Source: Saprospiraceae bacterium (GTDB taxonomy: Bacteria > Bacteroidota > Bacteroidia > Chitinophagales > Saprospiraceae). Taken from it: a DNA stretch of 64,000 nt. Below, piece after piece: positions 1 to 64,000 of this stretch. The stretch spans positions 1 to 64,000 of the forward strand of contig JAHDHH010000015.1 of assembly GCA_020631405.1 (NCBI GenBank), written 5' to 3'. Numbering within the stretch: the stretch's first letter is position 1; each line of letters opens with the position of its first letter. The notes beneath the pieces are model-generated. The model saw only the letters and a program-made list of their open reading frames with translations. It ran no database searches and was not told where the DNA came from. Made by a program: the position numbers and the translations under genes.

Positions 1-2276
1 ATTGTAAAGCCATGAGAAGATTCTAACCCCGTTGATGAGACTACCGTAAGCTCATGCTTGCCCACTGCTAGATCCAAAGCCAATCGATGTTCATCAGCAG
101 TAACAGCCAATAACTCATGGTCTATGAACCAATATAGCGAGTCAATCTCCTGAGAAGCTATGACCTTTCCTATCAAAGCCTCCCTTTGCTGATCTATATC
201 TACAGGAATCAAAATTTCAGCACCCTTACTTGGATAAACTATCTGCAAGTCTCCCTGGCCGCTAATACAATTTGGGTGATAAGGTGGTAGCCGGTAAGAC
301 ACTCCTGAGAATCGCTTATGATAACTATCAGGTATTGGATCTAAGACGAAAGCACTCTTTTGAATCACTTCAGGTAAGCATCCTTGAAATGCTCTGAATT
401 GCTTAGCACTGTCTAACGTGACTATTTGATGGTAAGTACATCTAGGCAAAGGTTGGCTGCCCTCCACAACACGAACTCTATGGCTGTGTGGGCATACGGC
501 TGTAGCTAGGTATCCTGATTCTTTACAGACTTGCTTGTATTCGAATCCAGAGTTAGGCTCTTCAATACTTGAGCTATACGGTAATAAGTCAAACAATTCA
601 AACAAAATGGGTGCTGCTTTTTCAATACCAGTAAGTCCAGGCTTCCCTTCTCCGTCAGCGTTGCCGACCCAGACTAACACTGTATAATCCTTTGTCACAC
701 CAACAGACCAGGCATCTCTGAATCCATAACTTGTCCCTGTCTTCCAACTTATTTCTTGCTTAGAATCAAAGTACCTCCATCCATCCTGACTACTTGGACG
801 ATTCACCCCTTTGAGCATTTCTAAAACTGTATAAGCTGTAGCCTGCTGATAAGGAAAATCAAAAGTCACAACAGGGTTATTCGGGTTCAAGTAGTGAATT
901 GGCAATGCACTTTGACCTTGTGCAACACGAGAGAGATTATTGTAGACTTGTGCCAACTCTACCCCCATCACTTCGCATCCTCCTAGAATCATAGCCAATC
1001 CATAGTGGTCTGGATATTGATCAAGAGTAGTAATAGACACTTGCTGTAAATCATGGTAAAATGGTGCAATACCATAACCTCTTAACAAATCTACTGCTGG
1101 AATATTGAGAGACTGCGTGAGAGCTGATTCTGCAGTAATTACTCCTCTATACTGCTTATCAAAATTAGAAGGACTATATCCATTATAAAATACTGGTATG
1201 TCTTGCAACAAACTCTTAGAGGTTATCATCCCTGATTGTAAGGCTCCACTATATAACATTGGTTTAAGCGTACTCCCAGGACTTCTCCTTGACCGCAAAA
1301 TATCTACTTCACTTCCGCAGTCTGATTCACAAGATGTATTCCCTACATAGGCTGCCATAGAGCCATCATTTCTCACAATAATTGCTGCCAGATTGTCTAT
1401 GCCATGATGCTGTGCATACCTGTTTCTATATCCCTGCACCTTGTCTTTGACTCTAGACTGCAAGGATACATCTAATGTTGAATGATAGTTGAAAGCTTTT
1501 TCATCATGTTGTTTGCTTTCTTGCAAAAGGTGAGCAGATAGCGATGGAAAGGTCATAGTCTGTTGTGGTAAGTCTTCCAATATTGCTAGTCGGTAGGTCA
1601 TGGAGTCTATGTATGCTTCCTTAAATAGTTTTTGCAGTAAGAAATTCCGCTTATTAATCAATATCGCCTGACCCTTACCTGGATAGATTTGTGATGGAGC
1701 ATTGGGTAAGACAGCAAGTGTTGCAGCTTCACTCCATGATAGAAGAGACGCAGGTTTTTGGTAATATCGTTGTGCTGCTCCACAATAGCCTACTGTATTA
1801 CCGCCATAGGGAGCATGCTGAGCATAAAGAGATAATATTTCAGCCTTACTATATCGCAATTCGAAAGCCAATGCCAAGGCTATTTCTTTGATTTTTTGCA
1901 AATAAGTTCTTGGTTGATTGTGTTCATGAATCCTAGCTAGTTGCATGGTCAGAGTACTACCGCCTCTCACAATCTTGCCAGCTTTGAGATTCGCCTTGAT
2001 GGCGTGATATATAGAGACTGGGTTAATACCTGGATGATAGTGGAAGTATTGATCTTCGAACAAAGTCAAGCACGTCGCTAATTGCTCTGGTACTTCTCCT
2101 TCGCAAAGTATCCTCCATTGTTCATCTTCGGATACTTGGGCATTGATGATTTGATCTTCTGCATACAATACATAGGCAAATCTATCCTCAAACTCTATGT
2201 TTGCAATCAAGTAGACTAGGTAAGCACTTAAAGCAATCCAAACAGGGAGACTATATGTGATTAATTTTCTCAACAT
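1..2276 (-). CDS. pbpC: Penicillin-binding protein 1C, 3'-partial
   Basis: Bifunctional peptidoglycan glycosyltransferase and transpeptidase anchored in the inner membrane by one N-terminal helix (residues about 6-26). The glycosyltransferase domain shows the catalytic motif FEDQYFHYHPG (Glu about 74) and RGGSTLTMQLAR. The transpeptidase domain shows SPGSTLKP (nucleophile Ser about 335), SLN and KTGTSYGFRDAW (about 513). A C-terminal PBP1C-type domain follows and is still open at base 1. About 758 codons are visible against about 770 residues in E. coli PBP1C, so only a few residues should be missing. The ATG at 2276 lies one base after the stop of the alpha-2-macroglobulin gene, so the two are translationally linked, as in the well-known yfhM-pbpC pairing. 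Family identity is firm; the exact end cannot be seen. Confidence 0.93.
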   Translation of the reverse strand, partial: MLRKLITYSLPVWIALSAYLVYLIANIEFEDRFAYVLYAEDQIINAQVSEDEQWRILCEGEVPEQLATCLTLFEDQYFHYHPGINPVSIYHAIKANLKAGKIVRGGSTLTMQLARIHEHNQPRTYLQKIKEIALALAFELRYSKAEILSLYAQHAPYGGNTVGYCGAAQRYYQKPASLLSWSEAATLAVLPNAPSQIYPGKGQAILINKRNFLLQKLFKEAYIDSMTYRLAILEDLPQQTMTFPSLSAHLLQESKQHDEKAFNYHSTLDVSLQSRVKDKVQGYRNRYAQHHGIDNLAAIIVRNDGSMAAYVGNTSCESDCGSEVDILRSRRSPGSTLKPMLYSGALQSGMITSKSLLQDIPVFYNGYSPSNFDKQYRGVITAESALTQSLNIPAVDLLRGYGIAPFYHDLQQVSITTLDQYPDHYGLAMILGGCEVMGVELAQVYNNLSRVAQGQSALPIHYLNPNNPVVTFDFPYQQATAYTVLEMLKGVNRPSSQDGWRYFDSKQEISWKTGTSYGFRDAWSVGVTKDYTVLVWVGNADGEGKPGLTGIEKAAPILFELFDLLPYSSSIEEPNSGFEYKQVCKESGYLATAVCPHSHRVRVVEGSQPLPRCTYHQIVTLDSAKQFRAFQGCLPEVIQKSAFVLDPIPDSYHKRFSGVSYRLPPYHPNCISGQGDLQIVYPSKGAEILIPVDIDQQREALIGKVIASQEIDSLYWFIDHELLAVTADEHRLALDLAVGKHELTVVSSTGLESSHGFT

Positions 2277-2277
2277 C

Positions 2278-5200
2278 CTATTTTACTTCAGCCCAAAATC
2301 CTTGTGTTTTGGCTCTAATCTTTGCGTCGTACATTGCTTCACAGAAAGCAGGTGCTGCCCAATACCTACCTTCATAAGTCGCATTCAATTTAAACTTGAA
2401 TACTTTTTTCTCTCCCTTACTTAAATCAAAATAGAGCATTACTCGATCATCCCTGACATCTGTATAATCTGCACTATCCCCTGAGTCAAACCTTGAATCA
2501 CTATTCAGACGTTGATTGATGATTTCCCAACCTGAAGGAAAGATTCCTGTCAGAGCTAGATTCTCATAATCATCCCTAATCCCCGAATGGGTCACACTAT
2601 ATTGGATGACAAAGTCTTTACCTTTTTCAATCATTGAAGGAGAAATAACTTCACCCTCTTCATCAAAGTATTTGATATCTACTGAGAGATTACTCGACTC
2701 AGCTTTAGAATCATCTCGCAGGGGTTGACCTGAAGTAGTCAAAGAGGTGTAAATGTCCGACGTACTCGTGTTTGTGATACTTACCTTAGAATGCTCCAGT
2801 GACTCATTACTAAAGTCAATCTTATGAGGATTCTTTCCTAGTACTTGATCTTTTAGTTGTTGCGAATCTGATAAGACTATGTCGTAAGTGAGACTATCTT
2901 CTATATTGCTTATAGTCGATACAAATTTGGCAAACGTGATCATTGCCTGTGCTCTGTCTTGCGTAGATAGATAGTTGACGTTGTCTTCCTTGAAGTACTC
3001 GGCTAATTCATCGATGACTTCTTTTGCTTTGACTTTGTCTCCTCTATCTAGTAATACTCTGGCAATAATAGCTTGGTCACGGAGTCTACTCCCAAAGGTG
3101 CCACTTAACTCTCGATAGTCTTCAGTTTTAGCAGTAGCTCCATCGATCATTGCTACGGCAAGCTTTTCTTCACCAAGAAGGATAAAACTATGAGCAAGCA
3201 TCCATCTAGCGGTATTGTGCAGGTTAGGAATCAGCCTGAGTCTATTCATAGCAGCATAGTTAGGCTTTCCAGCCTGTGCAAGTGTATAGAGTTTGTATGC
3301 TTGACTTATTGTTGAATAGTTACTACTTGGTCTTCTATTTGTATTAGAATATACAGTGGGTGATTCGCAAGACTTATATTGGTAATTAACACACTTCTCA
3401 ATCATATCTTGTGGCACATCATAACCATTCTGCTTAGCTACGATAAGAAATTCTAATGCGTAAGACGTCCCCCAATTATTAGGAGTATTACCTCCGGGCC
3501 AGTAAGAAAACCCACCATTCGGCAGTTGCATGAACCTCAACTTTTGAATTGCGGCAGTAAACTGCTGTCTGTACTTCATCAATTCTACGTGGTCTAGAAG
3601 ATTCATCTTATAGAGGTAGAGCTGCGGGAATACTCTAGAGACTGTTTGCTCTAGACAACCATGCGGATAGTTAGATAGCCAATCTACTTGCGAAGCAAAC
3701 GAAAAATTCAATCCCTTGGATAGTGTAATTTGAGCCGAATTCGTGCCTGGCAAACCAAGTAAGTCGAAGTCTATTGTTTTTGAGCTTCCAGCTGGGACGA
3801 TGTTACTTACTGTAGATGATATTCTCGGAGCTGAAGCTCTTAAGTCTAGCCGAATGGTTTCTTGATATGAGTAGTTTCCAGACTTCACTGAGACTACCAC
3901 TTCCTCTACTCCTAATTTGCCTTCAGTCTTAATGTCGAAGAAGATATCTTGCTCTCCAGCTTTGTCAAAGGCAACTTGAACACTCTTCTCCCCTACAATT
4001 GAGATATTATCTGAAGTCTGGACACTAGCAGTCACAGATGTGATGGCGTCTTCCATAGTGAAAACCGTCACAGGCAACTTCATAGTTTCGTCAGGTCCAA
4101 TCACCCTAGGCAGCGTAGCATAAAGCATGAGAGGCTTCGTTACTGAGGCTGTCTGCTCGTAACGACCTAAGGCCTTCCCGTCTGTAGCAACGACCATCGC
4201 TCTAACGGATCCAGCATAATTATCAATGGTAAATGTGTGAGACTTGGCCTCGCCAGGTCCGAGTGTAAATGGGCCAACAAACTTCACAACAGGTTTGAAT
4301 CGCCTAGCCTTCGCTGAGGGTTCTATCATATTCGAACCATCCCCTCCTACAGCTAACAATGAGGTATACTCTCCTAAAAACCGTTGAAATATCTCCCTGT
4401 ACATATCCCAAGTTTTGATATTCAGCCCTTCTTTCCCAAAGAAAGCTGACCATGGATCTGGAGTCTTGAATTGGGTGATATCAAGCAATCCCTCATCAAC
4501 AATAGCTAGTGTGTAGGACATGGCACGGCCGTCTTGTTCAGAAATTGAGACATTGAAAGCCTCATCAGTTTTTAGCTCATGAGGCATAGTAATCCTCGGG
4601 TTCAATACTGACTGTTGGTCAAAGACTTTGATAGGCTTAATACCAAATAATCTCAAAGGTCTATCATTCTGATATTGATCCCAAGCTTGCATTAAATGGA
4701 CATGTATGTAGGCCGTAGGAGCCATCTCAGGTGTTACAGGGAGGTAGACTTTAGTTGGGCTCATCTGGCTTTGACGTACTTCTTTATGTACTATACTTCC
4801 ACCGTTTTCTATGGTGATTAAGTAATTACCTTGCTGCATTGCCGGGAGGTCAAATACTATCTGCTCTCCCACTTCATACTCTGTTTGCTCAATCAGTAAT
4901 GGTAGTACTTCCAATTGACTTACTTCTTCGTTTTCGTCTTTCCAACCATCTTTATAGCTGTAGACTACCCTACTTATTGAATGACCACTTTCCTTATCAG
5001 TGATCGTAAGTAATAGCCTTCCAAAGTGCTTAAGCGAGAGGGAACCACCTGATTTACCTACTTTCATATCATAATCTTCCAACACTTGCTTAGTATAGTT
5101 AGAAAGCGCAGAGTAATTTCCTTTTGTGCCAAACTGATACCACCAATTATAGTCAATCTGTTCTACTTTGACATTCACTGCTCTCTCAGCAGACCGACCT

Positions 5201-7845
5201 TGCTCATCAAGACTATTCACTATGATGGCCTCAGTGTTTTTGATTTGAATATTACTAGTCGCTCCGCCTGGAAACTTAGCACCAATATAATGGGTATAAG
5301 GGGAGTATTTGATTGCCTTTGTATCATTACTAAATGCTCCACCTTTTTCGAATGCCCGCAATTGAAAGTTGAATTGCATTATTGATGGATAGGTGGTAGT
5401 ATTTACCACAGGTATAGTAAAGTCTAATACTCCATTGTTATTCGTAATGCCTTCTTTCACCATTCCAAGATCCCGATCGTATGCCTTATTGATGTCATCA
5501 AACACATAATTGATATAATCACTGCCAAATGGATTGGTCAATGATCGTTGTAACATTACTACTTCAGTCTTCAAGCCTTTGGCCTCTAGTCCATGCATCC
5601 ATTTGACAGTAACCGGAGCTACCCTACTCCCTGATTTAGTCAATAAGTCCTGGTCTGAGAAGTCCATTTGCATCTTTAACCTATTGGGTCTTATAGTTTC
5701 AACTCTTACACTGTGTCTATAGGTTTTGCCACCGAGTTTCATTTCTATTTTCCAATAACCAGTAGGGTCATCACTATGGGTAGAAAATCTGCAATCGTAG
5801 ATGCCATTCTGATTTTGGCTAACAGGCCATTCTTTCACTAAGGTATTATTAGGGTCGAAGAGTCTCATTGCCACTGGAAGATTAGTAGGTAGATAATTCT
5901 CTGGGCTATAGACGATACTCTGTAGATAGATTGTATCACCTGGCCTCCAAACATCTCTATCTCCATAGAAAAAGACCTTATTACTACTATTCCAGTCCTT
6001 ACCTTCTACTTGGAATGTACTGAGAGATAGTGCCTTCGCATCTTGAACAGCGAGATAAGTAGCCTGGCCATTGTAGCTAGCTTTTGCTAAAAATGCCTTT
6101 TGATCTTGAAGTTGTATATCTACCATGCCTTGGCCATTAGTATACCCACTTCCTATTTCTCTGCCTTGGACATTGTAGAGCTCTATCTTAGCACTGGCGA
6201 TAGGATTAGCTGAAGCAATAGAAGAACAATACATAAAGAAGCTATTCTTCTCAGGCTCATACTTTGCTACTAGTCCTATATCTGTACACATTAACAATCT
6301 TGAATCATTAATTTGAGCTGCATAGGTTTCATTACATGGATTACCATAACCATGATTATCTGATTCGCCATAATAGTTTCTTCCTAGATAAGTATTGTAA
6401 TAATCGCCATAATAGTATTCATCTTCGTAGTAGTCATAGTCATACCTGATTCTCATCCACGGCTGATCAAAATTCGTCGCATCTAGCATATCGCGTCTTG
6501 ATCTACCAGTATAGGCTTGGCAAGGATAACTATTCTGTGCTTTAGGTATAGAAAGGAGGACTTTATACAGAGCTCCCGGTTCCTGTCTTACCACCCTATC
6601 AAGGGCAATTGAGTGATAAGTCTCCAAATACGGTCTAGCCTTATCAATAGAAATAACGGTGTCCAACACTATCCTACCTAGGTTTTCTAATCCCATCTGA
6701 GAAGAGTACGGATTAGTGTTCTCTTGATAAAATCTTGTGACATTATCATCGTATATTTTGAGTAGTCTGAGCCTAAACCCACTTGCCGAAACCAGATTAA
6801 TTGGTAATTCCCATCGATTACTAGGCGGTAGAATATTGCCTTGTTCAGCAATTGTTACTCTTGGTTTGGGAGGAGTGAAAAAGAGCTCCTTCTGATAAGA
6901 ATCCTTAAGGTCATAGCCAGCGAGATTTTTAATGCCTGGATTGATATTCAAGTCAAAATAACCATAGTTCTCATGTTCGAAAAACACCTCTACGATATTC
7001 TTATTAATCTTAGTGCTGGCCACTTCTCTTCCTTTGACATTGATGATGCCATTGAGTGGTTGCGAGCTGAGCAAAGGATCAGTAAAGATGAGTTTGAGGT
7101 GTTGATTATTTACAATCTGAAGACTATTAAAAGAGAAGTCTGACTTAGAGGGTACTGCAAGACTTAGTATTGCTTTATCTTTCACATTAAGTGCATCCAT
7201 AGATAGCGTCAAGTCTACTGCATCTGGCTCATCCTTCCGTTGGATATCATGAATTGTAAACTTGGATAACAACCTGCTTGACTTCCCATGATCCCAAGTA
7301 ATCCGAAGCACTTGATTACCCTGCATTGCAATAAGGCTTTCTTCTATGACATGTGCATTTGGCTCACAGACTCCGTACTTGACTTCTCCAGAATACGTGA
7401 CATCATCCATGGACTGGTTGATAGGAGGTTGCATGTTGATATCCCACGATTGAGCTTCAGCTAGTAGAGGGAAGGTAAAAGACTGCATCCCATTGGGCAT
7501 TTGTGTCAACAATCCTATATTGAATTTGACGATATAGTCGACATTATGTTTAATGTCGGGATTCTTAATCGTAATTCTCCTACCATTATTTGACAACACA
7601 ACTTTGCCACCTATACTTGGAGTTACTTCAAAGAGGTTCGATGGTAAGGAAACGTCAGGAAGTTGGAAACTTAGGTTGACATAGACATCTCTACACCTTG
7701 ACATGGGGCTTTGAGAATAATCTGTAATGTAGTCTGTGAATTTCTCATAGTCAATCTTTGATTGGTCGAGGGTGGACTTCTTACATCCAAGGACTGCTAT
7801 CATGCAATAGAAAAGGAGGCTCAGTAGTTGATTAGTGGTATTCAT
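2278..7845 (-). CDS. Bacterial alpha-2-macroglobulin lipoprotein
   Basis: Large periplasmic protease trap, 1855 residues, within the size range of bacterial alpha-2-macroglobulins. The N-terminus is a lipoprotein signal peptide with lipobox AVLGC (Cys21). Beta-rich macroglobulin domains fill most of the chain. The thioester motif GCLEQ lies near residue 1397, so this is the thioester-bearing class that covalently traps an attacking protease after bait cleavage. A Tyr/Asp-rich segment (about 470-495, DYDYYEDEYYYG) sits in an inserted loop. It is followed after one base by pbpC; in other bacteria this pair is read as a trap that protects the wall while PBP1C repairs it. No clear promoter box was found in the 164 bases upstream. 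Identity is strong; the target protease is unknown. Confidence 0.94.
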   Translation of the reverse strand: MNTTNQLLSLLFYCMIAVLGCKKSTLDQSKIDYEKFTDYITDYSQSPMSRCRDVYVNLSFQLPDVSLPSNLFEVTPSIGGKVVLSNNGRRITIKNPDIKHNVDYIVKFNIGLLTQMPNGMQSFTFPLLAEAQSWDINMQPPINQSMDDVTYSGEVKYGVCEPNAHVIEESLIAMQGNQVLRITWDHGKSSRLLSKFTIHDIQRKDEPDAVDLTLSMDALNVKDKAILSLAVPSKSDFSFNSLQIVNNQHLKLIFTDPLLSSQPLNGIINVKGREVASTKINKNIVEVFFEHENYGYFDLNINPGIKNLAGYDLKDSYQKELFFTPPKPRVTIAEQGNILPPSNRWELPINLVSASGFRLRLLKIYDDNVTRFYQENTNPYSSQMGLENLGRIVLDTVISIDKARPYLETYHSIALDRVVRQEPGALYKVLLSIPKAQNSYPCQAYTGRSRRDMLDATNFDQPWMRIRYDYDYYEDEYYYGDYYNTYLGRNYYGESDNHGYGNPCNETYAAQINDSRLLMCTDIGLVAKYEPEKNSFFMYCSSIASANPIASAKIELYNVQGREIGSGYTNGQGMVDIQLQDQKAFLAKASYNGQATYLAVQDAKALSLSTFQVEGKDWNSSNKVFFYGDRDVWRPGDTIYLQSIVYSPENYLPTNLPVAMRLFDPNNTLVKEWPVSQNQNGIYDCRFSTHSDDPTGYWKIEMKLGGKTYRHSVRVETIRPNRLKMQMDFSDQDLLTKSGSRVAPVTVKWMHGLEAKGLKTEVVMLQRSLTNPFGSDYINYVFDDINKAYDRDLGMVKEGITNNNGVLDFTIPVVNTTTYPSIMQFNFQLRAFEKGGAFSNDTKAIKYSPYTHYIGAKFPGGATSNIQIKNTEAIIVNSLDEQGRSAERAVNVKVEQIDYNWWYQFGTKGNYSALSNYTKQVLEDYDMKVGKSGGSLSLKHFGRLLLTITDKESGHSISRVVYSYKDGWKDENEEVSQLEVLPLLIEQTEYEVGEQIVFDLPAMQQGNYLITIENGGSIVHKEVRQSQMSPTKVYLPVTPEMAPTAYIHVHLMQAWDQYQNDRPLRLFGIKPIKVFDQQSVLNPRITMPHELKTDEAFNVSISEQDGRAMSYTLAIVDEGLLDITQFKTPDPWSAFFGKEGLNIKTWDMYREIFQRFLGEYTSLLAVGGDGSNMIEPSAKARRFKPVVKFVGPFTLGPGEAKSHTFTIDNYAGSVRAMVVATDGKALGRYEQTASVTKPLMLYATLPRVIGPDETMKLPVTVFTMEDAITSVTASVQTSDNISIVGEKSVQVAFDKAGEQDIFFDIKTEGKLGVEEVVVSVKSGNYSYQETIRLDLRASAPRISSTVSNIVPAGSSKTIDFDLLGLPGTNSAQITLSKGLNFSFASQVDWLSNYPHGCLEQTVSRVFPQLYLYKMNLLDHVELMKYRQQFTAAIQKLRFMQLPNGGFSYWPGGNTPNNWGTSYALEFLIVAKQNGYDVPQDMIEKCVNYQYKSCESPTVYSNTNRRPSSNYSTISQAYKLYTLAQAGKPNYAAMNRLRLIPNLHNTARWMLAHSFILLGEEKLAVAMIDGATAKTEDYRELSGTFGSRLRDQAIIARVLLDRGDKVKAKEVIDELAEYFKEDNVNYLSTQDRAQAMITFAKFVSTISNIEDSLTYDIVLSDSQQLKDQVLGKNPHKIDFSNESLEHSKVSITNTSTSDIYTSLTTSGQPLRDDSKAESSNLSVDIKYFDEEGEVISPSMIEKGKDFVIQYSVTHSGIRDDYENLALTGIFPSGWEIINQRLNSDSRFDSGDSADYTDVRDDRVMLYFDLSKGEKKVFKFKLNATYEGRYWAAPAFCEAMYDAKIRAKTQGFWAEVK

Positions 7846-8009
7846 ACAAGTGTAGTTATGTATTCTATGAAGCTAATAAAGATTAGTTACATTACAATAA
7901 TAACATGATGTATAGTCTCACTGACCCACTTTAAAGAATTCGTTAGAATCTAATGAGTATTCGTGTTTGACACAAAATATCAAGGCAAATAATAGAGCAA
8001 GAATCAATA

Positions 8010-8564
8010 TTAGTCACCCCATCTGTAGGTCTCTTGATGTAGCCCAAGATGGTCTATAATTCTACTAACGACGGTCATAGCTACCTCCTCAATGGACTGT
8101 GGGTTGGAGTAAAATGAAGGTATTGCTGGAATGATGGTAGCACCTGCTTCCGCTAATGTTGTGAGGTTTCGTAAGTGTATGAGAGACATTGGTGTTTCTC
8201 TAGGTACAATAATGAGTTGTCGCTTTTCCTTTATTATCACATCTGCTGACCTTGTAATTAAGTCATCTGAGATCCCACTGACAATCCTACTAGCAAGTCC
8301 CATACTACTTGGACAGATGACCATACTCGTATACCCTGCAGATCCAGACGCAAATGGTGCAAAAAAATCATTCTTTCGGTAGAATTTAAATGGATATAAG
8401 TCATCAGACCACTCTCCTAATTCAAGTTTCCAATTGATTTTGGCGTTGTCACTCATCACAACTCCTAATTCTACATTGTCCTGCTGCTGAAAGTAATCCA
8501 TGAGCAGTTTGGCGTAGATTGAGCCAGAAGATCCTCCTATTCCCAGTACTATTTTTTGTTTCAT
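8010..8564 (-). CDS. ubiX: UbiX-family flavin prenyltransferase
   Basis: 184 residues, full length for the family. UbiX joins a dimethylallyl group to reduced FMN, making the prenyl-FMN cofactor used by UbiD-type decarboxylases. The flavin-binding N-terminus GGSSGSIYA (residues 10-18) and the signature PRETPMSLIHLRNL (121-134) are present, followed by the typical AEAGATIIPAIPSFY segment. The start codon overlaps the folC stop by four bases (ATGA), so the two are co-translated. No UbiD partner lies in the window, so the decarboxylation it supports (quinone synthesis or another pathway) cannot be told from here. Confidence 0.88.
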   Translation of the reverse strand: MKQKIVLGIGGSSGSIYAKLLMDYFQQQDNVELGVVMSDNAKINWKLELGEWSDDLYPFKFYRKNDFFAPFASGSAGYTSMVICPSSMGLASRIVSGISDDLITRSADVIIKEKRQLIIVPRETPMSLIHLRNLTTLAEAGATIIPAIPSFYSNPQSIEEVAMTVVSRIIDHLGLHQETYRWGD

Positions 8565-9793
8565 ACGACTTCGGCAACGGTAAATATGCTACCCGTTACT
8601 AGTATTAAATCGTTTTCACGGGCAGAAAGTTTTGCAGCAGCCAATGCTTTTCGGATTGACTTGTAGGATTTCCCCTCTAGACCAAGGGTGTTCGCCTCTT
8701 GCTTTAATGCTTTTTCTGACTTTCCTCTAGGTATATTAGCCTTGGCGAAGTAGTACTTTGCCTCATTAGGAAGTAGGCTCAGAGCTTCTGTTATTGGTTT
8801 GTCTGATACCATACCTAACACCACATGAAGATGACAATAAGAAACTGTTGACAAATTGACTAGCAATTGGCTTAAGCCTTGTTGGTTGTGAGCAGCATCA
8901 GCTATTATATGAGGTCTTGTGGACAACGTTTGCCAACGTCCCATATAGCCTGTATTAATTGAAACGTTTTGAATTCCAACCTTCTGATGGTGTAAACTGA
9001 CATTGGGTCTATCAAGAATACCTAGAGCTATAGAAGCTGTATGCATATTTTGCTGCTGATACTTGATTTTTGAAAGACTAGGAAAGTCAATCTTAGGGTC
9101 TACATCTTCTGCAAAGACTATGTGAGCATTAAGGCTCTGTGCTTTAGACTTAAATACTTGCTCAGTTTCCACTTGTCTATGACCAATAACAACTGGTATA
9201 TTAGATTTAATAATTCCCGCTTTCTCTTGAGCAATAAGAGGAAGCGTCTCACCTAATGTAGCTTGATGATCATAGTCAATTGTAGTGATTATTGAAAGGA
9301 TCGGAGTGATAATATTTGTGCTATCAAGTCTACCACCTAGTCCAGTTTCGATGACTGCAAAATCTACTTGAATATCCTCAAAGTAGCAGAATGCCATTGC
9401 TACACCTATTTCAAAAAACGAGGGTGATAGCCTAGTCAAGATATCTTCAGAGATTAACCTATTCAAAAACTTAACCACATACTGTTTTTCAATCAACTGA
9501 CCATTATATCTTATTCTCTCTCGATAATCTCTGTAATGTGGAGATGTATACAGGCCAACATTATAACCTGCTTCTTGTAGTATTGATGCCATGTAATGAC
9601 AAACAGATCCCTTCCCATTAGTCCCAGCTACATGTATACAAGTCAAGCTCTCTTGAGGATTGCCCAGTGCATCCATCAATCTTGTGATATTACTCAGATC
9701 AAACTTCAGTGCCTTGGGGCCTACCCTTTGAAACATTGGGAGTTGTTCAAAAAGGAAGGACATTGCCTGCTTATATGTTGTAAATGGCTTCAT
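8561..9793 (-). CDS. folC: Bifunctional folylpolyglutamate / dihydrofolate synthase
   Basis: Cytosolic Mur-ligase-like ATP enzyme that adds glutamate to dihydropteroate or folates. Visible features: the P-loop GTNGKGSV (residues 57-64 from the chosen start), TSPHY shortly after, ETGLGGRLDSTN, the DYDHQ motif and a C-terminal ligase domain. Length is 410 residues. The frame extends 12 codons further upstream to a GTG at 9829, but the ATG at 9793 is preferred: it gives the family-typical N-terminus (QLPMFQRVG) and a promoter-like element (9807-9836) overlaps the extension. The stop overlaps the ubiX start by four bases. Confidence 0.93.
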   Translation of the reverse strand: MKPFTTYKQAMSFLFEQLPMFQRVGPKALKFDLSNITRLMDALGNPQESLTCIHVAGTNGKGSVCHYMASILQEAGYNVGLYTSPHYRDYRERIRYNGQLIEKQYVVKFLNRLISEDILTRLSPSFFEIGVAMAFCYFEDIQVDFAVIETGLGGRLDSTNIITPILSIITTIDYDHQATLGETLPLIAQEKAGIIKSNIPVVIGHRQVETEQVFKSKAQSLNAHIVFAEDVDPKIDFPSLSKIKYQQQNMHTASIALGILDRPNVSLHHQKVGIQNVSINTGYMGRWQTLSTRPHIIADAAHNQQGLSQLLVNLSTVSYCHLHVVLGMVSDKPITEALSLLPNEAKYYFAKANIPRGKSEKALKQEANTLGLEGKSYKSIRKALAAAKLSARENDLILVTGSIFTVAEVV

Positions 9794-9806
9794 ATTTTCT
9801 AGCGTA

Positions 9807-9836
9807 CAAAGTAAAATATTATATCTCACTCCTCAA
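9807..9836 (-). promoter_or_regulatory. Putative folC-ubiX promoter
   Basis: On the minus strand a TTG (9836-9834) is followed after 19 bases by TTACTTTG (9814-9807), one mismatch from the Bacteroidota -7 consensus TAnnTTTG. It sits just upstream of the folC ATG at 9793 and supports that start over the GTG at 9829. Confidence 0.45.
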
Positions 9837-9926
9837 TGCAATGTGAAAAGTATCGGATCAAATTAATTTCAAGTTAAATAAAGTATCCTAGAACAACTTC
9901 TGCGTCTTAAATTATAAAACAGGCAT

Positions 9927-10505
9927 ATGCGTACATATCTTTTTTCAATACTCCTCCTCATTGCCGCACAAATTGCTTTTGGACAAGTAGATGGCTATCT
10001 AATTGATCGTAATAACAGAGAGATAGGCATAGTGGTGAACATCCCATGGACAGTACATGGTACCATGAATGTAGTGCAATTCCAAAAGCGACCGAAACAA
10101 ATTGTCAATGGTAAGAAGCAAGTTATCAACCCAAACGAAGCACTAGAGATTGGGTTTTACTTCGTAGGAAGAAAATATGTTTACAGACCAGTCCCTATTC
10201 GCGGGAAGTTACAATTCAAGAAACTCATTCTTGATGGACCTGTGAGTGTCTTCGAAGAGTTGCAAACTCCGACTAATCAGACAGCAATCTCCTATATCCC
10301 TCTCAGATCAACAATGACAAATACTAGATATCTTATTTGCCAAGAAGGAAATAATGCATTCTATCCTACCTCTTGGAATTTTAAGAAGAGGCTTATCAAA
10401 AAACTGGATAAGTGTCCTAGCTTTAAGGAATTTATTTACGAAGATGACTACGGCCTTGACCAAGTACTATTTATTGTTGACCAATATAACACCATGTGTC
10501 AATAG
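9927..10505 (+). CDS. Secreted protein of unknown function, tandem paralogue 1
   Basis: 192 residues with a cleavable signal peptide (hydrophobic residues about 4-17, cleavage near AFGQ). I do not recognise the family. It is clearly paralogous to the next gene: both begin the mature part with a GYxIDR motif, have central basic KxxKKxI/L segments, an LxxSG/LDGPVSVxxEL stretch, a YxxxQGN motif, and end with a FG/YGxxxxLFxxxxYNxxC pattern with a nearly C-terminal cysteine. A second conserved cysteine lies about 35 residues before the end (KCPSF / PCSTF), so a disulfide near the C-terminus is plausible. Start ATG at 9927; spacing to the paralogue is 86 bases. It is probably exported to the periplasm or cell surface. 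Confidence 0.8.
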   Translation: MRTYLFSILLLIAAQIAFGQVDGYLIDRNNREIGIVVNIPWTVHGTMNVVQFQKRPKQIVNGKKQVINPNEALEIGFYFVGRKYVYRPVPIRGKLQFKKLILDGPVSVFEELQTPTNQTAISYIPLRSTMTNTRYLICQEGNNAFYPTSWNFKKRLIKKLDKCPSFKEFIYEDDYGLDQVLFIVDQYNTMCQ

Positions 10506-10591
10506 TTAAGGTTATTGAAAAACAAAGAACATGATATAGCAAAAGTGATGAGCAACACGTTTAAACTGAATATCAAACATAGTTCCTTTTT

Positions 10592-11161
10592 ATGAAAATT
10601 TGGATCAGTACCGTGCTAGTATTTCTAGCTTCTGCAAGTGTTGCCCAGATAACTGGATATACCATCGACAGATCAGGTGATACCCTTCAAGTTGTGTTTA
10701 AGAAAAACCAATTTATTTCAGGACACTTCAATGAACTCGCATTCCAAGAGAATCCGAAATATCTCTTTGGATCAAAAAAGAAAAGGGTTGAACTCAAAGA
10801 AATTTCAGAACTCGGCTTCGAAATAGATGGTGAATCATACATCTACCATGTGTTACCACTTAATCAAGGGTTATATATCAGGAGGCTCTTACTATCTGGT
10901 AATGTCTCTGTATATAGCGAACTCAGTCAAGGTATAGTCCATGATCACGGTGGTATTACGACAGGAAGCGGGATACAGACAAAGTATATTGTACGACAAG
11001 GAAATGGCATTCCATTTAGACCTAAGGCTCTTGCACTGAAGAAAAGCTTATTAAAACACCTTCAACCTTGCTCTACATTTGAAGAAATACTTGGTACCCA
11101 ATCTTTTGGAATGAGGGACTTGCTGTTTTTGATAGAATCTTATAACAAGGATTGCTCTTAG
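10592..11161 (+). CDS. Secreted protein of unknown function, tandem paralogue 2
   Basis: 189 residues, signal peptide with cleavage after SASVAQ. Shares its architecture and C-terminal motif (FGMRDLLFLIESYN then Cys) with the upstream paralogue, but overall identity looks low, so the duplication is old or the family evolves quickly. No catalytic motif is visible; a small beta-rich domain is the best structural guess. Its TAG stop interlocks with the TAA stop of the convergent glycosyltransferase (four-base overlap at 11158-11161). Confidence 0.8.
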   Translation: MKIWISTVLVFLASASVAQITGYTIDRSGDTLQVVFKKNQFISGHFNELAFQENPKYLFGSKKKRVELKEISELGFEIDGESYIYHVLPLNQGLYIRRLLLSGNVSVYSELSQGIVHDHGGITTGSGIQTKYIVRQGNGIPFRPKALALKKSLLKHLQPCSTFEEILGTQSFGMRDLLFLIESYNKDCS

Positions 11162-12108
11162 CTTTTGAGTTTGATGTAATTTTTGAAGCCACCTATCATA
11201 CGACCACCTAACACCTTCTGCTCTAGGAAGGTCACGATCCGATATTTAAGTTTTTCATGTTTGTACAGAGGTCTATTCGTTGGAAATGGTCCATCTTCTC
11301 TCAATTTATCTTTCCAATTGAACTGAGCAATCCACTGTTCCATAACCTTGGGATGAGTGCCAGTAAAGACCTCTGCCCTACCCAATAGACCATAGTCAAA
11401 CTCATCCTCCTCTTCGGAAAATAATTCATCAGCGGCTTTAGCACCCTTATGTATAGTATCCAGAGCCTTTCTCTTTCTCTGCATATAGCCTGGAGGTCTC
11501 ACCCAACCATAATGATAAACATAGGCATCTAATTCTATAACATGAAGTTTGAAGGTCCCTTTTTGCTGTCTATAGTTCACATAGTCAAAATTGGGTATTC
11601 GTCTAAAGGATTGTGCTGATTCCCAAGAATGGATATCTGGATGATTTCTCACTATCCTAATCTCTCTAGGGTACCAGCCATGTGCAATCTGATAGTGGTC
11701 ATAGTCTCCCCAAAAGTGCCTGTACTTAAACAAAAAACCCTCTACCCTATGATCATCCTTATACTGCTTACACTTAGCTACTACCTCATCTAAGTACTGC
11801 TCATGAATTACCTCATCTGCTTGGACGTAGAATAGCCAATCACCCGTACAGGCTTCTTTTGCAATATCTGTTTGATGTCCATTCTCGGTTCCGTCTGGAT
11901 ATTTGTCTAAGTCCCATACTGTATCAATAATTCGAATCTTATCCGACCCAATACTTTCAATCAGAGCCCTTGTATTATCATCAGCATCACTATCACCAAG
12001 TGCTATGACAAATTCATCAACTATTGGCAATATAGACTCGACAGACTCCTTTATTGGATAATAAAGTTTCGAAACATTCTTAGCCATAGTAAATCCAGAA
12101 ATCTTCAT
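11158..12108 (-). CDS. Family 2 glycosyltransferase
   Basis: Cytosolic GT-A fold glycosyltransferase, 316 residues. It starts KISGFTMAKN, has the nucleotide-binding region GDSDADDNTR (about residues 38-47), and the metal/sugar-binding QADEV motif (about 98-102) that corresponds to the DADE of WaaE/KdtX-like enzymes. The C-terminal third is rich in aromatic and basic residues (HYGWVRPPGYMQRK). The frame is open for 72 more codons upstream, but that stretch overlaps the divergent ung gene and contains a -7 box (12137-12144), so the ATG at 12108 is chosen. The sugar and acceptor cannot be inferred; a lipopolysaccharide-core or surface glycan role is likely. Confidence 0.85.
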   Translation of the reverse strand: MKISGFTMAKNVSKLYYPIKESVESILPIVDEFVIALGDSDADDNTRALIESIGSDKIRIIDTVWDLDKYPDGTENGHQTDIAKEACTGDWLFYVQADEVIHEQYLDEVVAKCKQYKDDHRVEGFLFKYRHFWGDYDHYQIAHGWYPREIRIVRNHPDIHSWESAQSFRRIPNFDYVNYRQQKGTFKLHVIELDAYVYHYGWVRPPGYMQRKRKALDTIHKGAKAADELFSEEEDEFDYGLLGRAEVFTGTHPKVMEQWIAQFNWKDKLREDGPFPTNRPLYKHEKLKYRIVTFLEQKVLGGRMIGGFKNYIKLKS

Positions 12109-12136
12109 ATTTGCTATTATAGTGAAACAGTACATG

Positions 12137-12144
12137 CAAATATA
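12137..12144 (-). promoter_or_regulatory. Putative -7 box for the glycosyltransferase
   Basis: TATATTTG on the minus strand matches TAnnTTTG and lies 28 bases before the glycosyltransferase ATG. No matching TTG is seen at the expected distance, so it is only a partial promoter match. It argues for the short form of the gene. Confidence 0.35.
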
Positions 12145-12191
12145 GAATGAAGTTGTAGTCTTTCGGTATTGATGGCGATTAGATCGCCGAG

Positions 12192-12226
12192 TTTGGACAT
12201 CATTAACGGTGGTTCTATTACATTTG
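12192..12226 (+). promoter_or_regulatory. Putative ung promoter
   Basis: TTTG (12192-12195) and TACATTTG (12219-12226) match the Bacteroidota -33 and -7 boxes with a slightly long spacer of 23 bases. The -7 box ends six bases before the ung ATG, so the transcript may be leaderless or nearly so. Confidence 0.45.
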
Positions 12227-12232
12227 TAAACT

Positions 12233-12904
12233 ATGGATCCATCAAAAATCAGAATCGAAGAATCATGGAAGCAAGTACTTTCTGATGAGTTCAAAAAATC
12301 GTATTTCGATGATCTCACAAGCAATGTAAAGTTAGCATTGAAATCTGGTGCAACTATTTACCCACCAGGAAAGGATATTTTCAAAGCATTCGAACTGACC
12401 AAGTGGGACGACGTATCGGTAGTTATCCTTGGACAAGATCCATATCATAATGAAGGCGAGGCCATGGGATTATGTTTTAGTATTCCAAAGGGAATCAAAG
12501 TCCCGCCATCATTGAAGAACATCTATAAAGAACTGCACCAAGACATAGGCAAACAGATCCCACAACATGGAGATTTGACACATTGGGCTGGGCAAGGAGT
12601 CTTACTTCTTAATGCTATTCTTACCGTAGAAAAGAACAAACCAGGAAGTCATAAAAAGTTTGGCTGGCAACAGTTTACCGACGCTGTCATTCGAACAATA
12701 AGTGATCACAAAGAAGGTGTCGTATTCCTACTCTGGGGTAACTATGCTAAATCAAAACTCCCTTTGATAGATCAAGAAAAACATCATGTCCTACAAGCTT
12801 CACATCCATCTCCGCTTGCAAGATTTGGATTCATAGGCTGTCAACACTTTTCAAAATGTAATAAGATACTTACCTCTCAACACAAAACCCCAATCTCATG
12901 GTAA
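12233..12904 (+). CDS. ung: Uracil-DNA glycosylase
   Basis: Family 1 uracil-DNA glycosylase, 223 residues, which removes uracil from DNA to start base excision repair. The water-activating motif GQDPYHN lies at residues 67-73 (catalytic Asp69), the LLLNAILTV stretch follows, and the DNA-intercalating HPSPLAR motif is near residue 188. All key residues are present. It overlaps the next gene by seven bases. Confidence 0.97.
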   Translation: MDPSKIRIEESWKQVLSDEFKKSYFDDLTSNVKLALKSGATIYPPGKDIFKAFELTKWDDVSVVILGQDPYHNEGEAMGLCFSIPKGIKVPPSLKNIYKELHQDIGKQIPQHGDLTHWAGQGVLLLNAILTVEKNKPGSHKKFGWQQFTDAVIRTISDHKEGVVFLLWGNYAKSKLPLIDQEKHHVLQASHPSPLARFGFIGCQHFSKCNKILTSQHKTPISW

Positions 12905-13296
12905 CTACAAACAAATGGATCGTACTTGGGTCAATACTTTGCCTTCTTTCTGTTGTCCTTGGAGCCTTTGGAGCACATGGACTTAAAGCCATGTTATCTC
13001 CAGAGAGCCTCTCTAGTTTTGAGGTAGGAGTACGCTATCAGATGTATCATGGATTGGCCATTATCTTACTAGCGATAATAGGTAGAATACTTACGATAAC
13101 GACACATAAGTCTTGCCAATTCCTAGCTATAGGAGTATTGCTCTTTAGTGTGAGTATTTACTTTCTCGCCTGTAAAGCATTACTGCCTTTTTCTGTGACT
13201 TGGCTAGGTCCAGTCACGCCAATTGGTGGACTCTTGATGATTATAGGGTGGGTAATTTTTATCATATCAGTGTTGAAAACAGATAAATACACATGA
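12898..13296 (+). CDS. DUF423 family membrane protein
   Basis: Small inner-membrane protein of 132 residues with four predicted helices (about 7-25, 50-68, 73-95, 102-127). The N-terminal GAFGAHGLK motif is the hallmark of DUF423 (YgdD-like) proteins, whose biochemical role is not established. Its ATG lies inside the end of ung, so it is translationally coupled to it. Confidence 0.88.
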   Translation: MVTTNKWIVLGSILCLLSVVLGAFGAHGLKAMLSPESLSSFEVGVRYQMYHGLAIILLAIIGRILTITTHKSCQFLAIGVLLFSVSIYFLACKALLPFSVTWLGPVTPIGGLLMIIGWVIFIISVLKTDKYT

Positions 13297-13412
13297 TGAT
13301 TTTAACACATGTAATATCTACACCGTAGAGTTTATAGTTCTGAAAATACATTGGTAACATTCCTTAACAGCAATTGGATGTAATTTGAAAACTTAATCAA
13401 AAATGAAAGAGT

Positions 13413-14114
13413 ATGAAGAATTTACTGTGTCTTTTGATAGTAGGATTAGCAATATCTACTAACTTAAATAGTCAAGTTGAGCTAGGTCTAGCTACTAGCA
13501 TGAACATCTCCAATGTCCAAGTCAAGGGTGTTGCAGAAGGATTTAATCCTAAGCGAAATTTTATCAAAACTTTTAGACCTGCCCTAGTTGTCAACATCCC
13601 ATTAGATGATCACCTCTCTATAGCTACTGGTATAGCTACTGAGGATCGTGGATTTGATGTCTTCATCGGTCAAGAGATAAACTTTCTTGGGCTGAGTTTT
13701 CCTATTGGAGCCACAGCTAAAACTAGAGTATCGTACATTGAAGTGCCTTTGAACTTTAAGATCGACTTTAGTACAAATAACAATCTCAGACCGTGGATCT
13801 CAGCTGGAGCAAACCTAGGATATGCCTATCAAGGTGATATCACAACCCAGGTCAATCTAATTCTAAATATCAATGTCAATAGAACTGATATCAACCTTGA
13901 TGCAGACAACATTGGTCGATGGGACATTGCTCCTAATATTGTAGCAGGGTTAGACATCCCGTATAATAGAGGGTTCTTTACCTTCTCCGTGGGATATGAA
14001 CACTCAGCACAGAACTTTATCAAAGATGCTATTATAGGGATAGAAACAAGGCACTATGGATTTACTCCTGCGTTTGGCTATACCTATGCGTTTGGCAAGG
14101 TTAGTAAGGCGTAG
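13413..14114 (+). CDS. Outer-membrane beta-barrel protein (porin-like)
   Basis: 233 residues: signal peptide (cleavage about LNSQ), then alternating amphipathic strands ending in a short aromatic C-terminal strand (FGYTYAFGKV). This is the PorT/OMP_b-brl type of eight-stranded barrel common in Bacteroidota, with the GLATSMNISNVQ opening and an SYIEVPLNFK strand typical of the group. Function unknown. It stands alone, followed by a hairpin shared with the convergent respiratory gene train. Confidence 0.8.
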   Translation: MKNLLCLLIVGLAISTNLNSQVELGLATSMNISNVQVKGVAEGFNPKRNFIKTFRPALVVNIPLDDHLSIATGIATEDRGFDVFIGQEINFLGLSFPIGATAKTRVSYIEVPLNFKIDFSTNNNLRPWISAGANLGYAYQGDITTQVNLILNINVNRTDINLDADNIGRWDIAPNIVAGLDIPYNRGFFTFSVGYEHSAQNFIKDAIIGIETRHYGFTPAFGYTYAFGKVSKA

Positions 14115-14129
14115 TTAAAAATTGAGATG

Positions 14130-14155
14130 ACAGGGTACTTAGCATAGTATCCTGT
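14130..14155 (+). terminator. Hairpin between convergent genes (possibly bidirectional)
   Basis: A 10-bp stem (14130-14139 with 14146-14155, one G-U pair) with a 6-base loop lies in the 61-base gap between the beta-barrel gene and the convergent end of the act-cox train. The following T-run is weak on both strands, so termination in one or both directions is likely but not certain. Confidence 0.5.
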
Positions 14156-14175
14156 TATTCTCCATTAGGGATAGA

Positions 14176-14436
14176 CTAGTTCCATTTAGCAGTATCGTCA
14201 TAGTCATCTGACTTTTTATTTCTCCACCAAATGAATCCTAGAGTGGCTACTAAGGTATATGGAATGAGCAAGATGTACAAGATGCCCATATTTAGACCTT
14301 TTCCGGCCGAACCTCCATTCTCAAGGTTTGATTCAGCTGCTATCTTACACATAGGACACTGAGCTAATAAGTCACTCTGATGTAAGAACGTAAATACTGT
14401 TACCAATAAAACGACAAATACTATTTTAAGCTTCAT
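14176..14436 (-). CDS. Small CPMC-motif membrane protein, last gene of the respiratory train
   Basis: 86 residues: signal-like hydrophobic N-terminus (about 4-24), then QCPMCKIAAES, a glycine-rich stretch, a transmembrane helix (about 48-69) and a charged tail. With cleavage before QCPMC the cysteine pair would face the periplasm. Similar small proteins with a C-x-M-C pair directly followed by AAE/AA are familiar at the end of cox clusters in Bacteroidota, but their function is not known to me. The cysteine pair next to a Met suggests copper or thiol chemistry in oxidase assembly; that is inference from motif and position. Confidence 0.75.
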   Translation of the reverse strand: MKLKIVFVVLLVTVFTFLHQSDLLAQCPMCKIAAESNLENGGSAGKGLNMGILYILLIPYTLVATLGFIWWRNKKSDDYDDTAKWN

Positions 14437-14443
14437 ATTTCAA

Positions 14444-14980
14444 TTAATAACAAGGTGATAACATCAAGTAACAAATCGGTCCTGTAATTACTACGTACAT
14501 CCACACTGGAAAAACCCACCTTGCAAGCTTCATATGTCTGTTTACTTGGAAGGTAATACCTCTAATAAACGTGAATAGTATAAACGGGAAAATTACGGCA
14601 GCGCTAATGATGTGAGTGATCAATAAAAAGAAGTAAATAATCCTGATACTTCCCTCTTTACAGAATGTAGTCTCAGGTGTAGTAATGTGATATAGCACAT
14701 ATGTCAATAGAAACAGGGTAGAAAATGTCAAAGCAACAAAAATCATATTGCGATGCATCTTGTAGTCTTTCTTCTTAATGAAGTAGATCGCTAACAACAA
14801 AAACACTCCAGCAACACTATTTACTATTGCATTAACCATTGGCAACATAGAGAAGTCAACATCTACATCTAATTTGATATAACGCATGCCTACAACAAGC
14901 CCTAACACCGCAACTGATACAATGTACGCCGCAATGTTAAGCTTCTTTGCTAATGGTAAATTTTCCTTGGGATAGTTCAT
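14444..14980 (-). CDS. DUF420 family protein, CtaM-like oxidase assembly factor
   Basis: 178 residues, five predicted transmembrane helices, conserved histidines within the membrane (KMHRNMIF, YHITTP, THIISA). Matches DUF420; the Staphylococcus aureus member CtaM (YozB) is needed for a functional haem A oxidase. Position right after the cox genes fits that role. The frame continues 10 codons upstream to a TTG at 15010 inside the Sco-like gene; the ATG at 14980, ten bases after that gene's stop, is the better start. Confidence 0.8.
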   Translation of the reverse strand: MNYPKENLPLAKKLNIAAYIVSVAVLGLVVGMRYIKLDVDVDFSMLPMVNAIVNSVAGVFLLLAIYFIKKKDYKMHRNMIFVALTFSTLFLLTYVLYHITTPETTFCKEGSIRIIYFFLLITHIISAAVIFPFILFTFIRGITFQVNRHMKLARWVFPVWMYVVITGPICYLMLSPCY

Positions 14981-14990
14981 TAGTGTATAC

Positions 14991-15476
14991 TTATTGAGAT
15001 ATGATTTCAATTGGAGGTTTTCTAGGTATGGTCATCGCTACATCTTCAATCAAATGTGTTAATGATTCTCTACTATGGTCATAGTAGTTCCTAATATTCA
15101 TTGCTGTATCAATCAGCACAATTGGCTTAGTCAAAGATTGCAATGTATCATTTGATATAGTATTGCCAAGTGTCGTAATTTCATCAGGAAAGTCTCGAGC
15201 AAGGATTAATTGAAAGGTGTAAGCATCCTTATATTGATCATAGAACCTACCTAAGAAGTCATCAGTTACATCCTCATCAAATACGACTGTTGTCTTTCCC
15301 TGCAGCTCTCCTACCGACTTTAGTAAATTGTATTCTTCAGAATCCCAAGCTTCCTTTGGCATGAGCCTTTCAAATGAGGCTTTTCTGTAATCAAAACCTG
15401 ATTTGAGATAATACCAGCTGATCGCAGGGAAGATGACAAGCATCGATACTATACCTACAGTTCTAAGATGTTTCAT
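14991..15476 (-). CDS. Sco-like thioredoxin-fold protein lacking copper ligands
   Basis: 161 residues with one N-terminal membrane anchor (about 8-24). Position in the cluster and the segment IVLIDTAMNIRNYYD, which resembles the Sco1 strand FLID..G.IRGYYDG, suggest a Sco1/SenC relative. The copper-binding CxxxC that should follow GKTTVVF (about 61-66) is replaced by acidic residues (DEDVTDD), and the protein contains no cysteine at all, so it cannot bind copper or exchange thiols in the usual way. It may be a structural relic or a partner with another role in CuA assembly. Family assignment is inference from fold-level similarity and context. Confidence 0.6.
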   Translation of the reverse strand: MKHLRTVGIVSMLVIFPAISWYYLKSGFDYRKASFERLMPKEAWDSEEYNLLKSVGELQGKTTVVFDEDVTDDFLGRFYDQYKDAYTFQLILARDFPDEITTLGNTISNDTLQSLTKPIVLIDTAMNIRNYYDHSRESLTHLIEDVAMTIPRKPPIEIISQ

Positions 15477-15508
15477 ATAGGTATAAACTCTAAGAGTGAG
15501 TGAATTGT

Positions 15509-15922
15509 TTAGTTAAGATAGTAGGTATCGTTGTCAATAAAACCTATGCCTTTATCAATTTGAGTATCGTCAATACCTTTGTACTTATTGATGAGCTTAG
15601 TCCTAGACTTATTCCAACCATTTCCTTCATAGAAGAAGGCTACTATAGCCCAAACCAGCAAAAGAGTCGGAAGTAACACCGACTTGACTAATCCAGGTAC
15701 TTCATACTTCATGTGCATGAATTCGTATACAATAAGATAAGCTTTAGCTAAACTCATCGCAATCATCACTAATGCCATGACTATTGCTGGGAACTCAATG
15801 CCTTCTATTAAATACCCTTTGCCTAATAATGCAAACAATACTTCTGCGATAGTCATTATACCTAATATAATGATAATTGTGAATGCCTTACTTTTTGACT
15901 GTTCGTATGTTAAATGAGCCAT
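15509..15922 (-). CDS. coxD: Cytochrome c oxidase subunit IV
   Basis: 137 residues with three predicted transmembrane helices (about 13-35, 42-66, 80-99), typical of the small prokaryotic COX4 subunit. Position directly after the two subunit III genes supports this. The polar C-terminal tail (about 100-137) is longer than in many relatives. No catalytic role is expected; the subunit stabilises the oxidase. Confidence 0.82.
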   Translation of the reverse strand: MAHLTYEQSKSKAFTIIIILGIMTIAEVLFALLGKGYLIEGIEFPAIVMALVMIAMSLAKAYLIVYEFMHMKYEVPGLVKSVLLPTLLLVWAIVAFFYEGNGWNKSRTKLINKYKGIDDTQIDKGIGFIDNDTYYLN

Positions 15923-15980
15923 ACTCTTTATTTCTTTTTAAGATAAAATTCAATGTGTGCTATCTGATAAACAATACAGA

Positions 15981-16841
15981 TTAAATCAAGTAAAATACTA
16001 GGAATACGAATACCCAAACCAAATCTACGAAGTGCCAGTACAGTCCTATCTTTTCAACCATCTCATAACCATTCTTTCTCTTGACATATAATCCAGATGC
16101 CGCATTGACACAGATAATGATTAAGAATATTACACCTGACAGTACGTGAAATCCGTGGAATCCCGTGATAAAGAAGAATAATGCTCCAAATGCCTTGGGC
16201 CCAAATTCTTGTTGTTTAACCATTCCGTCATTGGGACCTCCATTGACAGTATACTTGAGGTTGTGCCATTCATCGCCATGTTTGTGAATTAAGTACGACT
16301 CTCCAGCTTCGAAGGTATCTCCGGCCTTGATATCATGTCCATCACCCTCTAAATAGGTTCCAGCCTCTATATGAGCAGAGAATGGGTTAGTTGTGATACT
16401 CATGTGCTCTTTACCCATTAGCATAGACCACTCCCAAGCCTGACAGCCTAAGAATCCTGCACCACCAACAATGGTAAGAATCATCCAAAAGACAACACCA
16501 TTCTTATTCTCCCTATGTCCCTCCTGTACAGCCCTCACCATAGTGTATGAGCTAAAGAGTAAGATAAAGGTCATCACCGTAACAAAGTACAGTGGCTTAT
16601 GATGAAATCCACCAGGGAATGTGCTAAATACAAAATCTGGCACTGGCCAGGTATTCATACTTACCCTAAGTGTACCATAGGCGATAAGGAATCCCGCAAA
16701 TGTGAATGCATCCGATAACAGGAAGTACCACATCATTAATTTTCCATAAGACGCTTTAAATGGTCTTGAACCACCATTCCAATGAGCCTCGGACTCGTGG
16801 TGGTGATCATGATCTACAGAATGTACAGTAGTATCAGCCAT
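15981..16841 (-). CDS. coxC: Cytochrome c oxidase subunit III, long form
   Basis: 286 residues, inner-membrane subunit III with the conserved WYFLLSDAFTFAGF helix, the AWEWSML motif and C-terminal LYWHFVDLVWVFVF. Two oddities: a His-rich N-terminus (HSVDHDHHHESEAH, residues 7-20), and an insertion of about 70 polar residues (about 143-213) between two helices, which should form a soluble loop. It lies 15 bases after a second, shorter subunit III gene. Confidence 0.92.
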   Translation of the reverse strand: MADTTVHSVDHDHHHESEAHWNGGSRPFKASYGKLMMWYFLLSDAFTFAGFLIAYGTLRVSMNTWPVPDFVFSTFPGGFHHKPLYFVTVMTFILLFSSYTMVRAVQEGHRENKNGVVFWMILTIVGGAGFLGCQAWEWSMLMGKEHMSITTNPFSAHIEAGTYLEGDGHDIKAGDTFEAGESYLIHKHGDEWHNLKYTVNGGPNDGMVKQQEFGPKAFGALFFFITGFHGFHVLSGVIFLIIICVNAASGLYVKRKNGYEMVEKIGLYWHFVDLVWVFVFLVFYLI

Positions 16842-16856
16842 AGCTAATAATCTAAT

Positions 16857-17438
16857 TTATTTTACAAATACTAAAAATATCAACAAATACAGCCAAAGGA
16901 TGTCAACGAAGTGCCAGTATTGAACTACTAACTCATAGCGATGAACTCTTCTTGCTGTAACATTAAAAGGTAAAGAAAATGTATGGTATAAAGCCACACA
17001 GAGTGCAGCTATACCTCCGAGAACATGCACAGCATGTAACCCCGTGATCAGATAGAAAAACGAACCTGAAGCATTACCTTTTAAGTCTACCCCAAAGCTA
17101 AACAACGTATTCCAACCAAAATATTGTAGTACTACGAAAGCAGTACCAAGTATAAATGCAGCTATTAACCCATATTTATGGATAGCTCTATTTCTATTTT
17201 TGAATGCCTTCAAAGAGACATGTAAACATATACTACTACCAATAATCGCTATAGTACTGAATATAAACTCTGAAGGTAGTGCAAACTCTAACCAATTGCC
17301 TGAAGCTTGCTTTACAATGTAAGCACTAGTTAGTGCAGCGAACATCATTATAATAGATGCAAATGACAACCACAAAGCAAATTTCTGTGGATGGACTCTA
17401 CTTCTGTAGCCTGGATTTATATTCACATCTGTCACCAT
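16857..17438 (-). CDS. coxC: Cytochrome c oxidase subunit III, short form
   Basis: 193 residues, five predicted transmembrane helices, ending with the subunit III signature VVQYWHFVDILWLYLLI and containing FYLITGLHAVHVLGG. It lacks the insertion seen in the neighbouring paralogue. Having two adjacent subunit III genes is usual in Bacteroidota clusters. Its ATG directly follows the ctaB stop codon with no gap (TAG then ATG). Confidence 0.92.
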   Translation of the reverse strand: MVTDVNINPGYRSRVHPQKFALWLSFASIIMMFAALTSAYIVKQASGNWLEFALPSEFIFSTIAIIGSSICLHVSLKAFKNRNRAIHKYGLIAAFILGTAFVVLQYFGWNTLFSFGVDLKGNASGSFFYLITGLHAVHVLGGIAALCVALYHTFSLPFNVTARRVHRYELVVQYWHFVDILWLYLLIFLVFVK

Positions 17439-18353
17439 CTATAATATTATGTATGTAATTAATATGACTGGAATATAAAAGAAACTATAAATCATCAATT
17501 GTGTAGCTGTCTTCTTATTGAGGTCCATCGTAAACCTAACACAATAGTATGTGTATCCAAGTGATAATACGAAACTTAGTAAGAATGCAAGTCCACCAAT
17601 GAGGCCCACATACCAAGCCATTGCTATAATCCCTAGAAGGAATATAGAGTATAACAATGATGACTTTCCTATCCTACTATCAACACTACCAGTTTCAACA
17701 TCGTATGGTACCAACTCAAATCCTGCCTTTCTATAATCGGCAAATGATCTGTAGCCTATAGCCCAGAAGTGTGGAAACTGCCAAAAAAACTGAATAGCAA
17801 ATAAGAATAACCCTATTAGTGTAATACTACCATCAGAAGCTACCGCACCTATTAATACAGGTAAAGCACCAGGAATTGCTCCTATTGCAACTGAAACAGT
17901 TGAATATCTCTTCAAAGGGGTATACACAAAAGCATACATCATCAATGATACGGTCCCAAGCATTGCTACTATTGGGTTGATAGCGGCTAATAATAACACC
18001 CCTGTAACAGCCATTAGACCTGCTATCAATACTGCACTTGAGACAGTTATAGTCTCAGTTACTAATGGTCGAGAAGCTGTTCTCTCCATTTGTGCATCAT
18101 ACTCCCTCTCTAATACTTGATTCAGTGCATTAGCAGCACAGGTGATTAGTAGACCACCGACAGTAAGCAACGCAAGAATATCAAACTGAATACTTGCACC
18201 AGCCACTACTAAGTAGGCCAATGCAGATGACAGTACAACAGTAAAAGACAATTTGAACTTTGTCAATACCCCTAAGTCTTTCCACAAGCTATTGCTAACT
18301 TGTTTGCTTCTGACCAGACTCTGCTGATTTGATATGTTTGATTGCTTTTGCAC
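17439..18353 (-). CDS. ctaB: Protohaem IX farnesyltransferase (haem O synthase)
   Basis: 304 residues, about nine transmembrane helices, UbiA superfamily. It attaches a farnesyl chain to haem B to make haem O, the precursor of haem A of the oxidase. The prenyl-diphosphate motif NALNQVLEREYDAQMERTASRPL region (about 93-114) and the YSLFAD-like second site RSFADYRKAGFELVP are both visible. The start is a GTG at 18353 preceded by AAAGGAG about 12 bases upstream; no ATG alternative exists near it. Haem A synthase (CtaA) is not in the window. Confidence 0.95.
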   Translation of the reverse strand: MQKQSNISNQQSLVRSKQVSNSLWKDLGVLTKFKLSFTVVLSSALAYLVVAGASIQFDILALLTVGGLLITCAANALNQVLEREYDAQMERTASRPLVTETITVSSAVLIAGLMAVTGVLLLAAINPIVAMLGTVSLMMYAFVYTPLKRYSTVSVAIGAIPGALPVLIGAVASDGSITLIGLFLFAIQFFWQFPHFWAIGYRSFADYRKAGFELVPYDVETGSVDSRIGKSSLLYSIFLLGIIAMAWYVGLIGGLAFLLSFVLSLGYTYYCVRFTMDLNKKTATQLMIYSFFYIPVILITYIIL

Positions 18354-18377
18354 TGCTCTATTCTTCTCCTTTATGGA

Positions 18378-20225
18378 TTAATGATCTCCAGCTTCTTCAC
18401 CTTCTACCATAGGAATGTGCTGAGGCACATATTCTCTCTCATCCTTGTTATAATCATAAGGCCATCTGTGTACTGAAGGAATCTTTCCTGGCCAGTTACC
18501 ATGTCCTGCATCGATAGGAGTAGTCCACTCAAGAGTAGTTGCCTCCCAAGGGTTTCTTGTTGTCATTTTCTTACCCTTCCAGATACTGTAGAAGAAGTTA
18601 AGCACAAATAGTAACTGCAAGAAGAATACTATAATCGCAGCAACTGTGATAAACTTGTTCATATCTGTAAAGTGTCTAAATGCGTCAAACGCATCGAAAC
18701 TATAGTATCTTCTTGGGACACCAGCCATTCCGATATAGTGCATTGGCCAGAATATAGCATATGCTCCTATAAGCGTACCCCAAAAGTGAATCTTACCCAT
18801 TGTCTCACTCATAAATCTTCCGAACATCTTCGGATACCAATGGTAGATACCTGCAAACATCCCAAAGAATGCTGCAATACCCATCACAATGTGGAAGTGA
18901 GCAACTACAAAGTAAGTATCGTGCATCTGGATATCAATTGCTGAGTTTCCTAGGAATATCCCGGTTAATCCACCTGAGATAAACATTGATACGAAACCAA
19001 TAGCAAACAACATGGCCGAATTCAATCTGATATTTCCACCCCAAAGCGTAGTAATCCAGTTAAACACTTTAATAGCTGATGGTACAGCAATAATCAGTGT
19101 AAAGATTACAAAGAAGTTGGAGATAAATGGATTAACACCTGACATAAACATGTGGTGAGCCCACACTATGAATGATAAGAATCCAATTGCTAAGATTGAG
19201 AGTACCATGGCTTTGTATCCAAAGATTGGCTTACGAGCATGTACACTTAATACCTCTGATGATAGACCCATCGCAGGAAGGATAATAATATATACCTCAG
19301 GGTGACCAAGGAACCAGAATAGGTGTTGATAAAGTATTGGAGTTCCACCTACTCTATCGAGTGCCTGTCCTTCAATGAAGATATCACTCAAAAAGAAACT
19401 AGTCCCTAAACTTCTATCAAATATTAACATGAAGAATCCTGAAGCCAATACTGGGAATGAAAGTAATCCTAGAATAGCCGTCACGAAGAAAGCCCATATA
19501 GTCAATGGCATTCTCCATAGAGTCATACCTTGAGTTCTTAAGTTAAGTACCGTGGTAATATAATTGACTCCACCTAATAGTACTGATACTACAAATAAAG
19601 TCAAACTTACCAACCATAAGGTCATTCCTGTCCCTGAACCTGTAGATGCCTGTGGCAATGCACTCAGCGGAGGATAAGCAGTCCAACCACCAGAGAATGG
19701 CCCTGTATTCAAGAATAATGAGTAGAACATCACTACACCCGCAGTGAAGAAAAACCAGTACGAGAGCATATTCAAGAATGGAGATGCCATATCTCTTGCT
19801 CCAAGTTGTAGTGGTATAAGTAAGTTACTGAATGTTCCACTCAGCCCTGCTGTTAATACAAAGAATACTAAGATAGTACCATGCATTGTAACTAAGGCAT
19901 AATAGAATTCAGGTGCTAATGTTCCCATACCAGTATCATCAACAACTATCCACTTCCCTAGTAATGGTTTTAACCAAGTCATACTCTCTTCAGGGAAACC
20001 AAGCTGCATCCTGAATATAATTGACATTGCAGCACCAATAATTGCCCAGAATATTCCAGTAATTAGGAATTGCCTCGCAATGATCTTGTGATCCATTGAG
20101 AAAATGTAGTGGTGGATAAATCCAGACTGGTACTTATCCCCATGATGATGTTCATGAAAGTGATCATCATACCCATTCTCTGCAATGATTACATCAGTAT
20201 CGTACGTCGTAATTAATTCTGCCAT
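18378..20225 (-). CDS. coxA: Cytochrome c oxidase subunit I
   Basis: 615 residues, catalytic haem-copper subunit. Low-spin haem ligands His115 and His445, high-spin haem His443, CuB ligands His308, His357 and His358, and the cross-linked Tyr312 are all visible; GHPEVY marks an A-family enzyme with the D-channel glutamate (Glu310). The N-terminal cytoplasmic extension is His-rich (DDHFHEHHHGDKYQ, residues 20-33). It reduces oxygen to water and pumps protons in the inner membrane. Confidence 0.97.
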   Translation of the reverse strand: MAELITTYDTDVIIAENGYDDHFHEHHHGDKYQSGFIHHYIFSMDHKIIARQFLITGIFWAIIGAAMSIIFRMQLGFPEESMTWLKPLLGKWIVVDDTGMGTLAPEFYYALVTMHGTILVFFVLTAGLSGTFSNLLIPLQLGARDMASPFLNMLSYWFFFTAGVVMFYSLFLNTGPFSGGWTAYPPLSALPQASTGSGTGMTLWLVSLTLFVVSVLLGGVNYITTVLNLRTQGMTLWRMPLTIWAFFVTAILGLLSFPVLASGFFMLIFDRSLGTSFFLSDIFIEGQALDRVGGTPILYQHLFWFLGHPEVYIIILPAMGLSSEVLSVHARKPIFGYKAMVLSILAIGFLSFIVWAHHMFMSGVNPFISNFFVIFTLIIAVPSAIKVFNWITTLWGGNIRLNSAMLFAIGFVSMFISGGLTGIFLGNSAIDIQMHDTYFVVAHFHIVMGIAAFFGMFAGIYHWYPKMFGRFMSETMGKIHFWGTLIGAYAIFWPMHYIGMAGVPRRYYSFDAFDAFRHFTDMNKFITVAAIIVFFLQLLFVLNFFYSIWKGKKMTTRNPWEATTLEWTTPIDAGHGNWPGKIPSVHRWPYDYNKDEREYVPQHIPMVEGEEAGDH

Positions 20226-20243
20226 AATGAATTAACCTTTAAG

Positions 20244-21743
20244 TTATTTAGAAGTTATTTTCAATTCAGTTCTTCTGTTAGCTTGTCTGCCTTCAGCTGT
20301 GTCATTCGTCTCAACTGGTGACGCTTCACCATATCCTTGAGCAGTTAACCTATTAGAACCAATTCCTTTTTTCGATAAGTATCCAAGTACAGCATCAGCC
20401 CTACTTTGTGACAGTATTTGATTATTACTATCATCTCCCTGACTATCTGTATGTCCTCCTAATTCAACAGAAATACTCTTATTCTGTTTAAGAAAACCAG
20501 CTACATTATCTAATTCATATTTAGAGTTATCGCTTAATTCTGCTGACCCTGTTTTGAAGAATACATGCTCTAAGTTGATGATTTGACCAACATTAGCTGT
20601 ATCTGCCATTACCGCAGCAAATTGACTCTCTAATTCGCCTTTCCTTTTATTAATCTCATATCCTAAAAGCTCGCCTTTAAACGGATCAGCTTCAGTATTT
20701 CGAATATTGCTCATATAGAATGATTGCTGAGTAGCCAACCACTCTTCGTACTCTTCCTCACTTACAATCTTTACAACCTTCCTCATACTGTAGTGTCCCT
20801 TTCCACATAACTCAGCACATGCTAGTTCGTAGTCAAATGCTTCCCATCTTTGAGGACCATCTGGTTCTGATTCATCTGCTGGTGCCTGCCATTCAGGATA
20901 GTCTTTAAGCCCTTGTCTGTACTCTTCAGTCGTCTTTATTGGAGTGAAGATGAAGTAAGTAGGTAAACCTGGTACAGCATCCATCTTTACTCTAAAGTGA
21001 GGTAGGTAGAAGTTATGTAATACATCCTTAGAATTAATAGCAACTCTAACCTTCCTATTTACTGGCAATACAATATCCTGAGCCATAAAGTCATCTATAT
21101 TCTTCTCATCAGACCAATCTTGTCCAAGTGGATTAGTCGCTGGATCAATCAAAGTAAAGTGCTTTGTACCAATCAATCCATCAGCACCAGGATATCTTAT
21201 ATCCCAAGCAAACTGATATCCAGTAGCTTCTATTTCGATGTACTCTTCACCTGGTTGAACATCGCTCATAGTTGCATTCCAGACGAAAAGTCCTTTGACT
21301 ACTAAGTAGACCATAACAACTGCTGGCACACCAGTCCATATTAATTCTAGTGTTGTATTGTGTGGGAAGAATACTGCCTTCCTTCCTTTTTGCTCTCTGT
21401 ATTTGTAAGCAAACCAGAACAATACGATTTGTGTCAAAATGAACACTATCCCTGTGAAAAACAATGTCACATTAAAGAGTGAATCTATGCTACCACCATG
21501 CGCTGAAGCAGCACCATGAGGCCCATAACCCAACATACTATCTTTGTAGTACAGGGCACTAGTCACAGACATAACTAGGAAGACAATCATGAAAATTACA
21601 AGCCAAAATGCTGTTCGATTATTCGCTTGTACTTTTGATTCTTCTTCACCTTTTATAGCTGCGGCTAAATCAGATACCTTACTTAGCTGAACAATGATGA
21701 CAGCGATTAAGGCAATTATGGCAAATATTACTAATCCTAACAT
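20244..21743 (-). CDS. coxB: Cytochrome c oxidase subunit II fused to an OmpA-type peptidoglycan-binding domain
   Basis: 499 residues in one open frame. An extra hydrophobic N-terminus (2-19) and TM (47-64) precede the two usual subunit II helices (91-113, 135-155). The cupredoxin domain keeps every CuA ligand: His243, Cys309, Glu311, Cys313, His317, Met320. After a charged linker (about 335-388) comes a full OmpA/MotB domain (389-498): FFKTGSAELS, GGHTDSQ, LSQSRAD, YGEASPVETN, GRQANRR. Asp433 and Arg448 are 15 residues apart, the spacing of the diaminopimelate-binding pair in Acinetobacter OmpA. The domain sits on the periplasmic side, so it could bind the wall. There is no CxxCH, so it is not a caa3-type fusion. 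Subunit II identity is firm; wall anchoring is inference. Confidence 0.95.
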   Translation of the reverse strand: MLGLVIFAIIALIAVIIVQLSKVSDLAAAIKGEEESKVQANNRTAFWLVIFMIVFLVMSVTSALYYKDSMLGYGPHGAASAHGGSIDSLFNVTLFFTGIVFILTQIVLFWFAYKYREQKGRKAVFFPHNTTLELIWTGVPAVVMVYLVVKGLFVWNATMSDVQPGEEYIEIEATGYQFAWDIRYPGADGLIGTKHFTLIDPATNPLGQDWSDEKNIDDFMAQDIVLPVNRKVRVAINSKDVLHNFYLPHFRVKMDAVPGLPTYFIFTPIKTTEEYRQGLKDYPEWQAPADESEPDGPQRWEAFDYELACAELCGKGHYSMRKVVKIVSEEEYEEWLATQQSFYMSNIRNTEADPFKGELLGYEINKRKGELESQFAAVMADTANVGQIINLEHVFFKTGSAELSDNSKYELDNVAGFLKQNKSISVELGGHTDSQGDDSNNQILSQSRADAVLGYLSKKGIGSNRLTAQGYGEASPVETNDTAEGRQANRRTELKITSK

Positions 21744-21775
21744 TAGATTTGAATATATATTTTTAAACTAATTTC

Positions 21776-23119
21776 TTATGTATGGTGCTGTAAGCTTTCA
21801 AAATAATACGGATCATTCTCCGACTGTAATGAAGCTCTACTTAAACTTGTGAATACGAAAAATAAAAACAAGCACAAGAACCCAATAAATGTCCCAAGCT
21901 CTAAGAAGCCTGGTAAAGTAAATCCAGAGACAAACGTACTGACATGCTCTGCTGCATGTCCCACTGCTTCGTGTCCATGTTCTGCTCCGTGACTTCCTGT
22001 CTCATGGCCATGTCCATGACCACTCAATTCATGTGCAGTATGTAATACTCCTGGCTTAATCATAAGGAAGAAATCTAACCAGTGGCCTACCAATACTACT
22101 ATTGAAATAAATCCTACGATTCCAGCTTTTCTCTTTGTACTATTTCTCATCAGAACAAGGAAAGGTAGGACAAAGTTTACAGCAAGGTTGCCATAAAACA
22201 ACACAGGGTAATTTTCCATTCTATGCAAAAAGTATCCTGTCTCCTCACCGACGTTAGCATACCAAATCAACATGAATTGTGAGAACCATAAGTATGTCCA
22301 GAATATACTGAATGCAAATATTAACTTACCAACATCATGGACGTGTTCGTCAGTGACATTTGAATAATATCCTTTACTTCTCATGTAGAGAATCATAAGC
22401 ATTGTGATACACATCATGCTGACAAACCAACTAGCTCCAGTGTACCAAGCAAATAATGTACTATACCAATGAGCATCAACTGACATGACCCAAAGCCATA
22501 CTAATGCTGCACTAGTAAAACCAGCAATTGGAAGATAGGCAACAGCCCAGACTCTAATCTTTTGGTGAATACTAAAATCGGTATGACTACCTTCTTTCTC
22601 TTCCTTAATAGATAAGGCTCTAATTCTATTTAGTATGATGTACCATACACCAACGAAAAGTACAGTACCTCCAAGGTACCATCCCTTATTCAAGAATCCT
22701 GACTTACCCGCTAAGATTCTATCTGTGTCTACACTATGAGCATCATTCCAATGATACAATTGATGCCATCCAAAGTATACCCCTAGAGCCACAACTAGCA
22801 TCAATACTAATCCTACAATTAAAAATAATGACATAGACTCCCACAATCTCTTGAATGTAGTATACCATCCTGCCCAAGCTGTAATACTTGCACACATGAA
22901 AAATCCCGCTAACATTGCAATTCCTGTAAAGAATACAGAATTATGCAAAAAGTTAGACCAAAATCTAGTTTGGTGACCATCATGATCTCCAAACCAAGTC
23001 AATGCCAAGCATAGTATTCCAATCACCATCCCAACTATGAGTGTGACCTTCATCTTTCCAGTAAAGTCAAATTGCTTGACTGGTGCTATTAGTGTATGTG
23101 TATCTGTTGAATGATCCAT
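21776..23119 (-). CDS. actF: Alternative complex III subunit ActF (quinone-binding NrfD-like)
   Basis: 447 residues, about ten transmembrane helices, NrfD/PsrC superfamily, second large membrane subunit of the quinol:cytochrome c or oxidase oxidoreductase. Sits at its canonical place after actE and before coxB. A loop at about 360-392 carries ten histidines (HELSGHGHGHETG and onward) between two helices, which is unusual for the family as I know it. Start ATG at 23119. Confidence 0.9.
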   Translation of the reverse strand: MDHSTDTHTLIAPVKQFDFTGKMKVTLIVGMVIGILCLALTWFGDHDGHQTRFWSNFLHNSVFFTGIAMLAGFFMCASITAWAGWYTTFKRLWESMSLFLIVGLVLMLVVALGVYFGWHQLYHWNDAHSVDTDRILAGKSGFLNKGWYLGGTVLFVGVWYIILNRIRALSIKEEKEGSHTDFSIHQKIRVWAVAYLPIAGFTSAALVWLWVMSVDAHWYSTLFAWYTGASWFVSMMCITMLMILYMRSKGYYSNVTDEHVHDVGKLIFAFSIFWTYLWFSQFMLIWYANVGEETGYFLHRMENYPVLFYGNLAVNFVLPFLVLMRNSTKRKAGIVGFISIVVLVGHWLDFFLMIKPGVLHTAHELSGHGHGHETGSHGAEHGHEAVGHAAEHVSTFVSGFTLPGFLELGTFIGFLCLFLFFVFTSLSRASLQSENDPYYFESLQHHT

Positions 23120-23147
23120 TCTACTTAGTAAATATCTTTTTTACAAA

Positions 23148-23990
23148 TTAATGTCCATCGTGGTGATCATGATCATGGCTACCATGGTGATCATCGTGAC
23201 TATCTTGTTCGTTACTGTGGTCTCCGTGGCCTTCATGAGAATCGTGTCCATCATGATGTCCTGCCTCATGCTCATGGCTATGTGCTTCATGCATCACCTC
23301 TACTACAGCTATTTCACCAGCTGGGTTTCCGAATGTAGTGTTAAATGTATTCTCCATTTGAGAATAGACTAACTTCTTATCTTTAGCCTGAAGAGCTCTG
23401 ATGTAGTGTATTACTTGCCATCTTTCTTCATAATCAATCTTATCCTTATATGCTCCCATGAGGTTCTTACCTTCCATGATTGCATGATAATATCTACCAT
23501 TAGAGGCATTGACAAACTCGTCTAACAAGAAGTTAGCCGGTTGTACAGGATATTTTCCTCCATCATCTCTTAATAAGTATCCAGCTCCATCACCTTTATC
23601 ACCATGACAAATACCACAAAAAGTGTTGTACAAGTCCTTACCTTCAGCAAGTCCAGCATCGGTTATTGGAAATGGGTTAGCTATGATTTCATTAGTAGCC
23701 CTAGTTCTTTCCTCTTCAGTATTACCATATGGATATGTCTTTACCCCAGCACCTCTTGGGACAGTACCTTCTACTGGAAGTCTTGGCTGAGCAAACTTTG
23801 CATATTCCTCCTTAGTACTCCAAGTGTTGTTATAGTAATAACTTGAATAATTAGCTTCATAAGCTATTGAGTGAGACATATCTGGCATGAACTCACTTCC
23901 TGGCGACTCTCCACCTGGTGACTGACACGCTAAAAACGTTACAATCACTCCGAGTACCAACAGTTTATTTATTGTATGTAAGTATTTCAT
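23148..23990 (-). CDS. actE: Alternative complex III subunit ActE, mono-haem cytochrome c lipoprotein with His-rich tail
   Basis: 280 residues. Lipoprotein signal with lipobox FLAC (Cys22), then a cytochrome c domain with CGICH at 125-129 and a Met ligand candidate later (MEGKNLMGAYKD). It passes electrons from complex III to the oxidase at the periplasmic face. The last 47 residues (234-280) hold 18 histidines mixed with Asp, Gly, Glu and Ser, a likely metal-binding tail. The same DNA gives a long false frame on the other strand. Confidence 0.93.
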   Translation of the reverse strand: MKYLHTINKLLVLGVIVTFLACQSPGGESPGSEFMPDMSHSIAYEANYSSYYYNNTWSTKEEYAKFAQPRLPVEGTVPRGAGVKTYPYGNTEEERTRATNEIIANPFPITDAGLAEGKDLYNTFCGICHGDKGDGAGYLLRDDGGKYPVQPANFLLDEFVNASNGRYYHAIMEGKNLMGAYKDKIDYEERWQVIHYIRALQAKDKKLVYSQMENTFNTTFGNPAGEIAVVEVMHEAHSHEHEAGHHDGHDSHEGHGDHSNEQDSHDDHHGSHDHDHHDGH

Positions 23991-24011
23991 TTACTTCTGT
24001 GTAAATCTTTA

Positions 24012-24527
24012 TTATAGTTCTTTTTCGTGTACTTCACTAGCTCCTGTAGATCTGAAGAATGCTTCAGCGTCTGAGTCACTTACGTCATGCGAATCAAATG
24101 CAATGCAAAACTTATCATCAGTGATTCTGTCATCTAAGTATGTATTGACAACTCCAGGTCCTAAACCGTTGATGATGTAAAATGTCACTACCATACCTAT
24201 TGATGCAAACAATACCGTAAGCTCAAATGTGATCGGAATGAAAGATGGAACAGCCCAATAAGGCTTTCCTCCAAAAATTATTGGCCAATCTTTTGTAAAT
24301 ATCCAGGTCATACCTAAGAATGCGGTAAGAGTACCTAACATCCCATAGATAAATCCAGCATAGTGAAGCCTTGATTCAGCCAAACCCAATAACGGATCTA
24401 ATCCGTGAACTGGAAATGGAGTGTATACATCATAGATTTCGATATGCTCCTTATTAGCAGACTTCACTGCCTCTAGAAGAATCTCTTCATCATTGTATAA
24501 TCCGTAAACTAATCTTGTTGCTGCCAT
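24012..24527 (-). CDS. actD: Alternative complex III subunit ActD (DUF3341)
   Basis: 171 residues with two transmembrane helices (about 58-76 and 96-118) and a cytoplasmic N-terminal domain beginning with RLVYGLYNDEEILLEAV. The FPVHGLDPLLGL segment is typical of DUF3341 proteins. It is a structural subunit that packs next to ActC. Canonical position between actC and actE. Confidence 0.92.
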   Translation of the reverse strand: MAATRLVYGLYNDEEILLEAVKSANKEHIEIYDVYTPFPVHGLDPLLGLAESRLHYAGFIYGMLGTLTAFLGMTWIFTKDWPIIFGGKPYWAVPSFIPITFELTVLFASIGMVVTFYIINGLGPGVVNTYLDDRITDDKFCIAFDSHDVSDSDAEAFFRSTGASEVHEKEL

Positions 24528-24564
24528 ATTAAATTAATATCTCAACTAATGTTTCTTGTTTGTA

Positions 24565-26349
24565 TTAATACTTTCCTCCGTCTAATCTATCCTGTAAATC
24601 CTTAAGCTCATCCCACTTGCCTTCTGCTGCTAATCTTGCTTGCTCAGGCCATGATTCTGGACTATTACCCATAAAGTTTCCTTCTGAGGTATCCAATATT
24701 TCTTGTAGCCTTTCAACACTTGTCTGTGATAGCTCTACAAATGAACCAATTCCAGCTGCTTTTAACACTGAATCTATCTTCGGTCCAATACCTTCCAATT
24801 TTTGAAACTTGTCTACTGCAGCTTTTACCAAGGTAGCTGCTGAGCTTCCCGTATCTGCTACTGATGTTTTCTCCTCAGTATCTAAAGTTTCAGTTTTTTT
24901 CGCAAATTCAAATGATGACTTTTTTAAGTATGACTTAAAGTTTGGATCTACTTCAATATGCGGATGATGGTGCCCTGGAGCAGCTTTCCCAGAATATTGA
25001 TCTCCTGAAGATTTCAATATACTCTTCACCTCTGCTATCGCAACCACTGGTGCTACTCTAGTAAAGATTAAATACATCACGAAGAATAAGCCAATTGTTC
25101 CAATGAATATTCCCATTTCTACCCAAGTTGGAGAATAATAACTCCAAGATGATGGTAAATAATCTCTTGCAAGTGTAGTAGCAATAATCACAAATCTCTC
25201 AAACCACATACCAATATTGACGACTATCGATAGTAAGAAAGTCCAGAACAAACTTCTTCTAATTTTTCTAAACCAGAAGAATTGTGGTGTAATTACATTA
25301 CAGAACATCATACCAAAGTATGACCACCAATAAGGTCCTAAAGCTCTGTTGAAGAATGCAAATTGCTCATAAACATATCCTGAATACCAAGCAATGAATA
25401 ACTCTGTCAAATAAGCAACACCCACTATAGTACCAGTGACTAAAATGACCTTATTCATTGATTCTACGTGAGCAATGGTAATGTAATCCTCTAGTTTTAA
25501 TAGTTTTCTAGTCACTAACATCAGTGTCAATACCATGGCAAATCCAGAAAATATCGCTCCTGCCACAAAGTATGGAGGGAAGATCGTTGTATGCCATCCT
25601 GGTATTACTGAAGTTGCGAAATCGAAACTTACAATAGTGTGAACAGATAATACTAATGGTGTCGCAATACCTGCCAATATCAAAGAAAGATACTCCCATC
25701 TCTGCCAGTGCTTAGCTGAACCAGTCCAACCGAAAGACAAGAAGTTGTATATTTTCTTTCTGAATCCTTTTGCTCTGTCTCTTACTGTTGCGAAATCAGG
25801 AACAAGACCTGTGTACCAGAACAATAATGATACTGTGAAATATGTAGATATGGCAAACAAATCCCACAATAATGGAGAGTTGAAGTTTGGCCATAGTGGA
25901 CCTCTTGTGTTAGGGTAAGGGAAGAAGTAAAATACTACCCAAGCTCTACCTACGTGTATACCTGGAAAAAGTGCTGCACATAACACGGCGAATATAGTCA
26001 TCGCCTCTGCTGCTCTGTTTACACCAGTTCTCCATTTTTGCCTAAATAATAACAAAATGGCAGAAATCAAGGTACCGGCGTGACCGATTCCGATCCACCA
26101 AACGAAGTTGGTAATATCCCAACCCCATCCTACTGTTCTGTTAAGGTTCCAAGTTCCTATTCCATGCCATATCGTCCATGCAATACAGAATAATCCAAAG
26201 GCAAGCAATGAAATAGCGATGATAAAACCAATCACCCATGACCCTGTAGGTACTTTTTCGGTAGGTGATACTAGATCCTCTGTAATCTGGTGGTAGGTCT
26301 TACTACCAGTTATTAAAGGTTCACGTATCGGACTTACATATGAGCTCAT
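24565..26349 (-). CDS. actC: Alternative complex III subunit ActC (NrfD-like) with C-terminal helix-hairpin-helix domain
   Basis: 594 residues. Residues about 35-445 form the usual ten-helix NrfD-like quinol-binding subunit ([40 protein letters not shown] region). A linker with [10 protein letters not shown] follows, then residues about 508-594 form a domain with [28 protein letters not shown] and [18 protein letters not shown]. This matches the helix-hairpin-helix type otherwise seen in small proteins annotated as flap-endonuclease-like (COG3743-like). It would lie in the cytoplasm. A DNA-related role for a respiratory subunit is not implied; these motifs can serve in protein contacts. Canonical subunit identity is firm, the extra domain clear. 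Confidence 0.94.
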
Positions 26350-26390
26350 ATATCTGAGTTTATTATCTGTCTAACTGTTTATTAATATAA

Positions 26391-29300
26391 TTAAGCATCT
26401 AAAGATTTATCTCTGTTATTCACCTTCATGGTGTATGTCACAGATGATCTTACGTTGATCTCTTCTAATGCTATAAAATTCAATGGTGAATCTAACTTTG
26501 CAGCAAGATCTCCTTTCTTGTTATTCATATCTCCGAATGTAATCGCATTGGTGTTACAAGCTGCAGCACAGGCGGTCTTCACATCACTATCTTCCAATCT
26601 TCTCCCTTCTGTCTTAGCTGTCAACTTACCTTCTTGTATTCTTTGGACACAGAAGCTACACTTCTCAATTACACCTCTTACTCTTACCGTCACATCTGGA
26701 TTTAATACCATTCTTGTCAAATCATCTGCATAAAATGGCACATCAGTGTCAAGACCCATTGCAGGTTGATTAGCTGGGAATAAGTCAGCAGTAGTGTAAT
26801 CCATCCAGTTGAACCTTCTCACCTTATAAGGACAGTTGTTAGCACAGTACCTAGTTCCTACACATCTATTGTAAGTCATTTGGTTCAAGCCTTCTGAACT
26901 GTGGTTCGTTGCGTTCACCGGACATACATTCTCACAAGGAGCATTATCACAGTGCTGACACATCATTGGCTGATAGACCACATTCGGATTATCTACATCA
27001 CCATAATAGTATCTATCTATTCTCAACCATGTCATTTCATGGTGTCTACTTACTTCTCTTTTACCTACAACAGGGACATTGTTCTCTGCCATACATGCTA
27101 CAGTACATGCTCCACATCCTGTACAAGAGTTCAGGTCAACATGCATACCCCAGTGATGTCCTTGACTATAGAGATCTTCTGTAAACTCTTCAAAAGGGTA
27201 CATGGTATTCTGGTTCAAATGCTCAGCCTCTGCTCTTTTCTCCTTCAGATGAGCAATTGAATCCTTTAAGTCAGCTGCATTAGTGTTGTAGATTACAGAT
27301 CTATCTGTGATAGATCCTTGGTAACCTTGGTCTACCACACCGTATGTCACCGAAACCGTAGCTGCTTCATCAGCATTGATAACTTCTCCAGTCTTCTTGT
27401 CCATACCTCTCACTCCATAAGTGTGGTGGTATTGTACACAAGAGAAGTGTTCTTCTTTTCCAACTTTATTAGATACTGATACAATATCAGCAAAGTATTG
27501 AGTTCTTCCGCTTACTTTTTTCAAGCAAGGGTTTACATTTACTCCTACGTTATCACAAGTTGCTCCAGAATTAGACCTCCCGTATCCAAGAGCTAGTGCA
27601 ACTGTACCAGGCATCATTCCAAACTGTTGTACAACTGGAACTCTATACTTAATATCACCTATTGTAAGGTCGACGAGGTCGCCATCCTTTAAATTATTCA
27701 TTCCTAACATGGTTCTTACACCATCGAAGCTTACAGGAACTGCAAGGTAGTTACCCCATGAAGTCCTTGCTACTGGGTCAGGCATTTCCATCAACCAAGG
27801 GTTGTCAGCAGATTGACCATTTGCCATATGAGCTGTTTCGAAAAACTTCACCTCAAGCTCTGAACTTGACGGCTTACTTACACCTGACATTAATGAACCG
27901 ATACTACCTCCAGCATACGAAACACTACTTCCACCGCCCATCATCACTCCTCCATCATGCAATGCACTATCCCAAAAAGAAGCTGCAGATACAAACTTAG
28001 ACTGGGCTGCAAACACATCCTCAGTCCAGCTAGCCTTCATAAAGTCTTTATAACTTTCACCAGTGCCAGCCCAAGCTAAGACTGAATCTTCCATTTGTCT
28101 AGTATCAAAAATGGTTGATATAGTCGGCTGTTGCACATAGTACTTACTCTCTGTAGATTGTGCATCACCCCATGATTCTAGGAAGTGACTTACAGGAGCT
28201 ATGATATCACAAAATGCATTAGTCTCATTACTTGCGTATGCTAATCCAATTTTTGTCTTTACTTTCCCCAATACAGCTGCAAGTTCAGCAGCACTGCTGT
28301 AATCATATAAAGGATTACACTGGTTGAATATAACTACATCAACAAGGTTTGACTTCATCTCAGTAATCATTGCATCCAATTGAGACTCATCACCTTGCTT
28401 AGTAAGGTTTGCGTCGCTCATATCTACAGTCGACCCATAGGCCCCGATTGCATTATTGATTGCATTGACAAGTCTTTGTTCAGCTACATTATTACTAGCA
28501 GCAAGAACTAAGCCTTGGCTACCAGCAGCTTTCAGTTGAGCTGCTACCTTGTCTAGTCCTTTTTTAGCTTTAGCATTGAGTTTCAAACTTGAGCTTCCAC
28601 CAACCACTTTGGACGCTAGATAAGCAATTGCAGAACCCATTTCAGATGGCTTCACAAGTACTCTATTATCCGCATTTGATCCTGTCAAAGACATATGTGA
28701 CTCCACTTGGAAGTGTCTAGACATCTTTGGGCTATTGGCATCAGAAAGATCTCTTCCCGCAATATAATCGGCACTTACATCACCATTTGGCAAGTAAGAA
28801 CCTAAGAAATCAGCATCAAACGATACGATTACTTTTGCTTTATCAAAGTGATAAGATGGCAATGCTCTCTTTCCAAAATCAGCCAAATTAGCATCTAAAG
28901 CTCCTGCATATGATACAGAATCGTAGGTTACTACTTTGACATTACCGTATTTAGCATCTAAAGCAGCAATTGCTTTCTTACTAGATGGACTTACTATTGT
29001 GTTAGTAACAAATCTGATGTTTCTAGCCTTGGACAATGCAGATGACACTGCTGCGTCTACAGACTTCCAATCACTTGAACTCAGTGTATCTCCATCTTTA
29101 ATTTGTGGAGTCTTATATCTATTGATATTATATAATGATAATACTGAGGCTTGTGCTCTCGCAGTCGTACCACCATTCTTACTCAACGTCTCGTTTCCTT
29201 CTATCTTAATTGGTCTACCTTCTCTTGTCTTCACTAGAATAGGTGCCACATCTCCTCCTTCTACAAAGGTAGAGGCATAATACGTCGCCACACCAGGGAT

Positions 29301-29558
29301 GATTTGCTCTGGCTTGATGACATACGGGATTGCCTTCTTGACTGGGATATCACAACCCGCAGCTACTGTAGCTGCTGTAATACCAAAACCTAACATCTTA
29401 AGAAAATCCCTCCTATTACCTTCCATCTCTGGAGCTTTCTCAAGCAAAGAGGTACTTCCTTCATCATGAAATTCCTTATCCAGGCTTTCCATGAATTCTG
29501 GTTCTTGATTTAGATCTTTTTGTCCAATCCAAACATTTGACTGCATCTTATTACTCAT
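26391..29558 (-). CDS. actB: Alternative complex III subunit ActB (molybdopterin-oxidoreductase-like plus iron-sulfur)
   Basis: 1055 residues. N-terminal twin-arginine signal (NRRDFLKMLG, Arg49-Arg50) with a possible lipobox VAAGC (Cys69), consistent with export of a folded cofactor protein that is then lipid-anchored. A molybdopterin-oxidoreductase-like domain follows, then a ferredoxin-like part (about 805-1000) with cysteine clusters CTGCGACTVAC, CQHCDNAPCENVC, CVGTRYCANNC and CSFC...CAAAC for four iron-sulfur clusters. In known complexes the first domain holds no molybdenum. It carries electrons from quinol to the haems of ActA and ActE. Confidence 0.96.
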   Translation of the reverse strand: MSNKMQSNVWIGQKDLNQEPEFMESLDKEFHDEGSTSLLEKAPEMEGNRRDFLKMLGFGITAATVAAGCDIPVKKAIPYVIKPEQIIPGVATYYASTFVEGGDVAPILVKTREGRPIKIEGNETLSKNGGTTARAQASVLSLYNINRYKTPQIKDGDTLSSSDWKSVDAAVSSALSKARNIRFVTNTIVSPSSKKAIAALDAKYGNVKVVTYDSVSYAGALDANLADFGKRALPSYHFDKAKVIVSFDADFLGSYLPNGDVSADYIAGRDLSDANSPKMSRHFQVESHMSLTGSNADNRVLVKPSEMGSAIAYLASKVVGGSSSLKLNAKAKKGLDKVAAQLKAAGSQGLVLAASNNVAEQRLVNAINNAIGAYGSTVDMSDANLTKQGDESQLDAMITEMKSNLVDVVIFNQCNPLYDYSSAAELAAVLGKVKTKIGLAYASNETNAFCDIIAPVSHFLESWGDAQSTESKYYVQQPTISTIFDTRQMEDSVLAWAGTGESYKDFMKASWTEDVFAAQSKFVSAASFWDSALHDGGVMMGGGSSVSYAGGSIGSLMSGVSKPSSSELEVKFFETAHMANGQSADNPWLMEMPDPVARTSWGNYLAVPVSFDGVRTMLGMNNLKDGDLVDLTIGDIKYRVPVVQQFGMMPGTVALALGYGRSNSGATCDNVGVNVNPCLKKVSGRTQYFADIVSVSNKVGKEEHFSCVQYHHTYGVRGMDKKTGEVINADEAATVSVTYGVVDQGYQGSITDRSVIYNTNAADLKDSIAHLKEKRAEAEHLNQNTMYPFEEFTEDLYSQGHHWGMHVDLNSCTGCGACTVACMAENNVPVVGKREVSRHHEMTWLRIDRYYYGDVDNPNVVYQPMMCQHCDNAPCENVCPVNATNHSSEGLNQMTYNRCVGTRYCANNCPYKVRRFNWMDYTTADLFPANQPAMGLDTDVPFYADDLTRMVLNPDVTVRVRGVIEKCSFCVQRIQEGKLTAKTEGRRLEDSDVKTACAAACNTNAITFGDMNNKKGDLAAKLDSPLNFIALEEINVRSSVTYTMKVNNRDKSLDA

Positions 29559-29603
29559 GCTATTATTGCTTAAATGCTTATTGTTTTGTTTTGCTATTCT
29601 TGA

Positions 29604-31052
29604 TTAGTAATGACATTTTTGACACTCTAATCCTCCTATATCTTGAACTGTTACTTTGTCTCTATCTCCTGACTCTAACTCTTCGTGGTATTTTGCATAA
29701 CTCTTATAGTAGTCATTATCTGCAAATTGCACCTCAGTCTGCCTATGGCAATTGATACACCATCCCATAGACAGTGGAGAATGTTGTTCAACTACTGCCA
29801 TCCCTTCTACCTCACCATGGCAGGTCTGACATTCTACCTTTCCGATAGACACGTGTTGAGAGTGGTTGAAATACACATGATCTGGCAAGTTGTGTATTCT
29901 TACCCATTCTATAGGACCAGCTACAGATTCTTTGACATCACTAGTCAGGCTAGACACAATCTCCTTCCACTCACTCTTAATCAATTGCTCACCTACCTTA
30001 TCTAACTCTGTGACATCGTCATTATTAGCAACATACTGATCTCCGATCCACTTTGCAAAAATCTTTTCTATGTCTTCATTAGACATCTTATCATAATCTT
30101 CGATGTATTTTCCTGTATTTGGATCATACCCAACCGAAGCGTAAATTTTACTTAACTCCCCTGTTCCATAACTAGACCCATATTTGATTGCTGTATGACA
30201 ATTCATACAAGTGTTAGCTGCTGGAATCACGGCATGCTTAGACCTTCTTGCGCCGTCATGACAGTATTGACATTCTATTTTATTTAAGCCAGCATGTGTC
30301 TCATGCGAAAACTTAATAGGCTGCTCTGGAGCATAGCCTTCTTGTCTACCTAAGTCAGTAGCCTTATTAACTGTAGTATATCCACCTAGCACGATTAGGG
30401 CAAAAATGGTAAACATAATCATGCCTCTACTCGTCAAGGATTCCCAAAGTGTCTTTCCTTGATATACCCTACCTTCTTTAGCTGCAGAAATCTTGCTAAG
30501 TCCATTAATCACTCTTGAGAGAATCAGAGCTAACAACATCAACAACCCAAACAATGCATAATATAAGACATTGCTTGAGGCCTCCTGAGTTCCCGCTGCT
30601 GAATTCTCAGCAACTACACCACCTGCTGGAGCTCCATAAGTACCTTTTGCCATGCCATCAATATATAACATGGTAGACTCTATGTCTTCGTCAGTAAGGT
30701 TAGGAAAAGCTGTCATTACCGTCGGCTTGTACTCATTCCAAATTTGTACAGCTCTTGGGTGACCAGAAGCAATCATTGCTTGACTATTTCTAATCCAAGC
30801 GTATAAGTCCTCTCTTGGATAATCAGCCCAATTTGCTTCGGCATTGGCCAAAGGCGGGCCTGTCAATGCAGATTTCATGTTTTTTGCATGGCAAGAAGCA
30901 CAGTAATTCTTAAATACTGTTTTACCCGCATCTGCAGTTGGCTCGGCGCTTAAAGCTCCGAGAGAACCAAAAAATATCAGCACTAATAACACTGAATTTT
31001 TAACTATATGTAAAGTCCTCAATGTGTGCATGTTTTGTTGTAGAATTAACAT
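29604..31052 (-). CDS. actA: Alternative complex III subunit ActA with extra N-terminal cytochrome c domain (six haem motifs)
   Basis: 482 residues. Signal peptide, then a mono-haem cytochrome c domain (CASCH, 51-55), two transmembrane helices (162-180, 212-228), and the classical pentahaem part with CQYCH (261), CMNCH (282), CQTCH (408), CINCH (432) and CQKCH two residues before the C-terminus (477-481). The described Rhodothermus ActA has five haems, so this has one domain more. First gene of the respiratory train. Two ATGs are possible (31052 and 31031); the shorter gives a more standard signal peptide, the longer follows an AGGTGAG stretch. Confidence 0.94.
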   Translation of the reverse strand: MLILQQNMHTLRTLHIVKNSVLLVLIFFGSLGALSAEPTADAGKTVFKNYCASCHAKNMKSALTGPPLANAEANWADYPREDLYAWIRNSQAMIASGHPRAVQIWNEYKPTVMTAFPNLTDEDIESTMLYIDGMAKGTYGAPAGGVVAENSAAGTQEASSNVLYYALFGLLMLLALILSRVINGLSKISAAKEGRVYQGKTLWESLTSRGMIMFTIFALIVLGGYTTVNKATDLGRQEGYAPEQPIKFSHETHAGLNKIECQYCHDGARRSKHAVIPAANTCMNCHTAIKYGSSYGTGELSKIYASVGYDPNTGKYIEDYDKMSNEDIEKIFAKWIGDQYVANNDDVTELDKVGEQLIKSEWKEIVSSLTSDVKESVAGPIEWVRIHNLPDHVYFNHSQHVSIGKVECQTCHGEVEGMAVVEQHSPLSMGWCINCHRQTEVQFADNDYYKSYAKYHEELESGDRDKVTVQDIGGLECQKCHY

Positions 31053-31093
31053 ATTAAATCACTCTGCTCACCTAAAGGTGATTATTAATGTGG

Positions 31094-31101
31094 CAAAAAT
31101 A
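31094..31101 (-). promoter_or_regulatory. Putative -7 box of the act-cox gene train
   Basis: TATTTTTG on the minus strand fits TAnnTTTG, 41 bases before the actA ATG at 31052. No TTG is seen at the expected upstream distance. It is the best promoter candidate for the fifteen-gene train. Confidence 0.35.
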
Positions 31102-31144
31102 TATTTATGTAACATTTATATAACACTTGTGACCGTACATCCTT

Positions 31145-31169
31145 TTTATTTAGATTCCGTCTAAATAAA
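31145..31169 (-). repeat. Perfect inverted repeat directly after thyA
   Basis: Ten-base arms (31145-31154 and 31160-31169), almost all A/T, around a five-base loop. It starts at the base following the thyA stop codon. Neither strand has a clear T-run after the stem, so a classic terminator is doubtful; it could still stabilise the thyA transcript end or bind a regulator upstream of actA. Confidence 0.55.
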
Positions 31170-31964
31170 TCATACAGCTACAGCTGCTTTGATATGAGGA
31201 TGTGGGTCATAGTTTTCTATTTTAAAATCTTCAAATTCAAATGCATCAATATCTTTCACTTCAGGGTTCATTACCAATCTAGCTAATGGCCTTGGGCTCC
31301 TTGAAATTTGGAGCTTAGCCTGATCTAGATGATTACTGTATAGATGGACATCTCCAAATGAATGTACAAAATCACCAACCTCTAATCCGCAAACTTGAGC
31401 TACCATATGGGTCAACAACGCATATGATGCAATATTGAATGGTACGCCAAGGAAGGCATCAGCAGATCTTTGATAAAGTAAACATGACAACTTCCCATTT
31501 GCTACGTAAAATTGAAAGAGACAATGACATGGTGTCAAAGCCATCTCATCAAGTTCTCCAACATTCCAAGCATTAACTATAATCCTCCTAGAATCTGGGT
31601 TCGTTTTAATCGTATGAATTGCTTTTGCAATTTGATCGATTGCTACTCCAGTTGGCGACGGCCAACTTCTCCACTGTTTCCCGTAGACTGGACCTAGGTC
31701 ACCATTTTCATCTGCCCAGGCATTCCATATCCTTACTCCATTGTCCTGAAGGTATTTAACATTAGTGTCTCCTTTGAGAAACCAAAGTAATTCATAGATT
31801 ATGGATTTGAGATGAAGCTTCTTTGTCGTGACAAGTGGAAATCCTTCCTGAAGATCAAACCTCATAGTATAGCCAAAGCAACTAAGAGTTCCTGTACCAG
31901 TTCTGTCACCTTTTTCGGCGCCATGGCTCAGAATATGATCGAGTAGGTTAAGGTATTGTTTCAT
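31170..31964 (-). CDS. thyA: Thymidylate synthase
   Basis: 264 residues, the same length as the E. coli enzyme. It methylates dUMP to dTMP with methylene-tetrahydrofolate. The opening [13 protein letters not shown], the catalytic Cys146 in [28 protein letters not shown] and the C-terminal region are all intact. It lies 90 bases after truA on the same strand. Confidence 0.98.
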
Positions 31965-32054
31965 TTGAATTACAAAAGTGCTAATATTTGAAAAATAACT
32001 ATATGTATTTTTAAATATATTTTAAAAAAACCTAATTCTTATTCTCAAAAGTAC

Positions 32055-32783
32055 TTAGTACGTGGCTCCTACAAAATAGAGACCACTAGCTGGAACACTC
32101 CATGGCTGTTGAATTGGAGCCTTTCCACTCAGTGCATTGTCGAGCTCTGAAAGCGACAACTTACCTCTGTGATAGTTGAGCTGTGCACCTACAATCAGTC
32201 TAACCATTCCTCTAAGGAATCGATCTCCTTGAATAGCAAAGACTACCCTACCATCTGCATGTTTGGACCAACTAAAATGTGTAAGTACACAGGTGTCAGT
32301 CTTGCTACTTCCATGTGCCTTCTTAAAATGTACAAACTCAAGACAAGACATGAAATGACTAGCCAAATCATTTAGCCTAGCCAAGTCTAATCCTTGCTCA
32401 TATTGATAATGATAAGCTTGACTTTCAAATACTTCTTTGGCAAATACAATATGATACTCATAAGCTCTAGACTTAGCATTAAACCTCGCGTGGAAATCAT
32501 TGTCGACTTCTTCCATTTTCGTTACCACAATATCTTTCGGCAACATCCTATTCAGCTTGTAAACAGCGTCAGGATTATGTCTTATCACATCAGCATGAAA
32601 GATGTAATTTTTTCCATGAACTCCACTGTCTGTCCTCCCACAACCTACTATGGAAGCTTGAAGACCAAGGAGTATATCCAATGACTTTTCAAGTTCTCCC
32701 TGCACTGTACTGGCATTGGGCTGAACCTGCCAGCCAGCATATGCATATCCATTGTAACTTATTGTGAATTTTAATCTTGCCAT
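32055..32783 (-). CDS. truA: tRNA pseudouridine(38-40) synthase
   Basis: 242 residues. Makes pseudouridine in the tRNA anticodon stem-loop. The catalytic motif GCGRTDSGVHGKN carries Asp52; YNGYAYAGWQVQPN and RFLRGMVRLIVG, both typical of TruA, are present. ATG at 32783, with a good Bacteroidota promoter 10 bases upstream of the start. Confidence 0.96.
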   Translation of the reverse strand: MARLKFTISYNGYAYAGWQVQPNASTVQGELEKSLDILLGLQASIVGCGRTDSGVHGKNYIFHADVIRHNPDAVYKLNRMLPKDIVVTKMEEVDNDFHARFNAKSRAYEYHIVFAKEVFESQAYHYQYEQGLDLARLNDLASHFMSCLEFVHFKKAHGSSKTDTCVLTHFSWSKHADGRVVFAIQGDRFLRGMVRLIVGAQLNYHRGKLSLSELDNALSGKAPIQQPWSVPASGLYFVGATY

Positions 32784-32793
32784 ATTGTGTTTG

Positions 32794-32822
32794 CAAAATT
32801 AATCGAACATTTAATAGTTCAA
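32794..32822 (-). promoter_or_regulatory. truA promoter
   Basis: TTG (32822-32820), an 18-base spacer, and TAATTTTG (32801-32794) match both Bacteroidota promoter boxes. The -7 box ends 10 bases before the truA ATG, so the leader must be very short. Confidence 0.6.
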
Positions 32823-32985
32823 TAAGCTATCTCTACTAAGCTCTAGTTGTAATTGTGTTTATTACATGTTTCGGCACTTTGACTTACACCAATTGAACTC
32901 TAATAATCAATATAATTCTATTCAATTATTGATATATTGATTACATTTAATATCTGTTAATACACTAGCAACTAAGCAAGAGCAA

Positions 32986-33387
32986 ATGATTCTATATTTC
33001 ATTGATGATGATCACGCAGCACATGTTTACCACAACATAATGGTTGAGGACATTGAAAGTAATGACATTACAGTATCCAATTTTTACTCTGTAGATGATG
33101 CATTGAGTAAACTCAATGAGAGCTTGAATGACAATAGCTTAGAAAACTGGCCGGATATTATCATATTAGATATTAATATGCCAATCAAAACTGGGTGGAA
33201 GTTTTTAGAGGAATACGAACTTCTGCCAATACAGGAGAAAACAACACGAATCTTTATGGCCACCAATTCTGAAAATCCTGCTGACCTTCGCAAAGCACGA
33301 GAATGCTCATTAGTGGAAGGTTATAAAATCAAATATTTAGACTCTAGTTTTTTTCAGCAGCTCGCAGAAGAGCATTTTGCACTGTAA
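32986..33387 (+). CDS. Stand-alone response-regulator receiver domain
   Basis: 133 residues, only a CheY-like receiver. The acidic pocket (Asp7, Asp8), the phospho-acceptor Asp62 in IIILDINMP and the switch Thr93 in FMATNS are present. The usual Lys-Pro near the end reads KIKYLD, so the Lys is probably kept but not the Pro. There is no output domain. Such single-domain regulators in Bacteroidota often act by protein contact in a phosphorelay. No kinase is in the window. It is convergent with the thioesterase, six bases apart. Confidence 0.88.
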   Translation: MILYFIDDDHAAHVYHNIMVEDIESNDITVSNFYSVDDALSKLNESLNDNSLENWPDIIILDINMPIKTGWKFLEEYELLPIQEKTTRIFMATNSENPADLRKARECSLVEGYKIKYLDSSFFQQLAEEHFAL

Positions 33388-33393
33388 TCTTTG

Positions 33394-33753
33394 CTAAGCC
33401 GTAATCCCATGTGGCTGTGGGTTTCCATCTTCCCCGATGTTGACAAATACTATTTTATCAACCCTGATAATCACAGATTTTGAAAATATATTTCTCACTT
33501 CACAAGCAAAAGTCATTGATGTCCTACCAAAATGACTGAATTCTAATCCAATTTCTATTACGTCTCCTTGCTTAGCACTGCTGACAAAGTCGATCTCAGA
33601 CATGTACTTGGTTACCACAGTTTTTGACTGAATTTTAGTCATGGCATAAATTCCTGCCTCCTCATCAATCCACTTTAGCAACATACCGCCAAACAACGTA
33701 TCATTGGCATTCAAGTCACCTGGCTTGATTAATTTTCTTGTATAATACTTCAT
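33394..33753 (-). CDS. YciA-like hotdog acyl-CoA thioesterase
   Basis: 119 residues, one hotdog domain. The opening KPGDLNANDTLFGGMLLKWIDEE is characteristic of acyl-CoA thioesterases of the YciA/BACH type, with the catalytic Asp in the WIDE region. Its ATG directly follows the icmF stop codon (TAG then ATG), so it is co-translated with the mutase and may hydrolyse short branched or straight acyl-CoA linked to it. Substrate preference is inferred from context only. Confidence 0.85.
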   Translation of the reverse strand: MKYYTRKLIKPGDLNANDTLFGGMLLKWIDEEAGIYAMTKIQSKTVVTKYMSEIDFVSSAKQGDVIEIGLEFSHFGRTSMTFACEVRNIFSKSVIIRVDKIVFVNIGEDGNPQPHGITA

Positions 33754-36700
33754 CTACATGTTTCTTCTATACTTCCCTCCAACTGAGAACAGTGCATTCG
33801 TAATCTGACCAAGTGTACATGACTTAGTTGCTTGCATAAGTGCATCAAAGACATTACCTCTCTTCAGTGCTATGCTTCTTAGTTTTTCTAATTCTTGTTG
33901 AGCTGTTGACTGATGTGCTTTATGGAGTTGTATAAGATTCTCAATTTGCAATTTCTTTTCTTCTTCAGTAGCTCTAATGACCTCATCAGGAATAATAGTG
34001 GGTGATCCCTTTGACGACAAGAAGGTATTCACTCCTATGATTGGATATTCTCCTGTGTGCTTAAGCATTTCATAATGTAGGCTTTCTTCTTGAATCTTAC
34101 TTCGTTGATACATTGTCTCCATTGCTCCTAATACTCCTCCTCGCTCTGTAATCCTATCAAATTCTGCAAGCACAGCTTGCTCAACTAAATCAGTAAGCTC
34201 TTCAATGACAAATGCACCTTGCAAAGGATTTTCATTTTTAGCTAATCCCAACTCATGGTTGATAATCATTTGTATAGCGACGGCTCTCCTAACACTCTCC
34301 TCTGTTGGCGTAGTAATCGCTTCATCATAAGCATTAGTATGCAGTGAGTTACAGTTGTCATAGATCGCATACAACGCCTGTAATGTTGTCCTGATGTCAT
34401 TGAAATCTATCTCCTGAGCATGGAGAGACCTTCCTGAAGTTTGGATATGGTATTTGAGCTTTTGAGATCGTTCATTGGCATTGTACTTGTACTTCATAGC
34501 CTTTGCCCATATACGCCTAGCCACCCTACCAATGACTGCATATTCTGGATCAACACCATTGCTAAAGAAAAAGGACAAATTGGGAGCAAAATCATTGACA
34601 TCCATCCCTCTGGACAAATAATACTCAACAAAGGTAAATCCATTAGAAAGAGTAAATGCCAATTGAGTAATTGGATTAGCTCCAGCCTCAGCTATATGAT
34701 AACCCGAAATGGAAACTGAATAAAAGTTGCGAACTTGTTGATCAATGAAGTATTGCTGCACATCGCCCATTAGTTTCAAACTAAACTCTGTAGAGAATAT
34801 GCATGTATTCTGTGCCTGGTCTTCTTTAAGAATATCTGCTTGCACGGTTCCCCTTACCGCATTGAGGGCTTTTGCTTTTAGCATATTGTAGACATCACCT
34901 TCAAGGACTTGGTCTCCAGTCAATCCAAGCAGCATAAGACCCAGTCCATTATTTCCTTCTGGTAGTTCTCCAGCATACTTTGGTCTATCATAGCCTTTAT
35001 TGTCATACTGATCAGCAAAAACTGCCTCAACCTTATCTTCAAGTCCATGCTCTTTGATGTAAAACTCACATTGTTGATCAATAGCCGCATTCATGAAATA
35101 AGCACATATGGTTGCAGCTGGACCATTAATAGTCATAGAAACTGATGTCTTTGGGTCACAGAGATCAAAGCCAGAGTAGAGTTTCTTAGCATCGTTTAAC
35201 GAACTAATATTGACTCCGCTGTTTCCTACTTTTCCATAAATATCTGGCCTGTAATCAGGATCTTCTCCATATAGCGTCACTGAGTCAAAAGCAGTAGACA
35301 ACCTCTTCGCTGGCATACCAAGTGAAAGGTAATGAAACCTCTTATTTGTTCTTTCTGGACCGCCCTCACCCGCAAACATCCTTGTAGGATCTTCTCCCTT
35401 ACGTTTAAAAGGAAAAACGCCAGCTGTAAATGGGAATCGACCAGGTACATTCTCCTGTCTTATCCATGTTAACAAGGTTCCATAATCCTTATATCTTGGA
35501 AGTGCAATCTTAGGAATATTATTCTTACTCAGACTCTGAGTATAGTTTTCTACTACTATATCTTTATTCCTAACCCTATATGTAAAGGTCTCTTTAGTAT
35601 ATGTCTTTTTGAGTTCTGCCCAACTTTCCAATTGTTGCAGACTCTCTGGAGTCAATGATTGCTTTACTGATTTGAGTTTGTCCTCAAGAACAGTTTTTAT
35701 GGATGCTTCAGGGCTTATTTCAAGTACATTTTCTAGACTATACAACAGAGAAGCTTGGTGACTTTGCTCTACTGTCTCTGCATCATACTTTCTGATGGTT
35801 TCTGTGATTTCTGACAAGTACCTAACTCGTGCTGGAGGTATGATGAATTGCTTCTCGCTTTCTCCATCTACTGACAGGTTTACAGCTTCAGTGGGTAACA
35901 ACTTACTTGCTAATTGATTAAACAGTGCATTCACCCCGGGGTCATTAAACTGTGATGCTATAGTTGCAAATACAGGCATAGAATCTACATCCTCTTCCCA
36001 AAGATCATTATTCCTTTGGTATTGCTTCTTGACATCTCGGAGGGCATCTTGAGCTCCTCGCTTGTCGAACTTATTAATGACAACATAGTCGGCAAAGTCA
36101 AGCATATCTATCTTCTCTAATTGAGATGCTGCTCCGAACTCAGGAGTCATAACATAGACAGATACATCTGCATGGTCAACTATCTCACTATCACTTTGAC
36201 CTATCCCTGATGTTTCTAAGATGATTAAGTCAAACCCTGCATGTTTATAAATTGCGATAGTCCTATCAATATGCTTACTGAGGGCTAAGTTGTATTGCCT
36301 TGTCGCAAGAGATCTCATGTATACGTTGTCTCTTGATATGGCATTCATTCTTATTCTATCTCCAAGCAGGGCTCCTCCTGTCTTCCGCTTACTTGGATCT
36401 ACACTAATGATACCTAGCTTCTTATTAGGAAATGCTTCAAGATATCTCAACACTAACTCATCCACCAAGCTGGACTTCCCTGCCCCACCAGTACCTGTAA
36501 TACCCAATACTGGAATAGGGCTAGAATCCTGTGATTTTTTAAGCTGCTCTACCCAACTAGTATGGTCATCGGGATAATTCTCGACTGCCGTGATAAGTCT
36601 AGCTATAGCTCCATAAGAACCATCTTTACTCTTCTCTAAGCAATCCTCTACTGTTTCACCTACCGGGTAATCACATAATTCGAGCAGGTGATTGATCATT

Positions 36701-37101
36701 CCTTGCAGTCCCATCTCTCTGCCATCATCTGGAGAATAGATACGAGTAATACCATAGTCATGGAGATCTGCTATTTCGGTTGGAAGTATGGTTCCACCAC
36801 CACCACCAAATACCTTGATGTGCCCTGCCCCTCTATCGTGCAATAAGTCATAGATATATTTAAAAAACTCATTGTGCCCACCTTGATAAGAGGTGATTGC
36901 TATACCTTGGACGTCTTCTTGGATTGCAGCATCGACTATTTCTTTTACTGGCCTATTGTGTCCTAAGTGAATGACCTCTGCCCCAGTACGCTGAATTATC
37001 CTTCTCATGATGTTGATCGCTGCATCATGTCCATCAAATAAAGAACCAGCAGTCAAGATCCTAATCTTGTGCTTAGATTTGTACGGTGTGGCTTGCTTCA
37101 T
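33754..37101 (-). CDS. icmF: Fused isobutyryl-CoA mutase with G-protein chaperone
   Basis: 1115 residues with the IcmF domain order: N-terminal B12-binding domain (DGHDAA, cobalt ligand His25; GGGGTILP near 100), MeaB-like GTPase (Walker [10 protein letters not shown] at 203-211, later NKFDKRG), linker, and C-terminal acyl-CoA mutase barrel ([44 protein letters not shown]). It interconverts isobutyryl-CoA and butyryl-CoA by adenosylcobalamin radical chemistry while the GTPase guards cofactor loading. The fused order and the [15 protein letters not shown] motifs separate it from methylmalonyl-CoA mutase, which is the main alternative. Confidence 0.93.
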
Positions 37102-37251
37102 ATATCAGATATTACATTGCGAAGTTAATAGGTTTGCCTTCATAAAGTGACGATCACGGATATACATTCTCTCTCAGGAACCACATTCCATTAGAAATTG
37201 CTGCATCTAGGCTTATCGCAAAATTTAATTTCAATATCTAGCAGTCAACAC

Positions 37252-37752
37252 CTACTGCTGTTGTAGTATCTCATAAAGTCTTGAAACTACAGCATATGTT
37301 ATCGGACACATCTTGAGATTTGCAGTGTGAGCATGAATTCTATTCTTAAAATTGTCTCGATGAGTATGCGGAAAACTGGAACAAACATCTGGTCGTACTT
37401 CATAGATCTGACATGTATTGTCATCATTGAGCATTGGACAGGGTGTTTGCATCGTGATGTACGAATCATCTCGATTATCCTTTATGAGAAACTTTCTAAT
37501 AAATTGCTTTTTTGAAATCTTAAGGTATTTGGCTGCCCTCGAAATATCACTTGTAGTAAAAGTTGTAACCGAAGTCCTACAGCAATTACCACAGTCAAGG
37601 CAATCTATGTTTTGCTCCACTTCTGCAGACACTTCCTTGGCTTGGCTATCTAATGCCTGAATATGCCTTGAGTTAAGCCCTTGGAGAAATGCTGTTAACA
37701 CCTCTGTCTGTTCTTGGGTCTTCCAATCAGTTATTTGCTGGTGGCTGCTCAA
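37252..37752 (-). CDS. YkgJ-type cysteine cluster protein
   Basis: 166 residues. It has the CxxCxxCC signature (CLDCGNCCRTS, about 54-61) and three further conserved cysteines (CPMLNDDNTCQIYEVRPDVC, later KMCPI), the pattern of the zinc/iron-chelating YkgJ family (UPF0153). Function in the cell is not established. The start is a TTG (37752) that overlaps the TGA stop of the TonB receptor gene in TTGA; no ATG occurs before the cysteine cluster. It is therefore part of the TPP-controlled transcript. Confidence 0.85.
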   Translation of the reverse strand: MSSHQQITDWKTQEQTEVLTAFLQGLNSRHIQALDSQAKEVSAEVEQNIDCLDCGNCCRTSVTTFTTSDISRAAKYLKISKKQFIRKFLIKDNRDDSYITMQTPCPMLNDDNTCQIYEVRPDVCSSFPHTHRDNFKNRIHAHTANLKMCPITYAVVSRLYEILQQQ

Positions 37753-40205
37753 ATTTTGACATTTGCGGTCAACATAAAGTAACGAGTTGCCTGCGGGTAA
37801 TAAAAATTCTCAATGACATAAGCATCTTCAAAACCATAAGAATAGGTATATCCATTAGCTGAATACAAACTGCTCAACAAGTTGTAGCCATGTACCCCAA
37901 TTCTCACCCGTTTGAGTGCTGGCACATTTGGCTGATAGAACAATGCTCCATTTGCTGTAAAGTAGGCTGGAATTACTCTGTCTGGAATACTTGTATTATC
38001 CATATGCTGATGACTGACATACTTGCCACCAAGAGTTGCACTGAGACCACCTTTAAATGCTCCAAATAGGTCTATTCCTCCAACCACGGATGGGCTAAAG
38101 GCAATGTCTGTATCCTCGTAAGTATTGACAACTACTTCTGTGCTTCCATCCAGCTTGTAGTTATACAGGACCTCATCAAAACTATTGATCTTATTTCGAC
38201 TTATTGCCGCATTAGCGCTTAAGCTAAATATATCATTCAGACTGTAGAGTGCCTCTAATTCCAGGCCAGCTCTATAACTCTGATCTACATTAGTTCTGAG
38301 GTTAGCTCCAACATCATTCAATGCGCCTGTCAATACCAACTGATCTCTGTAGTACATGTAATATACGTTTGCTTTCAACGTAATATCTTGAAAAGTTGGC
38401 TGTATTCCCAATTCTGCATTATAAAGTCTCTCTGGCTTGACCTCACTCAATCCAATTGCATTAATGATATCATTTCTGTCCGGCTCTCTGCCGCCAACAG
38501 CGAGTGATGCATATGCCCTTAAGCTATCAACTTGATATGTTACACCCAGTTTTGGATTTACAAATAAGTAATTATTAGAAGTATTAATACCTTTTAATTT
38601 ATTGTCATCACCTTGGATAGTATAATCTACTCCTCTGATTTGAAAGTCAGCAAGACCTATGAGGTTATCCGAAAGCTTAATATTTGCCTTACCATAGGCA
38701 TTGTAATCCAATTTATTTCCTTCATTGTAATAGTATGAGTAACCTATTGATGGTGTCTGAAATTCAACGACATCAATGACTAACCCTTGGTGCTCTCCTA
38801 TATAGTTGCTAAGACCGCCACCAAACTCAATACTCAATTTATCGCTTGCATCAAATTCATTATTAGTAAAGAATCCAAGCAGATTATTGTCTAATGACCT
38901 TCTTCTAATAATGTCATTATAAAAGATCGGATCACCATCACTAGTAGTTGCCGTTAGATTGTAAAATGCTAGTTCGTCATTGACTCTATATTCTTCGAAA
39001 TATCCAAATCCGTGAGTAAAGTAACCCGTAAATCTTGAGTTCAACCTATCAGAGAACGACTTGTAAAAATGTGCCTGAACATGGTCTTGTTGGTAATTGT
39101 CATCTTGTTTGTCGTACGTATAGTAATTGTACCTTCTATCAGAATCAAATAGGTTCGCTTCGTCTTGCGGGGTAAGGTAGATAGAGCCTAGATTGTTGTT
39201 ATAGTGAGTCGTCAATGCTTCTATATCTCCATTAATTCTTGCCTCTGGCACTCCCCACCAAGCCTGATCTGTGACTTCGTTTCCTGAAAAGATGTCAAAT
39301 CTCAACATGGCGTCATCCCATATAATTGTAGGAGATATCATCCAAGAATTGAGCTTACTCCCTCCTCGGTCTACATAGCCATCAGAGTTAATCAATGAGT
39401 ATCTAGCATCAATGCTAAACTTATCATTGAGGATACCAGTACCAACTTTGACACTAAGCTTGTTAGAATTGAACGAACCGATAGACCCATCAAGCTCAGC
39501 ATAACTATCGCCATTGAGCATGTGAGTATTGAGACCTACTGTAGCACCAAAGGCACCAGGTCCATTAGTAGACGTACCTACACCTCGCTGTACTTGTACC
39601 TCCTTTACTGAACTAGCAAAATCTGGCATATTCACCCAGAATACTGATTGAGACTCAGCATCATTCAAGGGTACTCCATTGATTGTAACATTGATCCTGG
39701 ACTGGTCACTACCTCTTATCCTCATGCTTGTGTAACCTATTCCTGCTCCAGCGTCACTAGTTGTAATGACGTTAGTCAATCCACCCAGCAGCATTGGGAT
39801 ATCCTGCCCTGTGTTTCTTTCTCGCAAGTATTCTTGATCTACAACTTCATAGGTGAATGGTTTATCGTCATCAGTCCTTGATCCACTAATCTCAATTTCT
39901 GATAAGTTGTAAAATGATCCTTTCAATTGAACAGAAATATCCATATCTCTATCGATAAGTAATTCTACCCTTTGATCTTCATAACCAAGGTAGGCAACCT
40001 CAACGATATAAGTACCCTCAGGAATCCCATCAATAAAGAAGGTGCCATCGAACTCTGATACTCCTGCGATATCAGTACCGACTAGAAATATGGTAGCCGA
40101 CTCTAGTTTAGATCTATCCTCCGCAGATATGGTACCAGAAAGACTATGTTGAGCACACAAATGCATACTCGTCAATAATAGGAAAAGAACAGTTATTACT
40201 CTCAT
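37749..40205 (-). CDS. TonB-dependent outer-membrane receptor under TPP riboswitch control
   Basis: 818 residues. Signal peptide (cleavage about LCAQ), a carboxypeptidase-regulatory-like domain (SGTISAEDRSKLESATIFLV, about 22-105), plug (about 120-225, with MRIRGSDQSRINVTINGVPLNDAES region) and a 22-strand barrel ending in an aromatic strand (YFMLTANVKI). A TPP aptamer lies in its leader (40269-40343), so the cargo is predicted to be thiamin or a precursor, as for the thiamin-regulated receptors (Omr1/OMthi) described in Bacteroidota. Receptor identity is firm; cargo is inferred from the riboswitch. Confidence 0.92.
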   Translation of the reverse strand: MRVITVLFLLLTSMHLCAQHSLSGTISAEDRSKLESATIFLVGTDIAGVSEFDGTFFIDGIPEGTYIVEVAYLGYEDQRVELLIDRDMDISVQLKGSFYNLSEIEISGSRTDDDKPFTYEVVDQEYLRERNTGQDIPMLLGGLTNVITTSDAGAGIGYTSMRIRGSDQSRINVTINGVPLNDAESQSVFWVNMPDFASSVKEVQVQRGVGTSTNGPGAFGATVGLNTHMLNGDSYAELDGSIGSFNSNKLSVKVGTGILNDKFSIDARYSLINSDGYVDRGGSKLNSWMISPTIIWDDAMLRFDIFSGNEVTDQAWWGVPEARINGDIEALTTHYNNNLGSIYLTPQDEANLFDSDRRYNYYTYDKQDDNYQQDHVQAHFYKSFSDRLNSRFTGYFTHGFGYFEEYRVNDELAFYNLTATTSDGDPIFYNDIIRRRSLDNNLLGFFTNNEFDASDKLSIEFGGGLSNYIGEHQGLVIDVVEFQTPSIGYSYYYNEGNKLDYNAYGKANIKLSDNLIGLADFQIRGVDYTIQGDDNKLKGINTSNNYLFVNPKLGVTYQVDSLRAYASLAVGGREPDRNDIINAIGLSEVKPERLYNAELGIQPTFQDITLKANVYYMYYRDQLVLTGALNDVGANLRTNVDQSYRAGLELEALYSLNDIFSLSANAAISRNKINSFDEVLYNYKLDGSTEVVVNTYEDTDIAFSPSVVGGIDLFGAFKGGLSATLGGKYVSHQHMDNTSIPDRVIPAYFTANGALFYQPNVPALKRVRIGVHGYNLLSSLYSANGYTYSYGFEDAYVIENFYYPQATRYFMLTANVKI

Positions 40206-40268
40206 TCTAAAAATTTCAGACTATTAAATGAATAAATATCACGGAGGTGTCTGATCAAAATAACCAGT

Positions 40269-40343
40269 CACTAATCCCTTAACAGCATTACCTGTTCAGG
40301 TTCAATGGGTATAATCTCAGCCAGAAAGGCACCCCCGATAGTG
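40269..40343 (-). ncRNA. TPP riboswitch (THI element)
   Basis: The minus strand carries the conserved core in order: GGGGGTGCC, GGCTGAGATTATACCC, TTGAACCTGAACAGGTAATGC and AAGGGAT. The ends can pair (CACTA at 40343-40339 with TAGTG at 40273-40269) to form stem P1. It ends 63 bases before the TonB receptor ATG; no strong terminator stem is visible in between, so control may be at translation start. Thiamin pyrophosphate should switch the receptor off. Confidence 0.93.
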
Positions 40344-40351
40344 CAAATATA
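40344..40351 (-). promoter_or_regulatory. Putative -7 box for the TPP riboswitch transcript
   Basis: TATATTTG on the minus strand abuts the aptamer. If used, transcription starts a few bases inside P1, so the transcript would begin essentially with the riboswitch. No TTG is found at the usual distance. Confidence 0.4.
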
Positions 40352-40381
40352 AGGCTGTAATATTTAAGTAAAGACTTAATG

Positions 40382-41122
40382 TTAACTTTCTAACAAAGCT
40401 TGAACTTGCCTATAATCCTCTATGGTATCAATACTCAAGGCAGTATTAGGAATCTCTGCCCCAAACATTCTATGGCCATAATCCAACCATCTCAGTTGTT
40501 CGAGTTTTTCAGATAACTCCAACTTGGTAGGTGCTAAAGAGACCAAATCCAACAAAGTCGCTCTACGAAATAAGTATATGCCAAGATGCCTTTTTGCCAA
40601 ACTCAAATCAGTCATACCATCTCTATTGTATGGTATTGCACTTCTGGAGAAGTACAAACAATTTCCTGTTGAATTGACGACTACTTTTACAGTATTAGGA
40701 TCAACAAACATGGTTTCATCCTGAATACTTGTATAAGCAGTACCTATAGTGAAGTCTTGATGATTGACTAAGTCAATGACTGGCAAGATATGCTCTCTTG
40801 TTAACATTGGCTCATCAGCTTGAACATTGAGGATATAGTCAGTATCAAGTTTAGCTGCGACCTCCGCTATCCGATCCGTACCACAAACATGATCATTGTC
40901 AGTCATCACCACTTTGCCTTCCCAAGATTTGACATGGTCATAGATTTTTGCATGGTCTGTTGCAATAATGATTTGATCAAATACATTTAATTCTTTCAAG
41001 TTATCATGAACATGTTGAACCAAACTCTTGCCATTCAATAACATCAACACTTTCTCTGGCAGTCTAGTCGAATGCAACCTGGCAGGAATAATGGCAGTTA
41101 TTCTTGGTTTAACTGTTGTCAT
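40382..41122 (-). CDS. kdsB: 3-deoxy-manno-octulosonate cytidylyltransferase
   Basis: 246 residues. Activates Kdo as CMP-Kdo for lipopolysaccharide inner core. Visible motifs: IIPARLHSTRLPEK (nucleotide loop), NVQADEPML, GIYLFRR and the LELSEKLEQLRWLDYG segment typical of KdsB. Ten further codons upstream reach a TTG only; the ATG at 41122 is used. Confidence 0.95.
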   Translation of the reverse strand: MTTVKPRITAIIPARLHSTRLPEKVLMLLNGKSLVQHVHDNLKELNVFDQIIIATDHAKIYDHVKSWEGKVVMTDNDHVCGTDRIAEVAAKLDTDYILNVQADEPMLTREHILPVIDLVNHQDFTIGTAYTSIQDETMFVDPNTVKVVVNSTGNCLYFSRSAIPYNRDGMTDLSLAKRHLGIYLFRRATLLDLVSLAPTKLELSEKLEQLRWLDYGHRMFGAEIPNTALSIDTIEDYRQVQALLES

Positions 41123-41184
41123 ATACTTGGAGTTAAAGTTGTCATAATGCAAACGGTAATATTATCGATTATGCTAATATGTTG

Positions 41185-41192
41185 TAAATTTG
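41185..41192 (+). promoter_or_regulatory. Putative -7 box for the LysM protein gene
   Basis: TAAATTTG matches TAnnTTTG 24 bases before the ATG at 41216. No TTG is evident at the right distance. Confidence 0.35.
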
Positions 41193-41215
41193 TACAATCA
41201 CGATAGAAATCTATA

Positions 41216-42130
41216 ATGAAATTGATGATTAAATATTGCTTAACACTACTACTACTTATTGCAGCATTTTCTATTCTTGTTGCTCAAGAGGGGTCTGAGG
41301 TTGTAGGAATAGAGGTGAATATCACTAAAGATTTACAAAAAGTCTACATCCACAAGCTTCAACCAAAGCAAACGCTTTATCAATTAGCAAGAACATTTGA
41401 CCTACCACTAGTATACCTAGCAAGAATAAATGGAATTGACCAGAATGCGACGCTATCAATTGGTTCGGAGATTTTGATTCCAATTAAAGACGAACTCATC
41501 AAAAGCGTGAAGTCCTCAACAAATGATGTAGCTGTGATCTATAAGGTTAAACCTCGAGAAACCATATTTAGAATTTCTAGAATCTACTTTGACAAGCAAA
41601 TAGAAGAACTCCAGCGATTAAATGGATTATCCTCATTGAAATTAGATATTGATCAATACCTACAGGTTGGGTGGATAGACCTAAGTATTGCCCCACCAAA
41701 AACTACACATCGTATTGAGGATGATATTCCAGTAAAAAATGACGACCCATATTTATTCGTAGACACATTGTCTGTTGATACTATTTCGACAACTATGATT
41801 GATAGTGTATCAAACATTAGTATTGTTGAAGAGAAGGACTCAGTCATTGTCAAAAAAGCTCTGCCGGCAACTTACAAAAGAGGCATTGCCTATTGGAATA
41901 AGACAAGCAGCTCTACTGATCTCTTTGTCATGCATGATTCTGCAAAACCACAAACCGAAATAGAACTATACAACCCACTAGTCAACAAAAGAGTCATTGC
42001 GACAGTAGTTGCAAGATTACCAAAGAATGCTTACCCTAGTGACATCAACTTGGTGATATCTCCAGCTGTAGCAAGGCAACTTGGTGCAATCGATTCTCGA
42101 TTTTCAGTTGAAATGAAGTATTATAAATAG
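41216..42130 (+). CDS. LysM-repeat secreted protein with C-terminal double-psi barrel-like domain
   Basis: 304 residues. Signal peptide (cleavage about LVAQ). Two LysM repeats (about 43-90 with QTLYQLARTFDLP and 108-153 with ETIFRISRIYF) bind peptidoglycan-type glycans. A Ser/Thr/Asp-rich linker follows, then residues about 219-304 (KRGIAYWNKTSSSTDLFVMH ... NLVISPAVARQLGA) resemble the RlpA-like double-psi barrel seen in Bacteroidota LysM proteins, but the catalytic pair of lytic enzymes is not obvious. Likely a periplasmic wall-binding factor. Confidence 0.82.
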   Translation: MKLMIKYCLTLLLLIAAFSILVAQEGSEVVGIEVNITKDLQKVYIHKLQPKQTLYQLARTFDLPLVYLARINGIDQNATLSIGSEILIPIKDELIKSVKSSTNDVAVIYKVKPRETIFRISRIYFDKQIEELQRLNGLSSLKLDIDQYLQVGWIDLSIAPPKTTHRIEDDIPVKNDDPYLFVDTLSVDTISTTMIDSVSNISIVEEKDSVIVKKALPATYKRGIAYWNKTSSSTDLFVMHDSAKPQTEIELYNPLVNKRVIATVVARLPKNAYPSDINLVISPAVARQLGAIDSRFSVEMKYYK

Positions 42131-42163
42131 CAGTACATTTGTGCTAGCAAAACACCTACACTC

Positions 42164-43144
42164 TTGGATTATAAAAACAACATACTTGAAACTATTGGTA
42201 ATACACCATTAGTCAAACTTTCAAAATCAGTTACTACAATACCAGCACTCGTGCTTGCTAAGGTTGAATCTTTCAATCCTGGTCATAGTATCAAAGACCG
42301 AATGGCACTAAAGATGGTCGAAGTGGCAGAAGCTGAAGGAAGACTTAAGCCAGGAGGTACTATTATAGAGTGTACATCAGGAAATACTGGAATGGGATTA
42401 GCACTTGCTGCGGCTGTCAAAGGCTACAAATGTATTTTCACAACAACAGACAAGCAATCTAAAGAAAAAGCTGACATCCTCAGAGCAGTCGGAGCTGAAG
42501 TGATTATTTGTCCCACTAATGTGGAGGCTGATGATCCAGCATCTTACTATTCTGTAGCAGAAAGACTTTCTAAGGAAATAGAGAACTCATGTTGGATGAA
42601 TCAATATGACAATCCGGCTAACTCACTAGGCCACTACGAATCAACAGGTCCAGAAATCTGGAGACAGACTGATGGCAAGATTACACATCTCATTGTAGGT
42701 GTTGGTACTGGCGGGACTATTAGTGGAACTGGCAAGTACCTCAAAGAACAAAACCCTAATATCAAAATTTGGGGAGTTGACACCTATGGCTCTGCATTGA
42801 AAAAGTATCATGAAACAGGCGAGATAGATCACGATGAGATATATCCTTATGTCACAGAAGGTATTGGCGAGGACATCATCCCTGAGAATATCAACTTTAG
42901 CATCATAGATCACTTCGAAAAAGTCACCGATAAAGATGGAGCTGTTGCTACAAGAGAACTTGCCCTTCAAGAAGGATTATTACTTGGCAACAGTTGTGGG
43001 TCAGCATTAGCAGGACTTAGACAACTTGCTGGTAAGTTGACAAAGGACGATGTAGTAGTGATCATCTTCCATGATCACGGTAGTAGGTACGTGGGAAAAA
43101 TCTTCAATGATGACTGGATGAAGGAAAAAGGATTTATGGATTAG
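42164..43144 (+). CDS. PLP-dependent cystathionine beta-synthase / cysteine synthase family enzyme
   Basis: 326 residues, fold type II PLP enzyme. Lys44 in NPGHSIKDRMA binds PLP; SGNTGMGLALA holds the substrate carboxylate; VGTGGTISGTGKYLK binds the phosphate. The C-terminal HDHGSRYVGKIFNDDWM is typical of the cystathionine beta-synthase-like group in Bacteroidota rather than CysK/CysM. No CBS regulatory domains. The start is TTG at 42164: no ATG occurs between the upstream in-frame stop and the conserved LETIGNTPLVKL. It ends convergent with a barrel gene, stops interlocked over four bases. Confidence 0.9.
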   Translation: MDYKNNILETIGNTPLVKLSKSVTTIPALVLAKVESFNPGHSIKDRMALKMVEVAEAEGRLKPGGTIIECTSGNTGMGLALAAAVKGYKCIFTTTDKQSKEKADILRAVGAEVIICPTNVEADDPASYYSVAERLSKEIENSCWMNQYDNPANSLGHYESTGPEIWRQTDGKITHLIVGVGTGGTISGTGKYLKEQNPNIKIWGVDTYGSALKKYHETGEIDHDEIYPYVTEGIGEDIIPENINFSIIDHFEKVTDKDGAVATRELALQEGLLLGNSCGSALAGLRQLAGKLTKDDVVVIIFHDHGSRYVGKIFNDDWMKEKGFMD

Positions 43145-43893
43145 CGGAACATCGCTCTTCTTTCTTTGACGTAGTCAGGTCTAAATGATACTCTTAAGCC
43201 TGCAAAAACACTCCTCAAGTTTCTATTAATTTGCAACTCTCCTGAAGCAGCTTGCCCAACAGCATATGCTAGACCCTCCCAGTTATTGTTTGGAGATACA
43301 AAGTAGCCACCATATGGACTGATCGTAATGAGATTGCCTAATCCAATATCAAGACCAAGACCTGTACTCGCAGTAAATACATTATCCTTATCCTCTTGTG
43401 CAAATACTGTTGACGATATTATGGGATTCATACCATCTAGCTTGTAGGTGTTGAAGCTATAGCCAGGAGTAACGAAAAAGTAAAGTCCCTTGGATAGGAA
43501 GTTGCCATCTTTTGAAAATGTGGGACAGTTACAGTCACCTTCAAAGTCTAAGAAGTAGACATGTACAGGTAATTCTATCCCAAAGCCCGTGAATGCCGTT
43601 TTTGTAAGTACTGTATTAGCTACATTATTCACCATTTGTTCACTTTCTAGTGACGTCGTACTTGAGGAATAAGACACACCCGGATGGAACTCTACTCGAT
43701 AGTCTTTCAACTTAATCCAATATGCAGCACCAATCACTGTTGATTGACTGTACACATTGTCAGCAGAAACGTATGAGTTCCAGTCGTCTTGCCACTCTAT
43801 CCTATTAGGTTGGTATTCGGCAAATATTGAGAATTGAGCAAATCCAGAAAGACTTAACAATGAGAGGAAGAGTATTACAAATGCCTGTTTCAT
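43141..43893 (-). CDS. Outer-membrane beta-barrel protein of unknown function
   Basis: 250 residues: signal peptide (cleavage after LSGFAQ) and alternating barrel strands ending in VFAGLRVSFRPDY. A CNCP motif (about 125-128, before TFSKDGN) holds two of the few cysteines. It is of the OMP_b-brl type. The frame extends 10 codons upstream to a GTG; the ATG at 43893 starts the signal peptide directly and is preferred. Confidence 0.75.
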   Translation of the reverse strand: MKQAFVILFLSLLSLSGFAQFSIFAEYQPNRIEWQDDWNSYVSADNVYSQSTVIGAAYWIKLKDYRVEFHPGVSYSSSTTSLESEQMVNNVANTVLTKTAFTGFGIELPVHVYFLDFEGDCNCPTFSKDGNFLSKGLYFFVTPGYSFNTYKLDGMNPIISSTVFAQEDKDNVFTASTGLGLDIGLGNLITISPYGGYFVSPNNNWEGLAYAVGQAASGELQINRNLRSVFAGLRVSFRPDYVKERRAMFR

Positions 43894-44063
43894 CAGCTTA
43901 ATAAATTTAGATAAATAAATCACAGTACTTTCAATAACGGTAATCTTTGAATAATAGATGTAATTTTACAGAATATTCTATAATTGTAACATCTATGATC
44001 TAAAGCAAAGATGAGCAATTAAGTCTATAGTGTATTGTAAATATTGGACACTCTTAGCAATTT

Positions 44064-45374
44064 ATGAAAACAAAGAAAGTAGGGAAGGAAAAAGTAAATG
44101 TCATCACACTAGGCTGTAGCAAGAACTTAGTTGACTCTGAGAATCTAATTACTCAACTAGAGGCCAATGATGTTGCTGTCAGTCATGATAGTCAAGATGA
44201 CGATGCTGAGATTGTGGTTATCAATACATGTGGTTTTATTGACTTGGCAAAAGAAGAATCTATCAATACCATACTAGAGTATGCTGAGCTCAAAAAAGAG
44301 AGTAAAATTGAAAAGTTGTACGTAACCGGTTGTCTTTCTCAACGGTACAAAGACAACCTTGAAGCAGAAATCCCAGAGGTTGATGCCTATTTTGGAACGG
44401 TAGAACTACCTGCATTACTTGAAAAGTTTGACATAGATTATCAGCATGAGCTTGTAGGTCAAAGGAGCATTACTACCCCAGCCCACTACGCATATCTTAA
44501 GATTAGCGAAGGCTGTAATAGGACTTGTTCGTTCTGTGCTATTCCACTGATGAGGGGCAAACATGTTTCTAGAACAATTGACAGTTTAGTGACAGAGACT
44601 AAAAACTTAGCTAAAAACGGAGTCAAAGAGATTATGTTAATAGCTCAAGAGCTTACCTACTATGGATTGGATATTTACAAAGAAAGAAGGTTGGCAGAAC
44701 TGCTAGATGCCCTCTGTGAGGTTGATGGTATCGAATGGATTAGACTACACTATGCCTACCCTTCTAAATTTCCAACAGAGATATTTGATGTCATGGCACG
44801 TCAACCAAAGATATGCAACTACTTAGACATCCCTCTCCAACATGCATGTGACAAGGTTCTTAAAGATATGAGGCGTCAGATTACAAGAAAAGAACAGACT
44901 GACCTGATAAATATAGCTAGAGAGAAAGTGCCAAACATAGCCATCCGAACTACGATGCTAATTGGCTTCCCCAATGAAACAGAAGAAGACTTTTTAGAAC
45001 TGTGCGACTTCGTAGAAGAGATGCAATTCGAAAGACTCGGTGTCTTTCAATATAGTCATGAGGAAGATACGAGTGCCCACGACTTCGAAGACAATATTTC
45101 TCCTGAGGTAAAAGCTGACAGAAGTAATAGACTTATGGAAATCCAACAATCCATCTCTTTTGATAAGAATCAAGCTAAGATTGGGCAAACATTAAGAGTT
45201 CTGATTGACAGGAAGGAAGGAGGTTACTTTGTGGGTCGTACAGAATCAGATTCTCCGGAAGTAGACAATGAGGTGCTCATCGAAGCGAAGGATAACTACC
45301 TCAGGCAGGGAGACTTTGTCACCGTCAATATTATAGAGGCTGAAGACTACGACCTCTATGGTGAGTTAGTCTAA
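44064..45374 (+). CDS. rimO: Ribosomal protein S12 methylthiotransferase
   Basis: 436 residues. Radical-SAM enzyme that adds a methylthio group to an Asp of ribosomal protein S12. N-terminal cluster cysteines lie in LGCSKNLVDSEN, NTCGF and VTGCLSQR; the radical-SAM motif is CNRTCSFC (about 152-159); a TRAM domain closes the protein. LGCSKNLVDSE distinguishes RimO from MiaB. Confidence 0.95.
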   Translation: MKTKKVGKEKVNVITLGCSKNLVDSENLITQLEANDVAVSHDSQDDDAEIVVINTCGFIDLAKEESINTILEYAELKKESKIEKLYVTGCLSQRYKDNLEAEIPEVDAYFGTVELPALLEKFDIDYQHELVGQRSITTPAHYAYLKISEGCNRTCSFCAIPLMRGKHVSRTIDSLVTETKNLAKNGVKEIMLIAQELTYYGLDIYKERRLAELLDALCEVDGIEWIRLHYAYPSKFPTEIFDVMARQPKICNYLDIPLQHACDKVLKDMRRQITRKEQTDLINIAREKVPNIAIRTTMLIGFPNETEEDFLELCDFVEEMQFERLGVFQYSHEEDTSAHDFEDNISPEVKADRSNRLMEIQQSISFDKNQAKIGQTLRVLIDRKEGGYFVGRTESDSPEVDNEVLIEAKDNYLRQGDFVTVNIIEAEDYDLYGELV

Positions 45375-45450
45375 GGATTATAAAGTTTGGTTGGATTTTC
45401 TACAAAATTAGGTGAAAACGTATTATATTAATTAAAAAATTCAAAACAAC

Positions 45451-46083
45451 ATGGAACGAACCAACCTACCGAGTATAGATCACAGGGCATTAATGTCATC
45501 AGCTAGACAAACACTTTCAGGACAATGGGGCATGGCTGTTGGAGCCACCTTAGTGTACTTTGTCATATTAATGGCCAGTGGGATAATCCCATTTTCTTCA
45601 TTGTTAATCACAGGTCCTTTTAGTTTAGGCTTAGCCATTTTCGCACTAAATATCGCAAAAAACAACAATCCACAAATTGGAAATATATTTGATGGATTCC
45701 AGCAGTTTGGCACTAGTTTAGGTGCTTACCTACTGATGCTGCTAGGTATCGTGATAGGGATGTTACTTTTTATTATTCCAGGAATTATTTTAGGATTTGG
45801 GCTATCTCAAACTTACTTCATCATCGCTAAAAACCGAAATATTGGAGCAGTAGATGCTTTGAAAAAAAGTTGGGAATTGATGAAAGGCAGGAAGTTAGAC
45901 TATTTCATCCTTACGTTAAGATTCTTGCCATGGATACTGCTCTCTATCTTCACTTTGTTTATTGGGCTACTTTGGGTCATCCCATATATGCAGGTAACAA
46001 TGGCAAAGTACCATGAAGCAATTACTGCATCAGATGAAGACGAAGACTTTATGAATATTGAAGACCATCTAGTAGCTGATTAG
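45451..46083 (+). CDS. DUF975-like integral membrane protein
   Basis: 210 residues with about five hydrophobic helices (30-50, 53-72, 88-115, 145-175). The N-terminal ALMSSARQTLSGQWGMAVGATLVY and central DALKKSWELMKGRKLDYF match the DUF975 family. Function unknown. Acidic C-terminal tail (SDEDEDFMNIEDH). Convergent with the permease gene, one base apart. Confidence 0.78.
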   Translation: MERTNLPSIDHRALMSSARQTLSGQWGMAVGATLVYFVILMASGIIPFSSLLITGPFSLGLAIFALNIAKNNNPQIGNIFDGFQQFGTSLGAYLLMLLGIVIGMLLFIIPGIILGFGLSQTYFIIAKNRNIGAVDALKKSWELMKGRKLDYFILTLRFLPWILLSIFTLFIGLLWVIPYMQVTMAKYHEAITASDEDEDFMNIEDHLVAD

Positions 46084-46084
46084 A

Positions 46085-47131
46085 TCACTTAATCTTTGGG
46101 TCTAAGAAACGGTAAATGACATCCATTGAGATATTGATAAGGATGAAAATAACACTCACAGTAAGAATACATCCCAACAACAATGGAACATCATAGTTAA
46201 GCAAAGCATTAACTGTAAGTTGGCCAAATCCTTTAAAGTTGAAGACACTCTCTACAAAGAAAGCCCCACTTAACAATGAGGCAAACCAGCCGGTAGTGGC
46301 TGTGAGGACAGGGTTAAGAGCATTTCGCAAGACATATGATCTCGACACGACTCGTGTTGGCATTCCCTTCGCTATTGCTAGCAAGACATAGGGTTTGTCC
46401 ATAACCTCTAAGGCAGCGCTTCTAGTGATTTGCAGAATGACACTCACTGGTCTGATTCCAAGGGCTATAGCAGGTAAGATTAGGTTTCTCAGCATAAGGA
46501 CTTCATCACCTAAATCATTCAGGACAATGAGGCCTCCTTGTAAGTTCAGTCCTGTAATATGCCTGAGCAGGTAACCAAATACCAAGGCAAAAAAGATAGC
46601 ACTGACATAACTAGGCACGGAATATCCTAAGGTAGAGCAAGTCAATAGAAACTCGTCTAACCAAGTACCCTTGTTGTTCGCTCCAATCATACCAAGAAGC
46701 ACTCCAAGGAAAAGAGCAATTGTAATGGCGGTAAATGCCAACATCAATGTATAGGGCAATGCTTGCTTAATAATAGCAGCAACAGGTCTACCAGATTGAT
46801 AGCTCTCTCTAAAGTATGGTACCTTGATATAAGTAGTGAACTTACCAAGAGGAAGAGAAGCAGAAACGGTGGGAAGCAAATGACTTGGGAGTTGACTCGT
46901 AATAATTACTGGGCTAATATCTCTTAAATAGTATCTTAATTGAGTAGAAAGTGGTTGATCTAAACCAAGTGCCTTCTGACGTGCCTCCAAGGTACCTTGA
47001 TCTATCCGTTGGCCAAATGAAAGTCGTGCTGGGTCAACAGGCGATAAAAATATGATGGAAGTGATCATAATTACTACCATCAACAATGAAAGTAAACCTA
47101 AACCCAAACTTTTAATAAATCTCACAACCAT
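46085..47131 (-). CDS. ABC transporter permease, DppB/OppB type
   Basis: 348 residues, six transmembrane helices. The cytoplasmic coupling segment TRSAALEVMDKPYVLLAIAKGM and the C-terminal VESVFNFKGFGQLTVNALLNYDVPLL are hallmarks of peptide/nickel-type permeases. The periplasmic loop after helix 1 (about 35-115) is long. No binding protein, second permease or ATPase is next to it, so the rest of the transporter must be elsewhere; the substrate cannot be told. Confidence 0.88.
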   Translation of the reverse strand: MVVRFIKSLGLGLLSLLMVVIMITSIIFLSPVDPARLSFGQRIDQGTLEARQKALGLDQPLSTQLRYYLRDISPVIITSQLPSHLLPTVSASLPLGKFTTYIKVPYFRESYQSGRPVAAIIKQALPYTLMLAFTAITIALFLGVLLGMIGANNKGTWLDEFLLTCSTLGYSVPSYVSAIFFALVFGYLLRHITGLNLQGGLIVLNDLGDEVLMLRNLILPAIALGIRPVSVILQITRSAALEVMDKPYVLLAIAKGMPTRVVSRSYVLRNALNPVLTATTGWFASLLSGAFFVESVFNFKGFGQLTVNALLNYDVPLLLGCILTVSVIFILINISMDVIYRFLDPKIK

Positions 47132-47187
47132 CTATTCTATATCTTGTATATACTTCGCTAGATATTATTTATTCTATCACTTCTCTG

Positions 47188-47195
47188 TACATTTG
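47188..47195 (+). promoter_or_regulatory. Putative -7 box for bshC
   Basis: TACATTTG matches TAnnTTTG, 30 bases before the bshC ATG. No convincing -33 TTG. Confidence 0.35.
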
Positions 47196-47225
47196 GCAAC
47201 AAATTACTAAAATTCGATATACATA

Positions 47226-48803
47226 ATGATTGAAAAGAAACTAATTGATTTTGAATTGCTACCTTTTAGTCAACGAGACAAGGACTACAATGCCCAATCT
47301 AAGCAATTAGCCTCTTTCATAACCGAATTTCCAAGTGTAGAAAGTTTAATCTCTCAAGCAAAAACAAAGCAACAATCTCCAATTAACAGAAAACTACTGG
47401 TAAGTACTCTAAAAAGGCAATACAAGGGGGTAAGTCAATCACAGCAGACTCTCGCAAATATAGAATCACTGTTACAGGATAACACCTTTACTGTCATCAC
47501 AGCTCACCAGCCATCTCTACTTACTGGACCACTATACTTCATTTTTAAAATCTTGAACTGTATAAATCTAGCTGAGGAACTCAACGCTGAGCAACAAGAA
47601 TTCGACTTCGTGCCAGTATTCGTTAGTGGTGGAGAAGACCATGATTTTGACGAAATCGCCACATTCAAACTATTTAAAGAAACTATCGAGTGGCAAGCGG
47701 AGTCAGGAGGACCAGTCGGGCGGATGCCAATTACAGGCCTTGACAAGGTATTGGAGCAAACTATCGACATATTAGGTCCTCGGTCTCAAGCACTAGACTT
47801 GATTTCCACTCTACAAGGTTTTCTAACTCAGGCTACCAACTATAATAGCTTTCAACGACTTCTAGTGAACCATCTTTTTGGCAAGTATGGTATAATCTAT
47901 TTCTCTACAGATGACGATGCTTTAAAACAAGAATTAGCCCCTATATTCAAGAAGGAATTAGTTGAGCAAGTAAGCAAACCCTTAGTCACAGCACAGCAAG
48001 AAAAACTAAGAGACCTAAGCTATACTGACCAGGCTTATGCTAGGGATATCAACATTTTTTATATCAAGGATGGACTCAGGGAGAGAATCGAGAGTATAGA
48101 TGGTTCTTTCCAGGTTTTGAATACAGATATCACATTCAGCACAGAAGACATTGATGATCATCTAACACATTTTAGTCCCAATGTAGTGCTAAGACCATTA
48201 TGTCAAGAATACTTACTGCCCAATGTTGTCTATATAGGAGGAGGCGGTGAGCTAGCGTATTGGGTGGAGAGAAAGTTGCAATTTGAAGCTTTTGACATCC
48301 CATTTCCCATATTAATGAGAAGGAACTCTGCTGGACTGATTAGTCAGAAACAACTGAAGTCTTGGGAGCAACTCGGATTTACGACTGAGGACATGTTTAA
48401 GCCGACACATGTGATTGCTAACCAGTTTTTGGAAAACTCAGATACTTCTTTTGACCTTTCTGTACAGAGAACGTCTGTGGAAGAAACTTTTGCATCTATC
48501 AAGGCTCTTTCAGAACAGATAGACAAGTCTATTTCATCAAGCGTAGATGCTGCTAAAGTGAAAGAACTTAAGGTTATCGATCAATTAGAAGCTAGGATAA
48601 AGCGAAGTGTCAAGCAGAAATATGATGTTGACCTGAATAAGTTGAATAAAGTACAAGAGACTATCAGTCCAAATGGCAAGCTTCAAGAACGATCAGATAA
48701 TATCGTCACCTATATCTCTAAGTATGGCATTGGATTAATTGATGACATCAAGGATAATTTAGACCCAATTACTGACAAGTTTACCTTACTTATACTTCAG
48801 TAA
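47226..48803 (+). CDS. bshC: Bacillithiol biosynthesis cysteine-adding enzyme
   Basis: 525 residues, normal for BshC, which adds cysteine to glucosaminyl-malate in the last step of bacillithiol synthesis. Signature segments: TAHQPSLLTGPLYFIFKILNCI, FVSGGEDHDFDEI, PLCQEYLLPNVVYIGGGGELAYW and a C-terminal coiled coil. The last 14 bases overlap the end of convergent accD. BshA and BshB are not in the window. Confidence 0.94.
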   Translation: MIEKKLIDFELLPFSQRDKDYNAQSKQLASFITEFPSVESLISQAKTKQQSPINRKLLVSTLKRQYKGVSQSQQTLANIESLLQDNTFTVITAHQPSLLTGPLYFIFKILNCINLAEELNAEQQEFDFVPVFVSGGEDHDFDEIATFKLFKETIEWQAESGGPVGRMPITGLDKVLEQTIDILGPRSQALDLISTLQGFLTQATNYNSFQRLLVNHLFGKYGIIYFSTDDDALKQELAPIFKKELVEQVSKPLVTAQQEKLRDLSYTDQAYARDINIFYIKDGLRERIESIDGSFQVLNTDITFSTEDIDDHLTHFSPNVVLRPLCQEYLLPNVVYIGGGGELAYWVERKLQFEAFDIPFPILMRRNSAGLISQKQLKSWEQLGFTTEDMFKPTHVIANQFLENSDTSFDLSVQRTSVEETFASIKALSEQIDKSISSSVDAAKVKELKVIDQLEARIKRSVKQKYDVDLNKLNKVQETISPNGKLQERSDNIVTYISKYGIGLIDDIKDNLDPITDKFTLLILQ

Positions 48804-49653
48804 CTACCTGAGTTGATGCAAACAAACTTACTACTTCTTTGAGTTTTTCTTGAAGTTGGTGACGGTGCACGATAAAGTCTAAAAATCCATGCTCAAGCAA
48901 GAATTCTGAACGTTGAAAACCCTCTGGCAAATCACGCTTAATCGTTTCCTTAATCACCCTCGGTCCAGCGAATCCAATAAGTGCTTTTGGTTCTGAGAAG
49001 TTGATGTCGCCTAGCATGGCGAATGATGCTGTTACGCCTCCAGTGGTTGGGTCAGTCATGAAACTGATGTAAGGAATCTTATTCGCCGCAAGCACAGATA
49101 GCTTTGCTGAAGTCTTGGCCATTTGCATTAATGAAAATGCTGACTCCATCATCCGAGCTCCACCAGACTTACTTATAATCATAAATGGAGTCTTCTCTTG
49201 GATACTATAATCGATAGCCTTGCTAATTCTTTCACCGACTACCGAACCCATACTACCACCTATAAACTTAAAGTCCATTGCTGCAATCGTAAGTGGCTTC
49301 TTCCCTATTTTACCCGTGGCTACAGTAATAGCATCGCTAACTTCTGTATATTCTCTAGCACTATCAAGCCTAGCCTGATAAGTCTTCAGATCTTTAAACT
49401 CTAAAAAATCTTTGGATACGATATTCTCAAACAACAACTCATATTTGCCATCGAATAAGATCTCAAAGTAATCATGAGAACCAATACGTTCGTGATAATC
49501 ACATTTAGGGCAAACAAAGAGGTTTTCTACGAGCTCTTTCTGTGTAATAGTCTCACTGCACTTCTTACACTTATGCCAAACACCATCTGGTGCTTCTTTT
49601 TTATTTTTCGTTGCAGTTTGAATGCCGTCTGAAAACCTTTTAAACCATCCCAT
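48790..49653 (-). CDS. accD: Acetyl-CoA carboxylase carboxyltransferase subunit beta
   Basis: 287 residues. N-terminal zinc ribbon (Cys29, Cys32, Cys48, Cys51) then the crotonase-like carboxyltransferase domain (SGGARMMESAFSLMQMAKTSA, DPTTGGVTASFAMLGD, GFAGPRVIKET). Transfers carboxyl from biotin to acetyl-CoA, giving malonyl-CoA for fatty acid synthesis. A full promoter match lies upstream. Confidence 0.97.
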   Translation of the reverse strand: MGWFKRFSDGIQTATKNKKEAPDGVWHKCKKCSETITQKELVENLFVCPKCDYHERIGSHDYFEILFDGKYELLFENIVSKDFLEFKDLKTYQARLDSAREYTEVSDAITVATGKIGKKPLTIAAMDFKFIGGSMGSVVGERISKAIDYSIQEKTPFMIISKSGGARMMESAFSLMQMAKTSAKLSVLAANKIPYISFMTDPTTGGVTASFAMLGDINFSEPKALIGFAGPRVIKETIKRDLPEGFQRSEFLLEHGFLDFIVHRHQLQEKLKEVVSLFASTQVVTEV

Positions 49654-49704
49654 GTCTTAGTGTTTTGATATAAAAAGGATATGTTGTAGGGATCAACAAG
49701 TTCG

Positions 49705-49732
49705 CAAATTTAACTGTTATTTGGATTTACAA
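49705..49732 (-). promoter_or_regulatory. accD promoter
   Basis: TTG (49732-49730), a 17-base spacer and TAAATTTG (49712-49705) match both Bacteroidota boxes; the accD ATG is 51 bases further on. It lies in the 298-base accD-purL divergent gap, otherwise AT-rich and without further features that I can support. Confidence 0.55.
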
Positions 49733-49912
49733 TGAATGTGTATCCAATAAACTGGAAAAGGTATTTTCACATAATCGAAATCACTATATATAATCTATTG
49801 ACTGCACAATAGTTACTTAGAATTACATTGGAGTTAATTTTTTATAAAAAAATATAGAATCCAGAATAGGGATATGCGGGCTCACATGTAGAAAAATTAT
49901 ATATTATTTACC

Positions 49913-49920
49913 TACATTTG
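49913..49920 (+). promoter_or_regulatory. Putative -7 box for purL
   Basis: TACATTTG matches TAnnTTTG, 31 bases before the TTG start of purL. No -33 TTG at the right distance. No purine riboswitch is apparent in the short leader. Confidence 0.35.
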
Positions 49921-49951
49921 CATCTTAAGTTAATCTGATAAATATCACCTC

Positions 49952-52189
49952 TTGGCTAATCAAATCATCGATTTCTCAGTTGCTCAAAAGCTCGGTCTTA
50001 CGGAACCAGAATTTGAAAAGATTAAAGTAATACTTGATCGTACACCGAACTTCACAGAGCTCAGTATATTCTCTGTAATGTGGTCAGAGCATTGTTCTTA
50101 TAAAAACTCAATTAAGTATCTTAAACAACTGCCAAGAAGTGGGTCTGCCCTCCTAGTAGAAGCGGGAGAAGAGAATGCAGGATTGGTTGATATTGGAGAC
50201 GGATTAGCTTGTGCCTTCAAGATAGAATCGCACAACCACCCTTCGGCAATAGAGCCATATCAAGGTGCAGCGACGGGTGTAGGTGGAATACACAGAGACA
50301 TCTTTACAATGGGAGCTAGACCAATCGCAGCTATGAATAGCCTAAGATTTGGTGAACTAGACAGACCCCATACTCAACACCTAGTAAAGGGTGTAGTCAA
50401 AGGCATAGGTGATTATGGTAACTGCTTAGGGGTACCAACTATAGGAGGAGAAACATACTTCCACCCTTCTTACAATCAAAACATCTTAGTCAATGCCTTC
50501 TCTCTAGGTATTGTCAAGCATGGAGAGACTGTGTCCGCGACAGCAGAAGGTATTGGCAACCCTGTATACATAGTAGGGTCAGCTACTGGGAAAGATGGCA
50601 TCCATGGTGCTACATTCGCTTCAGCAGACCTTACAGAGGATTCTGCTAAAGACTTACCGGCAGTACAGGTTGGTGATCCATTCCAAGAAAAACTACTCTT
50701 AGAAGCATCCTTAGAAGCTATCAAAACTGGTGCAATCGTAGGTATGCAAGACATGGGAGCAGCTGGAATATCTTGTTCGACTTCAGAGATGAGTGCCAAA
50801 GGAGGTACAGGAATGAAGATAGACCTCTCAAAAGTTCCAACTCGACAGGCAGATATGAAGCCTTTCGAAATTTTACTCTCTGAGAGTCAAGAAAGAATGC
50901 TTATTGTTTGCGAAAAAGGTAAGGAATCTGTACTCGAGGCTGTATTTGACAAATGGGACTTAGAGTGTGAAATCATTGGCGAAGTCACTGACACAGGAAG
51001 ACTCGAGATGTACCATGATGGAGAACAAGTGGTAGACATCCCTTCACATGATCTAGTTCTAGGTGGTGGTGCTCCAGTGTACGATCGAGAGTTCGAAAGA
51101 CCAAAGTACTTAGATAAGTTAGAGGCGTTCGATATCAATAGTATAACAGACCTAACCATAGATGAGCTAAAGGAAGCAACTCTCTCAATGTTCTCTTCGC
51201 CGAACATAGCAAGTAAAAAATGGATATACGAGCAGTACGACAGTATGGTCAGAACAAATACACTAGGGACTAATGAGCCAAGTGACGCCAATGTCATCAG
51301 ACTAAAAGGTACTGACAAGGCTCTATTGTGCAGTGTAGATTGCAATGCATCTTACGTCTATGCTGACCCTTACAAAGGTGGTCTAATAGCAGTGTCCGAG
51401 GCAGCTAGGAACATTGTTTGTACAGGAGGTAAGCCAGTTGCTATCACGAATTGTTTGAATTTCGGAAACCCATACGATAAAGAAGTGTATTGGCAGTTTG
51501 TCAATGCCTTAAAAGGTATGGGAGATGCTTGTCTGAAGTTTGACACACCAGTGACTGGTGGTAATGTCAGCTTTTACAATCAGACACAACTACCTAACAA
51601 TACTACAGAGCCTATCTACCCTACTCCTACAATTGGAATGCTAGGCATGATGGAAGATATCAACAATAAGATGACTTTACACTTCAAGGAAAAAGGTGAT
51701 GTCATCTTACTCCTTGGTGAAACGAAAAATGACCTTGGACAATCAGAATATTTAAAGCATACTAAAGCAATGTATGAGACTAACTGTCCTTACTTTGACT
51801 TAGATGAAGAAGCCAATCTTCAAAGAGCAGTTAGTCAATTGATTCTTGACAAATCAATAAAATCAGCGCATGATATTAGTGATGGAGGGCTACTTATTGC
51901 CACCATAGAATCATGCATGCACAATGCACTTGGGTTTACAATAGAGAAACATGACCAAGCGTTAAGATTAGACGCTTTTGCATTTGGCGAAAGCCAGTCG
52001 AGAGTTATTGTAACTTGTGCTCCTGAGCAAGTAGAAGCAGTCAAAGATCTATGTAAAACTCACCATACAACATGCAAGATTTTAGGCCTAGTTACTGATG
52101 GTGACATGAGTGTCAATCATCATTCGATTGGCAAGTGTAGTGACTTTAGGCCTGTCTATGATACAACCTTAGAATCAATATTAAATTAA
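49952..52189 (+). CDS. purL: Phosphoribosylformylglycinamidine synthase II
   Basis: 745 residues, the small-type PurL that works with PurS and PurQ in purine synthesis. Conserved segments: [46 protein letters not shown] and the second AIRS-like half with [10 protein letters not shown]. The start is TTG: an in-frame stop lies seven codons upstream with no ATG between, and the next internal Met (43) is inside the conserved core. The next gene follows after 18 bases. Confidence 0.96.
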
Positions 52190-52207
52190 CATAAACAATA
52201 TCAGTCT

Positions 52208-53329
52208 ATGAGATATACTATTCATATTCTACTCCTAATTATTACCTCTTGTATTGCTATCCAGTGTACCAGTCCTCAACCTGGTATAAGCGTAACAGGT
52301 AATATGGAAGGCTCAGACAACTTAAACGTATACTTCGACAAAGTAAGCATGGACAATGCGATCACTGCACTAGGCCAAGGCAAGGCAGACGAGACTGGGG
52401 CATTTAGTGTTTCTACAGATCAAGATATTACTCCAGGAATATATAGAATTAGATTTGGGAGTAAGTCGGTAGATTTAGTATTTGATGGGTCCGAAAAGGA
52501 TGTAGTCATTGACGGAAATCTTGCAAGAATCAGTCAGTTAGACTATACTGTTCAAAATAGTGCATTGAGTGCTGACTATCACAGCAATATGAAGCAATTA
52601 ATCGAACGAAAAATAGATATCAATGCCTTACAAAACTATATGAAGACAGAGGCTAATCCATTAGTAGCTGCTACATTGAGTCATAAGGTTTTTCAAATGA
52701 ACCCTGCATTTTCAGAATTGTATAAATCAATAGGTACTAAGCTAACAGAGCAATATGGTGGATCATCATTTGCAACAGAATTTTCCAATAAATCTGCAGC
52801 TAGTATGACTAAAAAAGCACAAGGAGGTAGCTCGGGCAGAAGTTATGCTGTAAAAGTAGGTGAACAAGCACCTGATATCGCATTACCCGATGTCAATGGT
52901 AAGACTAAAAAACTCTCAGACCTACAAGGGCAAGTAGTATTACTTGATTTTTGGGCAAGTTGGTGTGGACCATGTAGAAAGGCTAACCCAGGAGTTGTTA
53001 AGATATACGATAAATATAAGGAGAAAGGCTTTACAGTATTCAGTGTATCATTAGATGGTCTGGATGAGAGAACAAAGAAGCGACTAGGAAATCCAGAAGC
53101 AATTGCTCAGAACATGGATAGATCAAAGCAAAGATGGCTAGATGCTATAGCAAAGGACCAACTAGCTTGGGACAACCATGTTAGTGACTTGAAGAAGTGG
53201 GATGCAGCTCCACTTGGCAGCTATGGAGTAAAGTCTATACCAACTACTTTCTTAATCGATAGAGATGGTAAAATAGCAGCTCTTAATCCTAAATACAACT
53301 TAGAAGAAGAAGTACTGAAAGTACTGTAA
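52208..53329 (+). CDS. TlpA-like thioredoxin lipoprotein with DUF4369-type N-terminal domain
   Basis: 373 residues. Lipoprotein signal with lipobox AIQC (Cys20). Residues about 27-100 form a DUF4369-like beta domain; a helical segment follows; from about 215 there is a thioredoxin/AhpC-TSA domain with LLDFWASWCGPCRKANP (CGPC). The cis-Pro loop SIPTTFLIDRDGKI is intact. About 35 helical residues are inserted between the LDGLDER strand and LGSYGVKSIP. Likely a periplasmic thiol-disulfide reductase. Runs with purL and ends at a strong terminator. Confidence 0.88.
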   Translation: MRYTIHILLLIITSCIAIQCTSPQPGISVTGNMEGSDNLNVYFDKVSMDNAITALGQGKADETGAFSVSTDQDITPGIYRIRFGSKSVDLVFDGSEKDVVIDGNLARISQLDYTVQNSALSADYHSNMKQLIERKIDINALQNYMKTEANPLVAATLSHKVFQMNPAFSELYKSIGTKLTEQYGGSSFATEFSNKSAASMTKKAQGGSSGRSYAVKVGEQAPDIALPDVNGKTKKLSDLQGQVVLLDFWASWCGPCRKANPGVVKIYDKYKEKGFTVFSVSLDGLDERTKKRLGNPEAIAQNMDRSKQRWLDAIAKDQLAWDNHVSDLKKWDAAPLGSYGVKSIPTTFLIDRDGKIAALNPKYNLEEEVLKVL

Positions 53330-53357
53330 TTCTAACAATGCTAAATAGAAACATAAG

Positions 53358-53386
53358 AGCCTAGTAGTTGATCTACTAGGCTTTTC
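53358..53386 (+). terminator. Rho-independent terminator after the TlpA-like gene
   Basis: A perfect 10-bp stem (53358-53367 with 53373-53382), five-base loop TTGAT, then TTTCTT. It ends the purL-TlpA transcript and sits one base before the end of the convergent membrane-protein gene, so it may serve both. Confidence 0.85.
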
Positions 53387-53812
53387 TTATTTATCGCCAT
53401 GCACCCGAGTGTCTTCGCGTTGGGCTATTTCAATAATCTTCCGCATGGTACGTAGTATCGTCAAAAGAACAAGGAATCCAAAAGTAAAGACTAAGTACAT
53501 CCACTTTAGAGATCCAGCCTCATTAATCGATATACCAGTGATCCAATAAGCACACCCACCACCAATACAAGCCACTATGACATAGCCAACAAGACTGAAC
53601 AACCAATAATTGTTTTGGTCAGAAGTATTGAGACTAAGTATGCTAGCAATCATGGCATAGAGTAACAAAAACGTAAAGGCTACCTCCCAGGAACTAGTAG
53701 AAGACTCAGATATCCCTGCGGATATTCCAATGCCTATAAGCATCATTACACTTAATACTAATACAATCCTCAATGGATGGATGTCTAAAGAAAAAATCGA
53801 TTCGTTTCCCAT
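53387..53812 (-). CDS. Hypothetical four-helix membrane protein
   Basis: 141 residues from the ATG at 53812 (the frame continues four codons to a TTG at 53824). Four predicted transmembrane helices (about 14-32, 43-60, 70-91, 102-124) and a short charged C-terminus. I do not recognise a family. Divergent from the Kazal lipoprotein gene and convergent to the TlpA-like gene. Confidence 0.65.
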   Translation of the reverse strand: MGNESIFSLDIHPLRIVLVLSVMMLIGIGISAGISESSTSSWEVAFTFLLLYAMIASILSLNTSDQNNYWLFSLVGYVIVACIGGGCAYWITGISINEAGSLKWMYLVFTFGFLVLLTILRTMRKIIEIAQREDTRVHGDK

Positions 53813-53836
53813 TATATGTAACAATAAGTATTCATC

Positions 53837-53844
53837 TAATTTTG
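53837..53844 (+). promoter_or_regulatory. Putative -7 box for the Kazal lipoprotein gene
   Basis: TAATTTTG matches TAnnTTTG, 30 bases before the ATG at 53875. No TTG at the expected spacing. Confidence 0.35.
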
Positions 53845-53874
53845 TTCTACCTTAACGTCAAATAAGCTAGTCAA

Positions 53875-54264
53875 ATGCGATATATTTTTTTTACTCTTTC
53901 TTTGTTGCTCATCATTGGTTGTTCTAAAGCAGTGGGCAAAATTGATACCACTTGCATCAATCCAAGTAAAGTAAGTCATCCTCGAGACTGCTCATACGAT
54001 TATGCACCGGTGTGTGGTTGTGACGAATCTACCTATAGAAATGCTTGTTTTGCAAAAGCTGCTGGCGTCAAAGAGTGGAGTGATGGTATCTGCCCTGAGA
54101 TGTGTATCGACCCCACTATCATCATTAGAGATCAAATATGCTATAGAGTTTCAGACCCTGTATGTGGTTGTGATGGCAATACCTACATCAATCCATGCTT
54201 TGCGAGGAAGCAGGGCATACTTGCTTTCACTCCTGGAGAATGTGGTGCTAGCGATGTGAAATAG
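53875..54264 (+). CDS. Lipoprotein with two Kazal-type protease inhibitor domains
   Basis: 129 residues. Lipobox LIIGC (Cys16). The mature part holds two tandem Kazal-like domains, each with the PVCGCD-x-x-TY-x-N-x-CFA-x-x-x-G core (about 46-72 and 98-125) and flanking cysteines for disulfides. Kazal domains are tight inhibitors of serine proteases and are sparse in bacteria. Lipid anchoring places it in the envelope, perhaps facing outward. The 3' end overlaps the convergent flippase gene by 17 bases. The family call is firm; target proteases are unknown. Confidence 0.88.
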   Translation: MRYIFFTLSLLLIIGCSKAVGKIDTTCINPSKVSHPRDCSYDYAPVCGCDESTYRNACFAKAAGVKEWSDGICPEMCIDPTIIIRDQICYRVSDPVCGCDGNTYINPCFARKQGILAFTPGECGASDVK

Positions 54265-55744
54265 CTGATTTGACCTTATGAAGGATGTCTTGGATGGTCT
54301 CATTGACTTCTCTTGAGATATTAAGTAAGAGACCTGCAAGTATAAATGTCAAAGTCAACAAGACTCCGAGTATAATAATCGACAAATAGGGATTAAGTCC
54401 AAAATCTATTGAGGATAGCCCAATAAATAGGACAATACCCAATACAAGTGTCTTGAGATTAGAAAGAGAAAAAGAATGCATCTTGAACTTAGCATAGATA
54501 TAGCCTGACTTCAAAACATTGAATAAGAGTAAGGCAATTACCGTAGCAATCGCTGCTCCAATAATTCCATAGTGTTGAATAAAATAAATATTCAAGACAA
54601 GGTTCAATACCGCCATGATCAGAATAAAGTATAAGTGAACCCTAAACTTCTCCGAGTATATGATTATGCTACTATTGATACTACACAAGGCGTCAACTAG
54701 CTTACCCGAGCCAAGTAATAAAAAGATCGTAGCATAACCTAGGAATGACTCGGGCTTACCTGAAATCTCAACAAGATGAGGTAAACTGAAGTATATCATC
54801 AAGAAAAATAACATTGCGATGAAGAAGAGGTTATTCCCTGATTGCTTATAGAGCTTCTGTATAGCAATTGTGTTATTGGTATGCCAATGTTCTGATACTA
54901 TAGGTTTAGCTATATTGATCACAGACTGTAGTGGAAGATTCAAGATATTGACAATGACTAGAATCTTAGCGTATATTCCATTGTCAGCCATGGTCAGGAT
55001 CAGTGGTATCATTACTAAGTCAAGTCTTGTGGTAATTAGGTTACCAATCCCATTAAGGCTACTGAACAATGAGAACTCTAGCATTGCTCTTTTGTTCTCT
55101 TCAGACCTAAACAGCCTTGGCATAGCTAACTTAAATGAGCCAATAGACAGGTCATATATGGTCAGAGCTGTTATCAATACTATGAAGAAAAACATAATAG
55201 CATAGACGATAACTAAGTCATCAAATTGATTGTACCACACAACTAAGAATGCGACTGGCAGATATATTTTGTAACCTACATTCTCTAGCAATTGAGGGAT
55301 GGCTATTCGCTTTTTGATAGAAGAAAAGCTGAATAAGATTCTTACTATTCCAAAGAAAAAACAAATGATTAAGAGCCAAATATCATTCGCTACCAATTGA
55401 TCTGGGTTGAAGTCAATTGACTCAAGCAAGCTAAGTAACAATGGTCTCAACAAGTAGTATGTTCCTGCAAATACACTAAAAGCAACCAAGTAAAGCCCTA
55501 ACACTAATCCAAAAAACTCTTGCTTTGGGCGATCAGAATACTGTGTGTAATACTTGACAATAATAGACGGTATACCTAAGGAGCCCAATGGTACTAGGAT
55601 GGCAGCTGTTGAGAATATCCAAGAAGCATAACCATAGAGTTCGTCATCAAGTGGATATATAAACAATACACTTGCAGCACCTATGAAGGTACCCAATATA
55701 CTTACTAATGTATACTTTACACTTTGACGCTTTACTACTCCCAA
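54248..55744 (-). CDS. Oligosaccharide flippase (Wzx-like)
   Basis: 498 residues with about fourteen transmembrane helices, MOP superfamily, expected to flip lipid-linked sugar units across the inner membrane. The N-terminus (RQSVKYTLVSILGTFIGAASVLFIYP) and the SLGIPSIIVKYY segment are typical of polysaccharide biosynthesis flippases. Start is TTG at 55744; no ATG occurs before the first helix. It lies 30 bases downstream of the YfhO-type gene, probably one transcript. Confidence 0.87.
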   Translation of the reverse strand: MGVVKRQSVKYTLVSILGTFIGAASVLFIYPLDDELYGYASWIFSTAAILVPLGSLGIPSIIVKYYTQYSDRPKQEFFGLVLGLYLVAFSVFAGTYYLLRPLLLSLLESIDFNPDQLVANDIWLLIICFFFGIVRILFSFSSIKKRIAIPQLLENVGYKIYLPVAFLVVWYNQFDDLVIVYAIMFFFIVLITALTIYDLSIGSFKLAMPRLFRSEENKRAMLEFSLFSSLNGIGNLITTRLDLVMIPLILTMADNGIYAKILVIVNILNLPLQSVINIAKPIVSEHWHTNNTIAIQKLYKQSGNNLFFIAMLFFLMIYFSLPHLVEISGKPESFLGYATIFLLLGSGKLVDALCSINSSIIIYSEKFRVHLYFILIMAVLNLVLNIYFIQHYGIIGAAIATVIALLLFNVLKSGYIYAKFKMHSFSLSNLKTLVLGIVLFIGLSSIDFGLNPYLSIIILGVLLTLTFILAGLLLNISREVNETIQDILHKVKSAISHR

Positions 55745-55774
55745 TGAGGCTTTAAGTTAATCTAACAGTTAGAA

Positions 55775-58225
55775 CTACGATTCAGAAGTATTAGTATCAA
55801 TCAACTCTTTAGACCTCCCGTTTGCCTTGAAGGCCATATACAATCCTCCAAGTATTATCAAGCTAATCAACAATGAAGTAATCAATGAAATAGTCTCTCC
55901 TAAAGCATACGTCTGTGGTTCGAAACGCATCTCAATTTGATGACTACCTGCAGGGACTACTGCTGCTCGCAAAATATAGTTAGCTCTAAGGATAGGTGAT
56001 TCTTCGCCATCTATAAATAGCTTCCACCCTTTATTAGGCCCATACCATACTTCTGAGAACACTGCTAATTGTTGGCTAGATGACTGTGAGGTATAAGTCA
56101 ACTTGTCCGGGGCATATGAGGATAATGCAATACTACCCTCTTTATCAAAAGTCTTACTAGCAATACTTGACTCAAATTCTTGATGGATGATGGCCTCGCC
56201 TCTTGGGTCAAAGTCATTCAGAGCACTAATCTCCTCGTCAGCACTTCCTACTAGTTTCACAGCATTGACAAACCATGCATTACCAAGATTACTTGGATTG
56301 AGTCTGACTACTGGCTCTTGAGCATTGCCAGTCCCAATAATGTACTTGGTATTCAACATGTCTAAGACATTCTGATTATTCTTAGAAATATGGTAATCAA
56401 TAATATCTTGATACCGTTGCAGTTTCGCTGCATGGTAACCTCCAACAGTCTTGTGGAAGTATGAAGATTGCGAACTATTAAAGGTATTGATACTCAAGTC
56501 TAGGACTCTGTAATGTGGGTCAGCATCAGATAAGATTTGCTGATCAACTGCTCTTGGAGTAAAGTATTGATTGTAAACCCTTTCTGAAACAAAAGAATCA
56601 CTATTTAAGTAGTTGATATTGACTAGCATGATATCAACAAATGACGATAACCCAATGCCAATTATCATAGCTAATGCTGGTAATTTGCCTTTCAAATACG
56701 CAAATATTAATCCAATAGCAATTGCCATAAATGCAAAACTTCTCAACCCACTAGACCTGAGCATAGCAGCCCTGTGCTCTTCTAACAAGAGTGTGTCTAA
56801 GCCCATTTGCTGGTATCGAGTATCAGCTGCACTTGAGAAATCAAAGATCCCAGGACCTATTAAGCCAAGTAATAAACTTAGTCCTGCAAGGATACCACCT
56901 GATATAGCTAATGGCTTAATAAACTTAGTCTTGTCCTGTGCTGATACAATCTTATTGATTGCAAGACCTGACAATATTGGAATGATCAAACTCGTAATCG
57001 AAAGGACAGAGTTTGGTGTTCTAAACTTATTGAAATAGGGAAAGAAGTCAAATAGAATTCTATTGAATAATTCAAAATTCTTACCTAAGGAGATCAACAT
57101 AGTAAATACTACTGCTCCTACTGCCCACCATTTGATATTACCAGGATAAATCATTGCTCCAAACAGAAACAACAAGAAGATAATACTACCAAAATAGATT
57201 GGCCCACTAGTAAATGGTAATGCTCCCCAATAGGTATTCATAGGAATCCCTTTACCGACGCTGACACCACGCTTCTTTAAAGCTTTGCCAAAGTCAGAAT
57301 TACCCTTAATCGTTTCAGAGCTACTTCCTCCCACAGCCATTGGTATAAAACTAGCTAGCAAATCCTTGCCCCCATTTGACCATTGCATAGCATAGTCCCA
57401 AGCTAGACCATCAACGCCAGAACTACTTGACTTGTCAACGTCTTTTGTCAAAATTGGCTCACCTCTCATCGTATCTTTAGCATATTCATAGGTAGTCATT
57501 AGCTTGGACGCAGAGGTGCCAAGGGCTAACCCAAATCCAAGAGCCAATAAGCCTGAATTAATAGCAAAGGCCTTAAGTGTACCTCCCTTCACATCTTCTA
57601 CCAATTGCATAATGACAAAGATTAACAAACACAAAGCCAGGTAGTATGTCATTTGATAGTGATTAGCAGCTAAATGCATGATCATCCCAAGACAAAACAA
57701 GGAAAATCCTAAATACCGCCTACTTTTATAAGTCAGCAGAGTCCCGGCTATAACTAGAGGCGCAGCCATGAGTGCAATAACCTTGGTAATATGGCCAGCT
57801 TCGTAAAGCACCAAGTTATTAGTCGCAAAAGCAGTAGAAAAACTAAAAAACAAGGCTAACCAAGGGTTGACACCAAGTACTAACAATAAAATATATGTAG
57901 AAAACAATCCTAACAAAAACATGCCTATTGGCTTTTCAAAACCAAGAGTCATGACTTTTTTAAAGTATCTGCCGGCATTGTACTTTTGCTGAGCATAGAT
58001 TTGATAAGCTGGCATCCCACCAAACATGGAGTTGGTCCAAAGTGAACTCTCACCTGTCTCCTGCTTATGAGCCTTGATTTCTTGCACCATTCCTTCATAA
58101 GAGATATAATCTCCTTGCTGTACCTTCTTGTTCTCAAATTGTGGAAAGAAGTATAGACAAGTCACAAGCACGAATGTCAAGATTGCCACAAGATGTGGGA
58201 TGGTATTTTTCCAATTGATTTGCAT
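55775..58225 (-). CDS. YfhO-family membrane protein
   Basis: 816 residues with 12-13 transmembrane helices and a large periplasmic C-terminal domain. The opening (IPHLVAILTFVLVTCLYFFP), YISYEGMVQEIKAHK, SLWTNSMFGGMPAYQ and the VFSEVWYGPNKGWKLFIDG segment match the YfhO family of GT-C-like proteins in Bacteroidota. A role in glycosylating surface polymers is likely and fits the flippase next to it. No activity is proven for the Bacteroidota members that I know of. Confidence 0.87.
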   Translation of the reverse strand: MQINWKNTIPHLVAILTFVLVTCLYFFPQFENKKVQQGDYISYEGMVQEIKAHKQETGESSLWTNSMFGGMPAYQIYAQQKYNAGRYFKKVMTLGFEKPIGMFLLGLFSTYILLLVLGVNPWLALFFSFSTAFATNNLVLYEAGHITKVIALMAAPLVIAGTLLTYKSRRYLGFSLFCLGMIMHLAANHYQMTYYLALCLLIFVIMQLVEDVKGGTLKAFAINSGLLALGFGLALGTSASKLMTTYEYAKDTMRGEPILTKDVDKSSSSGVDGLAWDYAMQWSNGGKDLLASFIPMAVGGSSSETIKGNSDFGKALKKRGVSVGKGIPMNTYWGALPFTSGPIYFGSIIFLLFLFGAMIYPGNIKWWAVGAVVFTMLISLGKNFELFNRILFDFFPYFNKFRTPNSVLSITSLIIPILSGLAINKIVSAQDKTKFIKPLAISGGILAGLSLLLGLIGPGIFDFSSAADTRYQQMGLDTLLLEEHRAAMLRSSGLRSFAFMAIAIGLIFAYLKGKLPALAMIIGIGLSSFVDIMLVNINYLNSDSFVSERVYNQYFTPRAVDQQILSDADPHYRVLDLSINTFNSSQSSYFHKTVGGYHAAKLQRYQDIIDYHISKNNQNVLDMLNTKYIIGTGNAQEPVVRLNPSNLGNAWFVNAVKLVGSADEEISALNDFDPRGEAIIHQEFESSIASKTFDKEGSIALSSYAPDKLTYTSQSSSQQLAVFSEVWYGPNKGWKLFIDGEESPILRANYILRAAVVPAGSHQIEMRFEPQTYALGETISLITSLLISLIILGGLYMAFKANGRSKELIDTNTSES

Positions 58226-58347
58226 CTACTATTGATTTTGCTTCAAATATCGAAGATACCGCTTTTCTATAATTAGAAAATGTAATATGAATTATTTCAA
58301 TTAGATAGTAATGCCTACATTTATCATCTCTTAACTTAGATAGCTCA

Positions 58348-58935
58348 ATGTTTTTAGAACCTGGATTTCGTGGACAGAGAAGTGGATGGATAGAAGTCAT
58401 CTGTGGCTCAATGTTTTCTGGTAAGACAGAAGAGCTAATTAGACGGCTCAAACGAGCTAGAATTGCTAATCAAAAGGTACAAATCTTCAAGCCAAAGACT
58501 GATGTAAGATATTCAGAAGAAGATGTTGTGAGTCATGATTCTAATGCTGTGGCCTCCCTACCAATTGAAAGCAGTACAGAAATGCTTAATCACATTCAAG
58601 ATGTCAAAGTAGTAGGTGTGGACGAAGCCCAGTTTTTTGATGATAAACTTGCTCAAGTCTGTGAAAAACTAGCTATAAAAGGGATCAGGGTAATTGTAGC
58701 AGGTCTTGACATGGACTTTAGAGGCAAGCCTTTTGGACCGATGCCAAGTATCCTAGCTGTGGCAGAATATGTTACTAAAGTGCATGCGATTTGTCCCCAT
58801 TGTGGGTCTCTAGCTACACATTCCTACCGATTATCTAACGAGCACGAAACTGTAGTCCTAGGTGAAAAGGACATTTACGAACCAAGATGTAGAATTTGCT
58901 ACAGCATGGGCAATATTCTTGACTTAAGAATGTAG
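58348..58935 (+). CDS. tdk: Thymidine kinase
   Basis: 195 residues, type II thymidine kinase. P-loop [10 protein letters not shown] (20-29), DEAQFF motif with catalytic Glu (about 91-96), lasso segment and a structural zinc site (CPHC, CRIC). Salvages thymidine to dTMP and so complements thyA in the same window. Confidence 0.96.
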
Positions 58936-58946
58936 AAATACCAGTA

Positions 58947-59432
58947 TTAGTGGCACTTGAAGTAATCGAAAGGCTCCTTACAGTCTTGACATTGAAAGAG
59001 TGCCTTGCATGCTGTAGAGCCGAATGATGAAACAAGTCTAGTATTTGTCGACTCGCATTGTGGGCAAGGAATAATACGTTGGTCTCCATAGAGTGCTACC
59101 TTATCAGCGGAATGTCCCACAGGTGGAGCTATTCCATACTTTTTGAGCTTGAGTCTACCCTCTTCGGTAATGAGATCACTACTCCAAGGTGGATCTATGA
59201 CTCTATTGATTTTGATGAATGGATATCCGTTATCCTCTAGTATTGATTTAATATTGAGCTCTATCTCATCTAATGCCGGGCAGCCAGAATAAGTCGGCAT
59301 GACATCCACTTCGTAAGAATCTCCTAATGGAGCAATCCGATGAATTATGCCCAAATCCACAACAGAGAGTACTGGCACCTCCGGATCTAAAACTGTTGCT
59401 AGAATCTTCTTAATGGCTCTGATCTCATCCAT
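58947..59432 (-). CDS. paaD: Phenylacetyl-CoA epoxidase assembly subunit PaaD
   Basis: 161 residues. MIP18-like N-terminal domain (LDPEVPVLSVVDLGI, PTYSGCPALDEIE) plus the C-terminal zinc-type cysteine motifs CPQCESTNTR and CQDC of PaaD. It is thought to help metal-centre assembly of the epoxidase. Last gene of the paa set; starts three bases after paaC. Confidence 0.93.
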   Translation of the reverse strand: MDEIRAIKKILATVLDPEVPVLSVVDLGIIHRIAPLGDSYEVDVMPTYSGCPALDEIELNIKSILEDNGYPFIKINRVIDPPWSSDLITEEGRLKLKKYGIAPPVGHSADKVALYGDQRIIPCPQCESTNTRLVSSFGSTACKALFQCQDCKEPFDYFKCH

Positions 59433-59435
59433 ATG

Positions 59436-60188
59436 CTACCATTCTGAATTGGGGTATGCCCTTTGCATGTACTGCAACTCTGATAAAATGAAGCCCATAT
59501 GTTCGGAATGCCGACCATCCTTACCTCCAGAAACATGGTACTTAGGTGCTTCCCAAGATAGTGTAGCTTCTGCAAAGTCAGCTTGTAATGTTGTATGGAA
59601 TTGATCAACGTACTTTGACATATCAACTCCAACTCCATCGGCTATTGCGGCTGTATCGACTTGAGACGGGATAAATAATTCCTGAATATATGGCTTGAGA
59701 AAGTCCAACGATGCTTGTGTCTTATCATGACTTTCTTGTGTACCATCGCCCAGCCTCATTAACCAAGCCCTACTAAACCTCACATGGTAGGCATTTTCCT
59801 TAATTGTCTTATTAGCAAATGCTCTTAATTCATCACTTGAGGAGGACTGACTAAGTGCTTTTAAGAATAATGTATAATACGTATCAAACAAATATTGCCT
59901 GACGATCACTTGGCTAAAGTCTTCATTTTGTTGTTCGACTAATAAGCAGTTAACATATTCACCTTCAGAACGTAGCATAGCTATTTCGTCTTCAGTACTT
60001 CCAGATAGACTGGCTGCATATTGAAATAACATCCTAGACTGACCCAATAAGTCAAGGGCAATATTTGATATAGCTAAATCTATCTCTGTATCTGCACAGT
60101 GTCCACAAAGCTCAGTGAGTCTGTGACCCAATATCAGACTGTTGTCAGCAATCTGAAGCGTATATCTATATGCTATTGATTTACTCAT
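59436..60188 (-). CDS. paaC: Phenylacetyl-CoA epoxidase structural subunit PaaC
   Basis: 250 residues, ferritin-like helical fold, the structural partner of PaaA in the diiron epoxidase. Segments SLILGHRLTELCGHC, ALDLLGQSRMLFQYAA and NAYHVRFSRAWLMRLGDGT are typical. The metal-ligand pattern is incomplete, as expected for PaaC. Starts three bases after paaB. Confidence 0.94.
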   Translation of the reverse strand: MSKSIAYRYTLQIADNSLILGHRLTELCGHCADTEIDLAISNIALDLLGQSRMLFQYAASLSGSTEDEIAMLRSEGEYVNCLLVEQQNEDFSQVIVRQYLFDTYYTLFLKALSQSSSSDELRAFANKTIKENAYHVRFSRAWLMRLGDGTQESHDKTQASLDFLKPYIQELFIPSQVDTAAIADGVGVDMSKYVDQFHTTLQADFAEATLSWEAPKYHVSGGKDGRHSEHMGFILSELQYMQRAYPNSEW

Positions 60189-60191
60189 AGT

Positions 60192-60476
60192 CTACATGTG
60201 TTTTAGCTCATCAGGTAATTCATAAAATGTTGGGTGCCGATAGATTTTATCTTCTGCAGGATCAAAAAACGAGGTATTTTCCTCTGGGTTAGAAGCGATA
60301 ATACTATTTGACTGGACTACCCAAATACTGACACCTTCCTGCCTCCTAGTATAGACATCTCGAGCATTCTCTAATGCCATTTCGCTATCTGCAGCATGAA
60401 GACTACCCACATGTTGGTGATGCAGTCCCGCCTTACTCCTAATGAAGACTTCCCATAATGGCCATTCTTTGTTCAT
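60192..60476 (-). CDS. paaB: Phenylacetyl-CoA epoxidase subunit PaaB
   Basis: 94 residues, the small bridging subunit of the PaaABCE epoxidase. WPLWEVFIRSKAGLHHQHVGSLHAADSEMAL is the family's N-terminal block, split here between residues 5 and 35; VYTRREGxSIWVV-like segment follows. One base separates it from the paaA stop. Confidence 0.95.
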   Translation of the reverse strand: MNKEWPLWEVFIRSKAGLHHQHVGSLHAADSEMALENARDVYTRRQEGVSIWVVQSNSIIASNPEENTSFFDPAEDKIYRHPTFYELPDELKHM

Positions 60477-60477
60477 A

Positions 60478-61434
60478 CTAAGCTACTTTTGAAATATCGC
60501 GTTGTTGTTTCTTTTCTGCATAAGCTATGGCTGCATCTCTGACCCACTTTCCATTGGTAATATAGGCGGCTCGTCGAGCCTTCAATCTATCTCGATTACA
60601 TATGCCATTGCCTTTGACTACTTGCCAAAATTCATCCCAATCTATAGCTCCAAAATCATAATGCCCCTTTTCTTCATTCCAACTTAAATCTGGATCTGGA
60701 ATAGTAATACCTAATATTTTTGCTTGATCTACTGTAGCATCTACAAATTGTTGTCTAAGCGTATCGTTGGACTTTCTCTTGATTTTCCATATCATGGATT
60801 GTTCGCTATGTTGCGATTCTGCATCACTAGGTCCAAACATCATCAGCGATGGCCACCACCACCTGTTCAAGGCATCTTGAGCCATGGCTTTTTGCTCAGC
60901 TGTACCATTGCATAATGACATCATAATATCGAAGCCCTGTCTTTGATGAAAGCTTTCTTCCTTACATATTCTAACCATTGCCCTCGCATATGGTCCGTAT
61001 GATGTCCTAGTTAACATAACTTGATTAAGTATAGCAGCACCATCTACTAGCCAACCAACTGCGCCAATGTCAGCCCATGTAATTGTTGGATAATTGAATA
61101 TACTACTGTACTTAGCCTTTCCTTCATTTAACGCATCCATCATTTGACCCCTTGTAGTACCAAGAGTCTCTGCGGCACTATACAAATAGAGCCCATGACC
61201 TGCCTCATCCTGCACCTTTGCAAGCAGACCTATCTTCCTACGAAGTGATGGTGCTCGAGTAATCCAATTACCTTCAGGAAGCATACCTACTATCTCAGAG
61301 TGAGCATGCTGGGAAATCTGTCTGACTAGGGTCTTTCTATAGGCATCTGGCATCCAGTCCTTAGCCTCAATTTTGATTTCTTGATCAATCTTGGCTTGAA
61401 ACAATGCTTCAAAGTTTTTTTCTTTTGCAGTCAT
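60478..61434 (-). CDS. paaA: Phenylacetyl-CoA epoxidase catalytic subunit PaaA
   Basis: 318 residues, diiron monooxygenase that makes the ring 1,2-epoxide of phenylacetyl-CoA. Diiron ligand motifs: QDEAGHG (ExxH, about 77-82) and [11 protein letters not shown] (ExxH, about 158-164); SHSE-like [17 protein letters not shown] precedes. Two bases lie between paaE and this gene. Confidence 0.96.
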
Positions 61435-61436
61435 AA

Positions 61437-62507
61437 TTACAGTGCTTTATCAAAGTTTACAACAAGTGCTTTTGTCTTGGCGAATGCCTGACATGTCAAT
61501 ATATAACCCTGGTCTATCTCTTCTTGTTCAAGTCCATAGGACAATTCCATATCTACACCTCCGCTATCAAGTTTAGCCTTACAAGTAGCACATACCCCAC
61601 CCTTGCAAGCATATGGGAGGTCTGTACCACTGTCTAGAGCAACATCTAGGATACAATCTTCTTCTGATATTTTAAGTTGATGATTCTTGCCATTATGGAT
61701 AATAGTCAGATCTATTGTTTTCTCAATATCACTGCTTTGTTTTCTGTTCCTTTTTCCGACAGGAGTAGATGAAGTGAAGAGTTCAAACTTGATTCTATTG
61801 CCATCCATTCCTTCTTGTTCCAAAGCTGCTTTGGTAGAATGAATCATTTGCTCTGGCCCGCAGATGTATGCTTTTGCTATTTGACTATAGTCAATAAGAG
61901 ACTTTCCTAACCTTGAAATTTTATCTGCATCAATGTGTCCATTAAACAAGTCTACGGCGCCTTGCTGTCGACTAAAGAAATAGTGTACTCTAAGTCTTGA
62001 CAGATATGTATTTTTCAATCCTTCAATGATGTCTTTGAAGATAATGTGCTTGATGTTTTTATTACCGTATAAGAGGATGACATCACTCTTTGGCTCTGAT
62101 TCTAATATGGAATCCAAGATTGATAATATTGGAGTAATACCGCTACCAGCGGCTATAAGTAGGTAAGAATTAGATTGTTCTGGGTCTGCTTCGAATGTGA
62201 AGTTACCCATAGGTTTCATACTCTCTAGCTTGTCTCCTACTTTAAGACCTTGATTTGCAAAAGTCGAAAACTTACCTCCTTCGACTTGCTTGACCGCAAC
62301 GGAAATACTCTTCGTATTCAAAGCACTTGAACAAATGGAGTAAGACCTTCTCACCTCTTCTCCATCAATGACTTGCTTGAATGTAAGGTATTGTCCCGGC
62401 TTAAAGGCGAATCTCTCACCTATCGATTGAGGAAGGTCAAACTCAAGAGAAACACAATCAGGTGTCTCTTTGACAATTTTAGATATAGTTAAGGTCTTAA
62501 ACATCAT
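61437..62507 (-). CDS. paaE: Phenylacetyl-CoA epoxidase reductase subunit PaaE
   Basis: 356 residues: FAD domain (RSYSICSS), NADPH domain ([19 protein letters not shown]) and a C-terminal plant-type 2Fe-2S ferredoxin ([15 protein letters not shown] plus a later Cys in LTCQAF). Passes electrons from NADPH to PaaA. It is the first gene of the set rather than the last as in the E. coli order. Two adjacent ATGs (62507 and 62504) are equally possible. Confidence 0.94.
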
Positions 62508-62578
62508 TATTCTTCAAAATTAAGTATAAAACACCAATATTATATCTGTGTTGCAAAAAGTATTCAATACTTTATTTC

Positions 62579-62612
62579 AAAAGAAAACGAAGTACCCAAA
62601 GGATACTCCGTT
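62579..62612 (-). terminator. Rho-independent terminator after the OmpA-TSP3 gene
   Basis: On the minus strand a 12-bp stem with two G-U pairs (62612-62601 with 62597-62586), three-base loop, then TTCTTTTG. It separates the OmpA gene from the paa set, so paaE probably has its own promoter in the 70 bases that follow. Confidence 0.78.
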
Positions 62613-62638
62613 TCACATTCTAAACCGTTTCTATTATA

Positions 62639-64000
62639 TTATCTAATTCTAGCATTAAACTGAACTCTTCTGTTCAATTCTCTACCAGCTGCTGTAGTAT
62701 TTTGTGAGATTGGCTGCGTTTCTCCATAACCGACATAAGACAATCTTGATGACGTTATGCCTTGTCTCAATAAGTAATCATAACAAGCTTTTGCTCTTTT
62801 CTCAGAGAGTGACTGATTGAGTGTTGCGCTACCTACATTATCGGTATGCCCTTCAATACTGATTGAGTAATTCGGATATCTATTCATAATATCTACCACC
62901 TGATTGAGTACTCTGTAAGACTCACTCTTTATTGAAGCCTTTCCTGTATCAAACTGGACAGCCCTCATTGCGATGTCCAATGTTTTTTGATCTTCAGATG
63001 ACAATCCGGGGCAACCATTATTATCTACAGAACCAAAGCTATTTGGACACTTATCTCTAGAATCATCAAGTCCATCTCCATCACTATCTGGACAACCATT
63101 GAATGTTCTTAATCCTGCAAGGGAAGGACACTTGTCACTAGAATCAGCAACTCCATCTCCATCTCTGTCTGGGCAACCACTAGCACTAGCGACACCAGCT
63201 ATATTAGGACATCTGTCTTCTGCATCTGCAATACCGTCACCATCCTTATCCATTAACTGTACCTCTGGACAACCTTTGTTAGCCGCTGTTCCTTTTGTAT
63301 CTGGACAATTGTCGATAGCATCAGGTATTCCATCTTCATCTCTATCTTGAGAAGGACAACCTTTATTTTCAACCGTACCTGCCATGTTAGGACATTCATC
63401 ATCATTGTCACTGATTCCATCTCCATCACTGTCAGGGCAACCATCGAAGGCTGCAAGTCCAGCATAATTTGGACATTTATCTTTATAGTCAGCAATTCCA
63501 TCGCCATCCTTATCTGGGCAGCCATTTAGTTCAATAGCTCCAGCCATATCAGGACATAAATCTATGTCATCCTCAAGACCATCACCATCTCTATCTCCGA
63601 TAGCTTTTTCTTTTGGCATTTTCTCAGTGTCACCTTTCTGGAGCCCATATATAAATCCAAGTCCATGGTGTAAGTTGTTCCTGTCCTCGGCAAGGCTTAC
63701 TCTATATTCTGACTGCCAAACAAGTCTAGCTGTAGGTGCAATGGTAAACTGCAGTCCAACCCCTACAGGTACTTGGACATTGATATCACCACCTTCCTCA
63801 TATACTCCACCAACTCCACCAACTACAAATGGTGTTACAATAGCTTCTTCTTTTTGAAATAGATACTGCAATTGGGCATCCAGACCATACACTGTCTTGT
63901 GTAGGCAATTTATGTCGGCTTCGTGATGTGTGACAACACCAGCCTTAAAAGGGACATAAAGATTAAAGTTAGTATTAATCTGCTGCTGCCACCCTAGCTC
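62639..64000 (-). CDS. OmpA-family protein with thrombospondin type 3 repeats, 5'-partial
   Basis: 453 residues visible; the frame is open to the right edge, so the start and signal peptide are missing. Visible parts in order: end of a beta-barrel (about 1-115 here), seven calcium-binding TSP3 repeats, and a C-terminal OmpA peptidoglycan-binding domain (QFDTGKASIKSES, EGHTDNVG, LSEKRAK, GYGETQPISQN, GRELNRRVQF) with the Asp/Arg pair intact. A main structural outer-membrane protein of Bacteroidota type, linking outer membrane to wall. An internal GTG at 63892 is not the real start. Confidence 0.92.
   Translation of the reverse strand, partial: ELGWQQQINTNFNLYVPFKAGVVTHHEADINCLHKTVYGLDAQLQYLFQKEEAIVTPFVVGGVGGVYEEGGDINVQVPVGVGLQFTIAPTARLVWQSEYRVSLAEDRNNLHHGLGFIYGLQKGDTEKMPKEKAIGDRDGDGLEDDIDLCPDMAGAIELNGCPDKDGDGIADYKDKCPNYAGLAAFDGCPDSDGDGISDNDDECPNMAGTVENKGCPSQDRDEDGIPDAIDNCPDTKGTAANKGCPEVQLMDKDGDGIADAEDRCPNIAGVASASGCPDRDGDGVADSSDKCPSLAGLRTFNGCPDSDGDGLDDSRDKCPNSFGSVDNNGCPGLSSEDQKTLDIAMRAVQFDTGKASIKSESYRVLNQVVDIMNRYPNYSISIEGHTDNVGSATLNQSLSEKRAKACYDYLLRQGITSSRLSYVGYGETQPISQNTTAAGRELNRRVQFNARIR
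63008..63600 (-). repeat. Seven thrombospondin type 3 repeats
   Basis: Coding repeats of roughly 85-100 bases, each with D-x-D-G-D-G, then D-x-C-P and G-C-P. Boundaries are approximate. They bind calcium and form a stiff spacer between barrel and OmpA domain. Confidence 0.8.

Follow-up and report, generated by a model that had tools for sequence, protein, structure and literature searches.

A TPP riboswitch before a thiamin-type receptor gene in a Saprospiraceae bacterium, with a probable YkgJ passenger and a candidate thiamin kinase

In the window, i.e., the first 64,000 nucleotides of contig JAHDHH010000015.1 of a Saprospiraceae bacterium (assembly GCA_020631405.1), a TPP aptamer stands before the gene of a TonB-dependent receptor, and the stop codon of that gene runs into the start of a small gene of the YkgJ type. 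The arrangement raises the question of what the switch serves in this bacterium, and of whether the small gene belongs to that task or is carried along with it. The best explanation, in which we place considerable confidence, is that the locus is a switch for thiamin uptake in a bacterium unable to make vitamin B1, with the YkgJ-type gene as a passenger. In the order of transcription, the features are:

40382..41152, minus strand: kdsB (CMP-KDO synthetase), upstream neighbour (NCBIfam TIGR00466 above cut-off); outside the system, it bounds the leader
40344..40351, minus strand: -7 promoter box TATATTTG (TAnnTTTG), assigned by sequence, overlapping the 5' edge of the aptamer
40257..40348, minus strand: TPP riboswitch aptamer (RF00059), from a covariance match and its same position in three genus-mates
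40242..40249, minus strand: CACCTCCG, complement of CGGGGGTG in aptamer helix P2; possible anti-aptamer arm, a weak assignment
37749..40205, minus strand: TonB-dependent receptor of the thiamin type (OMthi-like), 818 aa, from Pfam domains and the aptamer position
37252..37752, minus strand: YkgJ-type CxxCxxCC protein (PF03692), 166 aa, TTG start; likely a passenger in the transcript
33754..37101, minus strand: icmF (fused isobutyryl-CoA mutase; NF045497, 1768 bits), downstream neighbour, 150 nt after ykgJ and outside the system

The first-pass annotation had described a TPP aptamer with a pairing P1 and a -7 box next to it, and each of these elements was recovered. In a covariance-model search of 301 bases, RF00059 matched at 40257-40348 on the minus strand with 47.2 bits (E 2e-8), the alignment spanning model positions 1-105 of 105; the genome-wide E-value was 5.8e-8, and nothing else in the 3.79 Mb matched at E ≤ 1. 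The score lies below the Rfam gathering score of 54.3, so that a default scan lists no aptamer here, but that score marks a curation limit and not a defining property, and of the 80 genomes compared (79 relatives besides the window's own), 72 have an RF00059 match and 38 of these reach it. The conserved blocks GGGGTG, CTGAGA, ACCC, AACCTGA, TAATGC and AGGGA are present, and in these and the covariance match the window aptamer is like its family; it differs in a shortened P3, a P3a hairpin absent from the alignment, and a minimal P1 (five pairs, CACTA/TAGTG) beside the predicted transcription start. If the box lies at -11 to -4 relative to the transcription start, a spacing that we presume, P1 sits at the start itself and may for that reason be transcribed only in part. 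Of the 61 aptamer loci, 46 have a box of the -7 type between -60 and +15 relative to where the aptamer begins, versus 3.4% of random 75-mers.

Judged from its sequence, the leader would bind TPP and repress the gene behind it. A terminator mechanism was set aside, since no intrinsic terminator or terminator-like site was found in 37000-40500. The CACCTCCG arm is paired in the ligand-free minimum-energy fold of the window leader (z -1.72), an anti-aptamer arm was not recognisable by eye in the genus-mates, and the aptamer alone folded no better than shuffles (z -0.43).

The receptor carries the Pfam domains Plug, TonB_dep_Rec_b-barrel and CarbopepD_reg_2, and across the 61 aptamer loci the downstream gene belonged to this receptor family at 50 and was of the thiC type at 11; the aptamer is thus positioned, as had been claimed, to control a thiamin-type receptor. 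Thiamin-regulated TonB receptors had also been said to be known in Bacteroidota, and aptamer and receptor together are the OMthi arrangement of that group. According to PMC5613172, a TPP aptamer likewise precedes the TonB-dependent receptor OMthi (BT2390) of Bacteroides thetaiotaomicron, which, like the window's genome, has a PnuC-family inner-membrane transporter. The likeness is one of arrangement. Unlike the B. thetaiotaomicron system, the window's genome has no ThiC at the threshold used and no TPK (PF04263, TPK_catalytic, at E ≤ 1e-5), hence no pnuT-tnr3 operon; a NadR-like kinase would take TPK's place, and a YkgJ-type gene stands behind the receptor. The same source reports no significant change of OMthi mRNA with thiamin. 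Control may thus be weak or act on translation, and a downstream gene might then hardly be controlled.

That brings in the YkgJ-type gene, which the first-pass annotation had bound into the receptor transcript. The 4-nt overlap of its start with the receptor stop (TTGA) was confirmed, but the junction varies within the genus, being -4 in the window and +20 and +19 in two genus-mates; in a third (G002), an ATG follows the stop by 1 nt. On the point about a promoter of its own, the 120 nt upstream of ykgJ contain no TAnnTTnG box in the window's genome (G000), G002 or G003, whereas G001 has a TAGCTTTG box 114 nt upstream. From the spacing and the lack of a box we infer that receptor and ykgJ are likely co-transcribed. 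Alternatively, ykgJ could be expressed independently, whether a promoter within the receptor gene or something else drives it, with no control by the riboswitch and with the overlap a matter of compact packing; the G001 box and the unfixed junction lend this some weight, but with no such box in the other three genomes we consider it unlikely, though not negligible.

What becomes of the imported vitamin was approached through gene content. The window's genome encodes two PnuC-family genes and ThiL, and PnuC-family genes were found in 62 of the 65 genomes without ThiC versus 1 of 15 with it. A NadR-like kinase occurred in 57 of 64 genomes lacking both ThiC and TPK versus none of the 16 with either. 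The copy in the window's genome lies outside the window (G000:C76:25962-26453), has 167 aa with only AAA_28 above cut-off, and lacks a fused NMN adenylyltransferase domain; the kinase is mostly stand-alone, at about 165-190 aa without an adenylyltransferase domain. It resembles the NadR kinase domain structures (PDB 1lw7, 6gye, 8x7f, 9x6f) in profile matches of E 4e-22 to 2e-16 and in aligned P-loop, DT and D-x-x-R positions, and its A2 member matched TIGR01526 over the kinase part only (64.4 bits of 341). Unlike NadR, it is mostly a protein by itself and often a neighbour of pnuT-type genes or of a TPP-controlled receptor (in many genomes; YkoF-type or TenI/ThiE-type genes in few). In 13 loci, ten from the class and those of the kinase in G000, G001 and G002, no TPP aptamer was found near it. 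Among class genomes with ThiC or TPK, 4 of 59 also had the kinase, and for three of them the match falls within a long open frame (348-738 aa) that may be NadR or a fusion.

These patterns suggest, with good though lesser confidence than we have in the switch itself, that an apparently undescribed stand-alone NadR-like P-loop kinase (AAA_28) would phosphorylate imported thiamin to TMP, which ThiL would convert to TPP, so replacing TPK in much of the window's class (very probably Bacteroidia). No title or abstract in the literature found (PMC5613172, PMC7221760 and PMC6593275 among it, with much subscription literature outside this scope) names this kinase, and that literature does not identify the enzyme that first phosphorylates imported thiamin in this class. 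It may also be a true nicotinamide riboside (NR) kinase that works with an NR transporter, a reading with which the fold agrees, its closest solved relatives being NadR kinase domains, and the PnuC-family neighbours may carry either thiamin or NR.

The receptor would import thiamin and the PnuC-family transporter would carry it further. A TPP switch says only that the product feeds TPP, and ThiL could use imported TMP directly, so the receptor might take up a relative of thiamin (TMP, TPP or a pyrimidine precursor) rather than mainly thiamin. This we hold to be improbable: no ThiE match was found in the window's genome or three genus-mates at the threshold used, so that precursors could not be joined by ThiE, the PnuC-family genes and the NadR-like kinase track the receptor, and PnuT was shown to carry thiamin, according to PMC5613172.

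The first-pass annotation had also proposed that the YkgJ-type protein may have a part in handling metals or using cofactors in connection with thiamin uptake. It might, for example, handle a metal or an Fe-S cofactor that is required at low TPP. The protein is a member of PF03692 (49.5 bits; curated cut-off 23), a family described as zinc or iron binding, and 28 homologues share eight invariant cysteines, those of CxxCxxCC (C51, C54, C57, C58) and four more. These cysteines speak for the proposal, as do the short distance between receptor and ykgJ in each of the four genus genomes and the lack of a -7 box nearby in three. The AlphaFold2 model (pLDDT 92.1, pTM 0.82) had no Foldseek match at E ≤ 0.001 and a best VIA-align Z of 2.4, which is no proof of novelty; the single match up to E 1 in a PDB sequence search, at E 0.72, was not credible, leaving the protein with no solved relative by sequence. 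Among the papers listed for YkgJ none gave a function, and for CxxCxxCC no paper was found.

Genome comparison spoke against the proposal. In all four genus genomes, a YkgJ gene and a TPP aptamer are no more than 4 kb apart; in the 41 other genomes that have both, no such pair was seen, although these are drafts whose contig ends could hide some pairs; the expected succession of YkgJ-like genes after thiamin receptors in related genomes was therefore seen in the window's own genus only, a position peculiar within PF03692 among the loci examined. No YkgJ gene stood near a PnuC-family gene in the 36 genomes that have the two, or near the kinase in the 32 that have YkgJ and the kinase, and YkgJ is about equally common with ThiC (11 of 15 genomes) and without (37 of 65; Fisher p 0.38). 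At 80 named YkgJ loci, a search with every fourth receptor-family protein above 700 aa found no full receptor of this kind, only short weak matches at three (78-98 aa, E 4e-8 or worse); it is this search that carries the test, the aptamer motif search being silent there but recognising only 27 of 61 known aptamers. In G002, all 35 of 35 window ORFs at 8.0-45.4 kb matched in the same order (two neighbouring paralogues share one match), and with the surrounding 37 kb collinear, the adjacency of receptor and ykgJ carries little signal; icmF was not found on the G001 contig. Receptor and ykgJ have stayed paired in four genomes although the genus-mate YkgJ proteins share only 52-54% identity with that of the window, as co-adaptation would also predict. 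For a functional thiamin operon including YkgJ, no linkage beyond background gene order was seen, and neither linkage, co-occurrence nor collinearity supports YkgJ as a thiamin partner, a role we judge very improbable; as a passenger, the gene may nevertheless share the receptor transcript.

Just as little credit is due to the idea that the aptamer is decaying and regulation has been lost in the genus, for which one could cite the scores of 43-47 bits in the four genus genomes, all below the gathering score, and a P1 of 1-2 pairs at most in the three genus-mates, but against which stand a core that is preserved in every one of the four, CTGAGATTATACCCATTGAACCT included, although the flanks have diverged, and a fitting -7 box in each.

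In the thiamin-uptake switch that we favour, transcription would start at the -7 box on the aptamer edge. When TPP is plentiful, the leader would fold around it and less receptor would be made; when TPP is scarce, the receptor would be made and thiamin imported across the outer membrane. A PnuC-family transporter encoded elsewhere would carry it across the inner membrane, and the kinase and ThiL would then make TPP inside the cell. The YkgJ-type gene probably rides on the receptor transcript, kept in place because gene order is conserved in the genus.

The locus extends the known aptamer-receptor arrangement to another lineage, and it is a warning not to infer the function of a gene from its overlap with another. 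Many genomes of the class seem dependent on imported thiamin, and a specific, widespread candidate makes the first thiamin phosphorylation step directly testable. If true, the thiamin-kinase reading would correct annotations of these proteins as NAD-salvage kinases.

The RF00059 covariance search and the gene calls bore out, to the coordinates, the first-pass description of a TPP aptamer, a TonB receptor gene and a YkgJ-type gene, which stand on the minus strand in the order kdsB, a 33-nt gap, aptamer, receptor, YkgJ-type gene and icmF:

40344-40351, minus strand, -7 box TATATTTG, an exact TAnnTTTG
40257-40348, minus strand, TPP aptamer, RF00059 covariance match
37749-40205, minus strand, TonB receptor gene
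37252-37752, minus strand, YkgJ-type gene

The match spans 105 of the 105 model positions (47.2 bits, E 2e-8) and is the sole TPP match at E<=1 in the genome, and because its score is below the Rfam gathering score of 54.3, a default scan lists no aptamer. This finding is real and ordinary, and the layout is the same as the OMthi (thiamin receptor) arrangement of gut Bacteroidetes, as described in PMC5613172. A TPP match was present in 72 of 80 genomes, a set made up of 79 relatives and the window's genome, and exceeded the gathering score in 38 of the 72. Downstream genes were counted in 61 of the 72 (the window and 60 others), omitting 11 genomes and the second matches in two: the aptamer was followed by a member of one receptor family in 50 and by a thiC-type gene in the other 11, each confirmed as ThiC by PF01964, with a short ORF intervening between aptamer and target gene in a few loci and thiC being the second gene in G065. 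Among the omitted genomes, the aptamer adjoins a gene of the receptor family in six (G064, G071, G072, G073, G078, G079) and ThiC in three (G053, G069, G070), and G062 and G075 fall outside both counts. Paired adjacent TPP matches, possibly tandem aptamers, occur at G060:C68:13145-13361 and G062:C10:2399-2590, the latter pair overlapping and weak.

A TAnnTTTG-type box lies at -60 to +15 of the aptamer in 46 of the 61 loci, against a background of 3.4% of random 75-mers and 5.7% of shuffles. Its end is most often about 13 nt ahead of the P2 GGGG, and 6-9 nt ahead in the window's genus. TAnnTTTG is the consensus of the -7 box; if TATATTTG occupies -11 to -4 with respect to the transcription start, the window transcript starts within P1. 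That helix has five pairs in the window (CACTA/TAGTG) and two, one and two in the three genus-mates; at least five pairs were counted in 23 of the 54 loci with a recognised core (7 of 61 were dropped, their core not being recognised), versus about 10% of random placements. The box spacing and these pair counts put the aptamer at the 5' terminus of the transcript, closed by a minimal helix. A minimal P1, and an aptamer that starts at or adjoins the -7 box, are common in the related loci too (40330-40351 in the window). In the ligand-free leader, CGGGGGUG of P2 can pair with CACCUCCG at 40249-40242 (z -1.72), which would disrupt the aptamer; no equivalent was obvious in the genus-mates, and no terminator was found. 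Translational control would fit the behaviour of the Bacteroides thetaiotaomicron OMthi mRNA, which showed no significant response to thiamin (PMC5613172).

The suggestion that the YkgJ-type protein serves thiamin uptake, through metal handling or cofactor use, found no support. Of the 80 genomes, 48 encode a YkgJ homologue (E<=1e-6), and among the 45 that also have a TPP match a spacing of 4 kb or less between the two is confined to the window's own genus (four genomes), a count from mostly draft genomes, in which contig ends could mask some pairs. In the 36 genomes that also carry a PnuC-family gene, and in the 32 that also carry an AAA_28 kinase gene, no YkgJ homologue came within 4 kb of that gene, and the presence of YkgJ in 11 of 15 ThiC genomes versus 37 of 65 others gives p 0.38. 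Across 30 YkgJ loci the neighbours beyond the genus almost all differ, six gene families recurring in two loci each, and a full thiamin-type receptor was absent from the 80 named YkgJ loci. In G002, all 35 window ORFs from 8.0 to 45.4 kb are matched in the same order (two adjacent paralogues sharing one match), and in G001 nine ORFs round the switch keep their order, with icmF and one ORF missing from the contig; the G003 contig is only 4.8 kb. Since everything round the receptor-ykgJ pair is kept too, the pair itself has been kept at least partly with its surroundings. The junction varies across the genus (a 4-nt overlap, +20, an ATG 1 nt past the stop, +19), and this spacing, with no -7 box ahead of ykgJ in three of the four genomes, makes co-transcription likely; co-transcription does not imply a thiamin function. 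The protein has eight cysteines (51, 54, 57, 58, 105, 114, 124 and 149) invariant in 28 homologues and a confident structure model (pLDDT 92.1), and neither sequence search nor Foldseek gave a credible PDB match.

The window's genome gave no match to ThiC, to TPK (thiamin pyrophosphokinase, PF04263) or, at E<=1e-8, to ThiE, and ThiC had none in any of the four genomes of the genus. The window's genome has ThiL and two PnuC-family genes, the second (G000:C66:27948-28472) a weak match (56.7 bits) with similar ones in three genus-mates. Because ThiL requires TMP, some activity must convert thiamin to TMP. TPK occurs in one of the 80 genomes (G078), ThiC in 15, ThiL over its cut-off in 75 (60 of the 64 without ThiC and TPK), and ThiE above 100 bits in 15 (G078 and all but one of the ThiC genomes), with weak PF02581 matches (38-62 bits) in four others. 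A candidate for the gap, an AAA_28 kinase gene, emerged from its position, since in 19 of the 61 loci it precedes the aptamer in the same orientation:

G000:C76:25962-26453 (L239:3960-4463), minus strand, NadR-like AAA_28 kinase of the window's genome, outside the window
L240:3310-3582, L242:4501-4773, L248:5091-5372 and L250:637-888, genes of the YkoF/Thiamine_BP family, immediately adjacent to the kinase or a pnuT-kinase pair

Of the 64 genomes without ThiC and TPK, 57 have the kinase; none of the 16 with either does. Fifty-four genomes have both the kinase and a TPP aptamer, and in 24 of them the two are no more than 4 kb apart, sharing a strand in 23. For the kinase and a PnuC-family gene the corresponding figure is 13 of 55, one weaker row omitted. 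The window genome's copy is of a more divergent kind (141 bits), and no recognisable pnuT-type gene adjoins it, although the contig stops 169 bases further on. Its nearest solved relatives are the kinase domains of NadR, whose adenylyltransferase part it lacks, a fold compatible with its being an NR kinase instead. Against a thiamin kinase stand the lack of an aptamer near the kinase in 13 loci searched, four genomes of a wider class sample that hold it with ThiC or TPK, and seven of the 80 genomes without kinase, ThiC or TPK (G011, G013, G022, G023, G042, G059, G062), five of them less than 90% complete.

In that wider sample (129 genomes of the class, two of them, G000 and G067, in both samples), the kinase occurs in 64 of 70 genomes without ThiC and TPK versus 4 of 59 with either (Fisher p 2e-24, the genomes not being independent), and 123 of the 129 have one or more of kinase, ThiC and TPK. 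Of seven mixed families, four (f20, f23, f33, f63) consist of genomes with either the kinase or ThiC/TPK, never both. In nine of the best ten class loci, four of the loci from one genus, the kinase gene directly adjoins a pnuT-type gene. In G001, G003, G060 and L250 the kinase or the pnuT-kinase pair has a gene of the YkoF type or the thiamin-binding family next to it, G056 has a homologous ORF without a Pfam match of its own, and in L255 and L257 the gene ahead of the pair is of the ThiE/TenI family (PF02581 over cut-off). We infer that the AAA_28 kinase is probably a thiamin kinase, and it is this lead that is the part of the work worth bench testing.
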